Origin: Cafeteria roenbergensis | Taxonomy: Eukaryota; Sar; Bigyra; Bicosoecida; Cafeteriaceae | Length of the DNA: 64,000 nucleotides | Direction: 5' to 3' | Assembly (NCBI GenBank): GCA_008330645.1 | Contig: VLTN01000039.1 | Location: forward strand, 124,001 to 188,000 | In this document: piece after piece, positions 1 through 64,000 of the stretch | Position numbering within the stretch: the first letter of the stretch is position 1 | Layout of the letters: each line of letters starts with the position of its first letter | Position numbers and translations under genes: made by a program | Notes under the pieces: model-generated | Databases searched by the model: none | Told to the model about the DNA's origin: nothing | What the model saw: only the letters and a program-made list of their open reading frames with translations

Positions 1-1995
1 TCCATCATTCCCTGCAGGAAGGGCTGCTCGGCCAGGAAGAGGAGCAGCTCGAAGTCCCTCAGCGCCTCCTCCATGCCGTGGGGCGCGCTGTAGGCGGCGA
101 GGTGCCTCGACAGGTCCCCGCCCCCCGGCGCCGGCTCTCCCGCCTCTGCCCTCCGCGACGCTCTCGGGAAGGCAGAGTGCAGGAAGTACGTGCTCTGCCC
201 GATGGGGACGTGGGCCAGGACGAAGGAGACGTCGATGGCCGCGGCGGGCTTAGCCTCGACAATGCAGTGGAACGGGGCGTTGACGATGAGGGAGTGGGCA
301 GCGTCCATGGCAGGGCCGGACGGCGCCTCCGCGCCCGCAGCTGCCCCGGCAGCGGCTGAGGCTGCGTCACTGGGGGCCCCGGCGCCAGAGGCGGCGCCGC
401 CCCCGCCCGCAGCAGCCGCTGCTCCCGCGCCGTCGTCGCCGTCCTCCTCCTCCTCCTCCTCCTCCTCCTCCTTCCTCCCGGTGCCCCCCTCAGCGGCTGC
501 CGCAGCAGCGCCGGTGCCGGGCGCTGCGGCAGAGCTCACTTTCCCCGACATGCTCCTTCCAACCCTGCCGGATATGCTCCTGCCAACCCCAGTGCCGGCG
601 GGGGCAGCTGCTGCTGCTGCTGGCTCGGGCGGCGATGCCTCGGCGTCCGCAGCGCCCGCCGGCGCGGCCGGCAGCTCCTGCCCCGGCTTGGCTGCCGACA
701 CGGCGCCCTTGTCCACCATCACGCAGCCCTGGTCCGAGACCTGGAAGGCTTCCGTGGAGACTTCGCCCGTCTCCGTCGCGGTGACCTTGACCGTCACGAA
801 GGGCGACCCCGGCCCCGCCTCCGCCTGCGCGCGGGCAGCCATGACCACCTCCGGCGCGATCACGGTGAAGGCCCGGTCGGGGTCGTGGCGGGGCGGGTGG
901 CAGTACAGCATGCCCACTCGCTCCATGCCCAGCAGCTGCGCCAGCGCGGAGACGGTCTCTGCGCGCGGGTCTTCAAGCAGTCTGCGCGGGCCAGAGGGGG
1001 GCTCGGGGCGGAGGGGGGGGGGAAGGGTCGCGCGGGGCGGGGCCGCGGCTCGGGCCTGGAGGCGAGCGCAGGAGGAGGAGGCGAGCGCAGGAGGAGGAGG
1101 CGCTCGCAGGAGGAGGAGGCGCTCGCAGCGGGCACAGGCGCCGATTGCCGCAGTTGCGGCGGCGGCCCGGCGGCGGCGGCCCTGCGGCGGCGGCCCTGCG
1201 GCGGCGGCCCTGCGGCGGCGGCCCTGCGGCGCCACGTCGCTCTTGCCCACGCTGCAATCCGCGGCAGATACCCGCATCGCCTCAAAGACGCCATCACCCT
1301 CCACGCCCAGCCTCCGCGGCATTTGCGAACAGCCAGCCGCGACGCCCGGATCAAGCTCACTCGCACGCATCCACAGAGGCCACTTGCGGGGGCTCGTACG
1401 CGGCCACGGCCACAGCCTCGCCCTCCTCCGTGAAGAAGCCGAGGAGCCACGCGACCCGCGTGGTCTGGAAGGCCTTGCCCTGGACGTAGCGCACAAAGGA
1501 CAGCATCATTTCCGTGTCCACGGAGACCTTCTTGCAGTGGGCTTCTGCCTGCTGCTTCACGGTAAACTCGTGGGCGCGAGTCAGGTCCATGAACTCGTTC
1601 CAGTTCCACGTGCGTTTGATGTCCCGCATCGCCTGCATCCCGGGCCGGAACGCGGCCTTGCCTGTGTCCGCCGCCTTGGAGCCCACAATCTCACCGCCGG
1701 CGATCACCACGCCGGCGCCCGGCGCTGCGGGTGCAGGTGCTGCGGCCTTGGCGGCCGTGCCGTCGTACCTGATGAACAGAATATCGCCGCGCCCGATCCC
1801 CAGGTCGCCGAGCACATCGCCGTCGGCAAGAGCGTCTCCCTTGGCATCCAGTGAGAGTGTCTGGGTGTCGGCTTCCACGCCCTTGAGGTCCTGCACCAGC
1901 GTCTTGACCTCGGCGATGGTCGTGGCCTCGCTCACCCCAGGCACCCGCCACATGCCGTCCTTGCCGCGCACGCGGATCAGGAAGGTGGCCGCCAT
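1..1995 (-). CDS. NPL4: NPL4-like ubiquitin-binding cofactor of p97/CDC48 (partial, C-terminus outside window)
   Basis: Homolog of NPL4, which pairs with UFD1 to bring polyubiquitinated clients to the p97/CDC48 unfoldase for ERAD and related extraction. Coding exon 1 is 1995-1361 and exon 2 is 981 to the window edge; the 379-bp intron begins GTGAGC and ends CGCAG. The start ATG opens an N-terminal ubiquitin-like fold (MAATFLIRVRGKDG). A plant-like linker follows (AEAHCKKVSVD), then the family signature AAYEPPQ. Splicing joins this to LLEDPRAETVSALAQLLGME, matching the LLEDPKAE region of human NPL4. Downstream are AFQVSDQGCVMV and the C-terminal FELLLFLAEQ. At least 538 residues are present. 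An acidic/Ala-rich insert (poly-Glu near 440-475) lies within the C-terminal domain. The animal NPL4 zinc-finger cysteines are absent, as in plant NPL4-like proteins. It is head-to-head with the next gene. The family call is strong; the intron is inferred. Confidence 0.88.
1062..1128. repeat. 19-bp tandem repeat, about 3.5 copies, in NPL4 intron
   Basis: A unit built on GCG(AG/CT)CGCAGGAGGAGGAG repeats from 1062. Copies 1 and 2 are identical and later copies differ at two bases. It lies wholly inside the modelled NPL4 intron. Confidence 0.8.
1171..1231. repeat. 14-bp minisatellite (CGGCGGCGGCCCTG), four exact copies plus a partial
   Basis: Four uninterrupted identical 14-bp units followed by five bases of a fifth. 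The unit length is not a multiple of three, which agrees with its position in the NPL4 intron (982-1360). Confidence 0.9.
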
Positions 1996-2257
1996 CGCAG
2001 TCTCTGCACGATTCGACAGCCGGCGCGGGAGGAGGGCTCGGAGGGGGCCCTGGACGGGCTGCTGGCTGTGTCGCTGCGCGCGGTCGCCGTTTGTGGCCTC
2101 GGCGGCCTCCACGTTGCGCTCTGCCCGGACGCTTGCCTGCATCGCCGCAGCACGGCTCGCCTTCTGGTGGGCGGGGAGGGAGGCGCGTCGGAGCCCACCA
2201 CCACCACGGGATCTGCCGAGTGAGCAGGGGCGCGGGGAGCCACGCTCGACAGGCCCA
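1996..2257. promoter_or_regulatory. Divergent intergenic region between NPL4 and NAA80-ACTMAP
   Basis: 262 bp separate the two start codons, so this must hold both 5' UTRs and a shared or back-to-back promoter. I see no TATA box or recognisable operator. Confidence 0.4.
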
Positions 2258-3691
2258 ATGGCCGAGGGCCGGCACGAGCTGGTTGCTGCTCACCGCTGCC
2301 CGGACGCCGCGCCCCGAGCCGCGGAGCTGCTCGAGGCCACGTGGCCCCTCGCACGAAAGGGGGCCCGACTGGACCAGGTGCTTGCCTCGAACGACGTGGA
2401 AACGCACTGGCTGTTGGTGGAGCGCGACTCTCGCGGAGTGGCGCGGACGGTCGGACATGCCAAACTCGGGCCGATCGCGGCGGGGAGCGACGGCACGGGA
2501 GGGCTGGTTCACAGCGTTGTGATTGACCCGTCTCTTCGGGGCCGGGGGCTGGGCCGCCTGCTGATGGCGCTTGTTGAAGTCAAGGCGCGCGAGCGTGGCA
2601 TGGGCGCGCTGTTCCTCAGCACCCACGACAAGCAGCGGTTCTACGAGGCCCTGGGCTACGCCGCCACCGACACGGCGCCTGCCAGGGCGGCTGCATCGGC
2701 TGTGCTGCGGCTCGGGGAGCGGGCGGTCGAGGGGCTGGAGGCAGCGCTGGCCGGCCTCGCGAGGCGCGCCCAGGCGGGGGGGGAAGGGCCAGGCGCTGTT
2801 GCTGCCGCGTCGGGCGCGAGTTCGCGCAGTGCGCATGCAGCTGTGCAGTGGTACCGTAAGCGGCTGGCGTGGGCAGGGGCGCCTGCTGGGGCCACGCCAA
2901 GCTCGCTTCTCCACGCGGGGGAGAAGCGTCGCTTGCTGCCTCTGCCGTGGCGCCGGCAAATCGGCCCCACATGCGGGCTCGCAATGCTGCTTGCGGCCTC
3001 GGAGGCCGTGGGGTGTGCAGAGCGCAGCAGCGATGCCGCAGCAGGCGCTGTGGCCAGCTGCCCAGATGGGCTGTTCGAGTTCGCGGCGCAGCGGGGCTTC
3101 ACGCGCGACGGGGAGATGTGCTCAGCGCGCTGGATGGCAGCGGTAGCGCGCCACCAAGGCTTTGATGGTGCTTGCGCGGTGTCGCTGAAACCGCTGGAGG
3201 GCGCGATCGGCTCACGGCGACATAGTAGTGACGGCGTCGCGTTGTGGCAGGACTGCTGCCAAGGCGCTGGCGCTGCCGATGGGTCTGCGGCCGGGCCTGA
3301 GGCGATGGTCGACGCTGCAGCGAGGGTCCTCTCGCGCGGGCTCGCTCGCGGGCACCCGGTGCTGTTTCCTGTGGACAGGGACCCGGCCGGTGGGGACGAC
3401 GGATCCGGGATTGGGATGCTTGGCGGGTCAGGGGCGCACTGGGTTGCTGTCGTGGGGATGTGGGACGATGCGGGAGGCGCCTCGACCGTGGCAGTTGTGG
3501 ACGGGATCCGCCGACGGCCGACCGCCGTCCCCTTGCGCCTGGTGGTCGCCTCCTGCGCGCAGCTGTGGCACTTTGGGGAGGCCAAGCTCCACAAGTACAA
3601 TCCGGTCCTCCACCGTGAGCCCGTGTTTCGCCCGCCTTTTGACGGAGCGGGCGTGCTCGACCTGGCTTGCCAGTGCGTGGTTCTGGCGTGA
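2258..3691 (+). CDS. NAA80-ACTMAP: Fusion of NAA80-type actin N-acetyltransferase and ACTMAP-type actin maturation protease
   Basis: A single-exon gene of 477 residues. Residues about 50-150 form a GNAT fold with acetyl-CoA motif A (VIDPSLRGRGLGRLLM, 89-104) and LSTHDKQRFYEALGY (120-134). The latter matches the THDQ..FY..LGY signature of NAA80, the enzyme that acetylates the processed actin N-terminus. Residues about 230-477 match C19orf54/ACTMAP, the cysteine protease that removes the acetylated initiator methionine of actin. The nucleophile motif QIGPTCGLAML has Cys239, and GSGAHWVAVVG has His394. The two domains are joined by an Ala-rich linker (about 165-225). The known order of actin maturation is Met acetylation, ACTMAP cleavage, then NAA80 acetylation, so one polypeptide carries two consecutive steps. 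The start is the ATG at 2258, just before the GNAT region. Assignment is by remembered motifs; substrate is inferred from family. Confidence 0.85.
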   Translation: MAEGRHELVAAHRCPDAAPRAAELLEATWPLARKGARLDQVLASNDVETHWLLVERDSRGVARTVGHAKLGPIAAGSDGTGGLVHSVVIDPSLRGRGLGRLLMALVEVKARERGMGALFLSTHDKQRFYEALGYAATDTAPARAAASAVLRLGERAVEGLEAALAGLARRAQAGGEGPGAVAAASGASSRSAHAAVQWYRKRLAWAGAPAGATPSSLLHAGEKRRLLPLPWRRQIGPTCGLAMLLAASEAVGCAERSSDAAAGAVASCPDGLFEFAAQRGFTRDGEMCSARWMAAVARHQGFDGACAVSLKPLEGAIGSRRHSSDGVALWQDCCQGAGAADGSAAGPEAMVDAAARVLSRGLARGHPVLFPVDRDPAGGDDGSGIGMLGGSGAHWVAVVGMWDDAGGASTVAVVDGIRRRPTAVPLRLVVASCAQLWHFGEAKLHKYNPVLHREPVFRPPFDGAGVLDLACQCVVLA

Positions 3692-4244
3692 TTCACGAGA
3701 ATCAGGAAGCTGGCCAGCGCGGGCCAGTTGGGGGTGCTTTGTGCCCACGGCTCGCAACTTTTCTTGTCGGGCGGAAGCGAAACGAGAGAATTCCAAAGCT
3801 CCGCGACGCAAGGGCTTTGCAGGGCGAGCAAACAGAGCCGGTTTCGGTTTGTGCGCGGTCTGCGCCGGTGCACACACGCATGAGTCGCGCGGGCTGCGTG
3901 CCACGACGCGGCCTTGCTGACTCCCACTTTGTCAGCCCTGTCGAAACGAGCTGCGCCTTGGCTTTGCGGGGCCGCGGCTGCGGTCAGCGTCGGGCTGCAG
4001 GGTGCGCGCTCGCGGCTTCCGGCTGCGGCGAATGCGGGCACCTCGTGCATCCCTCACATCTGCCGGGCGCGCCATCCTTTCGGCTGGGCAAGGCGGTCCC
4101 GAAGTGGAGCGGTCGTCCCGGAGCGCGCCAGCGACAGGGTCATTGCTGGGGCAAGGCGCGAGAGCCGCCCGGCACGCATCGGCTGCACGGAGCGCGCACC
4201 TGGCCCCAGGGTCATTGGCACCCCACTCAGATCATGCAGCGGCC
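3692..4244. other. Intergenic region, tandem genes
   Basis: 553 bp between the fusion gene's stop and the chosen start of the IQ-motif gene. It should hold the 3' UTR of one and the promoter of the other. An in-frame ATG at 4032 could extend the downstream protein by 71 residues of low-complexity sequence. Nothing else recognised. Confidence 0.4.
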
Positions 4245-7058
4245 ATGGAATGGAGTCTGTCGACGGCAGACGTGATGCTGGATACCTGCTTCACCAGGTG
4301 CCTCGACCAGGCCAAGCTGGCCGCTCTCCGAGCAGGGGGCGCCGCTTCAGCGGCATTGGTCGCATTCGAGACTGCGTGCCGCGACAGGGAGCTGCGCCGT
4401 GTGCGGGCGGAGGAAGGTGCGATTTCCGAGATTGTTCGTGGCCTGTCGGCAGGCGGAGTGGCGCCCGTCGACGTCGCAGCTCGCATTCGAGAGGACTTCG
4501 AGAGCGCCGCAGAGGGCTTGCTCGTTCGGACGTACAGGTCCATCAAGGACGCTGAGCTCCCAGCAAGCGCCGGAGACGACGAGATGGTGCGCATGGGCGC
4601 AGCGAGCCGAGCGGCGCCGGACCTGCGGAGCCGCCGCTCCGTCGTGGACTGCCTGGTGGCGCAAGTCGCAGAGCAGCGCGGCAGCCTTTCGCAGGCGCTC
4701 GCGCAGATTCTGGCCCCGCTGTCCAATACCCAACGGATGGCCTTCATTGAGTTCCGGGACGGGCTTGCCAGCGAGGGCCGCAGTGCAATGGCCATTGCTC
4801 CGCGCACGGTGGCCAACTTCGCCGAGTTTGGCACGCTTCGCGAGGCACTTCCCGGAGCCGCGTCGACAACAGCTGGAGCAAAGCCGGGCCCCTCTCGGGC
4901 GGAGCAGGACTCGACAGCGAGCCGGCCAGCGAGTCAACGGCAGTGGCAGCCCGCAGTGTCCGCCAGCCTGCTGGCCACAGCTCGGCCACGGGGGCTTGAT
5001 GGCCGTCGCGTGTCGCTACGCGCGCTGGCGCCGCCGTCCAGGCCGCATGGCCACGTGGAGCCACGCTCGCCGGCGCCTTACGAGCTGTCTTCCAGTGCGT
5101 CCGTCGCCCAGCACTTCCGCTCCATGTGGTCTGGGCCAGACTCGCAAGCCCCACTCGCTGTCGGCCTATGGAATACGCCCGCGAGGCCTGAGACGACGAG
5201 TGCTGCGAGCGGTCCCCACCGGCTGCTCCAGCCGGCCGCCGTGTCGCCATCGCTCCCCCACGAGGGGGGGAACTCCCCACACGCTTGCAGTGACGAAAAG
5301 GCGGTCGGCAGCGAGCCTCCGAGCTCCACGCCGAGTGGCCCGGCTACGGCCCGCGACTCTGCGCTGCTGCCACCCAGCGCCACTGGGCTGGCGGAGGGGG
5401 CTGCGCCGCGGATCAGGGGCATCCGCCTGCGCCCGTTCAACCCGCATGCAAGCGCACTGCGCAGGTGGCAACAGCACGACGCGGGCCCAGCGCCGAAGCG
5501 CGGGGCAGAGCGGACGTCCAGGGCGAAAACTTCGCCAGTACGGACTCTTCGACCGGCCTCGTCGGCCTCCGGCCAAGCTCGGCCGCGAGGCGCCTCGAAG
5601 GACGCTCATTCCATTGGGGCGTGGAGCGTTGTAAACGACGGTGATGCTGCCCTCCCGGTCGCCTCCAGCAAAGCGGACTCGCTGGGTATGGTATCCATGC
5701 CGCACGAGGGCGCTCTGCTTCACGCGCCGGCCCAGTACGCCTCCCTCGTGTCGGCGCTGCTTGCCGACAGTACCGACGTCGGGGCAGTGTCGCGGGCGCT
5801 GCACGAGGCCACGCGCAGCCTCAGGCTCGCCCCAGATGTGATGCAACGCAGGGTGAGAAGCAAAGCTGCCGCGCTGATCCAACGTGTCTTCAGGACGTGG
5901 GCAGCGACACGAGCCGTCGGCAGCCAGCAGCGATGTCCCGAAGGGTTGGTCCGGCTGCCCCCACGGGCTCGCCAGCTGGCTCCGGCGATCCAGCTGGCGC
6001 TTTGGGCAAAATTCCGGCTGAAACTGATGCACTCGCGGCGGCCTTGCTCCGCGGGGTTCCTTGCGTGGCTCGAGAGGCGCAGTGCGCGGACAGTCCCCGC
6101 CGCCTCGGTTCTCACTCGCCTGGCGACGCGGTTGCCAGCGATTCGGGCTGCGCGGTGGCGGTCGAAGCTTGCAAGCCTGGCGGCACGCCGCGAGCGGACG
6201 CTGCTGATGGCCAGAGCGCGTTCAAGGAGAGTGGTCATGGCACCCTCGCTTGAGGAGTGCACCCTCCTACGAATCGCTGCGCTGCGGGAGGCGGAGCAGG
6301 CCGAGAAGCGAGCAGTGGAGGAGCGAGAGCAAGCAGCCAAAGAGTTCGCGTCCTGGGCAACGTCGAAGCTAGACAAGGCGTCATCGGCGAGGCTCGACCC
6401 GTCCCGCTGGGTTGAGCTGGTGGAAGCACTCGAACCTTCGGACCCCAGGCTCCGAGATGCCAGGGCCGCAAACTCTGGCCTGCGAGCCGCGCTGCGAAGG
6501 GGAACTTGGGATCCGGCGGGAGACAAGCCCGAGGCCACGGTGAGGATGCAGCACGGCAAGCCGCACCTCGTGCGCTTCCTCCACCTGTCGTCAAGCCGGA
6601 CACTGGCCGTTCACCCCAACCTGTCGCAAGCGTTGCGGTCGGTTGCAGCAGAGCAGGAGGCCCGGAGGTCTGCCCTCGAGGCAGTGCACGAAAAGCTGCA
6701 GCAGGCAGCCGCGGAGGTTCGGGCCTCGCTTGCAAAGGAGGTCACTGCCGCTCGCCTCAGAGCAGCAGCGCGTCGAGTGCCGCCGCCGCACCGACGGTCA
6801 GGTGAGGTTTGGCCAGCTTCTGGCTCCAGCCTGTACGACCGCGAGGCCCAGCGGCGCTGGGGCTCCCAGCGCAAGAAACACTGGGAGCCGCTGGAGCGGC
6901 ACTGGACTACCGCCCTCTCCTCGGGTACGAGAGCACTGGACTGGAAGCGGGGTCCTGCCGGCCGCCGCCCGGACAGCTCCGCGCCGTCCGCAGCCAGCGA
7001 CCTCGTCGCCGGGCCGCGGGCGCGAATGCTGGCTCTGCTTGCCATGGCACTTTCCTGA
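4245..7058 (+). CDS. IQ-motif protein of unknown function
   Basis: An uninterrupted frame of 937 codons from the ATG at 4245 (context GCGGCCATGG); the in-frame ATG at 4032 is an alternative start. Residues 1-190 are predicted helical and less biased than the rest. Residues about 190-530 are Ser/Pro/Ala/Arg-rich and probably disordered. An IQ-type calmodulin-binding motif, AAALIQRVFRTWAATR, lies at about 540-556. It is followed by further basic helical segments with spaced Trp and Leu. Short Glu/Ala/Arg-rich helices that could coil lie near 668-700 and 800-832. The neighbours give no functional clue. Calmodulin or myosin-light-chain binding is inferred only from the IQ motif. I do not recognise the family. 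Confidence 0.7.
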   Translation: MEWSLSTADVMLDTCFTRCLDQAKLAALRAGGAASAALVAFETACRDRELRRVRAEEGAISEIVRGLSAGGVAPVDVAARIREDFESAAEGLLVRTYRSIKDAELPASAGDDEMVRMGAASRAAPDLRSRRSVVDCLVAQVAEQRGSLSQALAQILAPLSNTQRMAFIEFRDGLASEGRSAMAIAPRTVANFAEFGTLREALPGAASTTAGAKPGPSRAEQDSTASRPASQRQWQPAVSASLLATARPRGLDGRRVSLRALAPPSRPHGHVEPRSPAPYELSSSASVAQHFRSMWSGPDSQAPLAVGLWNTPARPETTSAASGPHRLLQPAAVSPSLPHEGGNSPHACSDEKAVGSEPPSSTPSGPATARDSALLPPSATGLAEGAAPRIRGIRLRPFNPHASALRRWQQHDAGPAPKRGAERTSRAKTSPVRTLRPASSASGQARPRGASKDAHSIGAWSVVNDGDAALPVASSKADSLGMVSMPHEGALLHAPAQYASLVSALLADSTDVGAVSRALHEATRSLRLAPDVMQRRVRSKAAALIQRVFRTWAATRAVGSQQRCPEGLVRLPPRARQLAPAIQLALWAKFRLKLMHSRRPCSAGFLAWLERRSARTVPAASVLTRLATRLPAIRAARWRSKLASLAARRERTLLMARARSRRVVMAPSLEECTLLRIAALREAEQAEKRAVEEREQAAKEFASWATSKLDKASSARLDPSRWVELVEALEPSDPRLRDARAANSGLRAALRRGTWDPAGDKPEATVRMQHGKPHLVRFLHLSSSRTLAVHPNLSQALRSVAAEQEARRSALEAVHEKLQQAAAEVRASLAKEVTAARLRAAARRVPPPHRRSGEVWPASGSSLYDREAQRRWGSQRKKHWEPLERHWTTALSSGTRALDWKRGPAGRRPDSSAPSAASDLVAGPRARMLALLAMALS

Positions 7059-7434
7059 GACGCGGCCACCTTGGTGGCGAGGCTGCCTTCGCCATTGCAT
7101 TGTGGCCGAGTGCACTGATGTCCCCTTTGCCTGAAGGAATGAACACGCTGGCGATACCAAGGTTGCTTCGATGCCGCAACAAGCCACGCAAACATGGCGA
7201 AACGCAATCACTATGGCTCCGAGCGCCCCACGGACCGGTCTGCTGCAGACTTGCGGCATGCTGTCCAGAGCGCCTTCGGGAGTTCACGCCGGTGTGCCGC
7301 GTGCGGACCGGCTTCTCGGGCGAGTTGCAGTGCGCTGTGGCGGACGAGCGCGGCTGGCTGGGCAGCAGCGACGCTGCCGAGAGGGCCGGACACTAGCGCT
7401 CCTGCGAACTGCTCCCGCAGGTCCGTCTGAGGGC
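7059..7434. other. Convergent 3' region between the IQ gene and the Rab8-like gene
   Basis: 376 bp between two facing stop codons, so both 3' UTRs. No conserved reading frame or hairpin terminator noticed. Confidence 0.4.
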
Positions 7435-8840
7435 TCAGCCGGAGCCGCCGCCGCAGCACCCGCCGCCCTTGCCCTTGCTCTTGTCGTCAATCTTCACGCC
7501 GCCAGCTCCGCCGGTGCTCTTCGGCACCAGGACGGCCTTGAGCGCCTTCTCTGCCAGGCACCGGAAGGACTCCTTCACATTGGTGTCCTTGCGCGCGGAC
7601 ACCTCAAAGAACTCGACCCCAAACTCCTTGGCAAGCGCCACTCCCTCCTCGTACGTCACCTTGCGCTTGGACTCGAGGTCCACCTTGTTTCCCACCAAGA
7701 CCACGTTCACGTCCTCGTCGCCGTGCTGCGGGCGGGGAGGGACGAGGAGCGGGGCGGGCGCGCATGGAGGTGGTGATGCGTGCGTGTGTACGTCGGGGGG
7801 GGGGGGGGAGGAGGGGCATGAGCGTCGGCGGAGATCCTCGCGGCTCGCCACGAGGGCATGAGCTGGCAGCCGCTTGCGATCTCGAGAGGCTTCTGGCCAA
7901 GGGCCGGCCATGCCGCGCGCGCTGGTATACGACTCATACGGAGAGCGAGCGCGCGCGCGCGTCGTAGGCGAGGCGGCTTGCGAGGGGCGGCGAGATCGGG
8001 GAGTGTTGCGGTGACAGAACGGGCAGGGAAACTCACCGAGCGAATGTTGCGCATCCAGTTGCGCGTCTGCTCGTAGCTGGTGCGGTCGGTGATGTCGTAG
8101 ACGAGCATGATGCCCTTGGCTCCGCGCAGGTAGCTGAGCGTGATGGTCTGGAAGCGCTCCTGGCCGGCGGTGTCCCAGATCTGCGCCAGGAACAACGACA
8201 AAATGCGAGCAACCAACGAAGCCGCGCCGGTTGCCGGCCTCCCTTTGGGCCGCCAGGGCGGGGCGCAGCAAGCGCAGGCCCGACCAGGCGCAGCAAGCGC
8301 ATCTCGATCAGCCCGCGCTGGAACTCACGTCGAGGGTGACGCGCTTGTCTCCGATGTCGATGACCTTGTTCTTGAAGTCGATGCCGATCGTGGTGATGTA
8401 GCTCGTCGAGAACTTGTTCGAGGTGTAGCGGAGGATGAGGCAGGACTTGCCCACACCTGCAAGGCCAGACCAATGGGCGAGGGACGGACGGGGTGGGGCG
8501 CAGCAGCGGCAGGCGGCCTGGCGCGGCCCTGGGCCAGGCGCGCGGCGGCAGAAACGAGAAGCGCTCCGCGAGTCCAGCCGTTCGCGGGAGGCGCCGGGCC
8601 CGGCTCGCTCGCTCGCGCCCGCAGCCGGACTCGGAGCGCAGGCCGCGCGGAGCTTGGCAGCAGGCCTGCCCACCCGGGCCGAAGGACGCCTTGCGGCGGC
8701 CTCGCGGAGCGGGGCGGGAGCAGGGGAGCGCGACGGCCGGCCAGCGCGCTCCAGCCTGTGCCACGTCCAGCCAGCTCACCGCTGTTGCCGATGGTCAGCA
8801 GCTTCACGGGCGTCGTGAGGGTGTCATCCGCAGCGGCCAT
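7435..8840 (-). CDS. RAB8: Rab GTPase, Rab8/Rab10 (RabE) type
   Basis: Four coding exons: 8840-8780, 8456-8329, 8180-8037 and 7725-7435. The introns use GTGAG donors and YGCAG acceptors. The 207-residue product has every Rab G-box: GNSGVGKS (18-25), switch [13 protein letters not shown] (40-51), WDTAGQE (65-71), GNKVD (123-127) and VSARK (153-157). The IGIDFK and [17 protein letters not shown] stretches are typical of Rab8/Rab10/Rab13-like exocytic Rabs, which carry post-Golgi vesicles to the plasma membrane. The C-terminus has the geranylgeranyl-acceptor pair Cys201-Cys202, followed by GGGSG, an unusually long tail after the CC. Intron phases and positions equal those of the other Rab gene at 19118-20330. 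The sense strand of the last intron holds a run of 13 C. Confidence 0.92.
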
Positions 8841-9258
8841 GGCGGTCTGGTCGGCCGGTGTCGGGGTCCCCGAGAGTGCGCGGCGCGGGACGTCCGCGAG
8901 CGCTCGCTGCGATGCAGCATTTTTTGTTGCGAGGCCCACGGCCGCGGCGGGCTCTGCCCGCTGACCTAACCTCCGCGGCCTCTGTCCCGAGCAGTGTTCC
9001 CGAGTAGCGCTCGGGCGAACCGCGCACCGCTCGCCAAGGAGAAAAGAAGAAAAAAAAAGGCGCCCATTCAGCAGCATGTGCGTGGTTGCCGGGAGTGTCG
9101 CCCCGTATTGCCCACGCCACTCGCACAGGAGAAAGGCCCGCGCCGGTGTGGTTTCCATGAGGCAAAATTTGGCTGGCCGCGGGCCGCAGCGGGCCAGCTC
9201 GAGCGCGCACGATGGCAACGAATCACAAGCACGCGACATGAACTTGCGGGGGCCCCAG
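8841..9258. other. Intergenic region upstream of the Rab8-like gene, downstream of the RING gene
   Basis: 418 bp expected to hold the Rab8-like promoter and 5' UTR plus the RING-gene 3' UTR, both on the minus strand. An A-rich patch lies near 9045-9060. Nothing else recognised. Confidence 0.35.
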
Positions 9259-11170
9259 TCATACTGCCCCGACCTTGGCGTCCGCCTCGGGTCCGCCCGC
9301 CCTCGGCCCGCCCACCAAAAGGTCCCTTGGGAATGGGCGGCGGCAGACGGGGCAGGTGTCGTGCGACTGGAGCCACTGGGCCAGCGAGTCCTCTTGGAAC
9401 ACGTGGCCGCAGCTGGGAAACTCCACGACCATGGTTCCCGCAGCGATGGGCTCGAGGGTGATCGGGTCCACAACCTCCTCGGCAGTGCCCACCGATGCCC
9501 CGGGGGCAGTCGCCGCGCGGGACAGCGTGGCGCGGTGGGCCCTCGCCTCCCCCCCCACGTCGTCGTCGCCGCCGCCGTCGTCACCGCTGCCGCCGCCGCC
9601 GCCGGAGAGCAGGGACTCCGCCGCCTCCGATGTGCGCCCAGTCTTGGGCGCCGGGGCGCTGCTCGGCGACCTGGCCTCAGCATCGCCGCCGGTCAGCGGG
9701 CGAGACCCCAGCGGGAAGGCAAGGGTTCGCAGGGCGCGCTTCCGCACCTCCGCCCGCCGCCGCCGCTCCTCCCTGTCGCCGTCCGGCATGCCGTCGTACG
9801 CGTCTAGCGGGCCGATGTCCAGGCCTGCTGCCGCGAGCCGCCGCATTATGCAGACCCGCTGCGCCACAATGACGCAGCCGCAGAGGCAGAGCACGATGGC
9901 GCTGCCCATCGCCACGTACATGAACGTATCAAACACTGAGGCGAGGCAGAAGTTGGACACGGCGATGGCGAGGTTCGTCTTGCCCCCCCACAGGGCCAGG
10001 CTCCCCTTCGAGACGCCGAGCAGCGGGTGGGCAGCGCCCTGAGAGGCGGGGGCATCGGAGCGGGCTGCGCCAGCCGCGGCGGAGGCAGGTGCCGCCAGTG
10101 CCGCCAAGGCCCGCGAGCCAAACTCGCCCAGCAGGCTGCCGCTCGCGGCACGCGCCGCCGCACCGCTGGCTGCGAAGGCCCCAGAGAGGGGCGCGGCCTG
10201 GTCGTCGCTCGACGTGACGTTGGGGCAGAGGGGCCCGTCGGTGGAGTTGGAGCCGCCGCGGCACCACCTGAAAATTGTGCCGCTCGTGCCAAGGGAAGCC
10301 ACCGCCGCGAGGCCCCCACTCATGTCGCAGCCCGAGCCGTCGCAGCAGGAGTAAGGAAAGCACATGCCAAAGATGGCGTTCAGCAGAACGGATGTGCCTG
10401 CGGCGGCAAGGCTCGGAGGAGGCGACAATTGCAGGCGATGACGGACCGCAGCGGTGCGCGCGCATCCACGGGGCCAGCGTGCCGCTGCCAGCCGCGGAAA
10501 CACGCAGGCCTACGCGCCAGGGCGGACGAGGCTGGAGCGTGGCTTGCTTGGGGTGGCGCGATGCGGCGCGGCAGCGCGGCAGCGTGCGAGGCGGCGAACC
10601 CACACTCGATGCACGCACTCACCCTGGCGGTCCTCCCATGCCGCAGTCACATTGACCTGCGGGCACCAGCCTGCGTTGATGGTGGCGCATGCGTCGTAAA
10701 ACGCCTTGCGCTGGTCCGAAGACACGCTCACTCCGGAAAGCGTAGCCTCCTGCACGTGGCTGAGCCGCCGTCCGTGGCCAGGCTGGGCTTGCGGCAGGCC
10801 GCCCCCGTGCTCGCCGGAACCCCGCAGCGACGAGGCGGAGGCCACAAAGGTAACATTCAGCGACTCGAAAAAGGTCTGGGCGGCTCGCGCGCTGCGGGTG
10901 AGCCGGCGGGCGGGGGAGGGAAGGGGGAGGGAGGGGGGGGGCAACTCTGACGGGCAGGCGTCCGCCGGAAGCGCTCACGCAAGAAGCCAGAGCGCGGCTC
11001 TCCCCGCCCCAGGGCGCCTCCCCGGGCCAGCCTGCGCGGCCTCACACTATGCTCTGGTTGTAGATCAGAAACGTGTCACGCGTGCAGGCCTCCATGTCGA
11101 TGTCGGCCGCCGCCATGCCGAGGCGCAAGGCCACGGCGACGGCAATTGCCAGCGTTGAGGCGGACGGCAT
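9259..11170 (-). CDS. Secretory-pathway single-pass membrane protein with a RING-like C-terminus
   Basis: Three coding exons: 11170-11046, 10891-10623 and 10397-9259; introns begin GTGAGG/GTGAGT and end CGCAG. The 510-residue model starts with a signal peptide (MPSASTLAIAVAVALRLG). A Cys-containing lumenal or extracellular region follows, with MCFPYSCCDGSGCD and several N-glycosylation sequons (NVT, NST). A transmembrane helix lies near 283-307 (MGSAIVLCLCGCVIVAQ), then a basic, Ser-rich cytosolic part. At about 440-485 is VDPITLEPIAAG...SCGHVFQEDSLAQWLQ...CPVC. This resembles the second half of a RING-H2 finger, but the first Cys pair is missing and the opening reads like a U-box. The architecture recalls PA-TM-RING ubiquitin ligases without a protease-associated domain. 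E3 activity is inferred and uncertain. It is head-to-head with the next gene. Confidence 0.78.
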
Positions 11171-11511
11171 CTGGGCCCAGGAAGTCGGCCAGGCCGTCTG
11201 CTTGCCGTCAGCGCCTGAGAGGGTGTCGCCTGGGAACACGCAGGGCCCGGGAGACTGGCGGCAAGGGCTCCAGGCGGAAGTGCGGCGGGCCACCTGGAAC
11301 GCTGATCCCAGCATTTCCCGGAACAGCCGCTGGACTCTCGCCGCCCAACTAGGACTCAGGACTAGCGGCAGAGTCGCTCTCCTGCGACAGTGCAACTGTC
11401 GTTGCGACGGCCGCCGTTTGGCCTCTGCCCGCACGCGGCAGGCGAGCAGCGGCGCGCCACAGGCTGCGCGCCGGCGGCGCCCCTCCCGCTGACTTCGCCG
11501 GGGCATTCAAA
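11171..11511. promoter_or_regulatory. Divergent intergenic region between the RING-like gene and a coiled-coil gene
   Basis: 341 bp between the two start codons, serving both genes. No TATA box or clear motif seen. The minus-strand frame stays open upstream of the chosen signal-peptide ATG, so the RING-gene start could lie further up. Confidence 0.4.
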
Positions 11512-14500
11512 ATGGCGGCGGCAGCCCCAGCAATGCCCTTCCTGCTGGGCGCAGACGCCGAGTCGGATGCCGGCAGCGACAACGGCCGGTCGTGGGACGA
11601 GGCCAGCCTGGCGCGAGGGCCCGCGGCGGCGCTCGGCGCCTCCTCGGCGTCCCAGAGTGACTCGTCCGGGCCCATGCTCCCTATGGCGTCGGCGATTCCA
11701 GCCGGGCGGGCCCTGCCGCTGCGCTTGCTCGAGGCCAACAACACCTCAGTTTGCAGTGCGGGCTCGCTCAAGTCCCGCGCCTCCCCGCGCCGGGCTGGCG
11801 AGCAGGTGCCGACGCGGGCGGCTGCAAGGACCGTCCGGGCGCGCGGGCCACAGCGGAAGCGGTTCCCGTGGCGGGGCGTGCTGCGTCACGCGAGCAGCAA
11901 GCACCACGGCCCGCCTCCTGCTGAGCTTGCCGCCCAGCTTCGCGACGCCCGCCTGCCGCCCTCTGACGCCGAGGAGCGCCCGGGAACCGACATTGCTGCC
12001 GCGTTTGACGCTGTCAAGGAGCTCTGGCTCGAGGCCGAGGCGGACGCAGCAGCGCTGCGCCCGCGCGCCGCCGTGCAGGCCCAGAGGGCCGGCAGAGCCG
12101 AAAAGGCCGTCGACGTCCTTGCCAAGGTCGCGCGGTCGGGCCTCCGCCGGGCCCTCACCGCCGCCCACGAGGTCAGGCGGCACCGCCGCGCGCTCCGCGC
12201 CCTGCACCACGTGCTGGCGGCCCCTCCCCCGCTTCGCGACGACGCCGCGGCCAGCATGGAGGCCAAGATTGACGCCGTGGGCCGCTACGCCGCCGGCGCG
12301 CGCGCCGCCCTTCGCGTGGAGGAGGCGCGGCTCAGACGGTTTTGGGAAGGATCCAGGGCAGAGCTGGCCGGGATTGGCGTGAAGATCGATCCTGCCGTCG
12401 ATGGCGCAGACGCTCGGCACGACGCCGACGCCGACGACGCCGACGCCGGTGTCACTGCGGCTGGCAACGGAGCTTCTGCTGCTGGTTCTGCTGCTGCGGC
12501 TGCTGCTGCTGCTGCTGCCTTGCAAGCGGACGACGACGCCACCGGAGGCGGGGAGCCGACGCTCGTGGAGGAGCTTCGAAGGCAGGTGGCAGAGCTGCGG
12601 GTTGAGCTGCGAGAGGCCCGGATGGAAGCTGCGCGGGCGGGCACAGGAGCAGCGGCGGGAGGGGGCGCCGCGGTTGCAGCGGCAGCGCGGGCAGAGGCCT
12701 CGGCCGCCTCTCGGCTCGGCAAGCTGATTGAGGCGGCTGCTGCGGCGATCGGCGCCCGTGGCGCAAGCAGTCAGGGTGAGGGCGGCGGCGCCGCCGCCGC
12801 CGCCGCCGCTGCGGCGGTACCTGCTGCTGCTTCGGCACCTGCTGCTGCTTCGCCGGATGCGCTCTCGTCCGGTCAGGGTGACGAGGCAGAGCCTGGTGCC
12901 AGCAACGGCCAGCCCCTGGCCGGGCCGGATGCCGGTGCAGAGGAGGGCGCGAGTGGCTCTGCTGCTTCGGAAGGGTCGACTGTTGCGTCGTCAATGCGAT
13001 CGACCAAGCGGTCCGAGGGCACGGCTGGCGAAGCGGGCTATGGTGCCCTGGCTCTGCCGGCTCTGCCCCAACTGCTCGGCGTGGGGGGTGTGGGGGGTGT
13101 GGGGGGCGGCGGGGACAGCAGCGGCGGGGCGCGGGCGGCGGTTGAGGCGGCGGAGCGAGCCAGGGAGTCCGCTGGCAGGGCGGTGGCGGCGGCGGAGGCC
13201 GCGCAGCGCATGGCTGAGCGCTCTGCCGCTGATGCCCGCGTGACTGCTGCCGCTGCGTCGGCGCGGGCAGAGGGCGTGGAGGCGGCCGCAGCAGCCATGG
13301 TTGCGGCGGCAGAGGCGGCCGCAGCGAGGAGGGTGGCCGTGGCGGAGGCCGCTGTTGCAGCTGCGGTGGAGGCCGCGGAGGCGGCAAAGGCGCGCGAGGC
13401 GTCGGCAAATCGTTCCGCCGAGGCGGCGCGGCGCGAGGCCTCCGCAAGCGTGGCCCGGGCGCGTGCAGACGCCGCAGCCGCAGCGCTCCGAGCCGCGCGA
13501 CGCGTCGCGGATCGAACGAGGGGTACGGAGGCGCTGGCGGTGCAGGCCAGCTCTGCCACTTCGAGGTGCCACTTCGCGGCCGCGAGCGCTTTGGAGAGAG
13601 TGGTGCGCGGGCGCGGCCTGCGGCGGGGCTGGCAGGCGCTGGTGCGCTGGAGCAAGCTTGCAGAGGCGGCGGACGCGGCGGCTGAGGCGGCTGATGCCGC
13701 CGCCGCCCTCCGCTCCGCAATCAGCGACGCCGCTCGTGAGAGACGCCTCAGACTGGCGGCTGACCGGCGCGTGATGGCCCTGCGGTCGGACATCGCCGCA
13801 GCGCTCGGCGCCCCCGTTGGCGGCGACTATCACGACGAGGCCACGGTGCGCGCCATAGTGGCCGACTACCAAGACAGAGCGGGGGCAGCCGCCGCCGGGG
13901 CGGGTTCCTCCGAGACGGACGAGGCCCGGGAGCTTGTCCAGGAGGCGCTGGCAGCGGCGGGCCGCGTGGCAGACGCCCTGGTCTCGCGAGCACTTCTGCC
14001 GCCGGCAGAGCCAGCGCCTCCGCAGCAGGGCGAGGCCGCCCAGCCCGTTGAAGCTCTCACTGACCAAGTTCCCGGTGGCTCTGCTGGCAGAGCCATGAAG
14101 TGTGCCGGAGTGCACGACCGGGCTGCCGCACCCGGCGCGTCGACTGCCGACAGAGCGTCCTCGGCGGCAGCGCGCGCCAGGGCATTCCTGGCCGCGTGCG
14201 CGGACGGCGACGAGGAGCACAGGCGCCACGCGCGCTCTGCCGGCCTGCTCGGCGGCGGCGGCGGCGGCGGCGCCACAGCGACGGCGACGGCGGCAATTGC
14301 TGCGACGCCGCTGCCCCCGCCCGGCCGTCGCGCGACGTTCGTCGAGCCCGGCCACGGCAGCTGCCCCCGCGAGCTCGCCGCGCCGCTGGCCCCAGAAGCC
14401 TCCCACGCGCTCTGCCGCCACCCGCACCCGCGCGCCGCTGTGCTCCGCCGCTGCGCCGCAATTGACCGGCAGCTCGCCGAGCAGTCGGCAGAGCTGATCG

Positions 14501-17500
14501 GCAGAGCACTTGCAGCGCTCAGGGCCAACGACAGAGCCCGGAGGCAAGCCACGCGCGCCGCTGGAGCCAGCGCTCGCGGCGGCAGAGCCGGAGCGGGCGC
14601 CGGCCGCGTTGAAGGCGCCGGCCGTTGCAGCAGCAGCAGCGGCGGCGTCGGGTTGCTCGGCGGCGGCTCCCAGCTAAGCGGCCGCGGCGACGCGGCCGGC
14701 TGGGATCCCGAGAGGGCCCGGCCCGGCAGGCTGGGGGGCGTTCCGGCGGGTCGCGGTCTCGAGGAAGCGGAAGGATCCGGAAGGATTGGCGACGTCGGCA
14801 GCCGCGAGGACCCTTGTGCTCCCACGGAACGGCACCAGTCTCGCATGGCGGCGGTGGCAGCCGCCTCCGCGTCTCTCGGGGCCGAGCAAGCCGCCCGGTC
14901 CGCGGGGTCCGGCCTCGCGGCTGCACTCCCGGCGCCGCTGGCAGTGGACGCCGCGGACCCAGCCGCGCCCACCGTTGGCGCGGCCTTGGCTATGGCCGCT
15001 GCGGCTGCCAGCGAGGCCGTCGACGCCATGCTCCGGCCGAGGATGCCCCTCGCAGCCGCGCGGTTTCGCCTGGGCAGAGCCCCCATCCTTCCTGAAGACG
15101 CAGGGGCACAGAGCCGCGGCGCGGTCGCCGAGCTTTCTCGCGCGTGGCCAGCGGCTGCAGGCGGGGGCAGCACGCGCGGCCCTGCGGGGGGAGGGGGAGG
15201 GGCGGCCAACGCTGGCAACAGCGGTTTTGGGGACCAAGGCCGGGACGCGGACGGCGGTGGCCCTGACGGCAGGGACGGCTGGCGATGGGCGTTGTCATGG
15301 CTCCCGCGCGGGGAGCGGGCGCTGGAGCCTGACGACGCTGCGCGGGCCGAGGCGGCAGGGGAGATCAGCGCAGCGGCCGCTGCGGCGGCAGAGCAGCGCG
15401 CGGCGCGCCGCCGCGCCGCTGTGGTGGCAGCAGAGGCCGCTCGGGCCGGCAGGTTGGCCGAGTCCGCTGCGGCCGCCGCAGCAGCACGGCGGCAGCGGGC
15501 TGAAGCCGCCGCAGCGGCAGCGGCTGAGCCGGTGTTTGTGCCCCCAGAGGCCGGAGTCAGGGTGCCCTTCCGGGGGCCGGCCTTTGCTCGCGCGGCCTCT
15601 GCCGACCCCTCCGACCAGTCGCGTGAACGCCAGCCCGCTGCCGGGCCCGCCGGCACTGGCGTCGCTGCCGGTGCCGCTGCCGGTGCCGTTGTCCGGGAGG
15701 CGCCGCGCCCGCCCCCCGCTGATAGCCACAGCGCGTCCGCCTGGGGGCAGCGGCAGAGCCCCAGTGCCGGCTGGGCAGAGCCCCAGGCCCTCGCCCGAAC
15801 GTCGACCCCGCCGTCTGAGGCGGCGCCCGGCCCCAATGCCGGCAGACCCGGCGCGCGCAGCGAGCCTCGGTCCGCGGTCGGGCCCGATGCGCAGCCCGCC
15901 AGCGTGCCTGGTAGGGCCGGATCGGCGTGGCGATCGGACACCGCGGCGTCGTCGCGGCCGTCACCCGCCCCGAGCCTGGCTGTGGACGTCAGGCCGTCGG
16001 CGGTGGGCGCAGGCATCAGAGGGTCCGACGGGGGTGCCAGGTCGTCGTCCGCGCTGGCGGGGCGCCCGTCGCGACGCGGTGAAAGCGACACCGAAGCGGC
16101 AGCGGCGGCGGCGGCGGCAGCGGCGGCGGCGGCGGGCCGGAGCAGCTCCGCCATGGCCGCCGCGCACCCAAGCCAGGGCGCGGACGACGACTGGCCGGGC
16201 GCGGCCAAGAACCGCGAAACCGCCCATGCCGGCCCTCCCGCTGCGGGGGCAGCGGCCTCGGCGGCGGAGGGGGCAGCGGAGGCGCCAGCGGAGGGGTCGG
16301 CGGAGGCGCCAGCCAGCGGGGCTTCCAACCCGACTGCGGGGGGGAGCAGCCCGCCCGCTGTAGCCTCCGACGGAGCGCCGGGGGATGACGTGCCCCGGCC
16401 AACGCCCCGCGAGCCAGCCCCACGCGAACTCGCTCCGCGGGCGCAGGCGGCGGCCGAGGCTGATTCTTCCCCTGCGCCGTGGGAGGGATCCTCCGGCAGA
16501 GCCGCGGGAGCCGGCCCGCCGCACTCTCGCTCCGCAGCAGCGGCAGCAACAGCCCCGGCGTCCGGGGGCGGCGGGCACAGAGTTGCTCCGCCTGCGTCTG
16601 GCCCAGCCGACCCGGCAGCGGCACCGGCCCCGACAGGAGGCGACGGTCTGGGCAGGAACGAGGCGTCGCCAGTGCTGGCCGGCAAGGGGTGGACTTCGGC
16701 GTGGAGCCCCGCGGGTCAGGGCCGGGCAGGCCGATCGCACGTGGCGCCGCAGGCCACCCGCGCCCCGGCCGGAGCGGATTCCGAGAGCGGGCCTGCCTCG
16801 CAGCCCGGGGCCCAAGCCGGCGGCGGCGGCGTCAGCGCGCCGGACAGCGCAGTGAAGGTCTTGCTGACGTCTCTCGACTCGGAGGCGGACTGGAGCCCCC
16901 CGCCGCCCGAGGCCCGGACCAGCGGGGGCCTACAGGGCGCGTCCGCGCCAGCTGCCGCTGCCGGGCGAGGGTCAACGGCTGGTGGCATCCCGAGCGCGCC
17001 GGTGACGGCGGGGGGTCATGCCGGCTCGCCGCCTGCAGGGGCACCGGATCCCGCCGCTGAGCATCGCCTCAGTCTCAGCGAGATTGGGTCTGAGGACCTG
17101 GACGCGCCACTGAGCGCGCCCCGCAGCGCCGCCGCGCGCGATCCAGCGAGCCGTCCTCGAAGCAGCAGCAGCAGTGGCAGCCGCAGCCGCAGCCGCAGCC
17201 GCAGCGGCGGTGCCCGCGCCGCTGTGGTTGGCCCAAGGTCGGGAGGCCCTCCGTCGACGTCTTCCCCGGCCGCCGGTATGGGTGGTCTCAAGGTGGAGGA
17301 TGCCGGGGAGTCGCTGGACATGTCTGACTGGGATGCGTCCTCGCCCGGCCGCAGCGCGCCCGCCGTGCCGCCGCTGCTCCACACCGGGACTGGCGTGCCC
17401 ACCCAGTCGGGCGTTTCGAGGGCGTCGACCGAGCCGTCCGGCGCCGCGGCCGAGGTGGGTGGCGACGTGGGCCACGCCAGTGCCGCCCAGGCGGGGCTGA

Positions 17501-18822
17501 TGCGCCCAACGCCCTTGGAGGGAGCGGCGGCGGAGCACCCTGCCGCGGGCGGGCGAACTCCGCCGCGGCGCGCGACCCCCCCGGCCGCAGCAGGCGTGCG
17601 CAGGACCCTAGCCTCCCCGTCCTTCGGCGGGGGCGCGGCGCGCAGCGGTTTCGCGTTCGGCAGCGGGTCGCCCGATCGCTTGGGCGGACGCTCCCTTGGA
17701 GCCGGCATGGGGGCCGGCTTCGGCGGCGGAGGCGGAGGCGGCTTTGGCGGAGGCGGCTTTGGCGGAGGAGGAGGAGGCGGCGGCGGCTTTGGAGGAGCCG
17801 GTGGCGGCGGCTTTGGAGGAGGCGGCGGCGGCGGTGCGTTCGCTTTCAGCTCGGAGCCGATGGGTGGAGCGTTTGGGACGCAGGTCAGTCCTCAGAGGCA
17901 GGGAGGGTGGGGGGTCCGCGGCGCGGGCGGCGCCACTCGCGGCAGGCCAGGCAGCGGCGAGGGCGCCGGAAGTCTTGTTGATGACGACGCCAGCGACAGC
18001 GAGGGGGGCTGGCAGGCCACGGTGGGCGCGGGCGGCGGTCCAGCCTCGCGCTCGGGTGCCGCCGAGGTCGGGGAGGGGTCGTCGCCGTCGCAGTCGCCGT
18101 CGAAGTCGCCGTCCCCGGCCGTCAAGGCAAGGCCCTGGGGTGGGGCGGTGAGGCGCCTCCCAGCCGCGTCGAGCTCCGGCCCGGGTGCGACCGCGGCCGC
18201 TTCCGCTCCGGCTTCGGCCGATACAGCTGCCCAGCCGTACGTGTGGGGCGACTCGGTCGTGGCGAGGGCTGACGGGTCCGGCGCCGCAAGCAGCTCTGCC
18301 CAAGGCGCCGCTGGGTCGTCGCGGCCCCCGCCAGCAGCCGCCGGCTTTGTTCCCGCTGCGGCGCTGTCTGGCCGGGAGCCTCGCGTGAGCTTTGGGGGGC
18401 CTTCCACCGGCGCTGCGGCGTCGACCCTGCTGCAGACGCCCGGCGCTGCGCCGCCCCCGCCCGGCCTGGACCTGTGGGAGCCCGCGGCCGCGAGTGCTCG
18501 CTCCGCTGCTCCGGCTGCCTCCAGGGGCTTCGTGCCCGCCCCGGCCATCGTAGTGCCTCCGGGGCCATCTGCCGCGCCGGAGCTGGGTCCGGCGTCGGAC
18601 TATTTGGAGGCTTCCTTCGCGACCGCCTCCAACGAGGACATCGAGGCTGCCCTGGCGGCAGCTCACGCCCAGCACGATCAAGTCGGCGGAATGGGCCGCA
18701 CGGGAGCTGGCTCGTCGCCGCTCAGGCGAGAGGGCGGCGGCGGGGGGAGCGCTCCCCAGGCAGCGAGCGGTCACGGGGGCGACGACTGGGACCTTGTTGA
18801 GTCCATGGAGCTGGACATGTGA
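11512..18822 (+). CDS. Very large Ala/Ser/Gly-rich coiled-coil protein, function unknown
   Basis: One uninterrupted frame of 2,436 codons from ATG 11512. Residues about 120-300 and 520-800 are Ala/Glu/Arg-rich heptad-like helices, probably coiled coils. Near 700 they contain GLRRGWQALVRWSKL, a Trp-bearing segment of the kind found in centrosomal or cytoskeletal scaffolds. Residues 850-2000 are mostly low-complexity Ala/Pro/Gly/Ser, with an SR-dipeptide patch near 1883-1898. Residues about 2063-2116 are almost pure Gly with regularly spaced Phe. The tail is acidic and less biased (DDWDLVESMELDM). Most of the sequence looks disordered. The open frame, ATG, structured segments and absence of stops over 7.3 kb support a real gene. 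Long frames on the opposite strand share its GC bias and were not called. No family recognised. Confidence 0.72.
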   Translation: MAAAAPAMPFLLGADAESDAGSDNGRSWDEASLARGPAAALGASSASQSDSSGPMLPMASAIPAGRALPLRLLEANNTSVCSAGSLKSRASPRRAGEQVPTRAAARTVRARGPQRKRFPWRGVLRHASSKHHGPPPAELAAQLRDARLPPSDAEERPGTDIAAAFDAVKELWLEAEADAAALRPRAAVQAQRAGRAEKAVDVLAKVARSGLRRALTAAHEVRRHRRALRALHHVLAAPPPLRDDAAASMEAKIDAVGRYAAGARAALRVEEARLRRFWEGSRAELAGIGVKIDPAVDGADARHDADADDADAGVTAAGNGASAAGSAAAAAAAAAALQADDDATGGGEPTLVEELRRQVAELRVELREARMEAARAGTGAAAGGGAAVAAAARAEASAASRLGKLIEAAAAAIGARGASSQGEGGGAAAAAAAAAVPAAASAPAAASPDALSSGQGDEAEPGASNGQPLAGPDAGAEEGASGSAASEGSTVASSMRSTKRSEGTAGEAGYGALALPALPQLLGVGGVGGVGGGGDSSGGARAAVEAAERARESAGRAVAAAEAAQRMAERSAADARVTAAAASARAEGVEAAAAAMVAAAEAAAARRVAVAEAAVAAAVEAAEAAKAREASANRSAEAARREASASVARARADAAAAALRAARRVADRTRGTEALAVQASSATSRCHFAAASALERVVRGRGLRRGWQALVRWSKLAEAADAAAEAADAAAALRSAISDAARERRLRLAADRRVMALRSDIAAALGAPVGGDYHDEATVRAIVADYQDRAGAAAAGAGSSETDEARELVQEALAAAGRVADALVSRALLPPAEPAPPQQGEAAQPVEALTDQVPGGSAGRAMKCAGVHDRAAAPGASTADRASSAAARARAFLAACADGDEEHRRHARSAGLLGGGGGGGATATATAAIAATPLPPPGRRATFVEPGHGSCPRELAAPLAPEASHALCRHPHPRAAVLRRCAAIDRQLAEQSAELIGRALAALRANDRARRQATRAAGASARGGRAGAGAGRVEGAGRCSSSSGGVGLLGGGSQLSGRGDAAGWDPERARPGRLGGVPAGRGLEEAEGSGRIGDVGSREDPCAPTERHQSRMAAVAAASASLGAEQAARSAGSGLAAALPAPLAVDAADPAAPTVGAALAMAAAAASEAVDAMLRPRMPLAAARFRLGRAPILPEDAGAQSRGAVAELSRAWPAAAGGGSTRGPAGGGGGAANAGNSGFGDQGRDADGGGPDGRDGWRWALSWLPRGERALEPDDAARAEAAGEISAAAAAAAEQRAARRRAAVVAAEAARAGRLAESAAAAAAARRQRAEAAAAAAAEPVFVPPEAGVRVPFRGPAFARAASADPSDQSRERQPAAGPAGTGVAAGAAAGAVVREAPRPPPADSHSASAWGQRQSPSAGWAEPQALARTSTPPSEAAPGPNAGRPGARSEPRSAVGPDAQPASVPGRAGSAWRSDTAASSRPSPAPSLAVDVRPSAVGAGIRGSDGGARSSSALAGRPSRRGESDTEAAAAAAAAAAAAAGRSSSAMAAAHPSQGADDDWPGAAKNRETAHAGPPAAGAAASAAEGAAEAPAEGSAEAPASGASNPTAGGSSPPAVASDGAPGDDVPRPTPREPAPRELAPRAQAAAEADSSPAPWEGSSGRAAGAGPPHSRSAAAAATAPASGGGGHRVAPPASGPADPAAAPAPTGGDGLGRNEASPVLAGKGWTSAWSPAGQGRAGRSHVAPQATRAPAGADSESGPASQPGAQAGGGGVSAPDSAVKVLLTSLDSEADWSPPPPEARTSGGLQGASAPAAAAGRGSTAGGIPSAPVTAGGHAGSPPAGAPDPAAEHRLSLSEIGSEDLDAPLSAPRSAAARDPASRPRSSSSSGSRSRSRSRSGGARAAVVGPRSGGPPSTSSPAAGMGGLKVEDAGESLDMSDWDASSPGRSAPAVPPLLHTGTGVPTQSGVSRASTEPSGAAAEVGGDVGHASAAQAGLMRPTPLEGAAAEHPAAGGRTPPRRATPPAAAGVRRTLASPSFGGGAARSGFAFGSGSPDRLGGRSLGAGMGAGFGGGGGGGFGGGGFGGGGGGGGGFGGAGGGGFGGGGGGGAFAFSSEPMGGAFGTQVSPQRQGGWGVRGAGGATRGRPGSGEGAGSLVDDDASDSEGGWQATVGAGGGPASRSGAAEVGEGSSPSQSPSKSPSPAVKARPWGGAVRRLPAASSSGPGATAAASAPASADTAAQPYVWGDSVVARADGSGAASSSAQGAAGSSRPPPAAAGFVPAAALSGREPRVSFGGPSTGAAASTLLQTPGAAPPPPGLDLWEPAAASARSAAPAASRGFVPAPAIVVPPGPSAAPELGPASDYLEASFATASNEDIEAALAAAHAQHDQVGGMGRTGAGSSPLRREGGGGGSAPQAASGHGGDDWDLVESMELDM
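17700..17860 (+). repeat. Imperfect Gly-Phe coding repeat (GGC/GGA tracts with spaced TTT/TTC)
   Basis: Tandem imperfect units of several Gly codons plus one Phe codon in the C-terminal quarter of the coiled-coil protein. The encoded segment resembles FG/GF-rich phase-separating tracts. Confidence 0.8.
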
Positions 18823-19117
18823 CAACGTCTGTCTTGTTTGCAGCGAGTGGCGCGCTCTGAACAACAGCTTTCTTTTCCCCCGACCCCGGCTAAGCCACAG
18901 CCGCATTGCGGGCTGGCCGAGGCGCCATAATCTCTACGTTAGTTTTGGGCGGGCCTGCCGACGCTGTGCATCACTCAGGCGAACGAGACGCGAAAGCGTT
19001 GCCGACGCACAAACACAGCCGCTGCGGCACAAGCGCCATCCACGCAAGGCAGGCCGCGGCATTGGCGCCGCGGCCAGTTGCGGTTCAAATCTCGCACAGT
19101 GTGATACGCAGGGCAGG

Positions 19118-20330
19118 TCACGTGCAGCACGCTGAGGCCTTCTGGGGCGGCCCGGCCAAGTCTACATGACCCTCACAAGACTTGGTCGGCGGGAGCGATG
19201 GCACTGCCGCGGCTTCTGCCACTTGAGCCAGATGCGCAAAGGCTTCGGTCACGCCAGCGCAAGTCATGGCCGAAGTCTCGAAGAGTCGAACCTTGAACTG
19301 GGTTGCCATCTCGTGGCCCATCTCCGTCGTAACTGTCCGTTTTGTCCCCAGGTCGATTTTGTTTCCGACGAGCACGATTGCCGCTTCGGGGGCTTCCTGC
19401 GGCCGCTGGGATGCAAAATGAGGACCCAACGCCCGAGCGCTTGCAGTGGGCCATGACCAGCGCGTGCCACCGACGCAGGCAGCGCTTCGCCGCTCCGGCA
19501 GCGGGTTCGCCAGGGCGGGGCAGGGGCCACTCACCTTTCGAACGCGGCGGGCCCAGCCGTGCATGTGCCGGAAACTGTCCCGGCAGGTCACGTCATACAC
19601 AAGCATCACAGCTGACGAGTGACGAATGAACTGCTTGGTGATGGAGCGGAACCGTTCCTGGCCGCATGTGTCCCAAATCTGCAAAGGGCGTCGTTGCCGA
19701 CAGCAGCGAGTGTCGCTCTCGAGTCGACGGGCAACGAATGCGTTGCGCCCCACAGCTGCAGGGCCGCGAAGAGCCGGAGCGGAGCACGCACTTGGGCTGC
19801 TCCTTCACGGTCCCCAAGCCCGGGAATGCACAGCGGGCCCGGGCTGCGGCAGTGGGCGGAGGCGAAGCTGCTGCGCGGGACCGAATCTCTCACATCCAGC
19901 CCAATGGTCGTGCCGTCCTCGGCTTTGAACACGTGCGTGAAGAATTCGACCCCCAGAGTGCTCGTCGTGTCGATTCCCCCGCCCCGCAAGCGGCTGGTGA
20001 GCGCTGATTTGCCTACCTCTGCGGAACGAACGTGCAGAAGCAAGGAAACGCGCAACTCGCGGCCGCCTGTGCAAATCCTCGGGGCAGCGCGCGAGGAGGG
20101 GCCAGCCAGCTCCGCCGCGAGCTTGTCACCGCATGCCGCGCACAGTACGGGCGATGGCCCTCCAGGCACACCGCGGCCGGGGGCGGCGGCCGCTTGCAAT
20201 GCGCTCTGAGTGCGGGCGCAACTCCCGCGCCGCGCGCCTCCAGGAGGCAGGCCTGCTCACGGGAGTCTCCTAGGAGGATGACCTTGTGCATCTTGCGCCC
20301 AATGGGCGCAGCCCCGGCAGCTGCGGCCAT
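19118..20330 (-). CDS. Divergent Rab-family small GTPase
   Basis: Four coding exons: 20330-20261, 20018-19894, 19678-19535 and 19396-19118, giving 205 residues. G boxes are GDSQVGKS (21-28), switch I STLGVEFF (43-50), WDTCGQERF (67-75), GNKID (124-128) and ETSAM. The C-terminus, SACCT, carries a geranylgeranyl-type double Cys at 203-204. The Ala of the invariant switch-II DTAGQ is Cys here; the catalytic Gln is kept. I could not assign a Rab subfamily. All three introns sit at the same positions and phases as in the Rab8-like gene at 7435-8840, and exon 3 is 144 nt in both, so the two share ancestry. It should act in vesicle targeting, but the compartment is unknown. It is head-to-head with the next gene. 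Confidence 0.88.
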
Positions 20331-20843
20331 TCAGCCAGCCGCCCAGGCCTGGCCGCAAGTCTGAGTGGCGCACGAGACTGTTGTTGCAGAGTGTCCAGCT
20401 CGGATGCGTGCCGCTCTGCAGCGCGTGGCGAGAGGCAGCCCAAGGCCCGCGGAGCCCAGTGAAGCTCCGAGGAGGGAATTGGTGCCCAAAATTTTGCTCC
20501 ATCTCGTGGGGTGGGGTGGATCTGCTCCGAGGGCGCCAAGCTGCGTGCTTCGCCGCGCGTGACGCGCCCGCACAATTCGTCATCTCTGTGCCGGTGGTCC
20601 CGGCTGCTGGAGCACTTGCCCTCAGTCGACGCCCACACAGCGAACACTTTCCCTCGAGTCAGGGCCTCCGTGAGGGCGGCGGAGAAGGGCAGGCGCTGCG
20701 CTTGCGTCTCCGGCACGAGCCAGAGCTTGGCCGTGTTCAGCAGCAATTGCAGAGGAGTGCAACAGAGGCTTGAGCGGAGCGCCGCAGAGGCCGGCGACGC
20801 TGCACCCTTTGCGTTGCGGGCAGGCGGCCTGCTGCCGACCGGG
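20331..20843. promoter_or_regulatory. Divergent intergenic region between the divergent Rab gene and a coiled-coil gene
   Basis: 513 bp between start codons. A frame continuous with the downstream gene is open from about 20511 but has no ATG before 20844, so I treat it as 5' leader. No recognised motifs. Confidence 0.4.
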
Positions 20844-23800
20844 ATGGATGGCGGCCACCCCAAATCAGCTTCTAAGTATTCCACGTTCTTCCGGGGTCAT
20901 CGGGCCGTGGCAAAGGCACCGCGGCCGGATGACAGCCGAACGGACCGGGCTCGGAGGCCGGCAACTACTCCTCCTCAGGGCCGCCCGGAGGTGCCACCAC
21001 GGCCCGTAGGAGTCGACAGCCCGATTTCGATGCTGCCGCGGCTACAGGCCACCCCGGGAGTGGTTCTGCCCGTGCGAGGCCGAGGGGAGGCTGGTGCAGG
21101 TGCAGCGCCTGTGATCGCGTCTTGGGCTCGCCAGGGCCATGCTATCCCCCCAGCAAGGAGCCAGGTCCCGCAAGCCGACCCAGGAGCAGAGGTTCCTGTT
21201 GGGCAAAACCCGGTTCCGGCCCCGGTGCCGGGCTCCGGTAGCGACGCCAGCAAGGGAGCACCGAGCCCCGCCGAGGCGCAGCAGCATCCCGCCCGCCCGC
21301 CGCACCCAGGGCCTGAGTTGCAGCCAGGCCCTCGCGATTCACGCGAGCCAGCGCTGGCTGCTGTTGATCCACGCAGGGCCCCCGGCCCTGACGGGGACGG
21401 CGCTCGCAGGGCGTCTGGCAGCGTGGCCAGCGAGGCAGGTTCGCTCGTTGCGCCAGTCCGGGCCACCACGGCGCCCACCAGCGACGACTCGAGCCGCCTT
21501 GCCCGTCTCCGGGCTGCTCGGTCTGGCCGGCGTCCCCTGGTTTCGTCCAAGGGCGCCGGCGCGCCCGCCACGGCGGCAACGCGCTCCCAGCCGGCCCCGT
21601 CCAAAGCGACCCGCGCCCCTGCCCCGCCAGCGTCCAGCCAAGCGGCCGAAGAAGCAGCGGCCGGAGCGCACGAGACCTCTACGCGTGCGGGCCCAGCAAT
21701 ACCGCCGCCTGCGGTGTCGGCGTCGACGGCGGCGCCGTCGGCAGCGCCTATTGACTCAATCGGCGCTGCCGAGTCGTGGTCGGCCCCGCCCGACGAGGGC
21801 GACCTCCTCCCGCCGCCCCCGCCCCCGCCGCCGCCACGGCGCAGCTCTCCGTCAGCCAGCCCCCCTGCTGCAGCCCCGCGCACGCCCACCGCAGGCCACG
21901 CAGCCGCGGCAAGCGCTGGGCGGGCGCAGGCCCCAGCTTCGTCTGGCGTTGCAGCCCCGCCAGCGCCGGGACGGAGCGGCCCAGCCGCGGCGGACGCCGC
22001 CCCGGGCGGGCCGGAGGGTGTCGCGGCGAAGGACGCGGCCCAAACGGCGGAGAACCCCTCGGAAGGCGGCGGCGGCGGCGCGGCGGGCCCACGGTCTTCC
22101 TCCGGCGGCAGGGGCGCTGGGACCGAGCTGGCGGCCGCCGACGAGGCTGTCCCAAGGCGCGCGCCGACGCAGACCGGCGGGAGCGCGCCGACCTGGGCCG
22201 CGGGGGCCACGCAGGAGGCTGGCGGCGCCTCAGAGGATTCGCGCGCCCGAGCCGACGACGCTGTGGCAGACGCCGGGGCAGCAGCGGAAGCCGCTGTTCG
22301 GGCAGCGGAGGCCGAGGCTGCTGCCGCAGTGGCAGCGGCAGAGCGTCGCCACCGCAGGAACCTTGCCGCAGCCACCTCCGCGGCGGAGCTGCGCGCGGCG
22401 GCGGCGGAGGAGGAGTCCGAAGCGCTACGAGCAGAGGCCGAGCGACTGCGCGCCGCCGCCGCCGAGGCCGACGGCCGGGCCGCGAGGGCTGCCGACCGCG
22501 CTGCCGCCGTCGGCCGCGAGCTCGCCGCCGCGAAGAGCCGGTCGGCAGAGCTGGAGGGACTGCTGGCCGCGGCGCACACGCGCCATGCCGCGATGCGGGA
22601 AGAGGCCCTCTCACGCGCCGAGCGCAGCGTTGCGGCGGTGTACCAGAGGGTGAGCTCGGAGGCGGAGGCCGCCTTGCTCCGCGTGCGGCAGGAGGTGCAG
22701 AGCGTGCTGCGAGGGGTGGCGGCCAGCGCGGAGGCAGAGCAGGAGGAGCGGCGCCGGCAGGCGGAGCGCGATGAGGCGGAGAGGCGCCGCTTCGAAGCGA
22801 CGGTGATGGAGCGGGCGGGGGCGATGGCGGGGAGGTTCAAGGACGCCGCCGAGGCCGCTGTGCGAAGCGCGGCCAACGCTAGAGACAGCTCTGCGCTCGA
22901 GGCGCTCGATCGCCTCCAGGCCGAGGAGGACGAGAGACGTGCCTGGCAGATGCAGCTGGAGCGGTCGGCGAGGGAGGCGGTCAGGGCGGCGCGGGAGGAC
23001 GCGTCCAACGCCCGGGCAGAGCTGGAGGCGGAGCGGGAGTCGCTCGGGAGAGAGCATCACGCCCTGCGGGCTAGGTTCGCAGCCCACTCGCGGGAGGTGG
23101 AGGCGAGACTGCGACAGCGGGCCGCCGCGGCGGTTGAGCAGGCCAGGGCGTCGGCCATGGCAGCCGCCCGGCACGAGCTGGAGGCGAGGCTGCGAGCCGG
23201 GGCGGTGGCGAGAGGCGTTGGCGTGTCCCTCCCTGGAAGCCCGGTCGACGGCCCCGGAGGCGCACAGCGCGACGGCGGCGCCGGCGCGGCGTCTGGGGCC
23301 GGAGCGCAGCGCGCCCTCCCGCAGGCTGGCGGCGCAGCCCTCGGCAGAGCCGGCGCTGGCGGCATCCAAGGTGTCCTCAGCGGCCAAGCCGAGGCCTCGT
23401 CTTCAGCGGCGCCCCCGCTTGCGGCCGTGGGAGACCCCGCCTGGCCCGCGGACGGGTCCGGCAGAGCTGGCGGCAGAGCCGGCGGGGACGCGGCGGCCGG
23501 CAGAGGCAGGGCGGCGCACCGGCCCAGCGCAGCGTCCCTTGAGCCGCTTGACGCTGGCCCGGAGGGCCTTGCCGCCCCCAAGAACCTCCCCACTGACACC
23601 TGGCCGGGGGAGGGCGATCGAGGCAGCCGTGATGGCCGAGAGACTGAAACGGACCGAGAGCGTGGCAGTGAGCGTGGCAGCGAGCGTGGCAGCGAGCGTG
23701 GCAGCGAGCGTGGCAGCGAGCGTGGCAGCGATCGTGGCAGCGAGAGAGGCTCCGGGGCGCTAGCGGCGCCATCGGCGAGCCAAGACCGGCCGAACGGTGG

Positions 23801-25232
23801 TCACGCCGCCCGGGGAGCGGCGGAGGGCAGGGCGAGGGACTCCACGCCTGAGCCGGATGCGGCGCACGCACAGGGGGCTGGCCACCTGGCCGTCGGTGCC
23901 AGCGGCCTCCCGGGCGTGAAGCGGCCCCCGCCGGAGCTGCCAGCTGAGAAGGCCATGCGCGTGATGCCGGCCAGCCCGGCCGTTGCAGCCGTGACTCCTG
24001 GGTTTCGCCGCCCGGCCGCTTCGACAGGTCGTGATGCTCCGCCGCTTGACTCGACCGTGGCCTCGACCACACCCGCCGCCCCGGCCCGCTCAGCCAAGGC
24101 GGAAGCAGACGCCAAGCGCCAGCTGGAGGCGCTGCTTGTCGCTGCGAAGCGGAGCGCGGCGGGCGCCGCGCCGCCAACGCAGCCAGCCTCGAGCGCGCCG
24201 GAGGCGGCAGTCTCGACTGCTCGGCGGGCCGGGGCGCCAGCGCCCGCTTCAGTGACGGCGGCTGCAGCCACGCTGGCGCCAGCCGGGGGAGCGCACGCCG
24301 GGGTATCCGCCTCCACGACGCAAGCGCCAGAGGCCACGGCAGCGTCCCGACCGCCCGCCGGAGCCTCGCGAGCTGGAGCCGAAGCAGCAGCACCAGTCGC
24401 GGCTTCAGCAGCAGCACCAGCACCAGCACCAGCGCCAGCACCGGCACCGGCACCAGCAGCCGCAGAAGCAGCAGCCACGAAGGGGGACCGGTCGGCGACA
24501 CCGTCCCCGGTCGCATCAGGCTCTTCTGGCATGGCCGGAGCCGACGGCGACGGCCGCGCCGGCAGGCGGCCGCAGCCGCCACGGCCCGAGCCCGCTCCTC
24601 GCCGAACCCACGGCGGCCCCGCCTCCAGAGCCTCCCGCAGCCGGCCCAGCTCGCCCAGCGCATCGGCAGAGCCGCGGTCCCGCGCCAGCGCCGGCAAGCG
24701 CGCGGCTGCCGCTCCGGCGATGTTCGCGAGCCTGGCCAGCGTGCTCTCGCCGGCCCCCGCCGCCCGCCCCAAGGCCAGGCAGGCCGCCAGGGCCGGAAGG
24801 GACGCGTCTCACGCCGCCGGTGGCTCTGGCAATGGCCGCGGCGGACCGGCGCTCGAGCGCGCAGGCGCCGGCGGCGTGCTCGGCGCGCCTGGTCCCAGCC
24901 CCGCCACCCGTGTTGCGGCCGACACCGAGCGTGCCATAGCAGATTTTGAGCGCGCAAGGCCCGCGGGGCGGCGCGGGGGTCGCGGGCCGGCGTCCGACGT
25001 GGTGGACGTGGAGGTAGACTTGCGCGGACCTCGTTTCGCGTCGCCCGACCGGGACTGGCGCCGGGGGGGTGGCGTGGACGAGGAGGACGGTTTCGCGACC
25101 CCTGCCACTGAGGTGTTCACGGCGCAGCTGGGCGGCGCCGATGTGATGGACGATGTCCTGCACACGATGAGCGGGGAGGAGCGGGCGGCGTGGGCGGCGG
25201 TGAGCAGCAACTATGCTGCCGCCACCGAGTGA
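20844..25232 (+). CDS. Large low-complexity coiled-coil protein, function unknown
   Basis: One uninterrupted frame of 1,462 codons from the first in-frame ATG (20844). It begins MDGGHPKSASKYSTFFRG. Residues about 50-475 are Pro/Ala/Arg/Ser-rich. Residues about 480-790 form a long Ala/Glu/Arg heptad region (for example ERRRQAERDEAERRRFEATV), a convincing coiled coil. A GSER-type 12-bp repeat encodes 939-966. Ala/Pro-rich sequence follows, including alternating Pro-Ala near 1190-1220. The C-terminus is ordered-looking and acidic (DVVDVEVDLRG; VMDDVLHTMSGEERAAW). It has the same general plan as the 2,436-residue protein at 11512-18822 (helical core, disordered flanks, short acidic C-terminus), but I see no shared motif that proves homology. 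Its function and partners are unknown. Confidence 0.72.
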   Translation: MDGGHPKSASKYSTFFRGHRAVAKAPRPDDSRTDRARRPATTPPQGRPEVPPRPVGVDSPISMLPRLQATPGVVLPVRGRGEAGAGAAPVIASWARQGHAIPPARSQVPQADPGAEVPVGQNPVPAPVPGSGSDASKGAPSPAEAQQHPARPPHPGPELQPGPRDSREPALAAVDPRRAPGPDGDGARRASGSVASEAGSLVAPVRATTAPTSDDSSRLARLRAARSGRRPLVSSKGAGAPATAATRSQPAPSKATRAPAPPASSQAAEEAAAGAHETSTRAGPAIPPPAVSASTAAPSAAPIDSIGAAESWSAPPDEGDLLPPPPPPPPPRRSSPSASPPAAAPRTPTAGHAAAASAGRAQAPASSGVAAPPAPGRSGPAAADAAPGGPEGVAAKDAAQTAENPSEGGGGGAAGPRSSSGGRGAGTELAAADEAVPRRAPTQTGGSAPTWAAGATQEAGGASEDSRARADDAVADAGAAAEAAVRAAEAEAAAAVAAAERRHRRNLAAATSAAELRAAAAEEESEALRAEAERLRAAAAEADGRAARAADRAAAVGRELAAAKSRSAELEGLLAAAHTRHAAMREEALSRAERSVAAVYQRVSSEAEAALLRVRQEVQSVLRGVAASAEAEQEERRRQAERDEAERRRFEATVMERAGAMAGRFKDAAEAAVRSAANARDSSALEALDRLQAEEDERRAWQMQLERSAREAVRAAREDASNARAELEAERESLGREHHALRARFAAHSREVEARLRQRAAAAVEQARASAMAAARHELEARLRAGAVARGVGVSLPGSPVDGPGGAQRDGGAGAASGAGAQRALPQAGGAALGRAGAGGIQGVLSGQAEASSSAAPPLAAVGDPAWPADGSGRAGGRAGGDAAAGRGRAAHRPSAASLEPLDAGPEGLAAPKNLPTDTWPGEGDRGSRDGRETETDRERGSERGSERGSERGSERGSERGSDRGSERGSGALAAPSASQDRPNGGHAARGAAEGRARDSTPEPDAAHAQGAGHLAVGASGLPGVKRPPPELPAEKAMRVMPASPAVAAVTPGFRRPAASTGRDAPPLDSTVASTTPAAPARSAKAEADAKRQLEALLVAAKRSAAGAAPPTQPASSAPEAAVSTARRAGAPAPASVTAAAATLAPAGGAHAGVSASTTQAPEATAASRPPAGASRAGAEAAAPVAASAAAPAPAPAPAPAPAPAAAEAAATKGDRSATPSPVASGSSGMAGADGDGRAGRRPQPPRPEPAPRRTHGGPASRASRSRPSSPSASAEPRSRASAGKRAAAAPAMFASLASVLSPAPAARPKARQAARAGRDASHAAGGSGNGRGGPALERAGAGGVLGAPGPSPATRVAADTERAIADFERARPAGRRGGRGPASDVVDVEVDLRGPRFASPDRDWRRGGGVDEEDGFATPATEVFTAQLGGADVMDDVLHTMSGEERAAWAAVSSNYAAATE
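23661..23744 (+). repeat. 12-bp tandem repeat, seven copies, coding for Arg-Gly-Ser-Glu
   Basis: Seven consecutive units of CGTGGCAGCGAG with one or two substitutions (first unit GTGAG, sixth GAT). They are in frame in the coiled-coil gene and encode alternating Arg-Gly-Ser-Glu/Asp. Confidence 0.9.
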
Positions 25233-25848
25233 CGAGCTGGCGTTGCTTCGGCTGCCCTCGGCTGTGTGCGAGTGAGCGTGTGTGCGCGTGAGAGAGGGGC
25301 CCCGTTGGCGGCGCGAGCGAGCGAGCGAGCGAGCGGGGAAGCGAGGAGCGCTTGGCGCAAGAGACGCAGGTGTCGCGGTACGGCGGCCACGGGTGGCAGA
25401 GGCGGAGGCACACATGACATTGAAGCCCGTGGATCGCGCGGGACGTGCACAGAGGGAGGGCAGGCGTGGGCGAGAAGGGCGGCTGTGCCTTCTTGCTCAC
25501 GAGGCGAGACAGAATCAGACGCGGGTGGCGATGTCACCCGCTCAGGCCGGCGCGCCCGAGTCGGCAGCAGCAGCGGCGGCGGCAGCGGCGGGGGAAGCAC
25601 AAAGCCACAGGCGCGGTCAGAGGTGGGCGGTGCGCGGCAGCTCCTCAGGGCGGGGCTCCAGGCTACGCGCGAGCAGCGGCGCCTCGGGAACCTCCCGGGC
25701 AGCCGCTCGCAGGCGCGCGCACGCGACCCACCACCACCAGAACCACCACTGCCACCCCGCTACACCACCTGAGCCGTCCCCCGCCACATGCCGTGCGGCC
25801 TGGAGTGGTAGAGGGAGCGGCGGCGAAGGCGCTGTTCGAACCTGCTGC
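25233..25848. other. Convergent 3' region between a coiled-coil gene and eIF4E
   Basis: 616 bp between facing stop codons. It contains a five-copy GCGA microsatellite (25313-25332). No supportable gene. Confidence 0.4.
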
Positions 25849-27067
25849 CTAGATGGTGATGCGCGGGTTGCTGTCGCGGTCCTCGCGGCGGAAGGAGCAG
25901 AAGGCGAGGCTCTCCTCGGGCAAGTCGAGGAGGGTGCGCACGCTGGAGCCAAGGGCGGCCTGGATCTCGAGGTCCTCGGCGGTCTGCACCCAGAGGGCGA
26001 GGCGGTACATCCAGGCTGCGCCAGAGGTGGGGGCGTCCGGGCCCTTGTCGCGCTTGCGCTCGAGCGCAAGGCCCACGATGTCCGACGCGTGGTCAAACGT
26101 CTCCGTGACCATGGCGAAGACGATCTTGCGCCAGACTTGGTCGGGGTCCACCTGGAGCTGGTCCGGCTCCTCAGCTCCTGCCAGGGCATCGGTGGGGTCC
26201 GACTGCGGGAGAGCCCAAAGACGCGGGTGCACGACAAGTGCAAGTTGAGCGCAGACGTTGCAAGCGCCAAGGCGCGCCCGTGTGCGGCAAGGCACGCAAC
26301 GAGCAGGCGGGCGCTTGCGCGCGCGCTCGAAATGGCTTCACTCGGCTGCTGCTGCTCACCGTGAATCGCAGCGGCAAGTCCCAGCGGCCGCCCTTGCTCT
26401 TCACATGCGGGTCCTTCCAGTCAGGGCGGGCGCCCTCCTGGAAGACGAACAGCTGGTGGCCCTCAACGCGGCCGATCAGAGACGAGGGCGTCTCCAGCGC
26501 GGCGAGAGCAGCGATCAGGTCCTCCGCAGTGCCGACGGTGACCACATCCGTCATTACCTTCTTCCAGTCCTTGGGGTTGGACGGGTTGGGCGCACCGTGA
26601 ATGATCGTCCAGCGGCGGCTGAGCTTGTGCTTGCCGTCCAGAACCTCGGGGCTCGGATCGACGGCGCGCGCTGCCGTCTCGGGCAGGTCCGCGCCGGCGG
26701 GGCCGGCAGCGGCAGCTGCAGCAGGCTCGACGCCTGCGATCACAGCAGCGGCAACAGCACACAGTCGAAGAGCGGCCGTTTCGCGGAGAGTGGCCACAGC
26801 CAGCGGCGCGTCCAGGCCAAAAAAACTAGACAACTCTGGGCGGGCCCGACCGCGGAAGCAAACTCAAGCACACGCTTGCGCCGCCTGCCCCCTGCCCGCC
26901 CAGCCGCGCCGGGCGCCCGCGAGCGGAGGCCACGCCCCGACTAGAGAGGCCCCTGCCGGGCCCCATGCACCCGGACCTGCTGGGGCAGCGCGCGCACCGA
27001 CGGCGCCGATTTGCGGCGAGGCTGCCACGGAGAAGTGCAGGCCGCTGGGCAAGCGCTCACCTGCCAT
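25849..27067 (-). CDS. EIF4E: Cap-binding translation initiation factor eIF4E family
   Basis: Three coding exons: 27067-27061 (only 7 nt: Met, Ala and one base), 26733-26360 and 26202-25849, giving 244 residues. Introns are GTGAGC...CGCAG. Family signatures: HKLSRRW (38-44); Trp59 in NPKDW, equivalent to cap-stacking human Trp56; QEGARPDWKD (101-110), with Trp108 at the second cap-stacking position (human Trp102) and the cap-contacting Glu102; KGGRWDL (116-122); and ALWV with Trp198 at the human Trp166 position. The protein should bind the mRNA 5' cap and recruit ribosomes. The dorsal Trp of the TVEDFW motif (human Trp73), which contacts eIF4G and 4E-BP, is replaced: the local sequence is GTAEDLIAAL. 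A short insert lies before the third cap Trp. The tiny first exon is inferred because exon 2 has no ATG upstream of conserved sequence. Confidence 0.87.
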
Positions 27068-27397
27068 TCCTTCGGTGGGGGGGTGTCCCTGCGACCGCAC
27101 GGATGGACCGCTGCGAATGCAAAGGGGGTGGGCGCGAGGATCGGGTGGAAACCGCGTCCTGAGGCTGTGCGCAGCCAGCACGGCGGCAGGCGGAAGCACG
27201 GAGACGGCGCGCAGAGCCGTCGGCCCTCGCCTTCGCGCCGCCAGAGTCCCGCGAACTCAGCAGCTAGTCGGCCAGATATCCGCCACCGACTCACGCCCCC
27301 GCTGAGTTGCGGGGCGCTTGAATTGCACTCGCGGGCACGGCGTCCATCTGCGCCCGGACGGCTGCGACTGGGGCCCCGCACCCAAGCCGCGCGCCCA
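27068..27397. promoter_or_regulatory. Divergent intergenic region between eIF4E and the ELM2/PHD gene
   Basis: 330 bp between the two start codons, shared upstream region of both genes. No clear promoter motif seen. Confidence 0.4.
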
Positions 27398-30300
27398 ATG
27401 TCTCAGCGCCGTCGCGGCCGTGAGCCACGCGCCCCACTGCGCCGGCAGCAGCCACGCTCAAGCGCGGGCGGGGCGAGCGTCGCCTCGCAGCAGCCTGGTC
27501 CTGGCCCTCTGGCGCCCCATGGGACCCCCCCGGCTCGCCCTTTGTCGCCCCTCGCCCCCGCAGTCCGGCACCCGGAGCTGCTGCAGCGGATTTTTGACGT
27601 GAGGAGCGCGCTTCGGCCCTCCCGATGCGCTGCCCGCCGGCGCTGCCCGCTCCTCCTCGCCTCGGCCGCCAAGCCGGCTTGCGCCCCTAGCCAGCGGCTG
27701 CCAGCCGCGCCTGCACCCCGGTGTGCGCCCAAGTCGCTGGCAGTGGCACGTGGACCCGCCCACGCGCTAGGGGGCGGACTCTGGCGGCAAGCGGCGCCCG
27801 CGGCGGCCGCCATGGGCGCTGCTCGGCAGCTTGGTTTGCTGCACGCTTTGCCCGGGCTCGCCCGCCTGCAGCCGCCGAGGCGGCGCCCTTGCCGCCCCAT
27901 ACCCGCGCCATTGTGGAGGGCGCGGGCCTGGCCTTCGCCCACCCGGTCCGATGGCTCCCGTGACCGCTGGACCGCGACCGTGGCGCCCGGCAACTCCGGC
28001 CGCGCAATGCCCTTCTCCCACCGATAGTGCACGCCCTTCCCGCCGCGCAACCCAAGCGCGACTGGCGCCAGCTGGCAGGTTGCCCCGCTACAGGGACGAA
28101 ACACGGGTCTTGCTTGCATTGTGGTCGTGGACAGGGGCTCGCTCCGTTCTGTGTGGCGAGCTGGGGCGCGGCTTGCGTGCAGCGGCTGGCCGCGGGGCAC
28201 CCTTGGCAGCTGGTCGCCAGCGCCCGCGGGCCAGCGGCGGCAACGATCCCGCCGTCCCGCGCTGCGCTTGGCGACCATCGTGGCCTTTGCTATTCCTCTG
28301 CGGTTCCGCGCCCGTGCTCCTGTTTCGAGGAGTTGGCAAGCCAAGGACGCGCGAGTGTGCCACTTGCCATATTTTTGCAACGCGTGCCGCTTTTCGTGCC
28401 CCGTTCGAGTTCCCGCAGCACCTGGACACGCCCAAGGGCACGGTGGAGCACCCGATTCGCGAGCCCATCGTGGATGCGGAGCGCAGCCAGGCCAGGGTGC
28501 CCGCGATTGTGCGCGAGCTGGCAAAAGGCGAGGTGCGAGCGCCGATCGGGCCGGAAGCGCAGGTTTCCGCAGTGCCCTCTGCCCTCGACCCCGACACAGA
28601 GGCAAGCGCATGGAACCCCCTTGAGGCCAGGCGGGCTCTTTCCGACTCCCAGTGTGAGTTTGGCGCCGCCAGCGCGCGCTTGCGCCCCGGCGGCCGCGGC
28701 AGAGCTGGCGAGCGGCAAAGCAAGATTTCCGGCCGCCCGGCGCGTTGCTCGCTTTGCTGGCGGACTGCGCCTCGTCGCCAAAGCCCGCAAGGCCGCTTCC
28801 CCCTTTGCTGCGCGTGGTCCCGCAGTGGAGTCCTGGCTCGACACCTGCCGCCGCCTGCGCGGAGAGGACGCCGGGACGCACCCAGGAAGCGAGAGGACCA
28901 GGGTGCGGGCCGAGTTTTTCGGCGTGGCGGAACGGAAGCCGACCGTGCCCGCGCTCAGCGACGACGCCGGGGGCGGGCTCCCCATCCCCATGCGCGGCTT
29001 CCTCCCGAGCGAGGACGACGAGTTTGCTCTCGAGTTCCTCCACGACTGCGGCTACAACGTCCCCAAGGCGTCGCTGCTGCTGGCCGCCATCGCCGGCGGC
29101 GGACACGAGGTTTCAGCGCTCCGGCACATCGAGGCCGCGAGGTCGCACATCATGGGCGGGAAGGTGAGCCGCCTCGCGCGTTGCTGCTGGTCCCGGGCCT
29201 GTGCCTTGCAGTCTTGACCACCGACGCGAGTTGCGTTTCGCGCCGCTGCCACCAACCGTTCGTCTCCTGCGCTCGTGTGCCCCGGATGCCGCTCGCAGGG
29301 CGACGACAAGGACTCCATGCCGCGCGGCATCGCTGCCAAGCGGAGCGAGCAGCGCTCGCCGGTGGACGCCTTTGGGCTTGGCCCCGTTGCAACCGGCGAT
29401 CGGTCGCGGCGCTCACGCGGCGGCGCAGGCGCGGACAACGGGCGCACCGAGCAGCCGATCGACGACAACCTGTCTATTGCGCTGGCCATCATCGACGTCT
29501 ACGCCGCGGGCAAGGGAGACGAGCCCGAGGGCGGCCAGCCGGCGGTGCACTGCAAGCCGGGCCCTGGCCCCCCGTCAGCAGTGCTTCGCCTGGAGGGCGC
29601 GGCCAGCGGGGAGGAGCCGGACCAGGCCCAGGACCAGGACGAAGGCGCAGGGGAGCCCCGGCCGGTCCCGGTGCTGTGGGACGCCTCTATGCGCGGGCAG
29701 GTTCCCGGCAAGTCGCCTGAGGACGACTCCATGCGCAAGGGCGTGCCGCTCCACCAGCGGATCAAGGCCTGGAGGTCGTGGAAGGAGCGGGCGGACCGCC
29801 TGCTCAGGGGCAGGGTTCCGCCGCAGTGGTCCGGGCTTGTGGCGCTGGCCCGCGCACAGGCCCCCCTTCCCGACCCCCTGGGGCTCGGCGCCCCCATGGG
29901 CGACGTGGCTGCGGCCCGGGACGAGCTGGCCGTGCGGCTGGACACAGCGCTGCTGTGGCTGGCGCGCGTGATGGACGCGCTTTCGGGCATGCCCCCGCGC
30001 ATGCTGCTGGCCGACGTGGAGGCCCTGGTGTCCGTTGTGTCATCGCTCAAGGTGTCCTTCCCGGCTGTGAAGACTGCTGTCAAGGTGGTCAGGGAGTCCC
30101 GCAGGTGGGCCAGGAAGGCGCTGCGGCTGCTGGCGCGGTGCGAAGCGGCAGGCAAGGGCTCGGCCCTGTCCGAGGTGGACGCCCACGAGGAGGCGGCACG
30201 AGCGGCGCTCGAGGGCCGTGAGGAGCGGATTCGCCGCGAGTTCACGGGCCGGCTTGGAGACGACGACGAGCTTGCCGAGCGGCGCGACCTCATTCGCCTC

Positions 30301-33300
30301 CCGGACGACGAGGCGCAGCGGGCAGCGGGAACCACGCCCCGGCAGGCAGCGGTTGCCAGGCTGGCCATGCGAATCCAGCGCCGGGCCGCGCTTCGATCGG
30401 CCTCCCAGGGCCGGGTCCGCACCTGGCTGAAGGAACAGCAGGCGCGCAAGGGCCGTATCGCACGGGCGGCCGCCGCTGCGGCAAAGAGTGTAGGCGACAT
30501 TGCGCAGGAGCTCGGCGTGTCCGCGGTGACCGTGGACCACGGGTACGGCGACGGCCCTGGGGAGGGCGACGAGGACGGGCAGGACGAGGACGAGGACGGG
30601 GACGACGACGAGGACGACGAGGACGACGAGGACGATGCCGACGGTGCGAATGCTGCCAACGCCGACGGGTCGGCTGCGGCGCCGGGAGCTGCTGGCGGCG
30701 CTGGGACCGCCCCCGGCGGCGCCGCCCCCCCTGTCTCCATTGCAGAGCTTCGCGCCCACCTGCGCGCCGGCCGCATCTACCGCATGCACATCCCAGAGCG
30801 CGAGGATCTCGAGGCCAGGGTCAAGTACTGCGAGAAGGTGGCCAGGCGCTTCCTCGAGCAGGTCCCGCACGCGCCTTCTCACCCGCGAGGCATGGCGGGG
30901 CCCAGGGCGGCCCAAGGCGCCATGCTGACACCCATCGACGAGCTGGCTCTGCCCCCGCTCGGCGACACGCGGGGCGACATTGCAGGGGCCCCAGCTGGGT
31001 CTGCTGCAGAGGGGGGCGCTCAGGCCGGCCCTTCGTCGTCCTCGTCGTCCTCCTCGTCGTCGTCGGCGGCGGCGGCGGGCTCGGCTGGCACGGCCCAGAA
31101 CGGCTCTGCCGGCCCGAGTGCATCCCCCACCCCCGAGGAGGACGCCGCTGCCGCTGCCGCCGCGAGCAAGGTCCCGTACGTATCGCACATGCACCCCACT
31201 TCGGGCGCAACGACGGGCAGCTGCACCTCCGTGGCAGCCGCCCTCCAGCCGGGCTACAAGCGCGGCCTCGTGCCGCTGGCCCACGTGCAGGCGGCAGCGA
31301 CCGACGCCCTTCGCTGCGGTGTGGCGTTTGCCGAGGGCGAGCGGGCGAAGGCGCTGTGCGAGCAGGTTCTCGCCTGGGAGTCCAAGTGCGCTGACGCCCT
31401 GGACGGCGCGCGGCGGAGCAGCGTGGAGGAGGTGCTCGACCTGATCAAGGAGGCCGAGGCGATGCCCGTGGACGTGGGGGAGCGCCTGGCGATGCTGCGG
31501 CGGCAGGTGCGCCGGGCGGAAGCCTGGAGGGAGCGCGCGAGAGACCTGATCCGGCCCGTGCCCGCGGCGCCCAAGCCCAAGTCTCGCTTCTCTCGGGGCG
31601 GGCGCAGGGGTGGCCGGTCGCCCCTGCCCGAGCCGGAGGAAGACAAGCGGGCGCACCCGGAGGAGCTGCGAGCCATGCTGGCCATCGCAGGGCCGGGGGG
31701 AATCTGCGCGCCGGAGGACGAGCACAAGCAGCTGCAGGACGCCGCGGCGGCTGCGGAGGACTGGCTGGAGCGGGTGAGGGCCGAGCTGGACGAAAGAGAC
31801 GAGTCGCAAAGGCGGGCGCAGGCCGGAGCGGAGCAGACTGACGATGACGCCGACGCCGATGCTGAGGGCGAGGGCGAGAATGCTGATGCGAACCATGACC
31901 AGGACCAGGACCATGACCAGGAGGATGAGGATGAGGACGAGGACGAGGACGAGGCCGATGGGGCTGCCGGGAAGCGAGGGGCGGGCGAGCAAGCGGCCAC
32001 TGGCGGCGCAGCAGTTGCCACAGAGCTGCCACGCGAGCCGGCGGAAGCCGGGCAAGGCGCAGCGACGACGTCCTCGTCTGATTCCTCCTCGTCTGCGGCA
32101 GCAGCCTCGGCGCAGCAGACGTCGCCGCCGACCGGCGAGCAGTCCGCGGAGAAGACGAGCGACAGTGACGGAGCCTCCTCCTCCTCTTCTTCCTCCTCCG
32201 CCGCCGCTGCTGCTGCCGCTGCCACGGCCACGGCCCCGCCTCGCCTGAGGCCCCGGACGCGCGGCAAGGCAGCCGCAGAGGCTGCAGCGCTGACCCCGAA
32301 GGTTCCTCTTGCGGAGCCGTCCGTGGACCCCATCGACCGGCTGGAGGCGCTGCTCGCTGAGGCCCAGACGCTGCCCGTGGTCGTGGACGAGTGGCGCCTC
32401 ATCGCCGCTGAGGTCCGCGACCGCCGCTGGCTCCGCCGCGCCCGCCGTGCGCTGGCGTCCCGGCCCCAGGTCAAGGCCCTTCAGGCAGCGCTGTCGGACC
32501 GCAACCGCGCAACTGCGGCCGTCACCTCCCGCGCCAGCGGCGTCCGCGCCGCCACGTTCAAGACGAGCAAGGCAGTGCTGGAGATGGAGGAAACCCTCCG
32601 GTCCCTCATCGCCGCCGCGCTGGGGTGGGCAGCTCGCGCAGACCGGTGCCTCTCGGGCGTGGCCGAGTCGGCCGGGAGCGTGGGCCGCGCAGCCAAGTTC
32701 CGCGCCACGCTCGACCGGTTCGAGGAGCTGCGCGCCGAGGGCGAAGGCCTCCGCACCGACGGCGGCTCCAGGCTCTCCAAGCTGCGAGCCGTGGTGAACG
32801 CCTGCGAGCAGTGGCGCATCAAGGCCGAGCCCACGCTCCGGGCAGTCCGCGCCAAAGCGGACGCCATCCGAGCTGCGGGGCTCGCGGTCCCGGGGGACAG
32901 AATGACCACAGCCTCGGGCAGGGGCTCGAAGCGCAGAACGACCCTGGAGGGCGCGGCGGCGGGCCTGCGGAGCCTCTCTGGGGCAGAGCAGAGCGCCATC
33001 GTGACGGGGAATCCGGGCGTGGAGGCGGCTGTGCTTGCCTCCCTGCTTGACGAGGCGTCGCGCCTGGCTGCCACGTGCCCCGAGGAGGCAGAGCTTGCCG
33101 CGGCCATGACCCACGTGCAGGCCTGGGAGCGCCGCGCGGAGCTGGTGGTGCCCTCGTCCGAGACTGACCCGGCCGTGCCCGCCCCTCCGGGCCAGGGGAA
33201 GGCGCCACACAGCGGGGGGCGGCGGGCCGCGCGCCGGGACACGGATGACGTGGAGCGCCTGATCGACCAGGCGCGCATGCTCTGCGTGGACGTCAGCGCG

Positions 33301-36300
33301 GGGCTGGAGCGCCTGGAGACGGCCGCGGGGTTGGCCCACTCCTGGGCGCTCCGCGCCCGCGCTGTCATCGGCGAGATCGCGTCTCTGCCGGATCCCCGCC
33401 CGAGAGGCAGGGGCTGCGGCGCCCCCGCCCGGGGCTCGAGCGGCAAGGACGCTCCGCCTCCGCTGGCCTCCAGCACGGCGGTCCGCGCAGTCTACCAGCG
33501 CGCGCGGCACCTTCTCCACGAGGCAGAGGCCTCTGGGCTCGAGGTGCCCGGGGCGGCAGAGCTGCGTGTGCGCGTGGCGCGCTGGGCCTGGGCGCAGCGC
33601 GCTGCCGTGGCGGACGTGCTGCTCAGGCGGGAGCGGGCGCGCATGGCCGTGGCATTCCCCCTCGCGGCCAGGCTGGAGCGCGTGGCCGCGCAGGCGCACG
33701 CTCGGCGCGCGGTGGCCGTGAGCGCGTCGAAGCTGTCGGCGGACGCGATTGTACACTCGGCAGCGACGCTCGGTCCCGAGCTCGCCATGGTGCTCGCAGC
33801 GGGGGCAGTGGCGGCCTCCCACCCGGCCGCTGGCGCCATCATGCGCGCAAGAGCGGCAGGGCTTCTCGGTGACGACGGCACGCTCCTCCCCGGCCGCGCG
33901 GCCGAGGCCGCGGCGCTGTTTGCAGCGGGGCTTCCCGGCCACGCAGGCGCGGCGCAGCCGGGTGGCTCGGGTCAGGCAGGGGAGCCGGCAGCGGCGCCGC
34001 TGCTCGCTGGCAGCAACAGCATGATTGCCCACGACCAGCCTAGCGCGATCTCGGCAGCCAGGACACTCGCCGAGACTGCCAGCGCCGTCATGGCGCAGGG
34101 TGTCCCTGGCACCTCAAGCCAGCTCGCGACCACCCCCGCCGGCATCGTCCACGCCGCCATGACGCAGGGGCTCATGATGATCCAGCAGCTGCCGGGCTCA
34201 CAGCCGGTCGTCGTGATGCACCCCACCAGCGCTCTGCAGCAGCTGCAGGTGAGCAACTCCTTGCACATGCAGGTCAGCCTGCTGCAGCAGCAGGCGGCGC
34301 AGCTGCAGGTGCAGATGCAGCAGCTGCAGCAGCAAGCGCAGAGTCTCATCGCCAGCGACAGCGCGGCGGCAAAGCGAGGCGCCGAGGGCGCGGACGCGGG
34401 GGTGCTGGCGCTGCGCGGGCCCGAAGTCGCCACGCACGCGGCCGGCCCGGTGAAGCGGCGGAGAGGGCGGCCGTCCGCGGCGGACCGGCGCCGCAGGCAG
34501 CAGGCAGAGGCGAGGGAGGCGGCCGCCGCGGCGGCGGCGGCAGCTGCGGCCGGCGGCAGCGCGCCCGGCCCCGCCGGCCCGGCAAGCCGCCACCGCAAGC
34601 GCGGCCGGCGTCGTGGTTCCGGCTCTGCCGGCGGGCTCCCCCCCAACGGCCCGCTCCCTGTGCCGGCCACCCCTGGCAAGGTGACGGACGCGGAGGAGGC
34701 GGCTCTCCGGACCGATATCCTCGACCCCCACTCACTGTCTTCGTCCTGGATCGCGGCGCTGGGGAGCGACGGGGTGGGCAGGGGGGTGGCCCGCCTGCTG
34801 CGGCGATGCTTCGGGGTGCTGCTGCGCGATTGCGGGCCGGACATCAAGGACGCTCTGCTGGCGGAGGCCGGGGCTGCTGTGCAGGCGGTGGCCGACAACC
34901 CCGCCTTCGACGCTGCTGGGGTGGGCCGCCTCCTCGTGGAGCGGCCTGCTGGCCTTGCATTGGTGGAGGACCTCTCGGGCTCCGCAGCGGTTGACGGCGC
35001 CGCCGACAAGGATGCGTCGCTCGTGGCCAGCGCAGCGCGCGCAGCGCAGCTGCTGTGGACCTCAGGGGGGCAGGCCGCGGTGGAGACCGAGCCGGAGGCC
35101 GCGCTGAGGATGACGCCGGAGCAGGCGGCGGACGCTCTTGACGCGGCCCTGGGGCTGGACACGGCGGGACCGGACCACGAGGTGTTGGGGGCTGAGGGGG
35201 CCGGCACGGCTGCACCAGGGGCGGCGGCGACAACTGCGTCGGCGGCGGCGGCCGGAAGGGGCATCGTGGCCGTGGCCACGGGCACACGCGGGCGCGCGGG
35301 AGAGCGGGTCAGGGGCGCGGGCGCGGACAGCGATGCCGAGGAGGAGCACGAGGACGGGCGAGATGGCGCGTTGGGGGTCGGGGCCGGGGCAAGGGTCACC
35401 GACGCTGCCGCGCCTGGGAGCGCTGCGGCGCACGACGCCGGCTGGGTCGCCGGCAGCGGCGGCGGCAACCCTTCGGCGGGCTGGCTTGCGGACGGCGAAG
35501 GAGGCGTCGCCGCAGTCTGCGGACGCGTTGGTGGGCTCAGCGCGCTTGACGCTGGCAGGCGCGTGCTCAGCGTGGGCTGGCTGCGCGCCCTGATGTGGGA
35601 GGCTGTCAGCCTGGACCTGGCCAGTGCTCTGGACGAGGAGGACGACCAGGCAATGCACGGCGACACTGACCCATCGGCAGTCGGAGCCGGCGACGATGCC
35701 GCTGATGACGACGACGATGACGACGACGACGATGACGACGACGATGACGATGATAGCGATGATGATGATGACAGCGATGGCGCCGACGTCGCAGGGCCAT
35801 CGCCCTCAAACTCCGCTCCTGGTGCTCATGCAGCAGCAGCTGCGCCGCCCTCCAGCTCCAGCTCGTCGAGCGCAGCTGCCGCAGCCGCGGCAGAAGGAGC
35901 GGCGCAGCAGGCAGTCGGCGAGGTCGGCGGCGCCCCGGGGCACACCCCAGCCGCTGTCGCTGGCGCCGGGTCTGCCCAGCAAGCCCCCGCCGCGGAAGGC
36001 TCGACCGGCACTGCGGCTGCTGCGGCTGCTGCGGCTGGCCCTGTCGCTGCTGATTCTTCTGCAGCTGCTTCGACCGCTGCTGCTGGGGAAGGCCCTGCCG
36101 CGGCAGAGCAGGCCGCGGACGAGGAGCCCGGCGACGACAATGAGGACGACGAGGAGGAGGACGAGGAGGAGGACGAGGGCACCCAGGCAGCCGCCTCCCC
36201 GCAAGCAGAGGCTGACGCAGACCTCTTGCCGCCCGAGCCGCTTTGGGTGCGCCGAGTCGCCCGGCGTTCTCTCTGGGCCATGCGGGAGGCTGCCGGGAGG

Positions 36301-37948
36301 GCGGCGGCGTGGCTCGACGCAGCCCGCCCCCTCCTCGCGGCGAAGGAGACCCTTCCAGAGCCGCTGGCTCTGCTGGTCCTGGCCTGCGGAGCGCGCGCCG
36401 CCATGCCGCTGGCGTCATGGACACGCCTCCTTGCAGAGACCGCCCTGGGGCGGCGCGTGGAGGACGACGTTTGGGCCGCTTTCCAGGGCACAGGGCTCGA
36501 CGAGGAGGCCGTGGAGCGGCGCAGGATCCAGGACGGGGCCAGTCGCGAGGAGGCCCGGGCGAGCCTGAAGCGGCCCTCTGCCGAGCGCATCGACGCGGCG
36601 CTCGCCCCGCTGGCCTGGTCGTCGCACCGAGTGCTCGGCCCGCTGGCCCGGGACGCCCTTCAGCTCTACTCCGCGGCCAACGACTGGCTGGTCAAGGTGA
36701 CGGCCGTGGCGGAGGCGGGCCGCCCGACGGCGCTCGGCGGGTCTCAGCTCGTGTTCCCTGGTGGCTCTGCCGTGCAGAGCGCAGCGGCTCTGCTGGACGA
36801 GGCCAAGTCACTCGACCTCGACGTTTCGGCGTCCGCCCGGGTGCTGCGCGACATCGTGCAGCCGCGCTGCTTCTGCAGGCGGCCTGCCCGGGGGGCCATG
36901 CTGGATTGCGAGGGCTGCGGGGAGCAGCTGCACGCCAGCTGCTTGGGCATGTCCAAGGAGGAGGCCCAGGCGGCCCAGCAGTCAGCCGAGGCCCGGCGCC
37001 AGGCCCGCCAGCTGCTCCTGGAAGCAGCGGCGACGGGTTCGATTGCGGCAGTCACCCGCGCCGTCCGCGTGCTGGCGGCGGTGGCCCCGGTCCCTGTGGC
37101 CCCCGAGACAGCCGAGGACGTGACGTCATCCGACGGGACCGCAGCCCGGGCCGAAGCGGCAGCGACGGCAACGCGCCGGGGCGGGTCCAAGGCCCGCGTC
37201 GGTCGCTTCAGCGCCCCGGCTGACGCTGCATCCCTTCCCTGGTCCTGGGCCGACCCCGGCGAGAACGAGGCCCACCACCGCGCCTCCGCCTCCGACGCCT
37301 TGGCTGGCGTCGCCACGGGGGGCACTCTCAACGAGGGCTCCCTGGCCGTCCTCTTCGGCAAGGAGCCCTCCCAAGTCGGCCGCCGCCGAAACGCCTCTGC
37401 GGCGCCCACGGGCATGGCAAGCGCCATGGCCATGGCGGAGCATGCCGGCAGAGCCGGACTCCTCGCAGCCAGGTCCCGCTCCTTGGCAGAGCTGGTCCAC
37501 GCCACGGGGGGCCTGCTCCCAACGTGGGACCGTCCCGGCGCAGCGTCCGCGCCGCCCCCGCGCATGGCCAGCGGGCCCGCCGTGCCGTTTCCCTGGCTTG
37601 CGGGCGGAAGGATTCGCCGGCTCCCGCAGTACGTTGCGGCCACGGCTGACTGGGACGAGGAGGACGAGGCAGTGGCAGCAGATCTGCTGGACGAAGTGGA
37701 GAGCGAGAAGGCGGACGAAGTGGATGGCGAGAAGGCGGACGAAGTGGATGGCGAGCAGGTGACGAGCGCGTCTCCAGGCGTGTCCGGCTCCAACGGTGGC
37801 ACCTTCGAGCGCAGCGACCACCTAGCCGACGCCGGAGCTGCCCGCACTCCGCAGCCCGAGGCTGTGTCCGCTTCGAGCCAGGCAGCCGCTGCCTCGCCCG
37901 GGGCAGGCGCAGCGCCCGACCGCGCTGCTGGCGACGCTGAGACGGTCC

Positions 37949-37986
<38 letters not shown>

Positions 37987-40900
37987 ACAGCCAGCGCAGC
38001 CGCCGCAGCTGCCAAGACCGCCCTCCCGGCCCTGGTTGCCCCGCCTGCGGGCCTCGTCGACCCTGTGGCCCGGGCGGTGGAGGTCGCGCGGCGTGTCGCC
38101 GCGGCCACGTTCACGCTGCGCACGGCGCCGGCAGCGCCCCTGCCCCCCGCCGGCCGCATGTCTGCCGCCGGCGCTGCGGCTGCCGCGGCACTTGCCGACC
38201 TTGTTGACGTCCCCGTGGACCCTGAGCGCGCTGGCAGCGATCCCGCCGCGCCCGCGGCCGACTCGTCGCAGTCGTCCTCGTCCTCCTCATCCAGCTCCTC
38301 TGGCTCGGCGGCAGCAGCTGCGCCGGCTGCGGCGTCGGCCGCGGCGCGTGCCAGTGCGACAAGCGACGCCTCGCGCCGGCGCGGCGCCAACCCCTCCCTT
38401 CCGACCGAGGCGGAGCTCGAAGCCGCCGCGGCCACTGCCTCCGTGGGTCTGTTCTGCCCGGCCTGTCAGGCGCGCGCGGCAGCGGGTCGCGCCGTCCGCC
38501 GCGGTCTCGCGGCAGCCGCGTCGCTGCTCGCCCTCGTGCGTCGCTGCTCGCAGACAGGGGACGCCTCCCAGGCCGCAGCGGGTGCCGCGGCCTGGACTGC
38601 GGACGTGGTCGACCTCGGCAGAGCCATGATGGCCGTGCGCCAGTCCAGCCAAGCGACCGAGCAGGGGCATGCCTCCTCGGCGGCCGGTGGCTCAAAGCGG
38701 GCCGGCCGGGGCGGCAGGGGCAGGGGCCGAGGAGGGCGCACTGCGGTCGGCGCGGACCTGCCTGCCGGGGGCACTGCGGCCAGCAGCCCGGTTGCGCCCG
38801 CCGTGGCGGGTTCGGCGGCGTCGCCTGTCCCCGACCAGCACGCTGGTGCTGCCTCCCGCGGCCGCGGGAGTCGAGGCGGTCGTGGCGGGCGCAGCCGCGG
38901 CTCTGGAAAGGACGCCGGCGGACCGGGCTCTCGCGGCGTCTTGGCGGCCGGCGCCGCATCCCACGGATCGCGTGGACGCCTCCCTGTGGACGCTGTGTCG
39001 GCGATGGAGCCCTCTCGCGCACGCTGCGCCGTCCTTCCGGATCCCTCCACTGACCTCGGCCTCGGCAGCCTTGCCACGCTCGAGGCTGCCGAGCGGGCGG
39101 CCGCCATGCTGGCTTGCGCTGCTGCGGCAGGCGAGTGCCCCGCAGAGCTCGACGCGATAGCCGCGGCCTCCAAGCTGGACGCGGCCCTCTCGGCCCACGC
39201 CGAGACGTCGGCCGCGCTCGCCACCCCTCTGGGCTTGGTCATGCGGGCTGCCTTCCGCGGTGAGCGGGACCCCATCGTTGCGGCCCTGGCACACATGCGG
39301 CGCGTCAGCCAGGGCCAGTGCGGCCCCGTCCCCGTCAGCATCTGCGGCCGGCCCGAGGCTGCGGGGGCAGGCGGCAGGGTCAGCGGCACCGCGGCCACGC
39401 CTGCGCTCGAAGCGGCTTCTGGCGCTGCGTGCGTGGCTCTGCCGGCATGGGCCGCTGCGGGGCCCAGCGATGCTGAGGCTGACGGTGATGCCGATGGCGC
39501 GGACGATGACGATCAGGCCGGCGCTGGCGCTGCCGAGCAAGCGGAAAGTGCGCCGTTTGGCCCTGCTGCTGCCCTCGTGGCGGCCGCGCAGGATGGGGCG
39601 CGGCCTGCGGCCCTGCCGGACGTGTTGCGGGCGCTGCCGGCGCCGCTCCGGCGCCTCGCTGCCGGCTCTGCCACGGGCTCGGGCGACTGGCTCTGCCCCG
39701 TGCCGGAGGCTGTCCCGGTGGATGGCGAGGAGGCCGAGGAGGACGCCACCGCCGGCGCGTGGACCGCCAGTGGCAGTGGTGCTGCTGATGCTGGCGCTGG
39801 CCGGCCCAAGGGCTTCCAGGCGCTGCTGGCTGCGTCGTCGCAGGCCATGCTGGCCGGCCAGTCGCGCCAGAACGTCGTGGCACCGGGAACGGTGGCGTCC
39901 TCGTCTGTGGCAGAGCGGCGCGCGGCGCTGGACCTGACGCAGACTGTGGACGAGGCCCTGGAGGCGGCGGCGCTGGCGGGGGACGGAGCGGTCCCGTGGC
40001 TGGCGTGCGGCCCCGACCTGGACGCCGGGACGCCTGTGGCCGCGCTCGTGCACCGGGTGACCGCGGGGTTGCGGGCGCTGGCCTGGGCTCGGCAGTCGTC
40101 CCACGCGCTCGCCAGGTCGCCCTCCACGGCCACCTCTTACGCTGCGCTGCTCAGCATCCCGTGCGTTCCCTTGCGCGGACCGGCCGCGGTGGCGCTGGCG
40201 CGGACTCTCCACTGGCAGGCCCTGCGGTCCGCGAGATGGGAGGCACAGTCCAGGGCGATCCTGGCGGCGACCGGGCCCGTGAGCGCCGCGGCTCTGGCCT
40301 CGCTCATCGAGGAGGCAAAGACAGTGCCCTGCTGCTCCCCTCGGCTGCTTGCGGGCCTTGAAGAGGCGGTGATGGACGCCGACCACGTGCACTGCGTCTG
40401 CAGCGGCCTGGCCCGCGGCTGGATGGTGGCCTGCGAAGACTGCAACCGCTGGTTCCACGGCGAGTGTGTGGGCGTCACCGAGAGCACCGCCCCGCGCCCC
40501 GACGAGGCGCCGCCCTCCTACCTTGGGGCGCATCTGCACGCGCCGGGCTGCTACCGGTGCGAGCAATGCGCTGGCCGCAGGAGGCTCCCATACCGCTACG
40601 CGAAGGAGGCCAGGGCGGCCCGGTCCCGCCACCAGCAGCGGAGCGCTGAGGCCGCCTCTGCCGTTCGGTCCTGGACGGGCCTGGGCTCGGACCCGCTTCT
40701 GTGGACCGCAGGGGGCGTGTCCGCAGCCATGGGGCCGACTCTCCTCGCGCTCGGAGAGGCCGGGCCGTTCGCCCCGGGCGATGCCGACCCGCCCGACGCC
40801 GAGGCGCCGGAGGCCAGCCGGGCCCTTCACGCGACCAAGCCGGCCGCAGCAGGGCGCGCCTCCCCGTCGCCGGCCGCCTCCGCCTCGCTGGCTCCTTCAA

Positions 40901-43434
40901 GCGGAGATGCAGCCTCCGCGCTGGCACCTGCCAAGCCGCGGACGCTGCCAGACTCGCCCGCTCCCGCCACCGCCCCGCCCTCAGGCGCCGCACCGCCTGG
41001 TTCCGCCGCCGCCCCTCCTGCCGAGGAGCCCAGTGGCCAGGACGAAGCTGCGGACTCCTGCGATGAGGCTAGCGACTCTGACCGGCCAGACGAGGCCACT
41101 GACGACCCGCCCGAGCCTCGCGCCACGGCTGGCGGCTCTGCAGCTCAGGCTGCTCTTGATGGCATTGCCGCGGCAGCCCACCCCCTGCCCGCGCCGGGGC
41201 CCGCCCGCGAGGCAGCCGAGGCCTCATCCGTGGGGCCGTTGGCCCGGGCCCGACTGCTGCAGCGCCTGGTCGCCGCCCAGCTGCTGCGCGGTCACCCGGC
41301 GGATGACGTCATCATGGCAGCCCTCGCGGACGTCACAAAGGGCTTCACCGCCGGAGTGCCCTCGCTCGACGCGCTGAGCGAGGCCATGGCAGCCGCCGAA
41401 GCGAGCCGGGATGCTGGCAAGACCTTGAGCCTGCCGGCAACGGCAGAGCCCACGGGCCGGCGTCGCTCGCTCGACCTGAGCTCCAAGCCCCCGCTTGCGC
41501 CCGAGGACGACTCCGAGGACGACTCCGAGGATGACTCTGACGACGGGACGGGCCCGCCCCAGCCGGGCGGCACTCGCGACGTCGCTGACGCCTCCAGCGG
41601 GGATCGCGGCTCAGGCCGAGGCGGCGGCAGCGGGTCTTCGCGCCGGTCAGCCCGCAGCGGCCTGTCGGCTGTCATTGCCGCAGCGTCCGTGCTGGGGGGC
41701 GGCGGCTCGCAGGCCGGCGACGGTGCCGACGCCGGCTACTCGCGCAGGCGGGTGTCCAAGAGAAGGCGCTCGAGCGCGACTGAGGACGAGGCGGCAGCGG
41801 CCGTCGGTGGAGCCACGCCGACCCCTTCGGCTGCAGTGGGAGCGGCGGCAGAGCCGTCATCGGGCGAAGCTGCTTTCCAGCCGCAGCACACCGAGGCTCC
41901 CTTGGCTCACGACCGTGCCCCAGAAGGGGAAGCCTCCTCCTCCTCCTCCTCATCATCATCATCATCATCATCATCGTCATCGGCTGGCCATCGCGCCCCG
42001 TCGCAGCGCCGTCGCCGGGCGCCGAACCGGGAACCCGAGTCCGCCGCCTCGGCTGTCGCCGCTGCTGCCGCGCCGGCGGACGGGCCACCGACGGCTCCGC
42101 GGGCCTCTGACGGCCCGCCACCGGCGAAGCGGTCCGCCCGCCTGTCCGCTGTGCTCGCCGCCACAGCAGACGAGACTCCCCCCTCGCGCGGTGTGGTGAG
42201 CGTCCGACTCCGCCTGAGACAGCCCAGGGGAGCGTCTCCTCTGCCTCCCCTCCAAGCGGTCACACCAGGTGGGTGGAGCAACGAGCCACACGAGGCCGCC
42301 CGCGCTGCCCGGCCGCCCGCCGAGCCCGTGGCGCACGAGGCACCCTCCCGACCCGGCGAAGCGACCGCGGCGGCGGCGGCGGCCCCTACGAGCGAGGCCG
42401 CAGCCCTCTCGCGGGACTCGCCTCCCAGGCAGCCCGAAGCCCAAGGCGCCGGCCCCGCGCTGTCCGCCCAGCGGCCGAGCGTTTCCGCGGTCCCTCAAGC
42501 GGGCGCGGCATCGCCTGGCGACGACGCAGCCCCCGCTGCCGCTGGTTTGGCTCGGCCGCAAGCCGCCACACCGTCCGCGCCAGCAGCTCGGTCGCCCGAG
42601 CCAGAGCCCGCAGCGGCGTGCAGCCAGGGCTCTGCAACGTCAAGCGCCGCTGCTGCAGCCGAAACTGGTGAGCGTTCGTCGCTGGCTGCCTTGTCGCAAG
42701 CCGACCCCTCGCACGTCGTCGGGCCTGAGGACGCGGAATCGCCTGTGAGGCCGGCCACTTTGCCCTCTGTCGCAGCTGCCGAGCCTGCCCCGGCGCCCAC
42801 GAGCGACTTGGGCCAGCCGAGTGCTGGCGGCGGCGCAGCCGCCTCGGACGTGCCCTCCGTAGACGCACCTGTTCAGGCCCCTGCTGAGGCAGCAGCGGCG
42901 CCACTGGATGTCGATGCGCCCTCCAACGGCCAAGCGGCTCTTGTCGCGCACCCCTCCTCCAGCACGCTCGCAAGCGCAATGGGGGGCGCCGCGTTCGTTG
43001 CCGCGCAGGCCGGGGAAGCAGCTATTGCCCAGCCAAGCCTGGCGCTCGGACGGACGCCTGCTGCGTCCGTGGCGCCCGGCAGCGCAGATCTGGCCACGCC
43101 GCGCCAACCTCCACTTACCAGCCACAGCGAAGCGGCGAACCCCGCTGCCGCGGCAGTGCCGTCAGCTGCGGCAGCGCCTGCGCACCCTGCCACTGCTGAG
43201 CACCCCGCAGCGCGCCCCGTGCCCTCCATGCCTACCCAAGGGGACAAGCCGGCATCAGCGCTTGCCTCAGGGGCAGCCTCTTCGTCAGCGGCACCCGTGG
43301 CTGCACCGATGAGGGTCCTTCATGAGCCCCCCACCCCCAGAGCGGCTGTTCGAGCTCGAGTTGAGGAAGTCGAAAGCCTGATGGGCCCGGACGGGCCAAG
43401 TGATGCAAAGCGCCCACGCCTTCAGTCCGAGTAG
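27398..43434 (+). CDS. Giant chromatin-type protein: ELM2-like domain, PLU-1-like helical repeats, AT-hook, two PHD fingers
   Basis: Four coding exons: 27398-27598, 28419-28653, 28826-29163 and 29299-43434; introns GTGAG...CGCAG; about 4,969 residues. Exons 2-3 encode an ELM2-like segment: IGPEAQVSAVP, then SAWNPLEARRALSDSQLESW, then FALEFLHDCGYNVPKASLLL. Exon 4 carries at least six PLU-1-like helical repeats as in the C-terminal half of KDM5 (for example LIKEAEAMPVDVGERLAMLR). An AT-hook, KRRRGRPS, lies near 1977, a poly-Asp tract near 2390 and RGG-like patches near 3390 and 3445. PHD finger 1 starts with CFCRRPARGAMLDCEGCGEQ (near 2780), but its last Cys pair (LFCPACQ) is near 3309. PHD finger 2 is complete near 3955-4020 (HCVCSGLARGW...CEQCAG). 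I find no JmjC, ARID or SANT. A role in histone reading or a deacetylase/demethylase-type complex is inferred. Confidence 0.8.
35695..35780 (+). repeat. Mixed GAC/GAT tract encoding poly-Asp
   Basis: About 25 Asp codons interrupted only by Ala and Ser, alternating GAC and GAT. It lies in the acidic spacer between the AT-hook and PHD finger 1 of the giant ELM2/PHD protein. Such tracts often bind histones. Confidence 0.85.
37705..37752 (+). repeat. Exact 24-bp tandem duplication (Glu-Lys-Ala-Asp-Glu-Val-Asp-Gly)
   Basis: Two identical in-frame copies, inside the insertion that splits PHD finger 1 of the ELM2/PHD protein. This suggests the insertion is still growing by repeat expansion. Confidence 0.85.
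41934..41986 (+). repeat. TCC/TCA microsatellite encoding poly-Ser
   Basis: A run of TCC codons passes into a run of TCA codons, coding for an uninterrupted poly-Ser tract in the C-terminal disordered tail of the ELM2/PHD protein. Confidence 0.85.
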
Positions 43435-44062
43435 CGCCGCAGTATCGCAGGCACTGTCCACGCAGCTCTGGGTGCTGGCTGAGTGATTGCGTCGCGATTT
43501 CATTGAAAGTGTGCTGCGAACATGTTCGCTGGTGTGGCACAGCGCGCCTCGCAGAAGCGCAACACGGTAAGTCAATCAGTCAATCAGTCAGTCACGGCGC
43601 CTATGGCATTGCTGCTCCTGCAAGACTCGCAGGATCCAGAGCAGTTGTGCCCAGGGGGTGAGTTGATGAAGCGTCTCGGTGCGTCAAGCAGCGGTGCTCG
43701 GACATGCTCCAAGCACCGCTGGCATTGAGCGTCGACAAGAGAGGACGAAAAAGTCGTATACGAAAGCCGGTAGGGACAGTCACAGTTCAGACGGTGATGG
43801 AATCAGTTTTCAAAGCAGTCGGTATCCCTGCCAGGGTGGTCTCTCTGGCTTGGGTGGCAGTCGAGACCTGGCAACTGGCCGTTAGGGGTAGCTGTCGCTT
43901 CTGAGCGAGGATGCCGGAGGAGGCCCGGCGCTGCGTTCGTTGCAAAGCAAGTTGGTGTTGCGTCAGTTCTCGTTGTTTCCAAGTCGCGCCCGCGTCACCA
44001 GCGCCAGCTGGCGGAGCGACAAGGTCGGCCCGTTGGGCCTTGGTCAGGCCCGAGCAGGGGCG
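43435..44062. other. Convergent 3' region between the ELM2/PHD gene and the C2H2 gene
   Basis: 628 bp between facing stop codons, visibly less GC-rich than the flanking coding sequence. A short GTCAATCA repeat lies at about 43571-43592. The small frames here have no conserved features. Confidence 0.4.
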
Positions 44063-45298
44063 TCAGACGATAGGCAAGATGTCATCGGCCCGGGGTGCAA
44101 CCTCCAGGCGAGGAGTGCCGTGAAGGTCCGTCCGAGTGGCTGCGCCGTCCTGCCGAGCAGCCCCCCAAGCACTCGGCAGGCCTGCAGTCTGGGTCGCCAC
44201 TGGGGTTGGCGGGGAGATGCCGTGAACTGCTTCCAAGTGGTTCTCCAAAGTCTTCTTGAGGACGTACGACTTGCTGCACTCCGGGCACTGCAGCCGCGGC
44301 TTGTCCGTGTGGCAAAGCCGCACGTGCCGGCGCAAGTGGCCCGAAAACGTGAACACCTTGTCACACAGCAGGCACGGATGGCGGTGAGCCGCTTCGTGCG
44401 CCGATTGGATGTGGTTGCGAAGCTCCGAAGCGGCAGAGTATGCCTTCCCGCAAGCGTCGCACTTGTGGTTTCGCTCCTTCAAGTGCACGGAGCGCTTGTG
44501 CCTGGCAAGGTGACATGCCCGGCCGAATGCCTTGCTGCAGATGGAGCAGACGAAGCGCCTTTCGCCGTCGTGCACCGTGCGAACGTGCTCGCGGAGCGTG
44601 TCCATTTCTGCGAATGCACTGGTGCACCTGTCGCAAGCGAAGTCGCGAGCGTCCTGGTGGACACCCCGGATGTGCCGCAGCATGTGCGAAGGACGGGTGA
44701 ACGCCTTGCCACATTCCGGGCACTCGTAGTCCCGCACCCCGTCGTGGACGGCCCGAACGTGGTTCTGCATGTTCGCCTTGGACGAAAACACGCGCTTGCA
44801 TTGCGGGCACGTGCGCACGGCCTCGGGCTGGGTCCGCGACCAGCTTCCGGAACGTGAGATGCGAGCGGTGGCCGGTGTGTCGTCCGCGTCGTAGCTGGAC
44901 GGCGCCGGGGAAGTGGCCTTGGAGCCGAGCGCCTCCCGGAAAGGGTTTGGCTGGCGGCCCTGAAACGGCAAAGGATCGCCGATTGGCGTGACTTGGGGGT
45001 GGGGGTGATGCTCATCGGCTGCCCAACGGTCGTCGCAAGCGTCGCCAGCGTCGCTGGCATCCGAGCCCCAGGGGTTGGGAACGTGGCCGGGGTCAATGAA
45101 GCAGCCGGCCGCGGGCAGGGGCACGGGCACCGGAACGGGCACGGGCAGGGGCACGGGCAAGGGAAATGAACGATATTGCCCGATTCTCGAGGGCCCAGGA
45201 TGCCAGTCGGGGACAAACGTCTCCAACGGCATGGTGTGCCCCCCGAACCCGTCAGCCGGCGCGCCCATGCGCATGCCGTCTCCGGAATAGCCTGCCAT
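44063..45298 (-). CDS. Seven-finger C2H2 zinc-finger protein
   Basis: A single-exon model of 411 residues from the ATG at 45298. Residues 1-160 are disordered, with an alternating Pro-Val tract (VPLPVPVPVPVPLP) and acidic/His patches. Residues about 164-358 hold seven consecutive fingers of type C-x2-C-x12-H-x3/4-H. They start CPQC, CPECGKAF, CDRC, CSICSKAF, CDACGKAY, CLLCDKVF and CPECSKSY. Linkers end in AVH/GVH/TVH then D/Q/L-x-R/E, unlike the TGEKP linker of animal KRAB-type arrays. Probably a sequence-specific DNA-binding regulator; RNA binding cannot be excluded. The frame is open upstream of the chosen ATG but has no other ATG, so a 5' non-coding exon is possible. It is head-to-head with FAHD1. 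Confidence 0.87.
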   Translation of the reverse strand: MAGYSGDGMRMGAPADGFGGHTMPLETFVPDWHPGPSRIGQYRSFPLPVPLPVPVPVPVPLPAAGCFIDPGHVPNPWGSDASDAGDACDDRWAADEHHPHPQVTPIGDPLPFQGRQPNPFREALGSKATSPAPSSYDADDTPATARISRSGSWSRTQPEAVRTCPQCKRVFSSKANMQNHVRAVHDGVRDYECPECGKAFTRPSHMLRHIRGVHQDARDFACDRCTSAFAEMDTLREHVRTVHDGERRFVCSICSKAFGRACHLARHKRSVHLKERNHKCDACGKAYSAASELRNHIQSAHEAAHRHPCLLCDKVFTFSGHLRRHVRLCHTDKPRLQCPECSKSYVLKKTLENHLEAVHGISPPTPVATQTAGLPSAWGAARQDGAATRTDLHGTPRLEVAPRADDILPIV

Positions 45299-45632
45299 CG
45301 TTGCGCGCAGGGGCAGGTGAGGCCCGAGCCACGGCCGAGACCTGTGCGGCGCCTTGTTTCGCGGGTCAGGCACCAGGCTCTGCGCTGCCAAGGTTTCGCA
45401 GCAGCGACTCGCGCGCTTCTATGGAACGGGTGAGGAGAGTGACGGGCCTCCCCGCGGCTTCGTTGCAGTTGCAGGCACGTACTCTGGGCGTCCTTGGAGA
45501 ACGGGGCTGAGCAGCGCCGCCTGGCCACGAGAGTAACTCGGAAACTTACGACCCGCGCACTCTGCAGAGGCCGCTCGCCAGCGCCGTGTTCTGCGATTCC
45601 TGCACCATCCGCCGCGCCTCCAGGCTTGTGCA
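45299..45632. promoter_or_regulatory. Divergent intergenic region between the C2H2 gene and FAHD1
   Basis: 334 bp between start codons, common upstream region. No motif recognised. Confidence 0.4.
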
Positions 45633-46573
45633 ATGGCAGCCGCAGCCCTTCCGAGGCGCTCCTATTGGGGTAGCAAGATCGTCGCGGTGCGTTGGCTGGG
45701 GTGGGGCGCTGACTGTAGCTTCGTGGCCGCGCGCGCCGCGGCACAGTGGCGAATAGTTGGAGCTTCCCGCCCCCCGCCCCCCCCCCTCCCCGAAAGCGCG
45801 GTTCCGAGGGCCATGCGCGCTTGCAAGCGCGACACAAGGGGCCGCACTTTGCGGGCGCCGAGTTGCCCGGCCGCGAGCGGGGCAGGCTGCGTCCACCTGT
45901 ATGGCTTCGGCTCGCTGCCTGGTTGACCCGCGCGCAGATCGGGAAGAACTACGCCAAGCACAAGGTCGAGATGGGCGGTACGGCCGAGCGCCTGGAGAAG
46001 CCCATGTTTTTCTTCAAGCCCAACTCGTCCGTGATTGCGTCAGGAGAGCCAATCGTGCGGCCTGCCGGGTGCAAGGAGCTTCACCACGAGGTCGAGCTCG
46101 GGGTCGTGATCAAGGGCCGCGCCCGCAACGTTTCCGCGGCAGACTGGCGCAGCGTGCTGGGTGGCTGGGTCCTGGGCCTTGACATGACTGCGCGCGACTG
46201 GCAGCTGGAGGCGAAGAAGGCGGGCGCGCCTTGGAGCCTCAGCAAGGGGTGCGATTCCTTCACCCCGCTCACCACCGTTCTCCCGGCCGACGCCATCGCC
46301 GACCCCGCTGCAATGACGCTGCGCCTGCGCGTGGACGGGAAGGAGCGCCAGTTCGGGTCGACGTCCGCCATGCTGCACTCTGTTCCGGAGCTCATCGCCT
46401 ACGTGACCAGCGTCATCACGCTCGAGGACGGCGACGTTATCCTCACCGGAACGCCCGAAGGCGTGGCGGAGGTGGCGCCCGGTAGTGTCATCTCCTGCGA
46501 GCTTGCAGACGAGGCGGGCACCGTGGCCGCAACCCTGGAGTGCCCCGTGGTTGACGGCGGGAGCAGCGCATGA
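45633..46573 (+). CDS. FAHD1: FAHD1-like fumarylacetoacetate hydrolase-domain protein (acylpyruvase/oxaloacetate decarboxylase)
   Basis: Two coding exons, 45633-45686 and 45938-46573; intron GTGCGT...CGCAG, 251 bp; 229 residues. Splicing creates SKIVAIGKNYAKHKVEMG, matching the KIVCVGRNYADH..EM start of FAHD1. FAH-fold metal ligands are Glu69 and Glu71 in HHEVELGVVIKGRA and Asp100 in GLDMTARD. Conserved SLSKGCDSF... and TGTPEGV motifs are present. FAHD1 proteins cleave acylpyruvates and decarboxylate oxaloacetate, in mitochondria in animals. The N-terminus here is short and Arg-containing, so mitochondrial targeting is possible but not certain. Length is normal for the family (about 220). The intron carries a run of 10 C. 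Confidence 0.93.
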
Positions 46574-47109
46574 TCGGGGGCGCCTCCCCTGCCCTGCACC
46601 TGGCATGCGCGTGCCCGCGGCTCGGTGCGCGGCACGCAGGGTTACGCCGTGCCCTCACCGTCGCGCGTCGCGCTCCAGTGAGGCTCCAGGCCTCGTTGTG
46701 TGCGGGCGGGCCGACACTCGCCGAGCTCGTGCCCTCTATTCAGCGTCTGCATCCGCTTGACTCGAGTGCGCCTCAGTGGCACCGCTACCACACACTTCTC
46801 TCAGGTGGAGCATGGCACGCGCGCGCGCGCGTCTCCCGCCCCTCTTGGCCTTGGGGTCGGCGGGCAGGTCGAAACTGCGCCGCCGTTCCTGGAATGCGCT
46901 CGCCTGCCCTTGACCCGCATGCCGCCCCTCCAGAGCCGCAAACCAGGCCAGTGAGCGGCTCGCACCGAGGCATGGGTTCGCAATTCAGCGCCTGTCCCTG
47001 GGGAGCGCGTCGGCGCGCCCCACAGGGCTCTGGCCAGCTGCTGGCCAGGCGCCGTGCCAGGGAGGCGATCGAACTGCCTGACAGCCGGCCCGCGTTGCAC
47101 CCATCAAGC
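46574..47109. other. Intergenic region between FAHD1 and the NDUFA3-like gene
   Basis: 536 bp, with the upstream 3' UTR and downstream promoter on the plus strand. An alternating CG run (GCGCGCGCGCG) lies near 46818-46829. No gene supported. Confidence 0.35.
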
Positions 47110-48140
47110 ATGGCTGCTCGCGGGTGAGAACCAGGCCCGGGCGCCCCCTACGCAGGAGCCGTGCTGCGCTTTGGGGTCCCATCGCGGCCCGGGCCAGACT
47201 GCGCGGCGCCCATGCCCGCCAGTCGCCTCGCGAGGGGGACGCTTGCGCCGCTGCGGCCGGGCTCACCTCGTGCCTCCCACAGCACGCCCCAGGGCGCGCA
47301 GCCTCCCCCCCCAGCCGCCGTCGGAGGGATTTGCTTGCCAGCGCGTGCGATACAGCCCCCCACGCCCCGCGGCACGCCATGCATGGTGCCCGCTGCCGGG
47401 CTGCCCCGCCAGCTTCAGCGGCCCGGCTTCGGGGCGGTGCAGTGGCGGCTCGCGCGCGCGGCGCGGCCGGCCCCCCGCGGCTGTCAGGGCCGCCCCCTCA
47501 CTCCCTGACCGGGCCTGCTACCTGTCCGCGGCTGCGGCGTTGTCTTGTCTCGCCTCCTTGGCTGCGGCCCTTCGCAGGTGGTTCGTGCGCGCGCTCAACA
47601 ATGAGCCAGCCCTGATGTTTTCGGCCATTTTCGGCTTCGGCGTCCTCGTGGTGCCCCTTGCCGGCCAGATCTCGGGGCTTGTGCAGACTGAGCTCGACGA
47701 CGATTGCGCCGTGAGGGCCTGCGTTGCGCTCAAGGCCGCCTCTGCACAGGCCGGGCATCCGGTCGGGCGAGTCACGCATCCTCCAGCGGCGCCCCGCAGC
47801 TGCGCACCACGCACGCCCCGTGCCTCGAGCGCTCCCCCTGACCTTGCAGTATGGCCACCGCTACCAGGAGCGCGTCGGGAACCCTGGCTTTGACGCGGAC
47901 AAGTTCATGCAGTTTTACAGCGGCAAGAACGCTTACCGCAGCTTCGCCCCCCCCGAGAACAGCAACGTGGAGGCCGAGCCCATCAGCCGCCACGACTGGC
48001 TCATGGCGACCGGTTACACTGTGACGGACGCCAAGCCCTGGGTCCTTCCCGACCTCGGCTACACGCAGAGCCGCCAGCGCGCGCTGCCCGCCGAGGAGGA
48101 GCCCGAGAAGGAGGCCGCGCCAGAGGCAGGGCGCACCTGA
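47110..48140 (+). CDS. Small single-pass membrane protein, possibly complex I subunit NDUFA3 (B9)-like
   Basis: Three coding exons: 47110-47123 (14 nt), 47578-47710 and 47850-48140; introns GTGAGA...CGCAG and GTGAGG...TGCAG; 145 residues. The spliced N-terminus reads MAARGWFVRALNNEPALMFS, followed by one hydrophobic helix (FGFGVLVVPLAG). This closely follows the layout of human NDUFA3 (MAAR..., an EPVL..S motif, then one membrane helix). The remaining 90 residues are hydrophilic (FDADKFMQFYSGKNAYRSF) with a Glu-rich tail, longer than the 84-residue human protein. If correct, it is an accessory membrane-arm subunit of mitochondrial NADH dehydrogenase. I am fairly sure of the gene and exon structure but only moderately sure of the identity. 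Confidence 0.6.
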
Positions 48141-48618
48141 GTGGGCGCCTTTGGATGTGCGTGTGTGTGGCAGGCGCGTTGCGGCGGAAGAATCCCGAGG
48201 CGTGCCTGCAGCTGTGGCTCCGTGGTTCCATCACGCAGCGTCGTCGCCGGCAGGGACAGCCTGACGCTCACAAACGCGCCGCCACGCCGCTCAGGGCCGC
48301 CGCTGGATTCGGCGACACAGGCTCCGGCCGCCAGACACCGTATCATCCGTACGGAAGCCACCCTGGCCAGCGGCGGCGCCGTCCCCGCTCCCCAAACCCC
48401 CTTCCCTCGCACTTCGCACCGAGTCGCTTCGCCGCCCACTCCGCGCCCTCCTTCTCCGTGGCACCACTCTCTCCCTCCCTCAAGCCGTCTCGTCCTCCGC
48501 CGCTCCCGCAGGCGGCACACCCCTCCCACCCCCTCCACCTCCATCTCCAACTCCACAAGCACAAAACGGCCTATAACAACAAATTCCCGCACGCCACCAT
48601 GCCCCGCCGGCCCGGCCG
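48141..48618. other. Convergent 3' region between the NDUFA3-like gene and the TLC gene
   Basis: 478 bp between facing stop codons, plus-strand C/T-rich from about 48440 to 48550. No gene supported. Confidence 0.4.
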
Positions 48619-49919
48619 CTAGGCGTGCTTCTCCGCGGCCTCTGCAGCGGCACGCCGGCGGTCGCTCGCAAACGCGAACCAAAGGTCCCCCGCCATCGCC
48701 AGATCGAAGAGGCAGATGCCTGTCGACAGGGCCAGCGCTACCACCAGAGTAGTAGAGTCCGTGTCGATTATCGGCAGAGCCACTTCGAAATTGCGGAGCA
48801 TCCACACGAGCATTGCAAAGTGAATGGCAACTCGCGTGACGGCGAACGTGAGCCAGGCAAGAGCCCAGGCGACGAGGTAGGCGGGGTCTCGCATCCGCAT
48901 GCCCAGGAGCTTCATGAGGGCCCTTGCGTGCAGAAACACGCTGTTGATCTCGCAGATGAGCCCTGCCTGGAGCAGCAGCTCGCCGCGCCGCTGCGCAGAG
49001 GAGGCAGGGGCAAGGCCGCGCAGAAGCGGGGCGACGCGCAACTGGTGACCGGGCAACGCGAAGCGAGGCGCGGGCTTGCGGCTACGCGGCGGCGCCCAGT
49101 GCGGGCTTGCGGCGACGCGGCGGCGCCCAGTGCTGGCTGGGATGGCACGCGGACACCTCAGGGCTGCTCACGGAGAAGTTGCTCATGAGCATCACGGCGA
49201 TGATGGTCAGGTGGTGGGCGATGATGGGCAGCTTCACAGGGGCCTGTCTGGTCACCAGGGCGTCAAACAGGTCCACGACCATGTACGACACGGTGACGCC
49301 GGCCGAGGCGGCGGCCAGGTCGTCCCCGGGCAGCAGCACGCCTTCGAGGCCCCCTCGCGAGACGGCGAGCGCCACAGCCACGGTCGAAAGCACGGACGAC
49401 GACACCGAGTGTACCAGCGACACTGAGAGGTTCTCCACTGCGAGGCTAGCAGGCACGACGAGTGCTCGACGGCCCGGGCAGGGTTGCTGACTGTGCCTTT
49501 CAGCGCCACCTCGGGGTCCAGGCGCCGACCACGGTCAGTGCTCAAGTTCGCTCACTCTTCAACTTGTTGGTTGGCTTCGTTCCCGCGCGGGAGGGCACCA
49601 TCGCATCGCGCAGGAGGCCAAGCCATCGCGCCAGCGTTGAAGCGTTGCGGTTTGCGGCAAAGAATGTCTGCGCGACGAGGCGAAGCGAGCACGTGGACAT
49701 GAGCGCACATCGTCCCCTGCCGGCACGCGCATTCCGCTTTCCGCGTCCGCCCACCACGGCGGTCCACTGCGCGGCGACCCTGCTCACAGCACCGCCTGCC
49801 AGAAAGGCCAGTCGCCAGACAAGCTGTGCGCTGTCACCCGCCGTCCAGGCTTGCGCAGCCAGCCCGCACGCTCCGGCTGCCCACGCCGCAAGCCACGCCC
49901 ATGCGAGCCGAGGAAGCAT
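48619..49919 (-). CDS. TLC-domain (TRAM/LAG1/CLN8) multipass membrane protein, TLCD-like
   Basis: Exon 3 is 48990-48619 and exon 2 is 49437-49172 (donor GTGAGC, acceptors CGCAG). The first exon most likely starts at ATG 49919 and ends near 49793 or some 40 bases earlier; its donor is uncertain. Together they give about 250 residues. TLC-domain features: YMVVDLFDALV, then LPIIAHHLTIIAVMLMSNFS with the conserved His pair. Splicing joins this to ELLLQAGLICEINSVFLHAR, matching the LLAEISTPF.H.R signature of TMEM56/TLCD4-type proteins. Three further hydrophobic helices follow. The tail is basic with Ala/Glu and ends EKHA, not a canonical ER KKxx signal. TLC proteins sense, move or synthesise membrane lipids; ceramide-synthase active motifs are not evident, so a TLCD role in membrane lipid composition is more likely. 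Confidence 0.75.
49070..49131. repeat. 31-bp direct tandem duplication in a TLC-gene intron
   Basis: Two adjacent 31-bp copies beginning GCGGGCTTGCGGC and ending GGCGCCCAGT, differing at one base (T/G). They lie within the modelled intron 48991-49171. Confidence 0.85.
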
Positions 49920-50082
49920 GGGTGCCAGCTCGGGCGGGCGGTTCGTTTCGTCTGGTCGGAGTGATGTGTGCGGGCGGTGCGCGGCTCCGTGGTCACGGCA
50001 GCAGAGCCCGCGCGCGCTGTGCCGTGCGTGCCAGAGGAACCTGGCAGGATTGAAAACGGTGCGAGCGGACCGGTGGCTGAAC

Positions 50083-52706
50083 TCACAGGCGCGTGTGCAC
50101 GGGGAGGAGGGGCGCAGCGGCGCCGCCAAGCCGGGCGAGCAGGGCCTGGGCCTTGGCAACGAGCGCGTCCGAGGTCATGCCGAGGGCCTTGTACACGGCG
50201 GGGCCGGGGCCAGAGAGGCCAAAGCGGTCGAGGCCCATGGAGGAGTGGGCGAAGCGCTCCCAGCCAAGCGTGCTCGCGGCCTCAACGGAGATGACGGGCA
50301 CGCCATGCGGCAGCACCGACGCGATGTACTCGGCGTCCTGGGTCTCGAAGATGTCGGTGCAGAGGAGGGAGGCGACCTGGACGCGGCCGGCGCCGGCCGC
50401 GGCGAGGGCCTTGGCGGCGTCCATGCCCATGGAGACCTCGGAGCCGGTGGCGGCGATGACGAGGGCAGGGGCGTCGGCCGAGTCCGGGGCGGTGTCGAAG
50501 GCGGTGTAGCCGCCCTTGAGGCCGTTGGCGATGGAGGAGGTGGCCAGGTGCGGGAGGTTCTGGCGGGTGAGGGCGATGACGGCCGGAGTGTGGGGGTGGG
50601 CTAGCATGGAGGCGTAGGCCGCCGAGACCTCGTTGCCGTCGGCCGGGCGGTACACGTGCATGTTGGGCATGCCGCGCAGCATGAGCATGATCTCGATGGG
50701 CTGGTGGGTGGGCCCGTCCTCGCCGAGGGCGATGGAGTCGTGTGTGCCGACGTAGATCACGCGGAAGCCGGAGATGGCGGACACGCGGACGGCGCCCGCG
50801 GCGTATCCGATGAAGTTGAGGAACGTGCCGGCGTAGGGGACCACGGCGCCGTAGGCCACCATGCCGTTGCACACGGCGGCCATGGCGTGCTCGCGCACGC
50901 CGAAGCGGAAGTAGCGGCCCTCGGGGGTGGCCTTCTGGAAGTCGCCGCTGACCTTGAGCAGCGTCTTGTTGGACGGGGTCAGGTCGGCAGAGCCGCCAAC
51001 GAGCTCGGGCATGGCCTCTGCCAGGGCGTTGAGCGCCACGCCGGAGAGGTTGCGGGTGGCGTCGGCCTTGTCAGCAGCCGTGTAGACGGGGAGCTTCTCC
51101 ACGATGCCGGCGGGGAGCTCGCCGCGGATGCGGCGCTGCAGCTCCGCGGCCTCGGCCGGGTAGGCCTCGGCGTAGCGGGCCATGAGGGCGTTCCACTCCG
51201 CCTCGGCGGCGGCGCCTGCCGCGGCGCGCGAGGTGAAGTTGGAGCGAGTCTCGTCGGAGATGTAGAAGCTCTTCTCGGGGTCGCAGCCCAGGTTGCGCTT
51301 GGTCTCGGCGAGGACGTCGGCGCCGAGGGGCGCGCCGTGGGCGCTCTCGGAGCCAGCCTTGGAGGAGCCGAAGCCGATGGAGGTGCGGATCTTGATGATG
51401 GTGGGGCGCTCGGTCTCAGCCTGCGCAGCCCTCACGGCGGCCTCGATGCCGGCGATATCGGTGTCGCCGTCGGCAACCTCGAGCACGTTCCAGCCGTAGG
51501 CGGCGTAGCGGGCGCCGACGTCCTCGGTGAAGGAGAGGTCGGTGGAGCCGTCGATGGTGATCTTGTTGTCGTCGTAGAGGACGATAAGGTTGTTGAGGCC
51601 GAGGTGGCCGGCAAGCGAGGAGGCCTCGCCGGACACGCCTTCCTGGAGGCATCCGTCGCCGCAGATGACGAAGATCTTGTTGTCGACCATGGGGAAGCCG
51701 TCCTTGTTGAAGCGAGCGCCGAGGTGCTTGGCCGCCATGGCCATGCCCACGCCCTGGCTGATGCCCTGGCCGAGGGGGCCGGTGGTGGCCTCGATGGCCG
51801 GGTGCATCTCGTTCTCGGGGTGGCCGGCGGTCACGGCGCCGATCTGGCGGAAGCTCTTGAGGTCATCCAGCGACAGGTCGTAGCCGCTGACGTGCAGCAT
51901 CGTGTACAGCAGAGCGCACGCGTGGCCGTTGCTCAGGATGAACCGGTCGCGGTTGAACTGCGCCGAGGCGAGGGGAGGGGGGGGGGGGGGGGGGAGGGCG
52001 AGGAATGGGGGGATGCACGCGAAGACGCGAAAACCGAAGGCGAAGCCGCCTCAGCTGCGAGGGCAACTGGGCGCATCTGCGTGGCGCCGTCGGCGTCCCC
52101 TGGGACGCAGCACCGGGCCTCGCGGGGTGATCTGGAACCGGGGCGCGTCAAGCGCGGCGGCTGCGGCTCGCCGACCCGGATCGGGGATGCGGGCACCGGC
52201 GGGGAGCGCTCCATGACGGCCACAGTTCCGAAAAGGGCGGTGCGGAACAAAGGCCGCGATTGTCACTCACCCACTTGGGGTTGGCCGGGTTGTAGCTCAT
52301 GATCTTGGACCACAGCACGTGGGCCATGGGCGCACAGCCCATCGGTGCGCCTGCGAGAAATCCACGCGCGGGGGTGGGGGAGCCAGGGCAGTGGGGTCGC
52401 GACGCTGGGAGCCACTCCCGCGGGCATTCGCGGTGCGGCGGTGGCCGCCACGGGGCCTCGCGCCCGACCCCCTCCACGGGGTGCCAGCTAGCGCGAGATT
52501 CGTGCAGTTCGCACAGATCGCGCGCGTTCGCGACACGCGCAACACGCGACAGCTGCCCGTCACCGCCAGGATGCGGCCCGTCGCCAGCCAGCGAGCTCAC
52601 CGGGGTGCCCGCTGTTGGCCTTCTGCACCACGTCCGCGCAGAAGACGCGGATGGCGTTCACGCACTTCATCTCATCGGAGGGAGCGGCAGCGGCAGCGGC
52701 AGCCAT
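50083..52706 (-). CDS. TKT: Transketolase
   Basis: Three coding exons: 52706-52601, 52350-52271 and 51957-50083, giving 686 residues. Transketolase moves two-carbon ketol units between sugar phosphates in the pentose phosphate and Calvin cycles, using thiamine diphosphate. Splicing rebuilds ANSGHPGAPMGCAPMAHVLW and NPKWFNRDRFILSNGHA. Downstream are TGPLGQGI, the ThDP/Mg motif starting GDGCLQEG (162-169), SADLTPSN, RYFRFGVREHAMAA (cofactor Glu) and GEDGPTHQPIE. Length is normal. The N-terminus is only a short Ala run before SDEMKCVNAIRVF, so I see no plastid or mitochondrial transit peptide and expect a cytosolic enzyme. On the sense strand the second intron carries a run of 18 C just upstream of its acceptor. 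Confidence 0.97.
51977..51994. repeat. 18-nt G homopolymer (C on the transketolase sense strand)
   Basis: An uninterrupted run of 18 G, the longest homopolymer seen in the window. It lies 19 bp upstream of the transketolase exon 3 acceptor, where a polypyrimidine tract is expected. Confidence 0.9.
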
Positions 52707-53235
52707 TCTTCTCTGAATCTTCCAGGAGTGCGTGACAGGCAGCCCGTGCAAAGGGTCGTTGTTTTCGGCGGGCGGCTCGGCCGGCAGAGCCGCCGCGACC
52801 TGCCGGGGAGCGCCTCGGCCCGGCTGTCGCGCCTCTGCGGCGCGAGGGCCGGCCCGCATTTCACGCTCAGCGCGGGAGCGAAGTTCGTCCGCGCGCACGC
52901 GCCCGCATCTCGAGGCGGTGCCCGTGCGGCGGTCCCAGTGCCATGGCGATTGTGCTGAGTGCATGGGCCGCACGGACACGGGGGCACGCGTGCCTGCCCC
53001 CCCGCTCCCGCTTGCCGGCCCGAGCCCGCGCGCCAGGCTGAGCGCCGTGCCCACCGGGCGCTTGTTGTAGTGTGACCCGCTTCAGTCTGCGCGGCGGCGC
53101 CTGTCGCTGTGGCAAACAAGGAGGCGCGCGGGCGAAGGCTCGGCACTCTTGCAGTTTTCAGTGCCCCGATGGAGGATGCACCGCCGCCGAGGGCACGGTT
53201 CGCACCGCACTTGCACACACGCGGTCGTGTCGAAT
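52707..53235. other. Intergenic region upstream of transketolase, downstream of chitin synthase
   Basis: 529 bp on a minus-strand tandem pair. It should contain the transketolase promoter and 5' UTR and the chitin synthase 3' UTR. No motif recognised. Confidence 0.35.
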
Positions 53236-56200
53236 TCAGTCGTGGTGCGGCATCCCGGCCCCCTCTGGGGCGCGCGAGCCGCCAAGCATAAAGTCGTCGG
53301 TCGTCAGTTCAGTTTGATCGCAGCTGCCAGCTGCAGCACTTGTTGTAGCACCAGCGGCCCCACCGGCTGTGCCAGTCGTGGAGCCAGCGGCCTCGCCGCC
53401 GCCAGCCGCGGCTCCGGTGCCGCCAGCTTCGGCCCCAGGGAGCTCGCGCCTGCCAAGCAAGCCAGCGGCCGACGCTCCGGGTCCCGCAGCCCGCCCAAGC
53501 GCCGTCCTGCTGGCCGGCGCGGGAGCCAGGGCGCTGGCTTCATGCAGGAGACGCGACCGCGGCCGCCGCGGCGAGGCGCTGCCCGACGCCCCATGCGGAG
53601 CCCGGGGGCTGCCTGGAGCCCCGGGGCCCACCGGGCTGCCCGGCTGTGACGAGGCCCGCCCCGTAATCACGACCGGCGGCCAGGGGTGGGCGTCGCCGGA
53701 AACGCTCGCAGCCAGCGCCAGGCGGCTCATCTCGCCCGCGCAGGGCTGCGCCACCCCCTGCCGGTTGCGGGGCGAGGGCCGGGGGGTGCCAGCGGTCTCC
53801 ATCTGCCGCGCCTCCGCCGAGCGGATCGCTGCAGAGGCGTCCTGCTCGCTCGCGATGATGCGCTGCCCCTGGGCCCAGAAGAAGACCATGGCGAAGAGCG
53901 AGACCAGCATCTGCACCACGAAGATGAGCAGCAGAGCCCACGTGACGGCGTTCAGGCGGTACGGCCCCAGGTCCTCTGGAAGCTCCATCGCCGCGACGGA
54001 GGCAATTGCCATTGCCAGAAGCCAGAAAATCAGCGTCCACATCATGCGCTGCTTGTAGGCCAGGAGGCTTGCAGATGTCTCGGCCTGGCGCCGCTCCAGC
54101 GCCTCGTTCGCCTCAGCGAGGGCGGCTGGGGTCGCGGTCCGGTCCTGGTACCACTTGCGGAGGACGTCCGGGTGAGCCGCCGGCCATAGCACCCGGTCGA
54201 ACACGAGGCGCACCCGCTCGAGCCGGTCCCACGGCTGCAGCGCTGCCAGAAAGCCTCGCCGGGGCCCGTCGCGAGGATACAGCACCGTGCGGCCGTCCTG
54301 CTCCACAGCGCCACCGCCTTCCACAGCGGCCGGGTTCGCTGCGTTCAGCGCCAGCGGGTCGCCCGTTGCTGCCGACCCCAGCGCAAGCGCCTGCACCATG
54401 GCGTCCGCGACGTCGTCTGACTGGATGCTGACTTGTGCGCGCACGCCCTTGGCTGTGAACACTAGCACGTCGTCGCGAAGCATGCGGCCCGCGTCGACTC
54501 CGTCCACATCGGCGGCGGTCTTGGCATCCGCCCGCACTCCCCAGGAAACAATGTCTGTATTGGCAATCTGGAAGAGCGGCACGTACAAGAACATCAGGGG
54601 TGTGAGTCCGAGGAAGCTAAAGTCCTCCATAATGAGCGCAAAAATATTCAGCGACCGGAGCAGCGTCATGAGGATGTAGGCCGAGCCAGCGGCGACCACC
54701 AGCGCCGGCTCCGATATGTACTGCAGGAAGCCTTTCCCGTCGGTGCGCTGGGACCCCATGTGGTCGAAGTCCGAGAGAAGCAGGAACACAAGGACGATGT
54801 TGAGGACCGCGGACGCGTATGACGCGTACGCGACCAGCTGCGCCTCCAGCGCCTTGTGCTGCTTATTCATGGCTTGACGCTGCTGCTCGACACGGCGCTT
54901 GGCCTCCGCGGACTCCGCCTTGGCCCGCTGCGGGACGGAAGCACAGCAGCAGTAGGTTGATGCGCCCTCGCCGGCAGCGTGGTCGACGTCTTCGTCGCCT
55001 TCCGGCGCGGGCGCAAGGCAGCACCAGGGGCAGGCGCAGCCGACCGCTTGCCGCCAGGAGCGCCTGCCACAGCGGAACACCGACCGCCACAGCAGGCGAG
55101 GCGTTGGCCGCTCGAGGCCGCTGGCGAACGCAGCCCGCTCCATCCCGTGCCACAGCTGGACGGTCAGGATGATGAGAGATGGGACGCTGACGAGAAGCGC
55201 GGCAGGCACGTAGGGCATGGAGGCGATGGCCATGAGCAGCGAGGCCTTGACGAGGAGGACGCCGGCAATGGTCACGAAGTAGCTGAACAGCGACCAGTAG
55301 GCATACAGCCTGACCCACCAGGGGAACGCCTCCGGGTGCTCCACGATGTAGAAGAAGTTGGCGATGGTTGACGCGTGCCAGCGCGCCCGCTGGAACACGA
55401 ACTCCGTTGTGCCCGCCGGGGCGTGCGTCCGCGCGAGGGCTTCGGGTGCGTAGCCGAGACGGGCTCCGCGGCGCAAGGCCAGGGAGCACAGGAAGCGGTC
55501 CTCGCCCATCGCGAAGCAGAGGAAGGACATGGCGTCGCTCACTTCCTCGCTGTATGCCGGGAGGATGCGCTCCAGCTCGGCGAGTCGCCACATGCTGAAG
55601 CAGCCGGGCAGGCACGACACAGAGCCGACGGTGAGCATCTCGAAGCTCTTGCCCAGCATGTGCGACGCCAGGTACTCCACGTACTGGGCCATGATCAGGG
55701 GAGACAGGGACCAGACGGGCTCCACGAGGCCGCACACTCCCGACAGGGTGGAGTCCCGCTCCAGGCGCGACCGCAGCCGCTGCACGCCGCTGGCGTCGTA
55801 CTGGGTGTCCGCGTCGATGCAGAGCAGGAAGCACGACTCCAGGGGCGGCGGCATCCACCACGCGGCCGGCTTGCGAGGAGACTCGGGCTGTCCGGCCCGC
55901 GACGCCCACTGCCGTCCGGGCAACGAGCCGCAAGACGACGAGTCGTCCGCCGCGAGACTGACGGCAAGCGCTGCTGCTGCTGCGGCGGCTGCGGCGGTCG
56001 CGGCCGAGGCGGCAGAGGTCGCAGCGCTGTGTCCCATGGACGAGGCGGGCCGGGCATGCTCCGATGGAGAGGTGGGGGGCGCTCTAGCGCCCAGCGCCGG
56101 CGCGACGGGGTTGGAGTCGCGAGCGTGCTCCGCGAGCAGGAGGCTGTACGCAAGGATCTGGTTGGGGCGCTTGCCTTGGTGGCACAGGGAGTTGTCCTTC

Positions 56201-59200
56201 AGGTGCACGCGGAGCCGCGATCCGACCATGCGGCGCAGCAGCTGAACCACCTCGTCCTCCGACAAGGCGCGCCCGTTTGGCTGCCGGAGTGGCTTCGAAG
56301 GCCGATAGCGGCAGCGTGCAAGCTCGATGGTCTCGTGCGGAACGAGGTCCCACTCCAGCACTCGCCCGTACTCGGTGAGGCGCACCACAGGGTCTCCGAG
56401 TGCAACTCCCGGGAAGAACACGCCGTAGCGCTTCCTCAGCACGCGAAGGAAGTCCTGAACGCCCTGGCGCGGAACGGTGCGGAACCGGGGGTCCACGCGC
56501 CCGCCCTCCCCTGCGTCGCTGGCCTCCGCGGCAGCTGTGCCGCGGAACGGCCGGTCCAGGGCGTTGTCGAAGACCAGGTCGACGTCCAGGCCGTCGCAGC
56601 GCACGGTGCCGTCAAGCTGGCGGAACCCGCAGCGCGCCAAGCGGTCCTGCTCGTGTGCGAGTCGCAGGAAGCTGTCAACCGTGGCCTGCATCTCAAGGGC
56701 GGACTCGTTCGCGAGGCATCCGACCGCAAAGATGTGCCCACGGTCAACGACTTCCTCGGAGCGCGCAGTGAGGGCCCTGTGCGCCCTGGCCGTGATGAGC
56801 TTGACTCGCTTGCGATACCTCGCTGCCTGGTCTGCCGCGGCCTTGCCAGTTCCGCGGCGGGGCGTGGGGAGAGGGCCGCCTTGCGTGGCCGGCCAGGCTG
56901 CAGCGTCGTGGCCCCCAGGCCTGGAGGAGCCAGCGGACAAGGTGGACCTGCACTCCCGCCCCGACAGGCCCGGTGCTGCCACTCGCGGGGACGGGGCTGG
57001 GCCCTGGCCGCTTGGGGAGGTCGCTGCGGGCAGTCCGCCACGCGGCTCAGCGGAGACTCCACGACCGCCTGCCGCGTCGTCGTCGTCGCCCGAAGAGCCG
57101 CACGCGTGGAGGAACGCGCGGGAGCCCTTCACGTTCATAATCACGAAGGAGAACACCGAAACGGAGTCAAACCACGGCAGGCGGAGGTATCGCCACTCTA
57201 GTCCTTGCGCCACTCCTCGCTCCCGGATGAACACGGCAGCAATCACGAACATGGCCGCAACAAGCAGCAGAAGCCCCAGTCGCGTGCTTGGTGACTCCGT
57301 CTGGAAGCTGGCGTCTGGGAGCCACATTGGCACCCCGGGACCAAGGACGACTCGAGCGACGATTGGCCAGCGAAGCGTGGCGAGACTCAGGCTCGCGCTG
57401 AGGAAGGCGACATACGCAAGCGCGAGCAGGCCATGAAGCTGTGCTTTCATCGCCTCGACGCAGGCCGAGTAGAACACCGTCCCGCACGCCACCTGAACGA
57501 GAATTGGCCACAGGAGACCCTCTGCTGGGCCCCACACTTCGGGCGAGAATGCGAAGTGCCACGGCTTGGACGTGCAAACGACATCCTCGTCAGGATCGAG
57601 GCCGAAGGGCGAGGTGCCCCACAGCTGCGCCGACGCCACCACCACGGTGATCGCCACGACGGCCGAGCGAATAACCGCCGCGACACCGCGTGTCATCCCG
57701 CTTGGGTTCTCCACGGGCCGGCGGAGCTTGACGTCCATGTCGTAGCGATGCACGCCGCTGACATACAGCTGGCCCTTGGGCATGTGCTCGCCGTCCTCGT
57801 CGAACAGGAGCACATCTGTCGAAGTCGACGAGCAGCAAGGGAGCGTCTTGCTCACGCACTCTCCCCAAGGCACGAGCCAGGTGACGCCATACGCGTGTGC
57901 CGGCTCTAGGAGAAGGGCTGTTGCGCCGTGCATGAACACCAAAGCGAGCACAGCCTCCAGGCTCAGCGGGCCCGCCTCGCCGCGCGCCTCGTCAAGAGCG
58001 ACGAGCAGGACCCCGGCCACCTGCATCGCAGCGGCCAGGAGCCTCGCCCAGAAGCGAATGACGCGACGAGGCTCGCAGCGGCAAGCGCAGCGGCCAAAGC
58101 ACAGCGCAACTTGGCGGGCGCCGTTGCCTGAGCTGCCACCAGCTGCCTCGCCACGGGCCGTGATGCAGCCATCAGCGGCGCAGCAGGGAAACGCAGAGTT
58201 CCGCCAGTCCGCATAGACTGCGGCCGCACTGACTCCAAGGAACAGCAGCACGAGCGGAACCGACCCCAGAGCAAGCTCCACAAACCAGCGCTCACGGATC
58301 GCCACGAAGAGCATGTAGGCGCTGAGGGCTGCGCCGTGGACCACCCCATCCAGGACGACCAAGCACAGCGTGAGCAGCCATCTGCTACAGCACGCCTCCT
58401 TCACCTCCTTCGCCTTTTCACTCCGGCTGAAGAAGGACAAGCAAACGCGGCGAATTCGATCGAGCGGGTCCCTGCAGGCGACGCCGCTCTGGCAGCACAC
58501 ATGGATTCCCCAGCCCAAGAGAGTTGCCAAGGGGCTCAGCATCCCGACGACCACGAGCGCTGCCCTGCTTCGACACTTGTTGGTCTGCGAGTCTCCCCCT
58601 GGCTGCAATCCAAGGTCTCCAAGCGCGTTCAGCGCAAGGAATGACGCTGTCCCGGAGGCAGCGATGACAATGAGAAGCAGCAGCGAGTACATCCGCCGAC
58701 GGCCGGCGTGCGTACAGTCACACTTATCCCGAAGCCGAAGCACCATCTGCGGTTGTGAGAGACAGAGCGAGCGAGAGAGTACGGCGAGCAACACACGTGT
58801 CTGTCAGGCGCCGGGCCGGCCAATTGCAGGCGGACGGACATTTTTTAAACGCTCGAAACTGCGCTCCTTCCCCACCAATCGTCCAGCGAGGGGAGCTTGC
58901 CCGGGGCGAAACAGCGCTCTCCTTACCTTGGAGTCTGCGAAGCTCGTGGAGCCGTACGGATTCATGAATGATGCGGCTGCTGCTGCTTTGGCTGCGTCTT
59001 GGCTCGTCTCCTCTGGCACCGAGTCGTCGACAGAGGCGGTGGTGGTCGTGCGCGCGCGAGCGGGCCGGCCACCCATTCCGGAGAAGCGACGGAGCGATGC
59101 CGCTCCGCTCTGTCCTTCGGCCGGCAACGCTGTGTACGCGCCGCTTGCCCCCACCGCGTCCGCGTTGCTCGCTGGGCCGTGCGGCCCTCCGGGCTGCTCA

Positions 59201-59268
59201 TGCAACTCATGGAAGGGGAACGGGGGCTGCTCCCGTTGATCGCCCAGCAGCGGCAATGTTGCTGCCAT
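53236..59268 (-). CDS. CHS: Chitin synthase (GT2, animal/diatom-like type), multipass membrane protein
   Basis: Two coding exons, 59268-58927 and 58746-53236; intron GTAAGG...CGCAG; 1,950 residues. Exon 1 encodes a hydrophilic N-terminal region ending GSTSFADSK. About ten hydrophobic helices follow, then the GT2 catalytic core: CIDADTQYD near 1089, the acceptor loop LPGCFSMWR, GEDRFLC near 1194 and FQRARWHASTIANF near 1232. The last corresponds to the QRRRW...ST.AN signature of animal-type chitin synthases. A second helix cluster contains DIVSWGVRA (near 1514), equivalent to the SWGTRE motif. The C-terminal tail is Ala/Gly/Thr-rich. The enzyme polymerises UDP-GlcNAc into chitin and extrudes it through the plasma membrane. 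Two core residues differ from the textbook motifs (QRARW, SWGVR). The substrate is inferred; hyaluronan or another GlcNAc polymer is less likely given EDR and QRxRW. Confidence 0.9.
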
Positions 59269-60923
59269 TGCGGCAGTCAGTTGTTGCCCTTATTGCGCCC
59301 GAGGCGCCTTCGGCGCGCCCTTGCCGAGATGAGGCAGCACTGGGCAAGGGCCAGCCCGTGGCTTGCCCGCCTCGCCGCCTCGGGGCTTCGGGGCGCCCGC
59401 CAGCGGTGTGCAACTTGGCCGAGATCGCGCGAGCGCTGCCGGTTGACGTGCCGCACCGGCTCGGGCGCAGCTCTGTCTTGCCGCCCCGGCTCGCATGCGG
59501 CAGCCAGCAAGGCAGCGCCCCCGGTCAAGACGTCAGTGGCAGCAAGCGTGCCCAACCCCCCCTGCGGGCACACTCGTGTGCGGCCGAGCTGGGCTGGAGC
59601 GAGACTGCTTCCCTGTCGCTCCCCAGTGCAGCTCCCGGCAAGCACTCCGCTGCCGTGCTCCGAAGCAGAGCGACGGGCGCTCGAGCGCTCGCGCACCCGT
59701 ATGCTGTGCTGGATTGTGGGCGATCATGGCTGGCGGGCTCCCAGCCGGCGTCCGGGGCAGGCGCCTGCGCGGCGCAGAGCCCTCCTGGTGCGGGGTCCGC
59801 CGAAAAGTGCGCAGGTCCGGCCAGTAGCAAGCGCTCTGGGGCTCGTTCAGGAGGCTGGGGGCGGGGCTCCAGCGCTGGCCTGCGAGAGCGCTGAGCGGCA
59901 GTGCAGCTTGCACGCCGCACCCCAGCTCCGCGCGAGGGGGAGGGGGAGGGGGGGGAAATGGAACGACGTGACGAAGCCGTTCCGCGCTCGTCTCTTGCGA
60001 ATCTCTGCTGAGAACACGGCGGAGGACCAGCTGGAAGGAAACAAAAACTGTTGCGTTGGGCATGGCGTGCCCTGTCAAGCGTGTTCCAAGAGCTTTCGGC
60101 TCCGCGAGATTTTTGCGCAGCTGGCAGCGTCAGCCGGGCCTTTGGTTCGCCGCCACTCATCGAAACCGGAAGTCGCCAAACGATTAATACGTAGCGATGC
60201 GCCCACGGCTCTGGCCTCGGTGTGCCTGCTGGAGTCTTGGCTAGAGGTTTCTGTGGCCTGTCATCGGAACCACGAAACCGGCCGCAACAGCTGCTCTTGT
60301 GCCCGGGACTCAGCACTGCCCCTTGCCACCGAGTACGCCAACGAGCGTGTCGCAGTAAGCTTGGCGTGATCGGACGAGCACGCCGCCAGCGAAGCGGGCT
60401 GGCAGCCGCACATGCAACAGCCGATTGCCAACGCCTGCTGCAATGGACCCACGATGCGGTCGGACGCGGACGGAGGCCTCCCCTGCTGTCCTGCGGCCCG
60501 CTCATTCCGATGTAGACAACCGCATGCTTGCCCAGGCCGCGACGCTCGCGCTGTGGGGCCCGGCGCTCGCGAGGCTCTGGCAGAGCCATGGGCGGGAACG
60601 CCCCGTTGGGCGCTCTCGCGACCCCGGCTGCGCGGGAGAAGTTGCGGCAAGAACCAGGGGGCGCCATGCCTTCATCCAGTCGGGTCCAGTCCCAGCCGGA
60701 AATGCCCGCAGCGTCAAGCACCTGAGGCATCCATTCCGAATTGTGTTGCAAGCGGCAACACGGTCAGAGTTGCAAGCGGCTCTGTCCAACTCTGTCCGTG
60801 CTCGGGAGCAGCGCGGCTGAGGTTGCGGCACGTCGTGCGCGCTTGCACGGGACCCAGCAAGCGGTTGGGTTTGGGTAGGACAGCCGGGCCAGTGCCGCCT
60901 GCCGGCCCGGGCGCCCTGGCGCC
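59269..60923. promoter_or_regulatory. Long divergent intergenic region between chitin synthase and membralin
   Basis: 1,655 bp, by far the longest gene-free stretch, between two start codons facing apart. Open frames exist on both strands (for example 59525-60751 minus), but none shows conserved motifs, biased composition or a matching splice pattern. A plus-strand G-rich patch lies at 59936-59957, and GC content falls between about 59940 and 60360. It should contain both promoters; enhancer elements or a non-coding RNA cannot be excluded. Confidence 0.4.
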
Positions 60924-63810
60924 ATGGCCGCAGTCAACGTCGAGCTCGTGAGGCCGGAGCAGCTGCCGGCATGCTCCAGGTGGCAAATCGCGCGCCGCAG
61001 TCGAGCCTCTTTGCCGTGCCGTGGCCCCGTTGCTCGCTGGCCGATCCGCAGGTCTTCTTCCGTATTTTTGTGCGGCTCACCCACGGTATTCGCGGCACTT
61101 GCTCCCCGTCGGTGAGTGTGCTGGCGGCTTGCAAGGCGCTCCAGCAACCCGACATCTGCGGCGCACAGCTGCGGCCGGTCCCACCCCTGCGTGCTCCCGC
61201 CTTGGCGTCACCCGCCGGTCGCAGACACGTTTTGTCATCCGGGCAGCGCTCCTGCTGTATACCCTTGCCATGGTTGCCGTGCTGAGCTACTTGCACTTTG
61301 CGTTCGTCAGCGAGCCATCTGCTCTCGCCGGGCTGATCGCGAGGGCAGCCTCGGAGGCCGAGCGAGGAGGTGGCTTCCACATCCTCGAGGTGACGATGAC
61401 AGAGGCGTCGTCCGGCGTTGCGTTCGAACTTCCGAACGGGACGAGGACGGTGTGGGAAGCCCCCGACACCGCGCCGGCGGCGGACAGCGATCCGGCCAGC
61501 TGGCAGCAGCACCACGGCGCGCCCGTGGAGTGGATGCTGCGGGCCGCCCAGGGGCTCTTCGGCGGGCCCGTGTGGTCCCTGCTCAGCGGCCAGCCGCTGC
61601 CCGCCGCGCAGGCTGTGTTCGCCAGGCCAAGCAGGGCAGAGCAACACAGACCGTTTGCGGCCAGCGGAGCTGCGGTGGGGGCGCCGCCACGGCAAGCCGA
61701 CGCGGCGACTACGGGTGCCACCGGGGCCGAGCCAGATGCAGCCGCCGCTGGTGCCGCCGACGTCGCCGCGCCGCCGCCGCAGAGCGCAGCTCCGCCGGCG
61801 GACGGCGACCCACCTGCCGCCGGCGCCAGGGACCCAGCAGCTGCTCAGGCCGACGCGTTCGAGCTCGCCACGCGCCTGCTGTGGGCCGCCGTGGACCAGG
61901 CGTCCCCTGCAGCGAGGGAGGTCCTGCGGCTGCTCGCCGGAGACTGGTGGTGGGCGGCTCGAGGGGCGCAGGCGGTGGCGTCCTCTCTGCAGGGAAGGGC
62001 CCCTGCCCGCCCCTGGCCGGTCGCCTCCGCGCCGGAACAGGCCCACGCAGTGCAGAGCCAGCCCTTGTCCTTCCAGATCGCGCACCGCCGCGGGGTGCTC
62101 TACATCGCAGACGACAACGACGTGGCCGCGGGCCTTGCCCGCCGAGGGGGCTGCAACGGCAGCAGCGCGACAGGCGCCGGCGCTCCCAGGGGCGCGTGCC
62201 CGGGCCAGTCGCCGCACGCGCGAGCTGGCGCCGAGTGGCTGCGCACGGCGCGCCTCCTCGTGCCGGAGAACTACCGGGCATTCGGGTCCCCGGCCGCCCG
62301 GACCCTGCTCCGGCTCGGAGGGGGCCAGGACGTGCCGTTCATCGTGGCCGCCTTTGACGCGTTCAACGGCTCGGGGTTCGTCCGCGCCGTGCGCCGGCGA
62401 CACGTGTTCGCGCTGAGCAAGGGACACGACGTGGCGGTCGTGCGGCAGTCGGTGTCCAGCTGGCTGCTGTTCAAGTTCGGCACGCTCTGCTCCGCGCTGT
62501 TCGTGGTGTCTGCCGCGACAGGCCTGACGTCCTTCGTGTTCAACGAGACGCAGCGGCGAATGGTCCGCTTCACGCTGGCGCTGGGGCACGCGGTCCAGCG
62601 GCGTCGACCCGTGCTCCGCCTGGTCATCGCTCACTCCGTGGAGTCGCTCGTGTTCGTCCCCATCATGATCGGGCTCCTCTTCTTCATGTTCGAGTTCTTC
62701 GGGGACAAGCTCCTCGCCTTCCTCGTCTTCATGGCGCTCTGGGCTTGCGAGGTGTTCGCCGTGGTGGCATGCCGCACCGTCCAGTCCGTCCGCGTGTTTC
62801 CCGTCACCGCCCTCCTCTGCCTCACGTGGCTCATGGTGTACGTCCTCGTCTTCCCCTTTGGCCTGCACCACCTCGCCCTCGCGTGCGTCTTCTCCGCGCT
62901 CACCTGTTCCGCGTACCACCAGTGGACGTCCTTCGAGCTGCCCGCACTTGAGCACGGTCGCCTCAGCGAAGCCACGCCTCGCGAGACGATCGTGGTTTCC
63001 CCGGCCCAGGGCCTCACCGCCGACCTCATTCGCAACCTCCAGCGGGGGTCAGCGGTACTGGACGCCGGGCTTGGCATCGGGGGAGGGCGCCTGCCAATGC
63101 AAGAGGTTATCGCGGGAATGGCTGTCGGCCAGCCGGCAGTCCACCTGCGCCAGGCGCAGGTGCCCCGGCCGCCGCCACCCGCAGGCCCGCACGCGCAGGG
63201 GCAGAGTGGGACGGCCGGCCGGGCAGGGCAGCCGGGTCCCATCGCTGTCGCTGCGGCTGCGGCTGCCGTCGCAGACATGGCCGGACAGCACGCGGGGTCC
63301 GGCGCCGCGCGCCAGCTGCTCCCAGCTGAGCACCCACACCGCCCCTCGGCCTTCCCTCCCGCGGAGCTCTCTCGCTCACAGCCGGACTCGGTGCCCCGAG
63401 GCGCAGCCGCCGCATTCGAAGCAGTGGCAGCCCCTGCCGCTACACCAGCGGCGGCGACGGCGGCGGAGGCCGCAGCTGCGGCGGCGGCTGCTGCTGCTGC
63501 TGCTGCTGTCCGGCACGGGCCGATTGGGGCCGGCTCTCTGCGCAGCATCGCAGGGTCAGGGAGGGCGAGCGGCCTCTCCGCACTGTCGTCCGCGCCGCCG
63601 TCGCCCCTGGCGCGAGGGGCGGCGGCCGATCGCTCCGGGCAGCCACTGGTGCGGGACGTTGCGGCGGAGACCGGCATTGAGGACGACGACCAGCCGGTGC
63701 GGCGCCGCCGGCCTGTGCGAGCTGCATCCGAGGCCAGCGCCTCGGCGGCCCACACCAGCGCCATCAGCGCGCTGGGCAGTTTGCTCGACACCGCCGCCTC
63801 TCCGGCGTGA
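60924..63810 (+). CDS. TMEM259: Membralin (TMEM259) family ER membrane protein
   Basis: Proposed coding exons are 60924-60947 (24 nt), 61052-61111 and 61225-63810, giving 889 residues; introns GTGAGG/GTGAGT...CGCAG. An alternative start at ATG 60971 would merge the first two. The N-terminus MAAVNVELVFFRIFVRLTHG leads to a first membrane helix (AALLLYTLAMVAVL). A large lumenal region follows, with Ala/Pro-rich inserts and N-glycosylation sequons (NGT, NGS). A helix bundle at about 441-597 contains FFMFEFFGDKLLAFLVFMA and ends near TSFELPAL. These match the membralin signatures EFFNDTTTAF and HYELPAI. The roughly 290-residue C-terminal tail is disordered and Ala-rich. Membralin takes part in ER-associated degradation and in neuronal survival in animals. 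The domain call is solid; the exact 5' end is less certain. Confidence 0.8.
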
Positions 63811-63973
63811 CGCCCGTTGGCATTCTTTGCATGGCGCGCCGGCAGGACAGTCTGCAGGCGCACCCTCCCGGGTCACGGCGTGGCTCTCGCTCCCGGCTGC
63901 GCGGTCGCGATGCAGGCTGCGCGGCCGCGCTGCCGGCGCACGCAGCGAGGAAGACGAGCCCCTTTACCTGCTA

Positions 63974-64000
63974 GTGTGTGTGTGTGTGTGCGCGCGCGTG
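63974..64000. repeat. (GT)n/(CG)n dinucleotide microsatellite at window end
   Basis: An alternating purine-pyrimidine run of GT repeats passing into CG, about 170 bp beyond the membralin stop. It could adopt Z-DNA. It may continue past the window. Confidence 0.85.

Follow-up and report, generated by a model that had tools for sequence, protein, structure and literature searches.

The locus and its neighbours

The window analysed here is a stretch of 64,000 nucleotides from the bicosoecid flagellate Cafeteria roenbergensis (assembly GCA_008330645.1, contig VLTN01000039.1, positions 124,001 to 188,000 of the forward strand). Near its beginning lies an open reading frame which runs without interruption from ATG to TGA and encodes a protein resembling the actin N-terminal acetyltransferase NAA80 in its first half and the actin maturation protease ACTMAP in its second half (Table 1). 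An earlier note on this DNA had placed the two domains in one continuous frame, and the translation of 477 codons agrees with it.

Table 1 Features of the fused gene and of the divergent NPL4 gene (positions in the window)
Feature	Position	Strand	Basis
Whole fused ORF, 477 aa + stop	2258..3691	+	ORF list, translation
NAA80-like GNAT domain, aa 8-138	2279..2671	+	phmmer to 6nas_N and 5wjd_A; Pfam GNAT families
Trp29, aligned with human Trp105 of the actin-tail site	2342..2344	+	Alignment; roles from PMC10318143; numbering counted by hand
Arg37, aligned with human Arg112	2366..2368	+	Alignment; PMC10318143
RGRGLG, acetyl-CoA binding motif RxxGxG, aa 94-99	2537..2554	+	Motif scan
STHD, aa 121-124, matches TTHD of human NAA80	2618..2629	+	Alignment
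Ala-rich linker of about 94 residues, aa 139-232	2672..2953	+	No in-frame Met, no run of three Pro; codon test weak
ACTMAP-like cysteine protease domain (predicted), aa 233-477	2954..3688	+	PF21646 at aa 233-299; for the remainder only the order of motifs relative to a presumed human sequence
Cys239, predicted nucleophile in GPTCG	2972..2974	+	Motif; human C132 from PMC13367750
His394 in GAHW, predicted catalytic His	3437..3439	+	Motif order; alignment of this half alone not significant
NPL4 gene, N-terminal part (Ubl domain), divergent neighbour	1357..1995	-	PF11543, 2.6e-5

The openness of the frame is by itself weak evidence, because it continues upstream as far as 1514 with further ATGs, which are antisense to NPL4, and because the DNA here has 66-78% GC, where long open frames are common. 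The in-frame methionine codons of the fused ORF are 1, 103, 115, 243 and later ones; a scan of the whole frame found no in-frame ATG between codons 115 and 243. Since Cys239 precedes Met243, a protease started at this methionine would miss its nucleophile, and a separate protease could be made only from a start in a further, unseen exon. It is the domain matches, together with the absence of an in-frame ATG between the two codons, that carry the predicted fusion.

In the neighbouring NPL4 gene the PF11543 match begins at residue 50 of the ORF 1357-2142, and the gene is predicted to start near 1995. The predicted starts of NPL4 and of the fusion gene are 262 bases apart and share one upstream region, which is a plausible spacing for a start at the ATG at 2258. 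Short G+C-rich tandem repeats with periods of 14, 19 and 38 occupy window positions 1058-1231, downstream of the NPL4 start on the minus strand. Further along the window, and likewise on the minus strand, Rab-type GTPase motifs are seen by eye in frames at 7435-8700 which are apparently split by introns, and a frame at 9259-10503 ends in a RING-type motif (CGHVF...CPVCRRPF) preceded by a possible membrane segment.

Relatives of the two halves

The N-terminal half matches the Pfam family PF00583 (Acetyltransf_1) at aa 36-134 with an E-value of 8.4e-12. Its best match in the PDB (phmmer) is human NAA80 (6nas_N, aa 8-138, 1.9e-14, 56.4 bits), and Drosophila NAA80 (5wjd_A) matches aa 8-135 at 7.1e-12. 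The best GNAT other than NAA80 in the PDB, another N-acetyltransferase, reaches 1.4e-5, almost nine orders of magnitude above the E-value of human NAA80; an ACTMAP chain was not among the matches of this PDB search. Local alignments with the human and the Drosophila stretch scored 169 and 150, with maxima of 53 (500 shuffles) and 51 for shuffled sequences, respectively. The half thus proves closer to NAA80 than to GNATs of other kinds, whether the search runs from the protein to the PDB or from the human stretch to the Cafeteria genome. The GNAT domain had been assigned to the NAA80 type from its motifs, and with human and Drosophila NAA80 as its best PDB relatives this assignment holds. The quoted motifs themselves (THD..RFYEALGY, QIGPTCGL and GAHW, which include STHD, Cys239 and His394) are all present.

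Over the matched part the identity to the human stretch is 38%, and both proteins have a GNAT domain with the WP...R substrate motif, RGRG.G and (S/T)THD..FY..LGY. The motif RxxGxG binds acetyl-CoA and is common to GNATs in general. Drosophila NAA80 contacts a DDDI-based inhibitor by Trp36, Arg38 and Arg43, for which Trp105, Arg107 and Arg112 are the human equivalents (PMC10318143). Two of these three actin-tail residues are kept in Cafeteria (Trp29 and Arg37), whereas human Arg107 aligns with Leu31; Arg33 and Lys34 lie nearby. In sequence clusters around NAA80 the key motifs are reported not to vary, and the differences are thought to be taxonomic (PMC7790372). The protein also differs from animal NAA80 (NatH) in its fusion to a protease, in its occurrence outside animals and in the absence of the polyproline beta6-beta7 loop for binding of profilin, since there is no run of three prolines in the fused protein. 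Insect NAA80 is likewise without this loop, and because the proven Drosophila enzyme lacks it, the loop does not define NAA80 (PMC7864067). A search for profilin in the Cafeteria genome found none; it is uninformative, because no control gave a match either.

The C-terminal half is matched by PF21646 (ACTMAP-like_C), a family of actin maturation proteases, at 5.3e-9 and 36.9 bits with the whole protein, and at 7.4e-10 and 39.7 bits (cut-off 27) with residues 225-477 alone. However, the match spans just positions 5-61 of the 121 profile positions, which is the half bearing the cysteine. No family of Pfam was found with residues 301-477 or with residues 355-477 at E-values up to 10, and with residues 225-477 NCBIfam gave nothing up to 1.

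For comparison a stretch of presumed human ACTMAP (C19orf54) sequence was used; Pfam assigns this stretch to PF21646 at 1.2e-43. Human C132 is taken by us to lie in its GPQCG motif. This cysteine is the nucleophile of the human protease (PMC13367750). By BLASTP the presumed human sequence matches the fused protein at 5e-6 over one stretch of 64 columns. GPQCGL aligns with GPTCGL and GFTAQGEM with GFTRDGEM, and in a local alignment GHPLLIPYDED...AHW aligns with GHPVLFPVDRD...GAHW; the local alignment was used in place of the multiple alignment A1, which left the AHW motifs apart. The whole protease half scored 130 against the presumed human sequence (best of 1000 shuffles 92.5), whereas the part after the Pfam match scored 66 (best of 1000 shuffles 72.5), which is not significant alone. 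Structure models made from the single sequence without an alignment had mean pLDDT values of 37.6 and 43.2, too poor for a fold search.

Of the ACTMAP-type protease domain that had been proposed, the cysteine half therefore stands, with PF21646 above its cut-off, but the histidine half is weakly supported. The same holds for the profile comparison that had been suggested for residues 1-165 and 225-477: NAA80 is the best PDB match within the former, and the latter gives the 39.7 bits of PF21646 with half of the profile only. The likeness to ACTMAP thus consists of PF21646 over the region of the nucleophile and of the motifs GFTxxGEM and GHPxLxP...AHW, which follow each other as in the presumed human sequence. 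In contrast to ACTMAP, the Cafeteria domain forms the C-terminal half of a larger protein and has extra residues between the cysteine and histidine regions.

The genome (36,303,456 bases in 167 contigs) was searched in six frames. PF21646 has one match in all of it, the fusion locus, at E-values up to 10, and none in the 14 control prokaryotes; the whole fused protein matches only itself, also up to 10. The human NAA80 stretch gave four matches, the fusion locus at 3.7e-15 and others at 7.6e-4, 0.57 and 1.2; the second of them is on contig C1 and overlaps locus L007. With PF00583 there are 17 GNAT matches, among which the fusion locus ranks fifth. A search for stand-alone copies, as the earlier note had proposed, thus found no stand-alone copy of either domain and one strong match for each, at the fusion locus; because such searches detect exons alone, a copy broken up by many introns might have escaped them. 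On viral contigs there was 1 pattern match with the whole protein, there were 4 with the protease half, and two small alignments gave 85 and 36; on GTDB genome contigs the whole protein and alignment A1 gave 7 and 33, of which none was confirmed in either collection. These negatives say little because eukaryotic genomes are not the content of these collections.

Actin and a proposed maturation route

PF00022 has 23 matches in the genome, and the two strongest, L011 and L012 (contigs C57 and C69), are conventional actins. The exon of L011 matches cytoplasmic actin 1 at 2e-226, and the two exons are identical at 374 of 377 translated positions, a count that takes in the stop and one codon after it, and at 1104 of 1128 bases. 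Each long exon opens with ADEDVQPL after a CAG acceptor and has no methionine in the unspliced frame. The upstream sequence retrieved for each holds exactly one ATG|GT[AG], from which introns of the form ATG|GTGAGC...CAG with 462 and 446 bases follow, respectively. By this prediction the ATG alone makes up the first coding exon, and the ends of the two introns differ by eye. Both conventional actins are accordingly predicted to encode M-ADEDVQPLVVDNGSG, spliced after the ATG. The other PF00022 matches reach 302 bits or less, compared with 482, and are taken as probable actin-related proteins. Two contig pairs, C36/C100 and C10/C110, show near-equal actin-family matches with similar spacing and look by eye like leftover haplotype copies.

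In animals the trimming and the re-capping enzyme are two distinct proteins. There, acetyl-methionine is removed from actins that begin with M-DDD or M-EEE; in muscle actins, which have cysteine second, excision of the methionine is followed by acetylation of the cysteine, removal of acetyl-cysteine and the action of NAA80 (PMC10381334 and PMC8358657). The M-ADED start would fit the muscle actin route with alanine in place of cysteine. The earlier note had named acetyl-methionine as the residue removed. As both conventional actins are predicted to read M-ADEDVQPL, acetyl-alanine is expected after methionine excision, rather than the acetyl-methionine or acetyl-cysteine removed by animal ACTMAP. 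The earlier interpretation is largely sound on the families and the single frame but probably wrong on the removed residue.

We consider, with a probability of roughly 70%, that the fused protein is a bifunctional enzyme for the maturation of the actin N-terminus in Cafeteria. Methionine aminopeptidase would take off the methionine and NatA would acetylate Ala2 of actin. The C-terminal domain would then cut off acetyl-alanine by means of Cys239 and His394, by which Asp-Glu-Asp becomes exposed, and the N-terminal domain would acetylate the exposed aspartate from acetyl-CoA to give Ac-DEDVQPL, the expected mature tail being Ac-DEDVQPLVVDNGSGMCK. This order of steps would parallel that of animal muscle actin, where the removed residue is acetyl-cysteine. 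In a fusion both activities would be held at a ratio of 1:1, and the acetylase would be brought to the newly cut end.

Both halves belong to known families, the match of the second being partial; what varies is their joining and the predicted acetyl-alanine substrate. Fused homologues may already have been reported when ACTMAP was discovered, and because of this no priority is claimed. No mention of an NAA80-ACTMAP fusion was found in the literature searched, which did not extend to the paper on the discovery of ACTMAP (Haahr 2022) or to two papers on NAA80; the same literature yielded no report of acetyl-alanine cleavage by an ACTMAP. Trimming by ACTMAP and capping by NAA80 have been called specific to animal actin (PMC10318143). 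More tentatively, and with somewhat less than an even chance, trimming and re-capping may not be restricted to animals, with a bifunctional stramenopile enzyme that cuts acetyl-alanine from MAD-type actin and acetylates aspartate to yield a muscle-like acetylated acidic tail. Actin processing outside animals has reportedly been described before, in a 1981 paper which by its title deals with N-terminal processing of Dictyostelium actin. If the reading is true, a distant stramenopile lineage has the pathway in a single gene, and the pathway would be older or more widespread. The two enzymes would be genetically tied and would offer a compact two-step enzyme for studying the hand-over from cutting to capping, and removal of acetyl-alanine would be predicted as a further class of actin processing. 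The surprise for a specialist lies in the lineage and the architecture, as computed from sequence alone.

It is rather unlikely, if a reading to be taken seriously, that the protein is a genuine GNAT-protease fusion of these families in which one half is inactive or has a different substrate; the GNAT might, for example, re-cap ends that other proteases have cut, or the papain-like domain might serve as a binding module. Such an outcome would suit the weak support of the histidine half, the replacement of human Arg107 by Leu31 and an actin beginning with MAD instead of MDDD or MCDE. Moreover, MAD-type actin can go unprocessed, as Chlamydomonas actin (MADEG) was observed as Ac-Ala (PMC10605206). 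However, the same paper finds no obvious NatH/NAA80 ortholog in Chlamydomonas or Arabidopsis, so that Chlamydomonas is no guide to a genome which has one. The motifs around Cys239, GFTxxGEM, GHPxLxP and AHW keep the order of the presumed human ACTMAP sequence, and a shared substrate other than actin would be hard to square with two actin maturation families in one protein.

The linker and other possible origins of the fusion

That two adjacent genes or exons have been joined by an assembly error, or that an intron or a start was missed in the GC-rich DNA, seems to us improbable. The open frame upstream to 1514, antisense to NPL4, shows how readily a frame stays open here, and since the fusion locus is single-copy in the assembly, there is no second allele for comparison. 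Codon usage was scored after training on 2610 codons from 15 stretches, with 2000 base shuffles. Over the whole linker the score of the fusion frame was reached by just 6 of the 2000 shuffles, which speaks against a hidden break; but a different frame scores higher in either segment of the linker, so that the test is weak there, and over aa 229-350 of the protease the fusion frame is equalled or marginally exceeded by another. At position 2856 the linker also contains a GTAAG, which was rejected as the start of an intron because the next frame-keeping AG, found by eye at 2876, would make an intron of 21 bases; the rejection covers that intron only. A simple pattern scan found no acceptor of polypyrimidine plus AG inside the fusion frame. 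The lack of an in-frame ATG ahead of Cys239 in the protease argues against two genes as well, and an in-frame intron inside the frame would still yield one protein. A weak Pfam match of DUF2378 over the linker (18.2 bits, cut-off 22.2) was ignored.

Fusions of a GNAT with a papain-like peptidase are also known from bacteria, where DUF3335 proteins (PF11814) are often joined to GNAT domains (PMC10318531), and the N-terminal half gives hits with bacterial GNAT models, if far below their cut-offs (ArsN2 43.8 bits, cut-off 125); but acquisition of such a protein, unrelated to actin, by transfer can hardly be entertained and this identity was rejected, because PF11814 is missing in the Pfam searches at E-values up to 1 (whole protein and 225-477) and up to 10 (301-477) while PF21646 is present, neither of the two scans of GTDB contigs confirmed a relative, and human NAA80 as a single sequence reaches its 56.4 bits.
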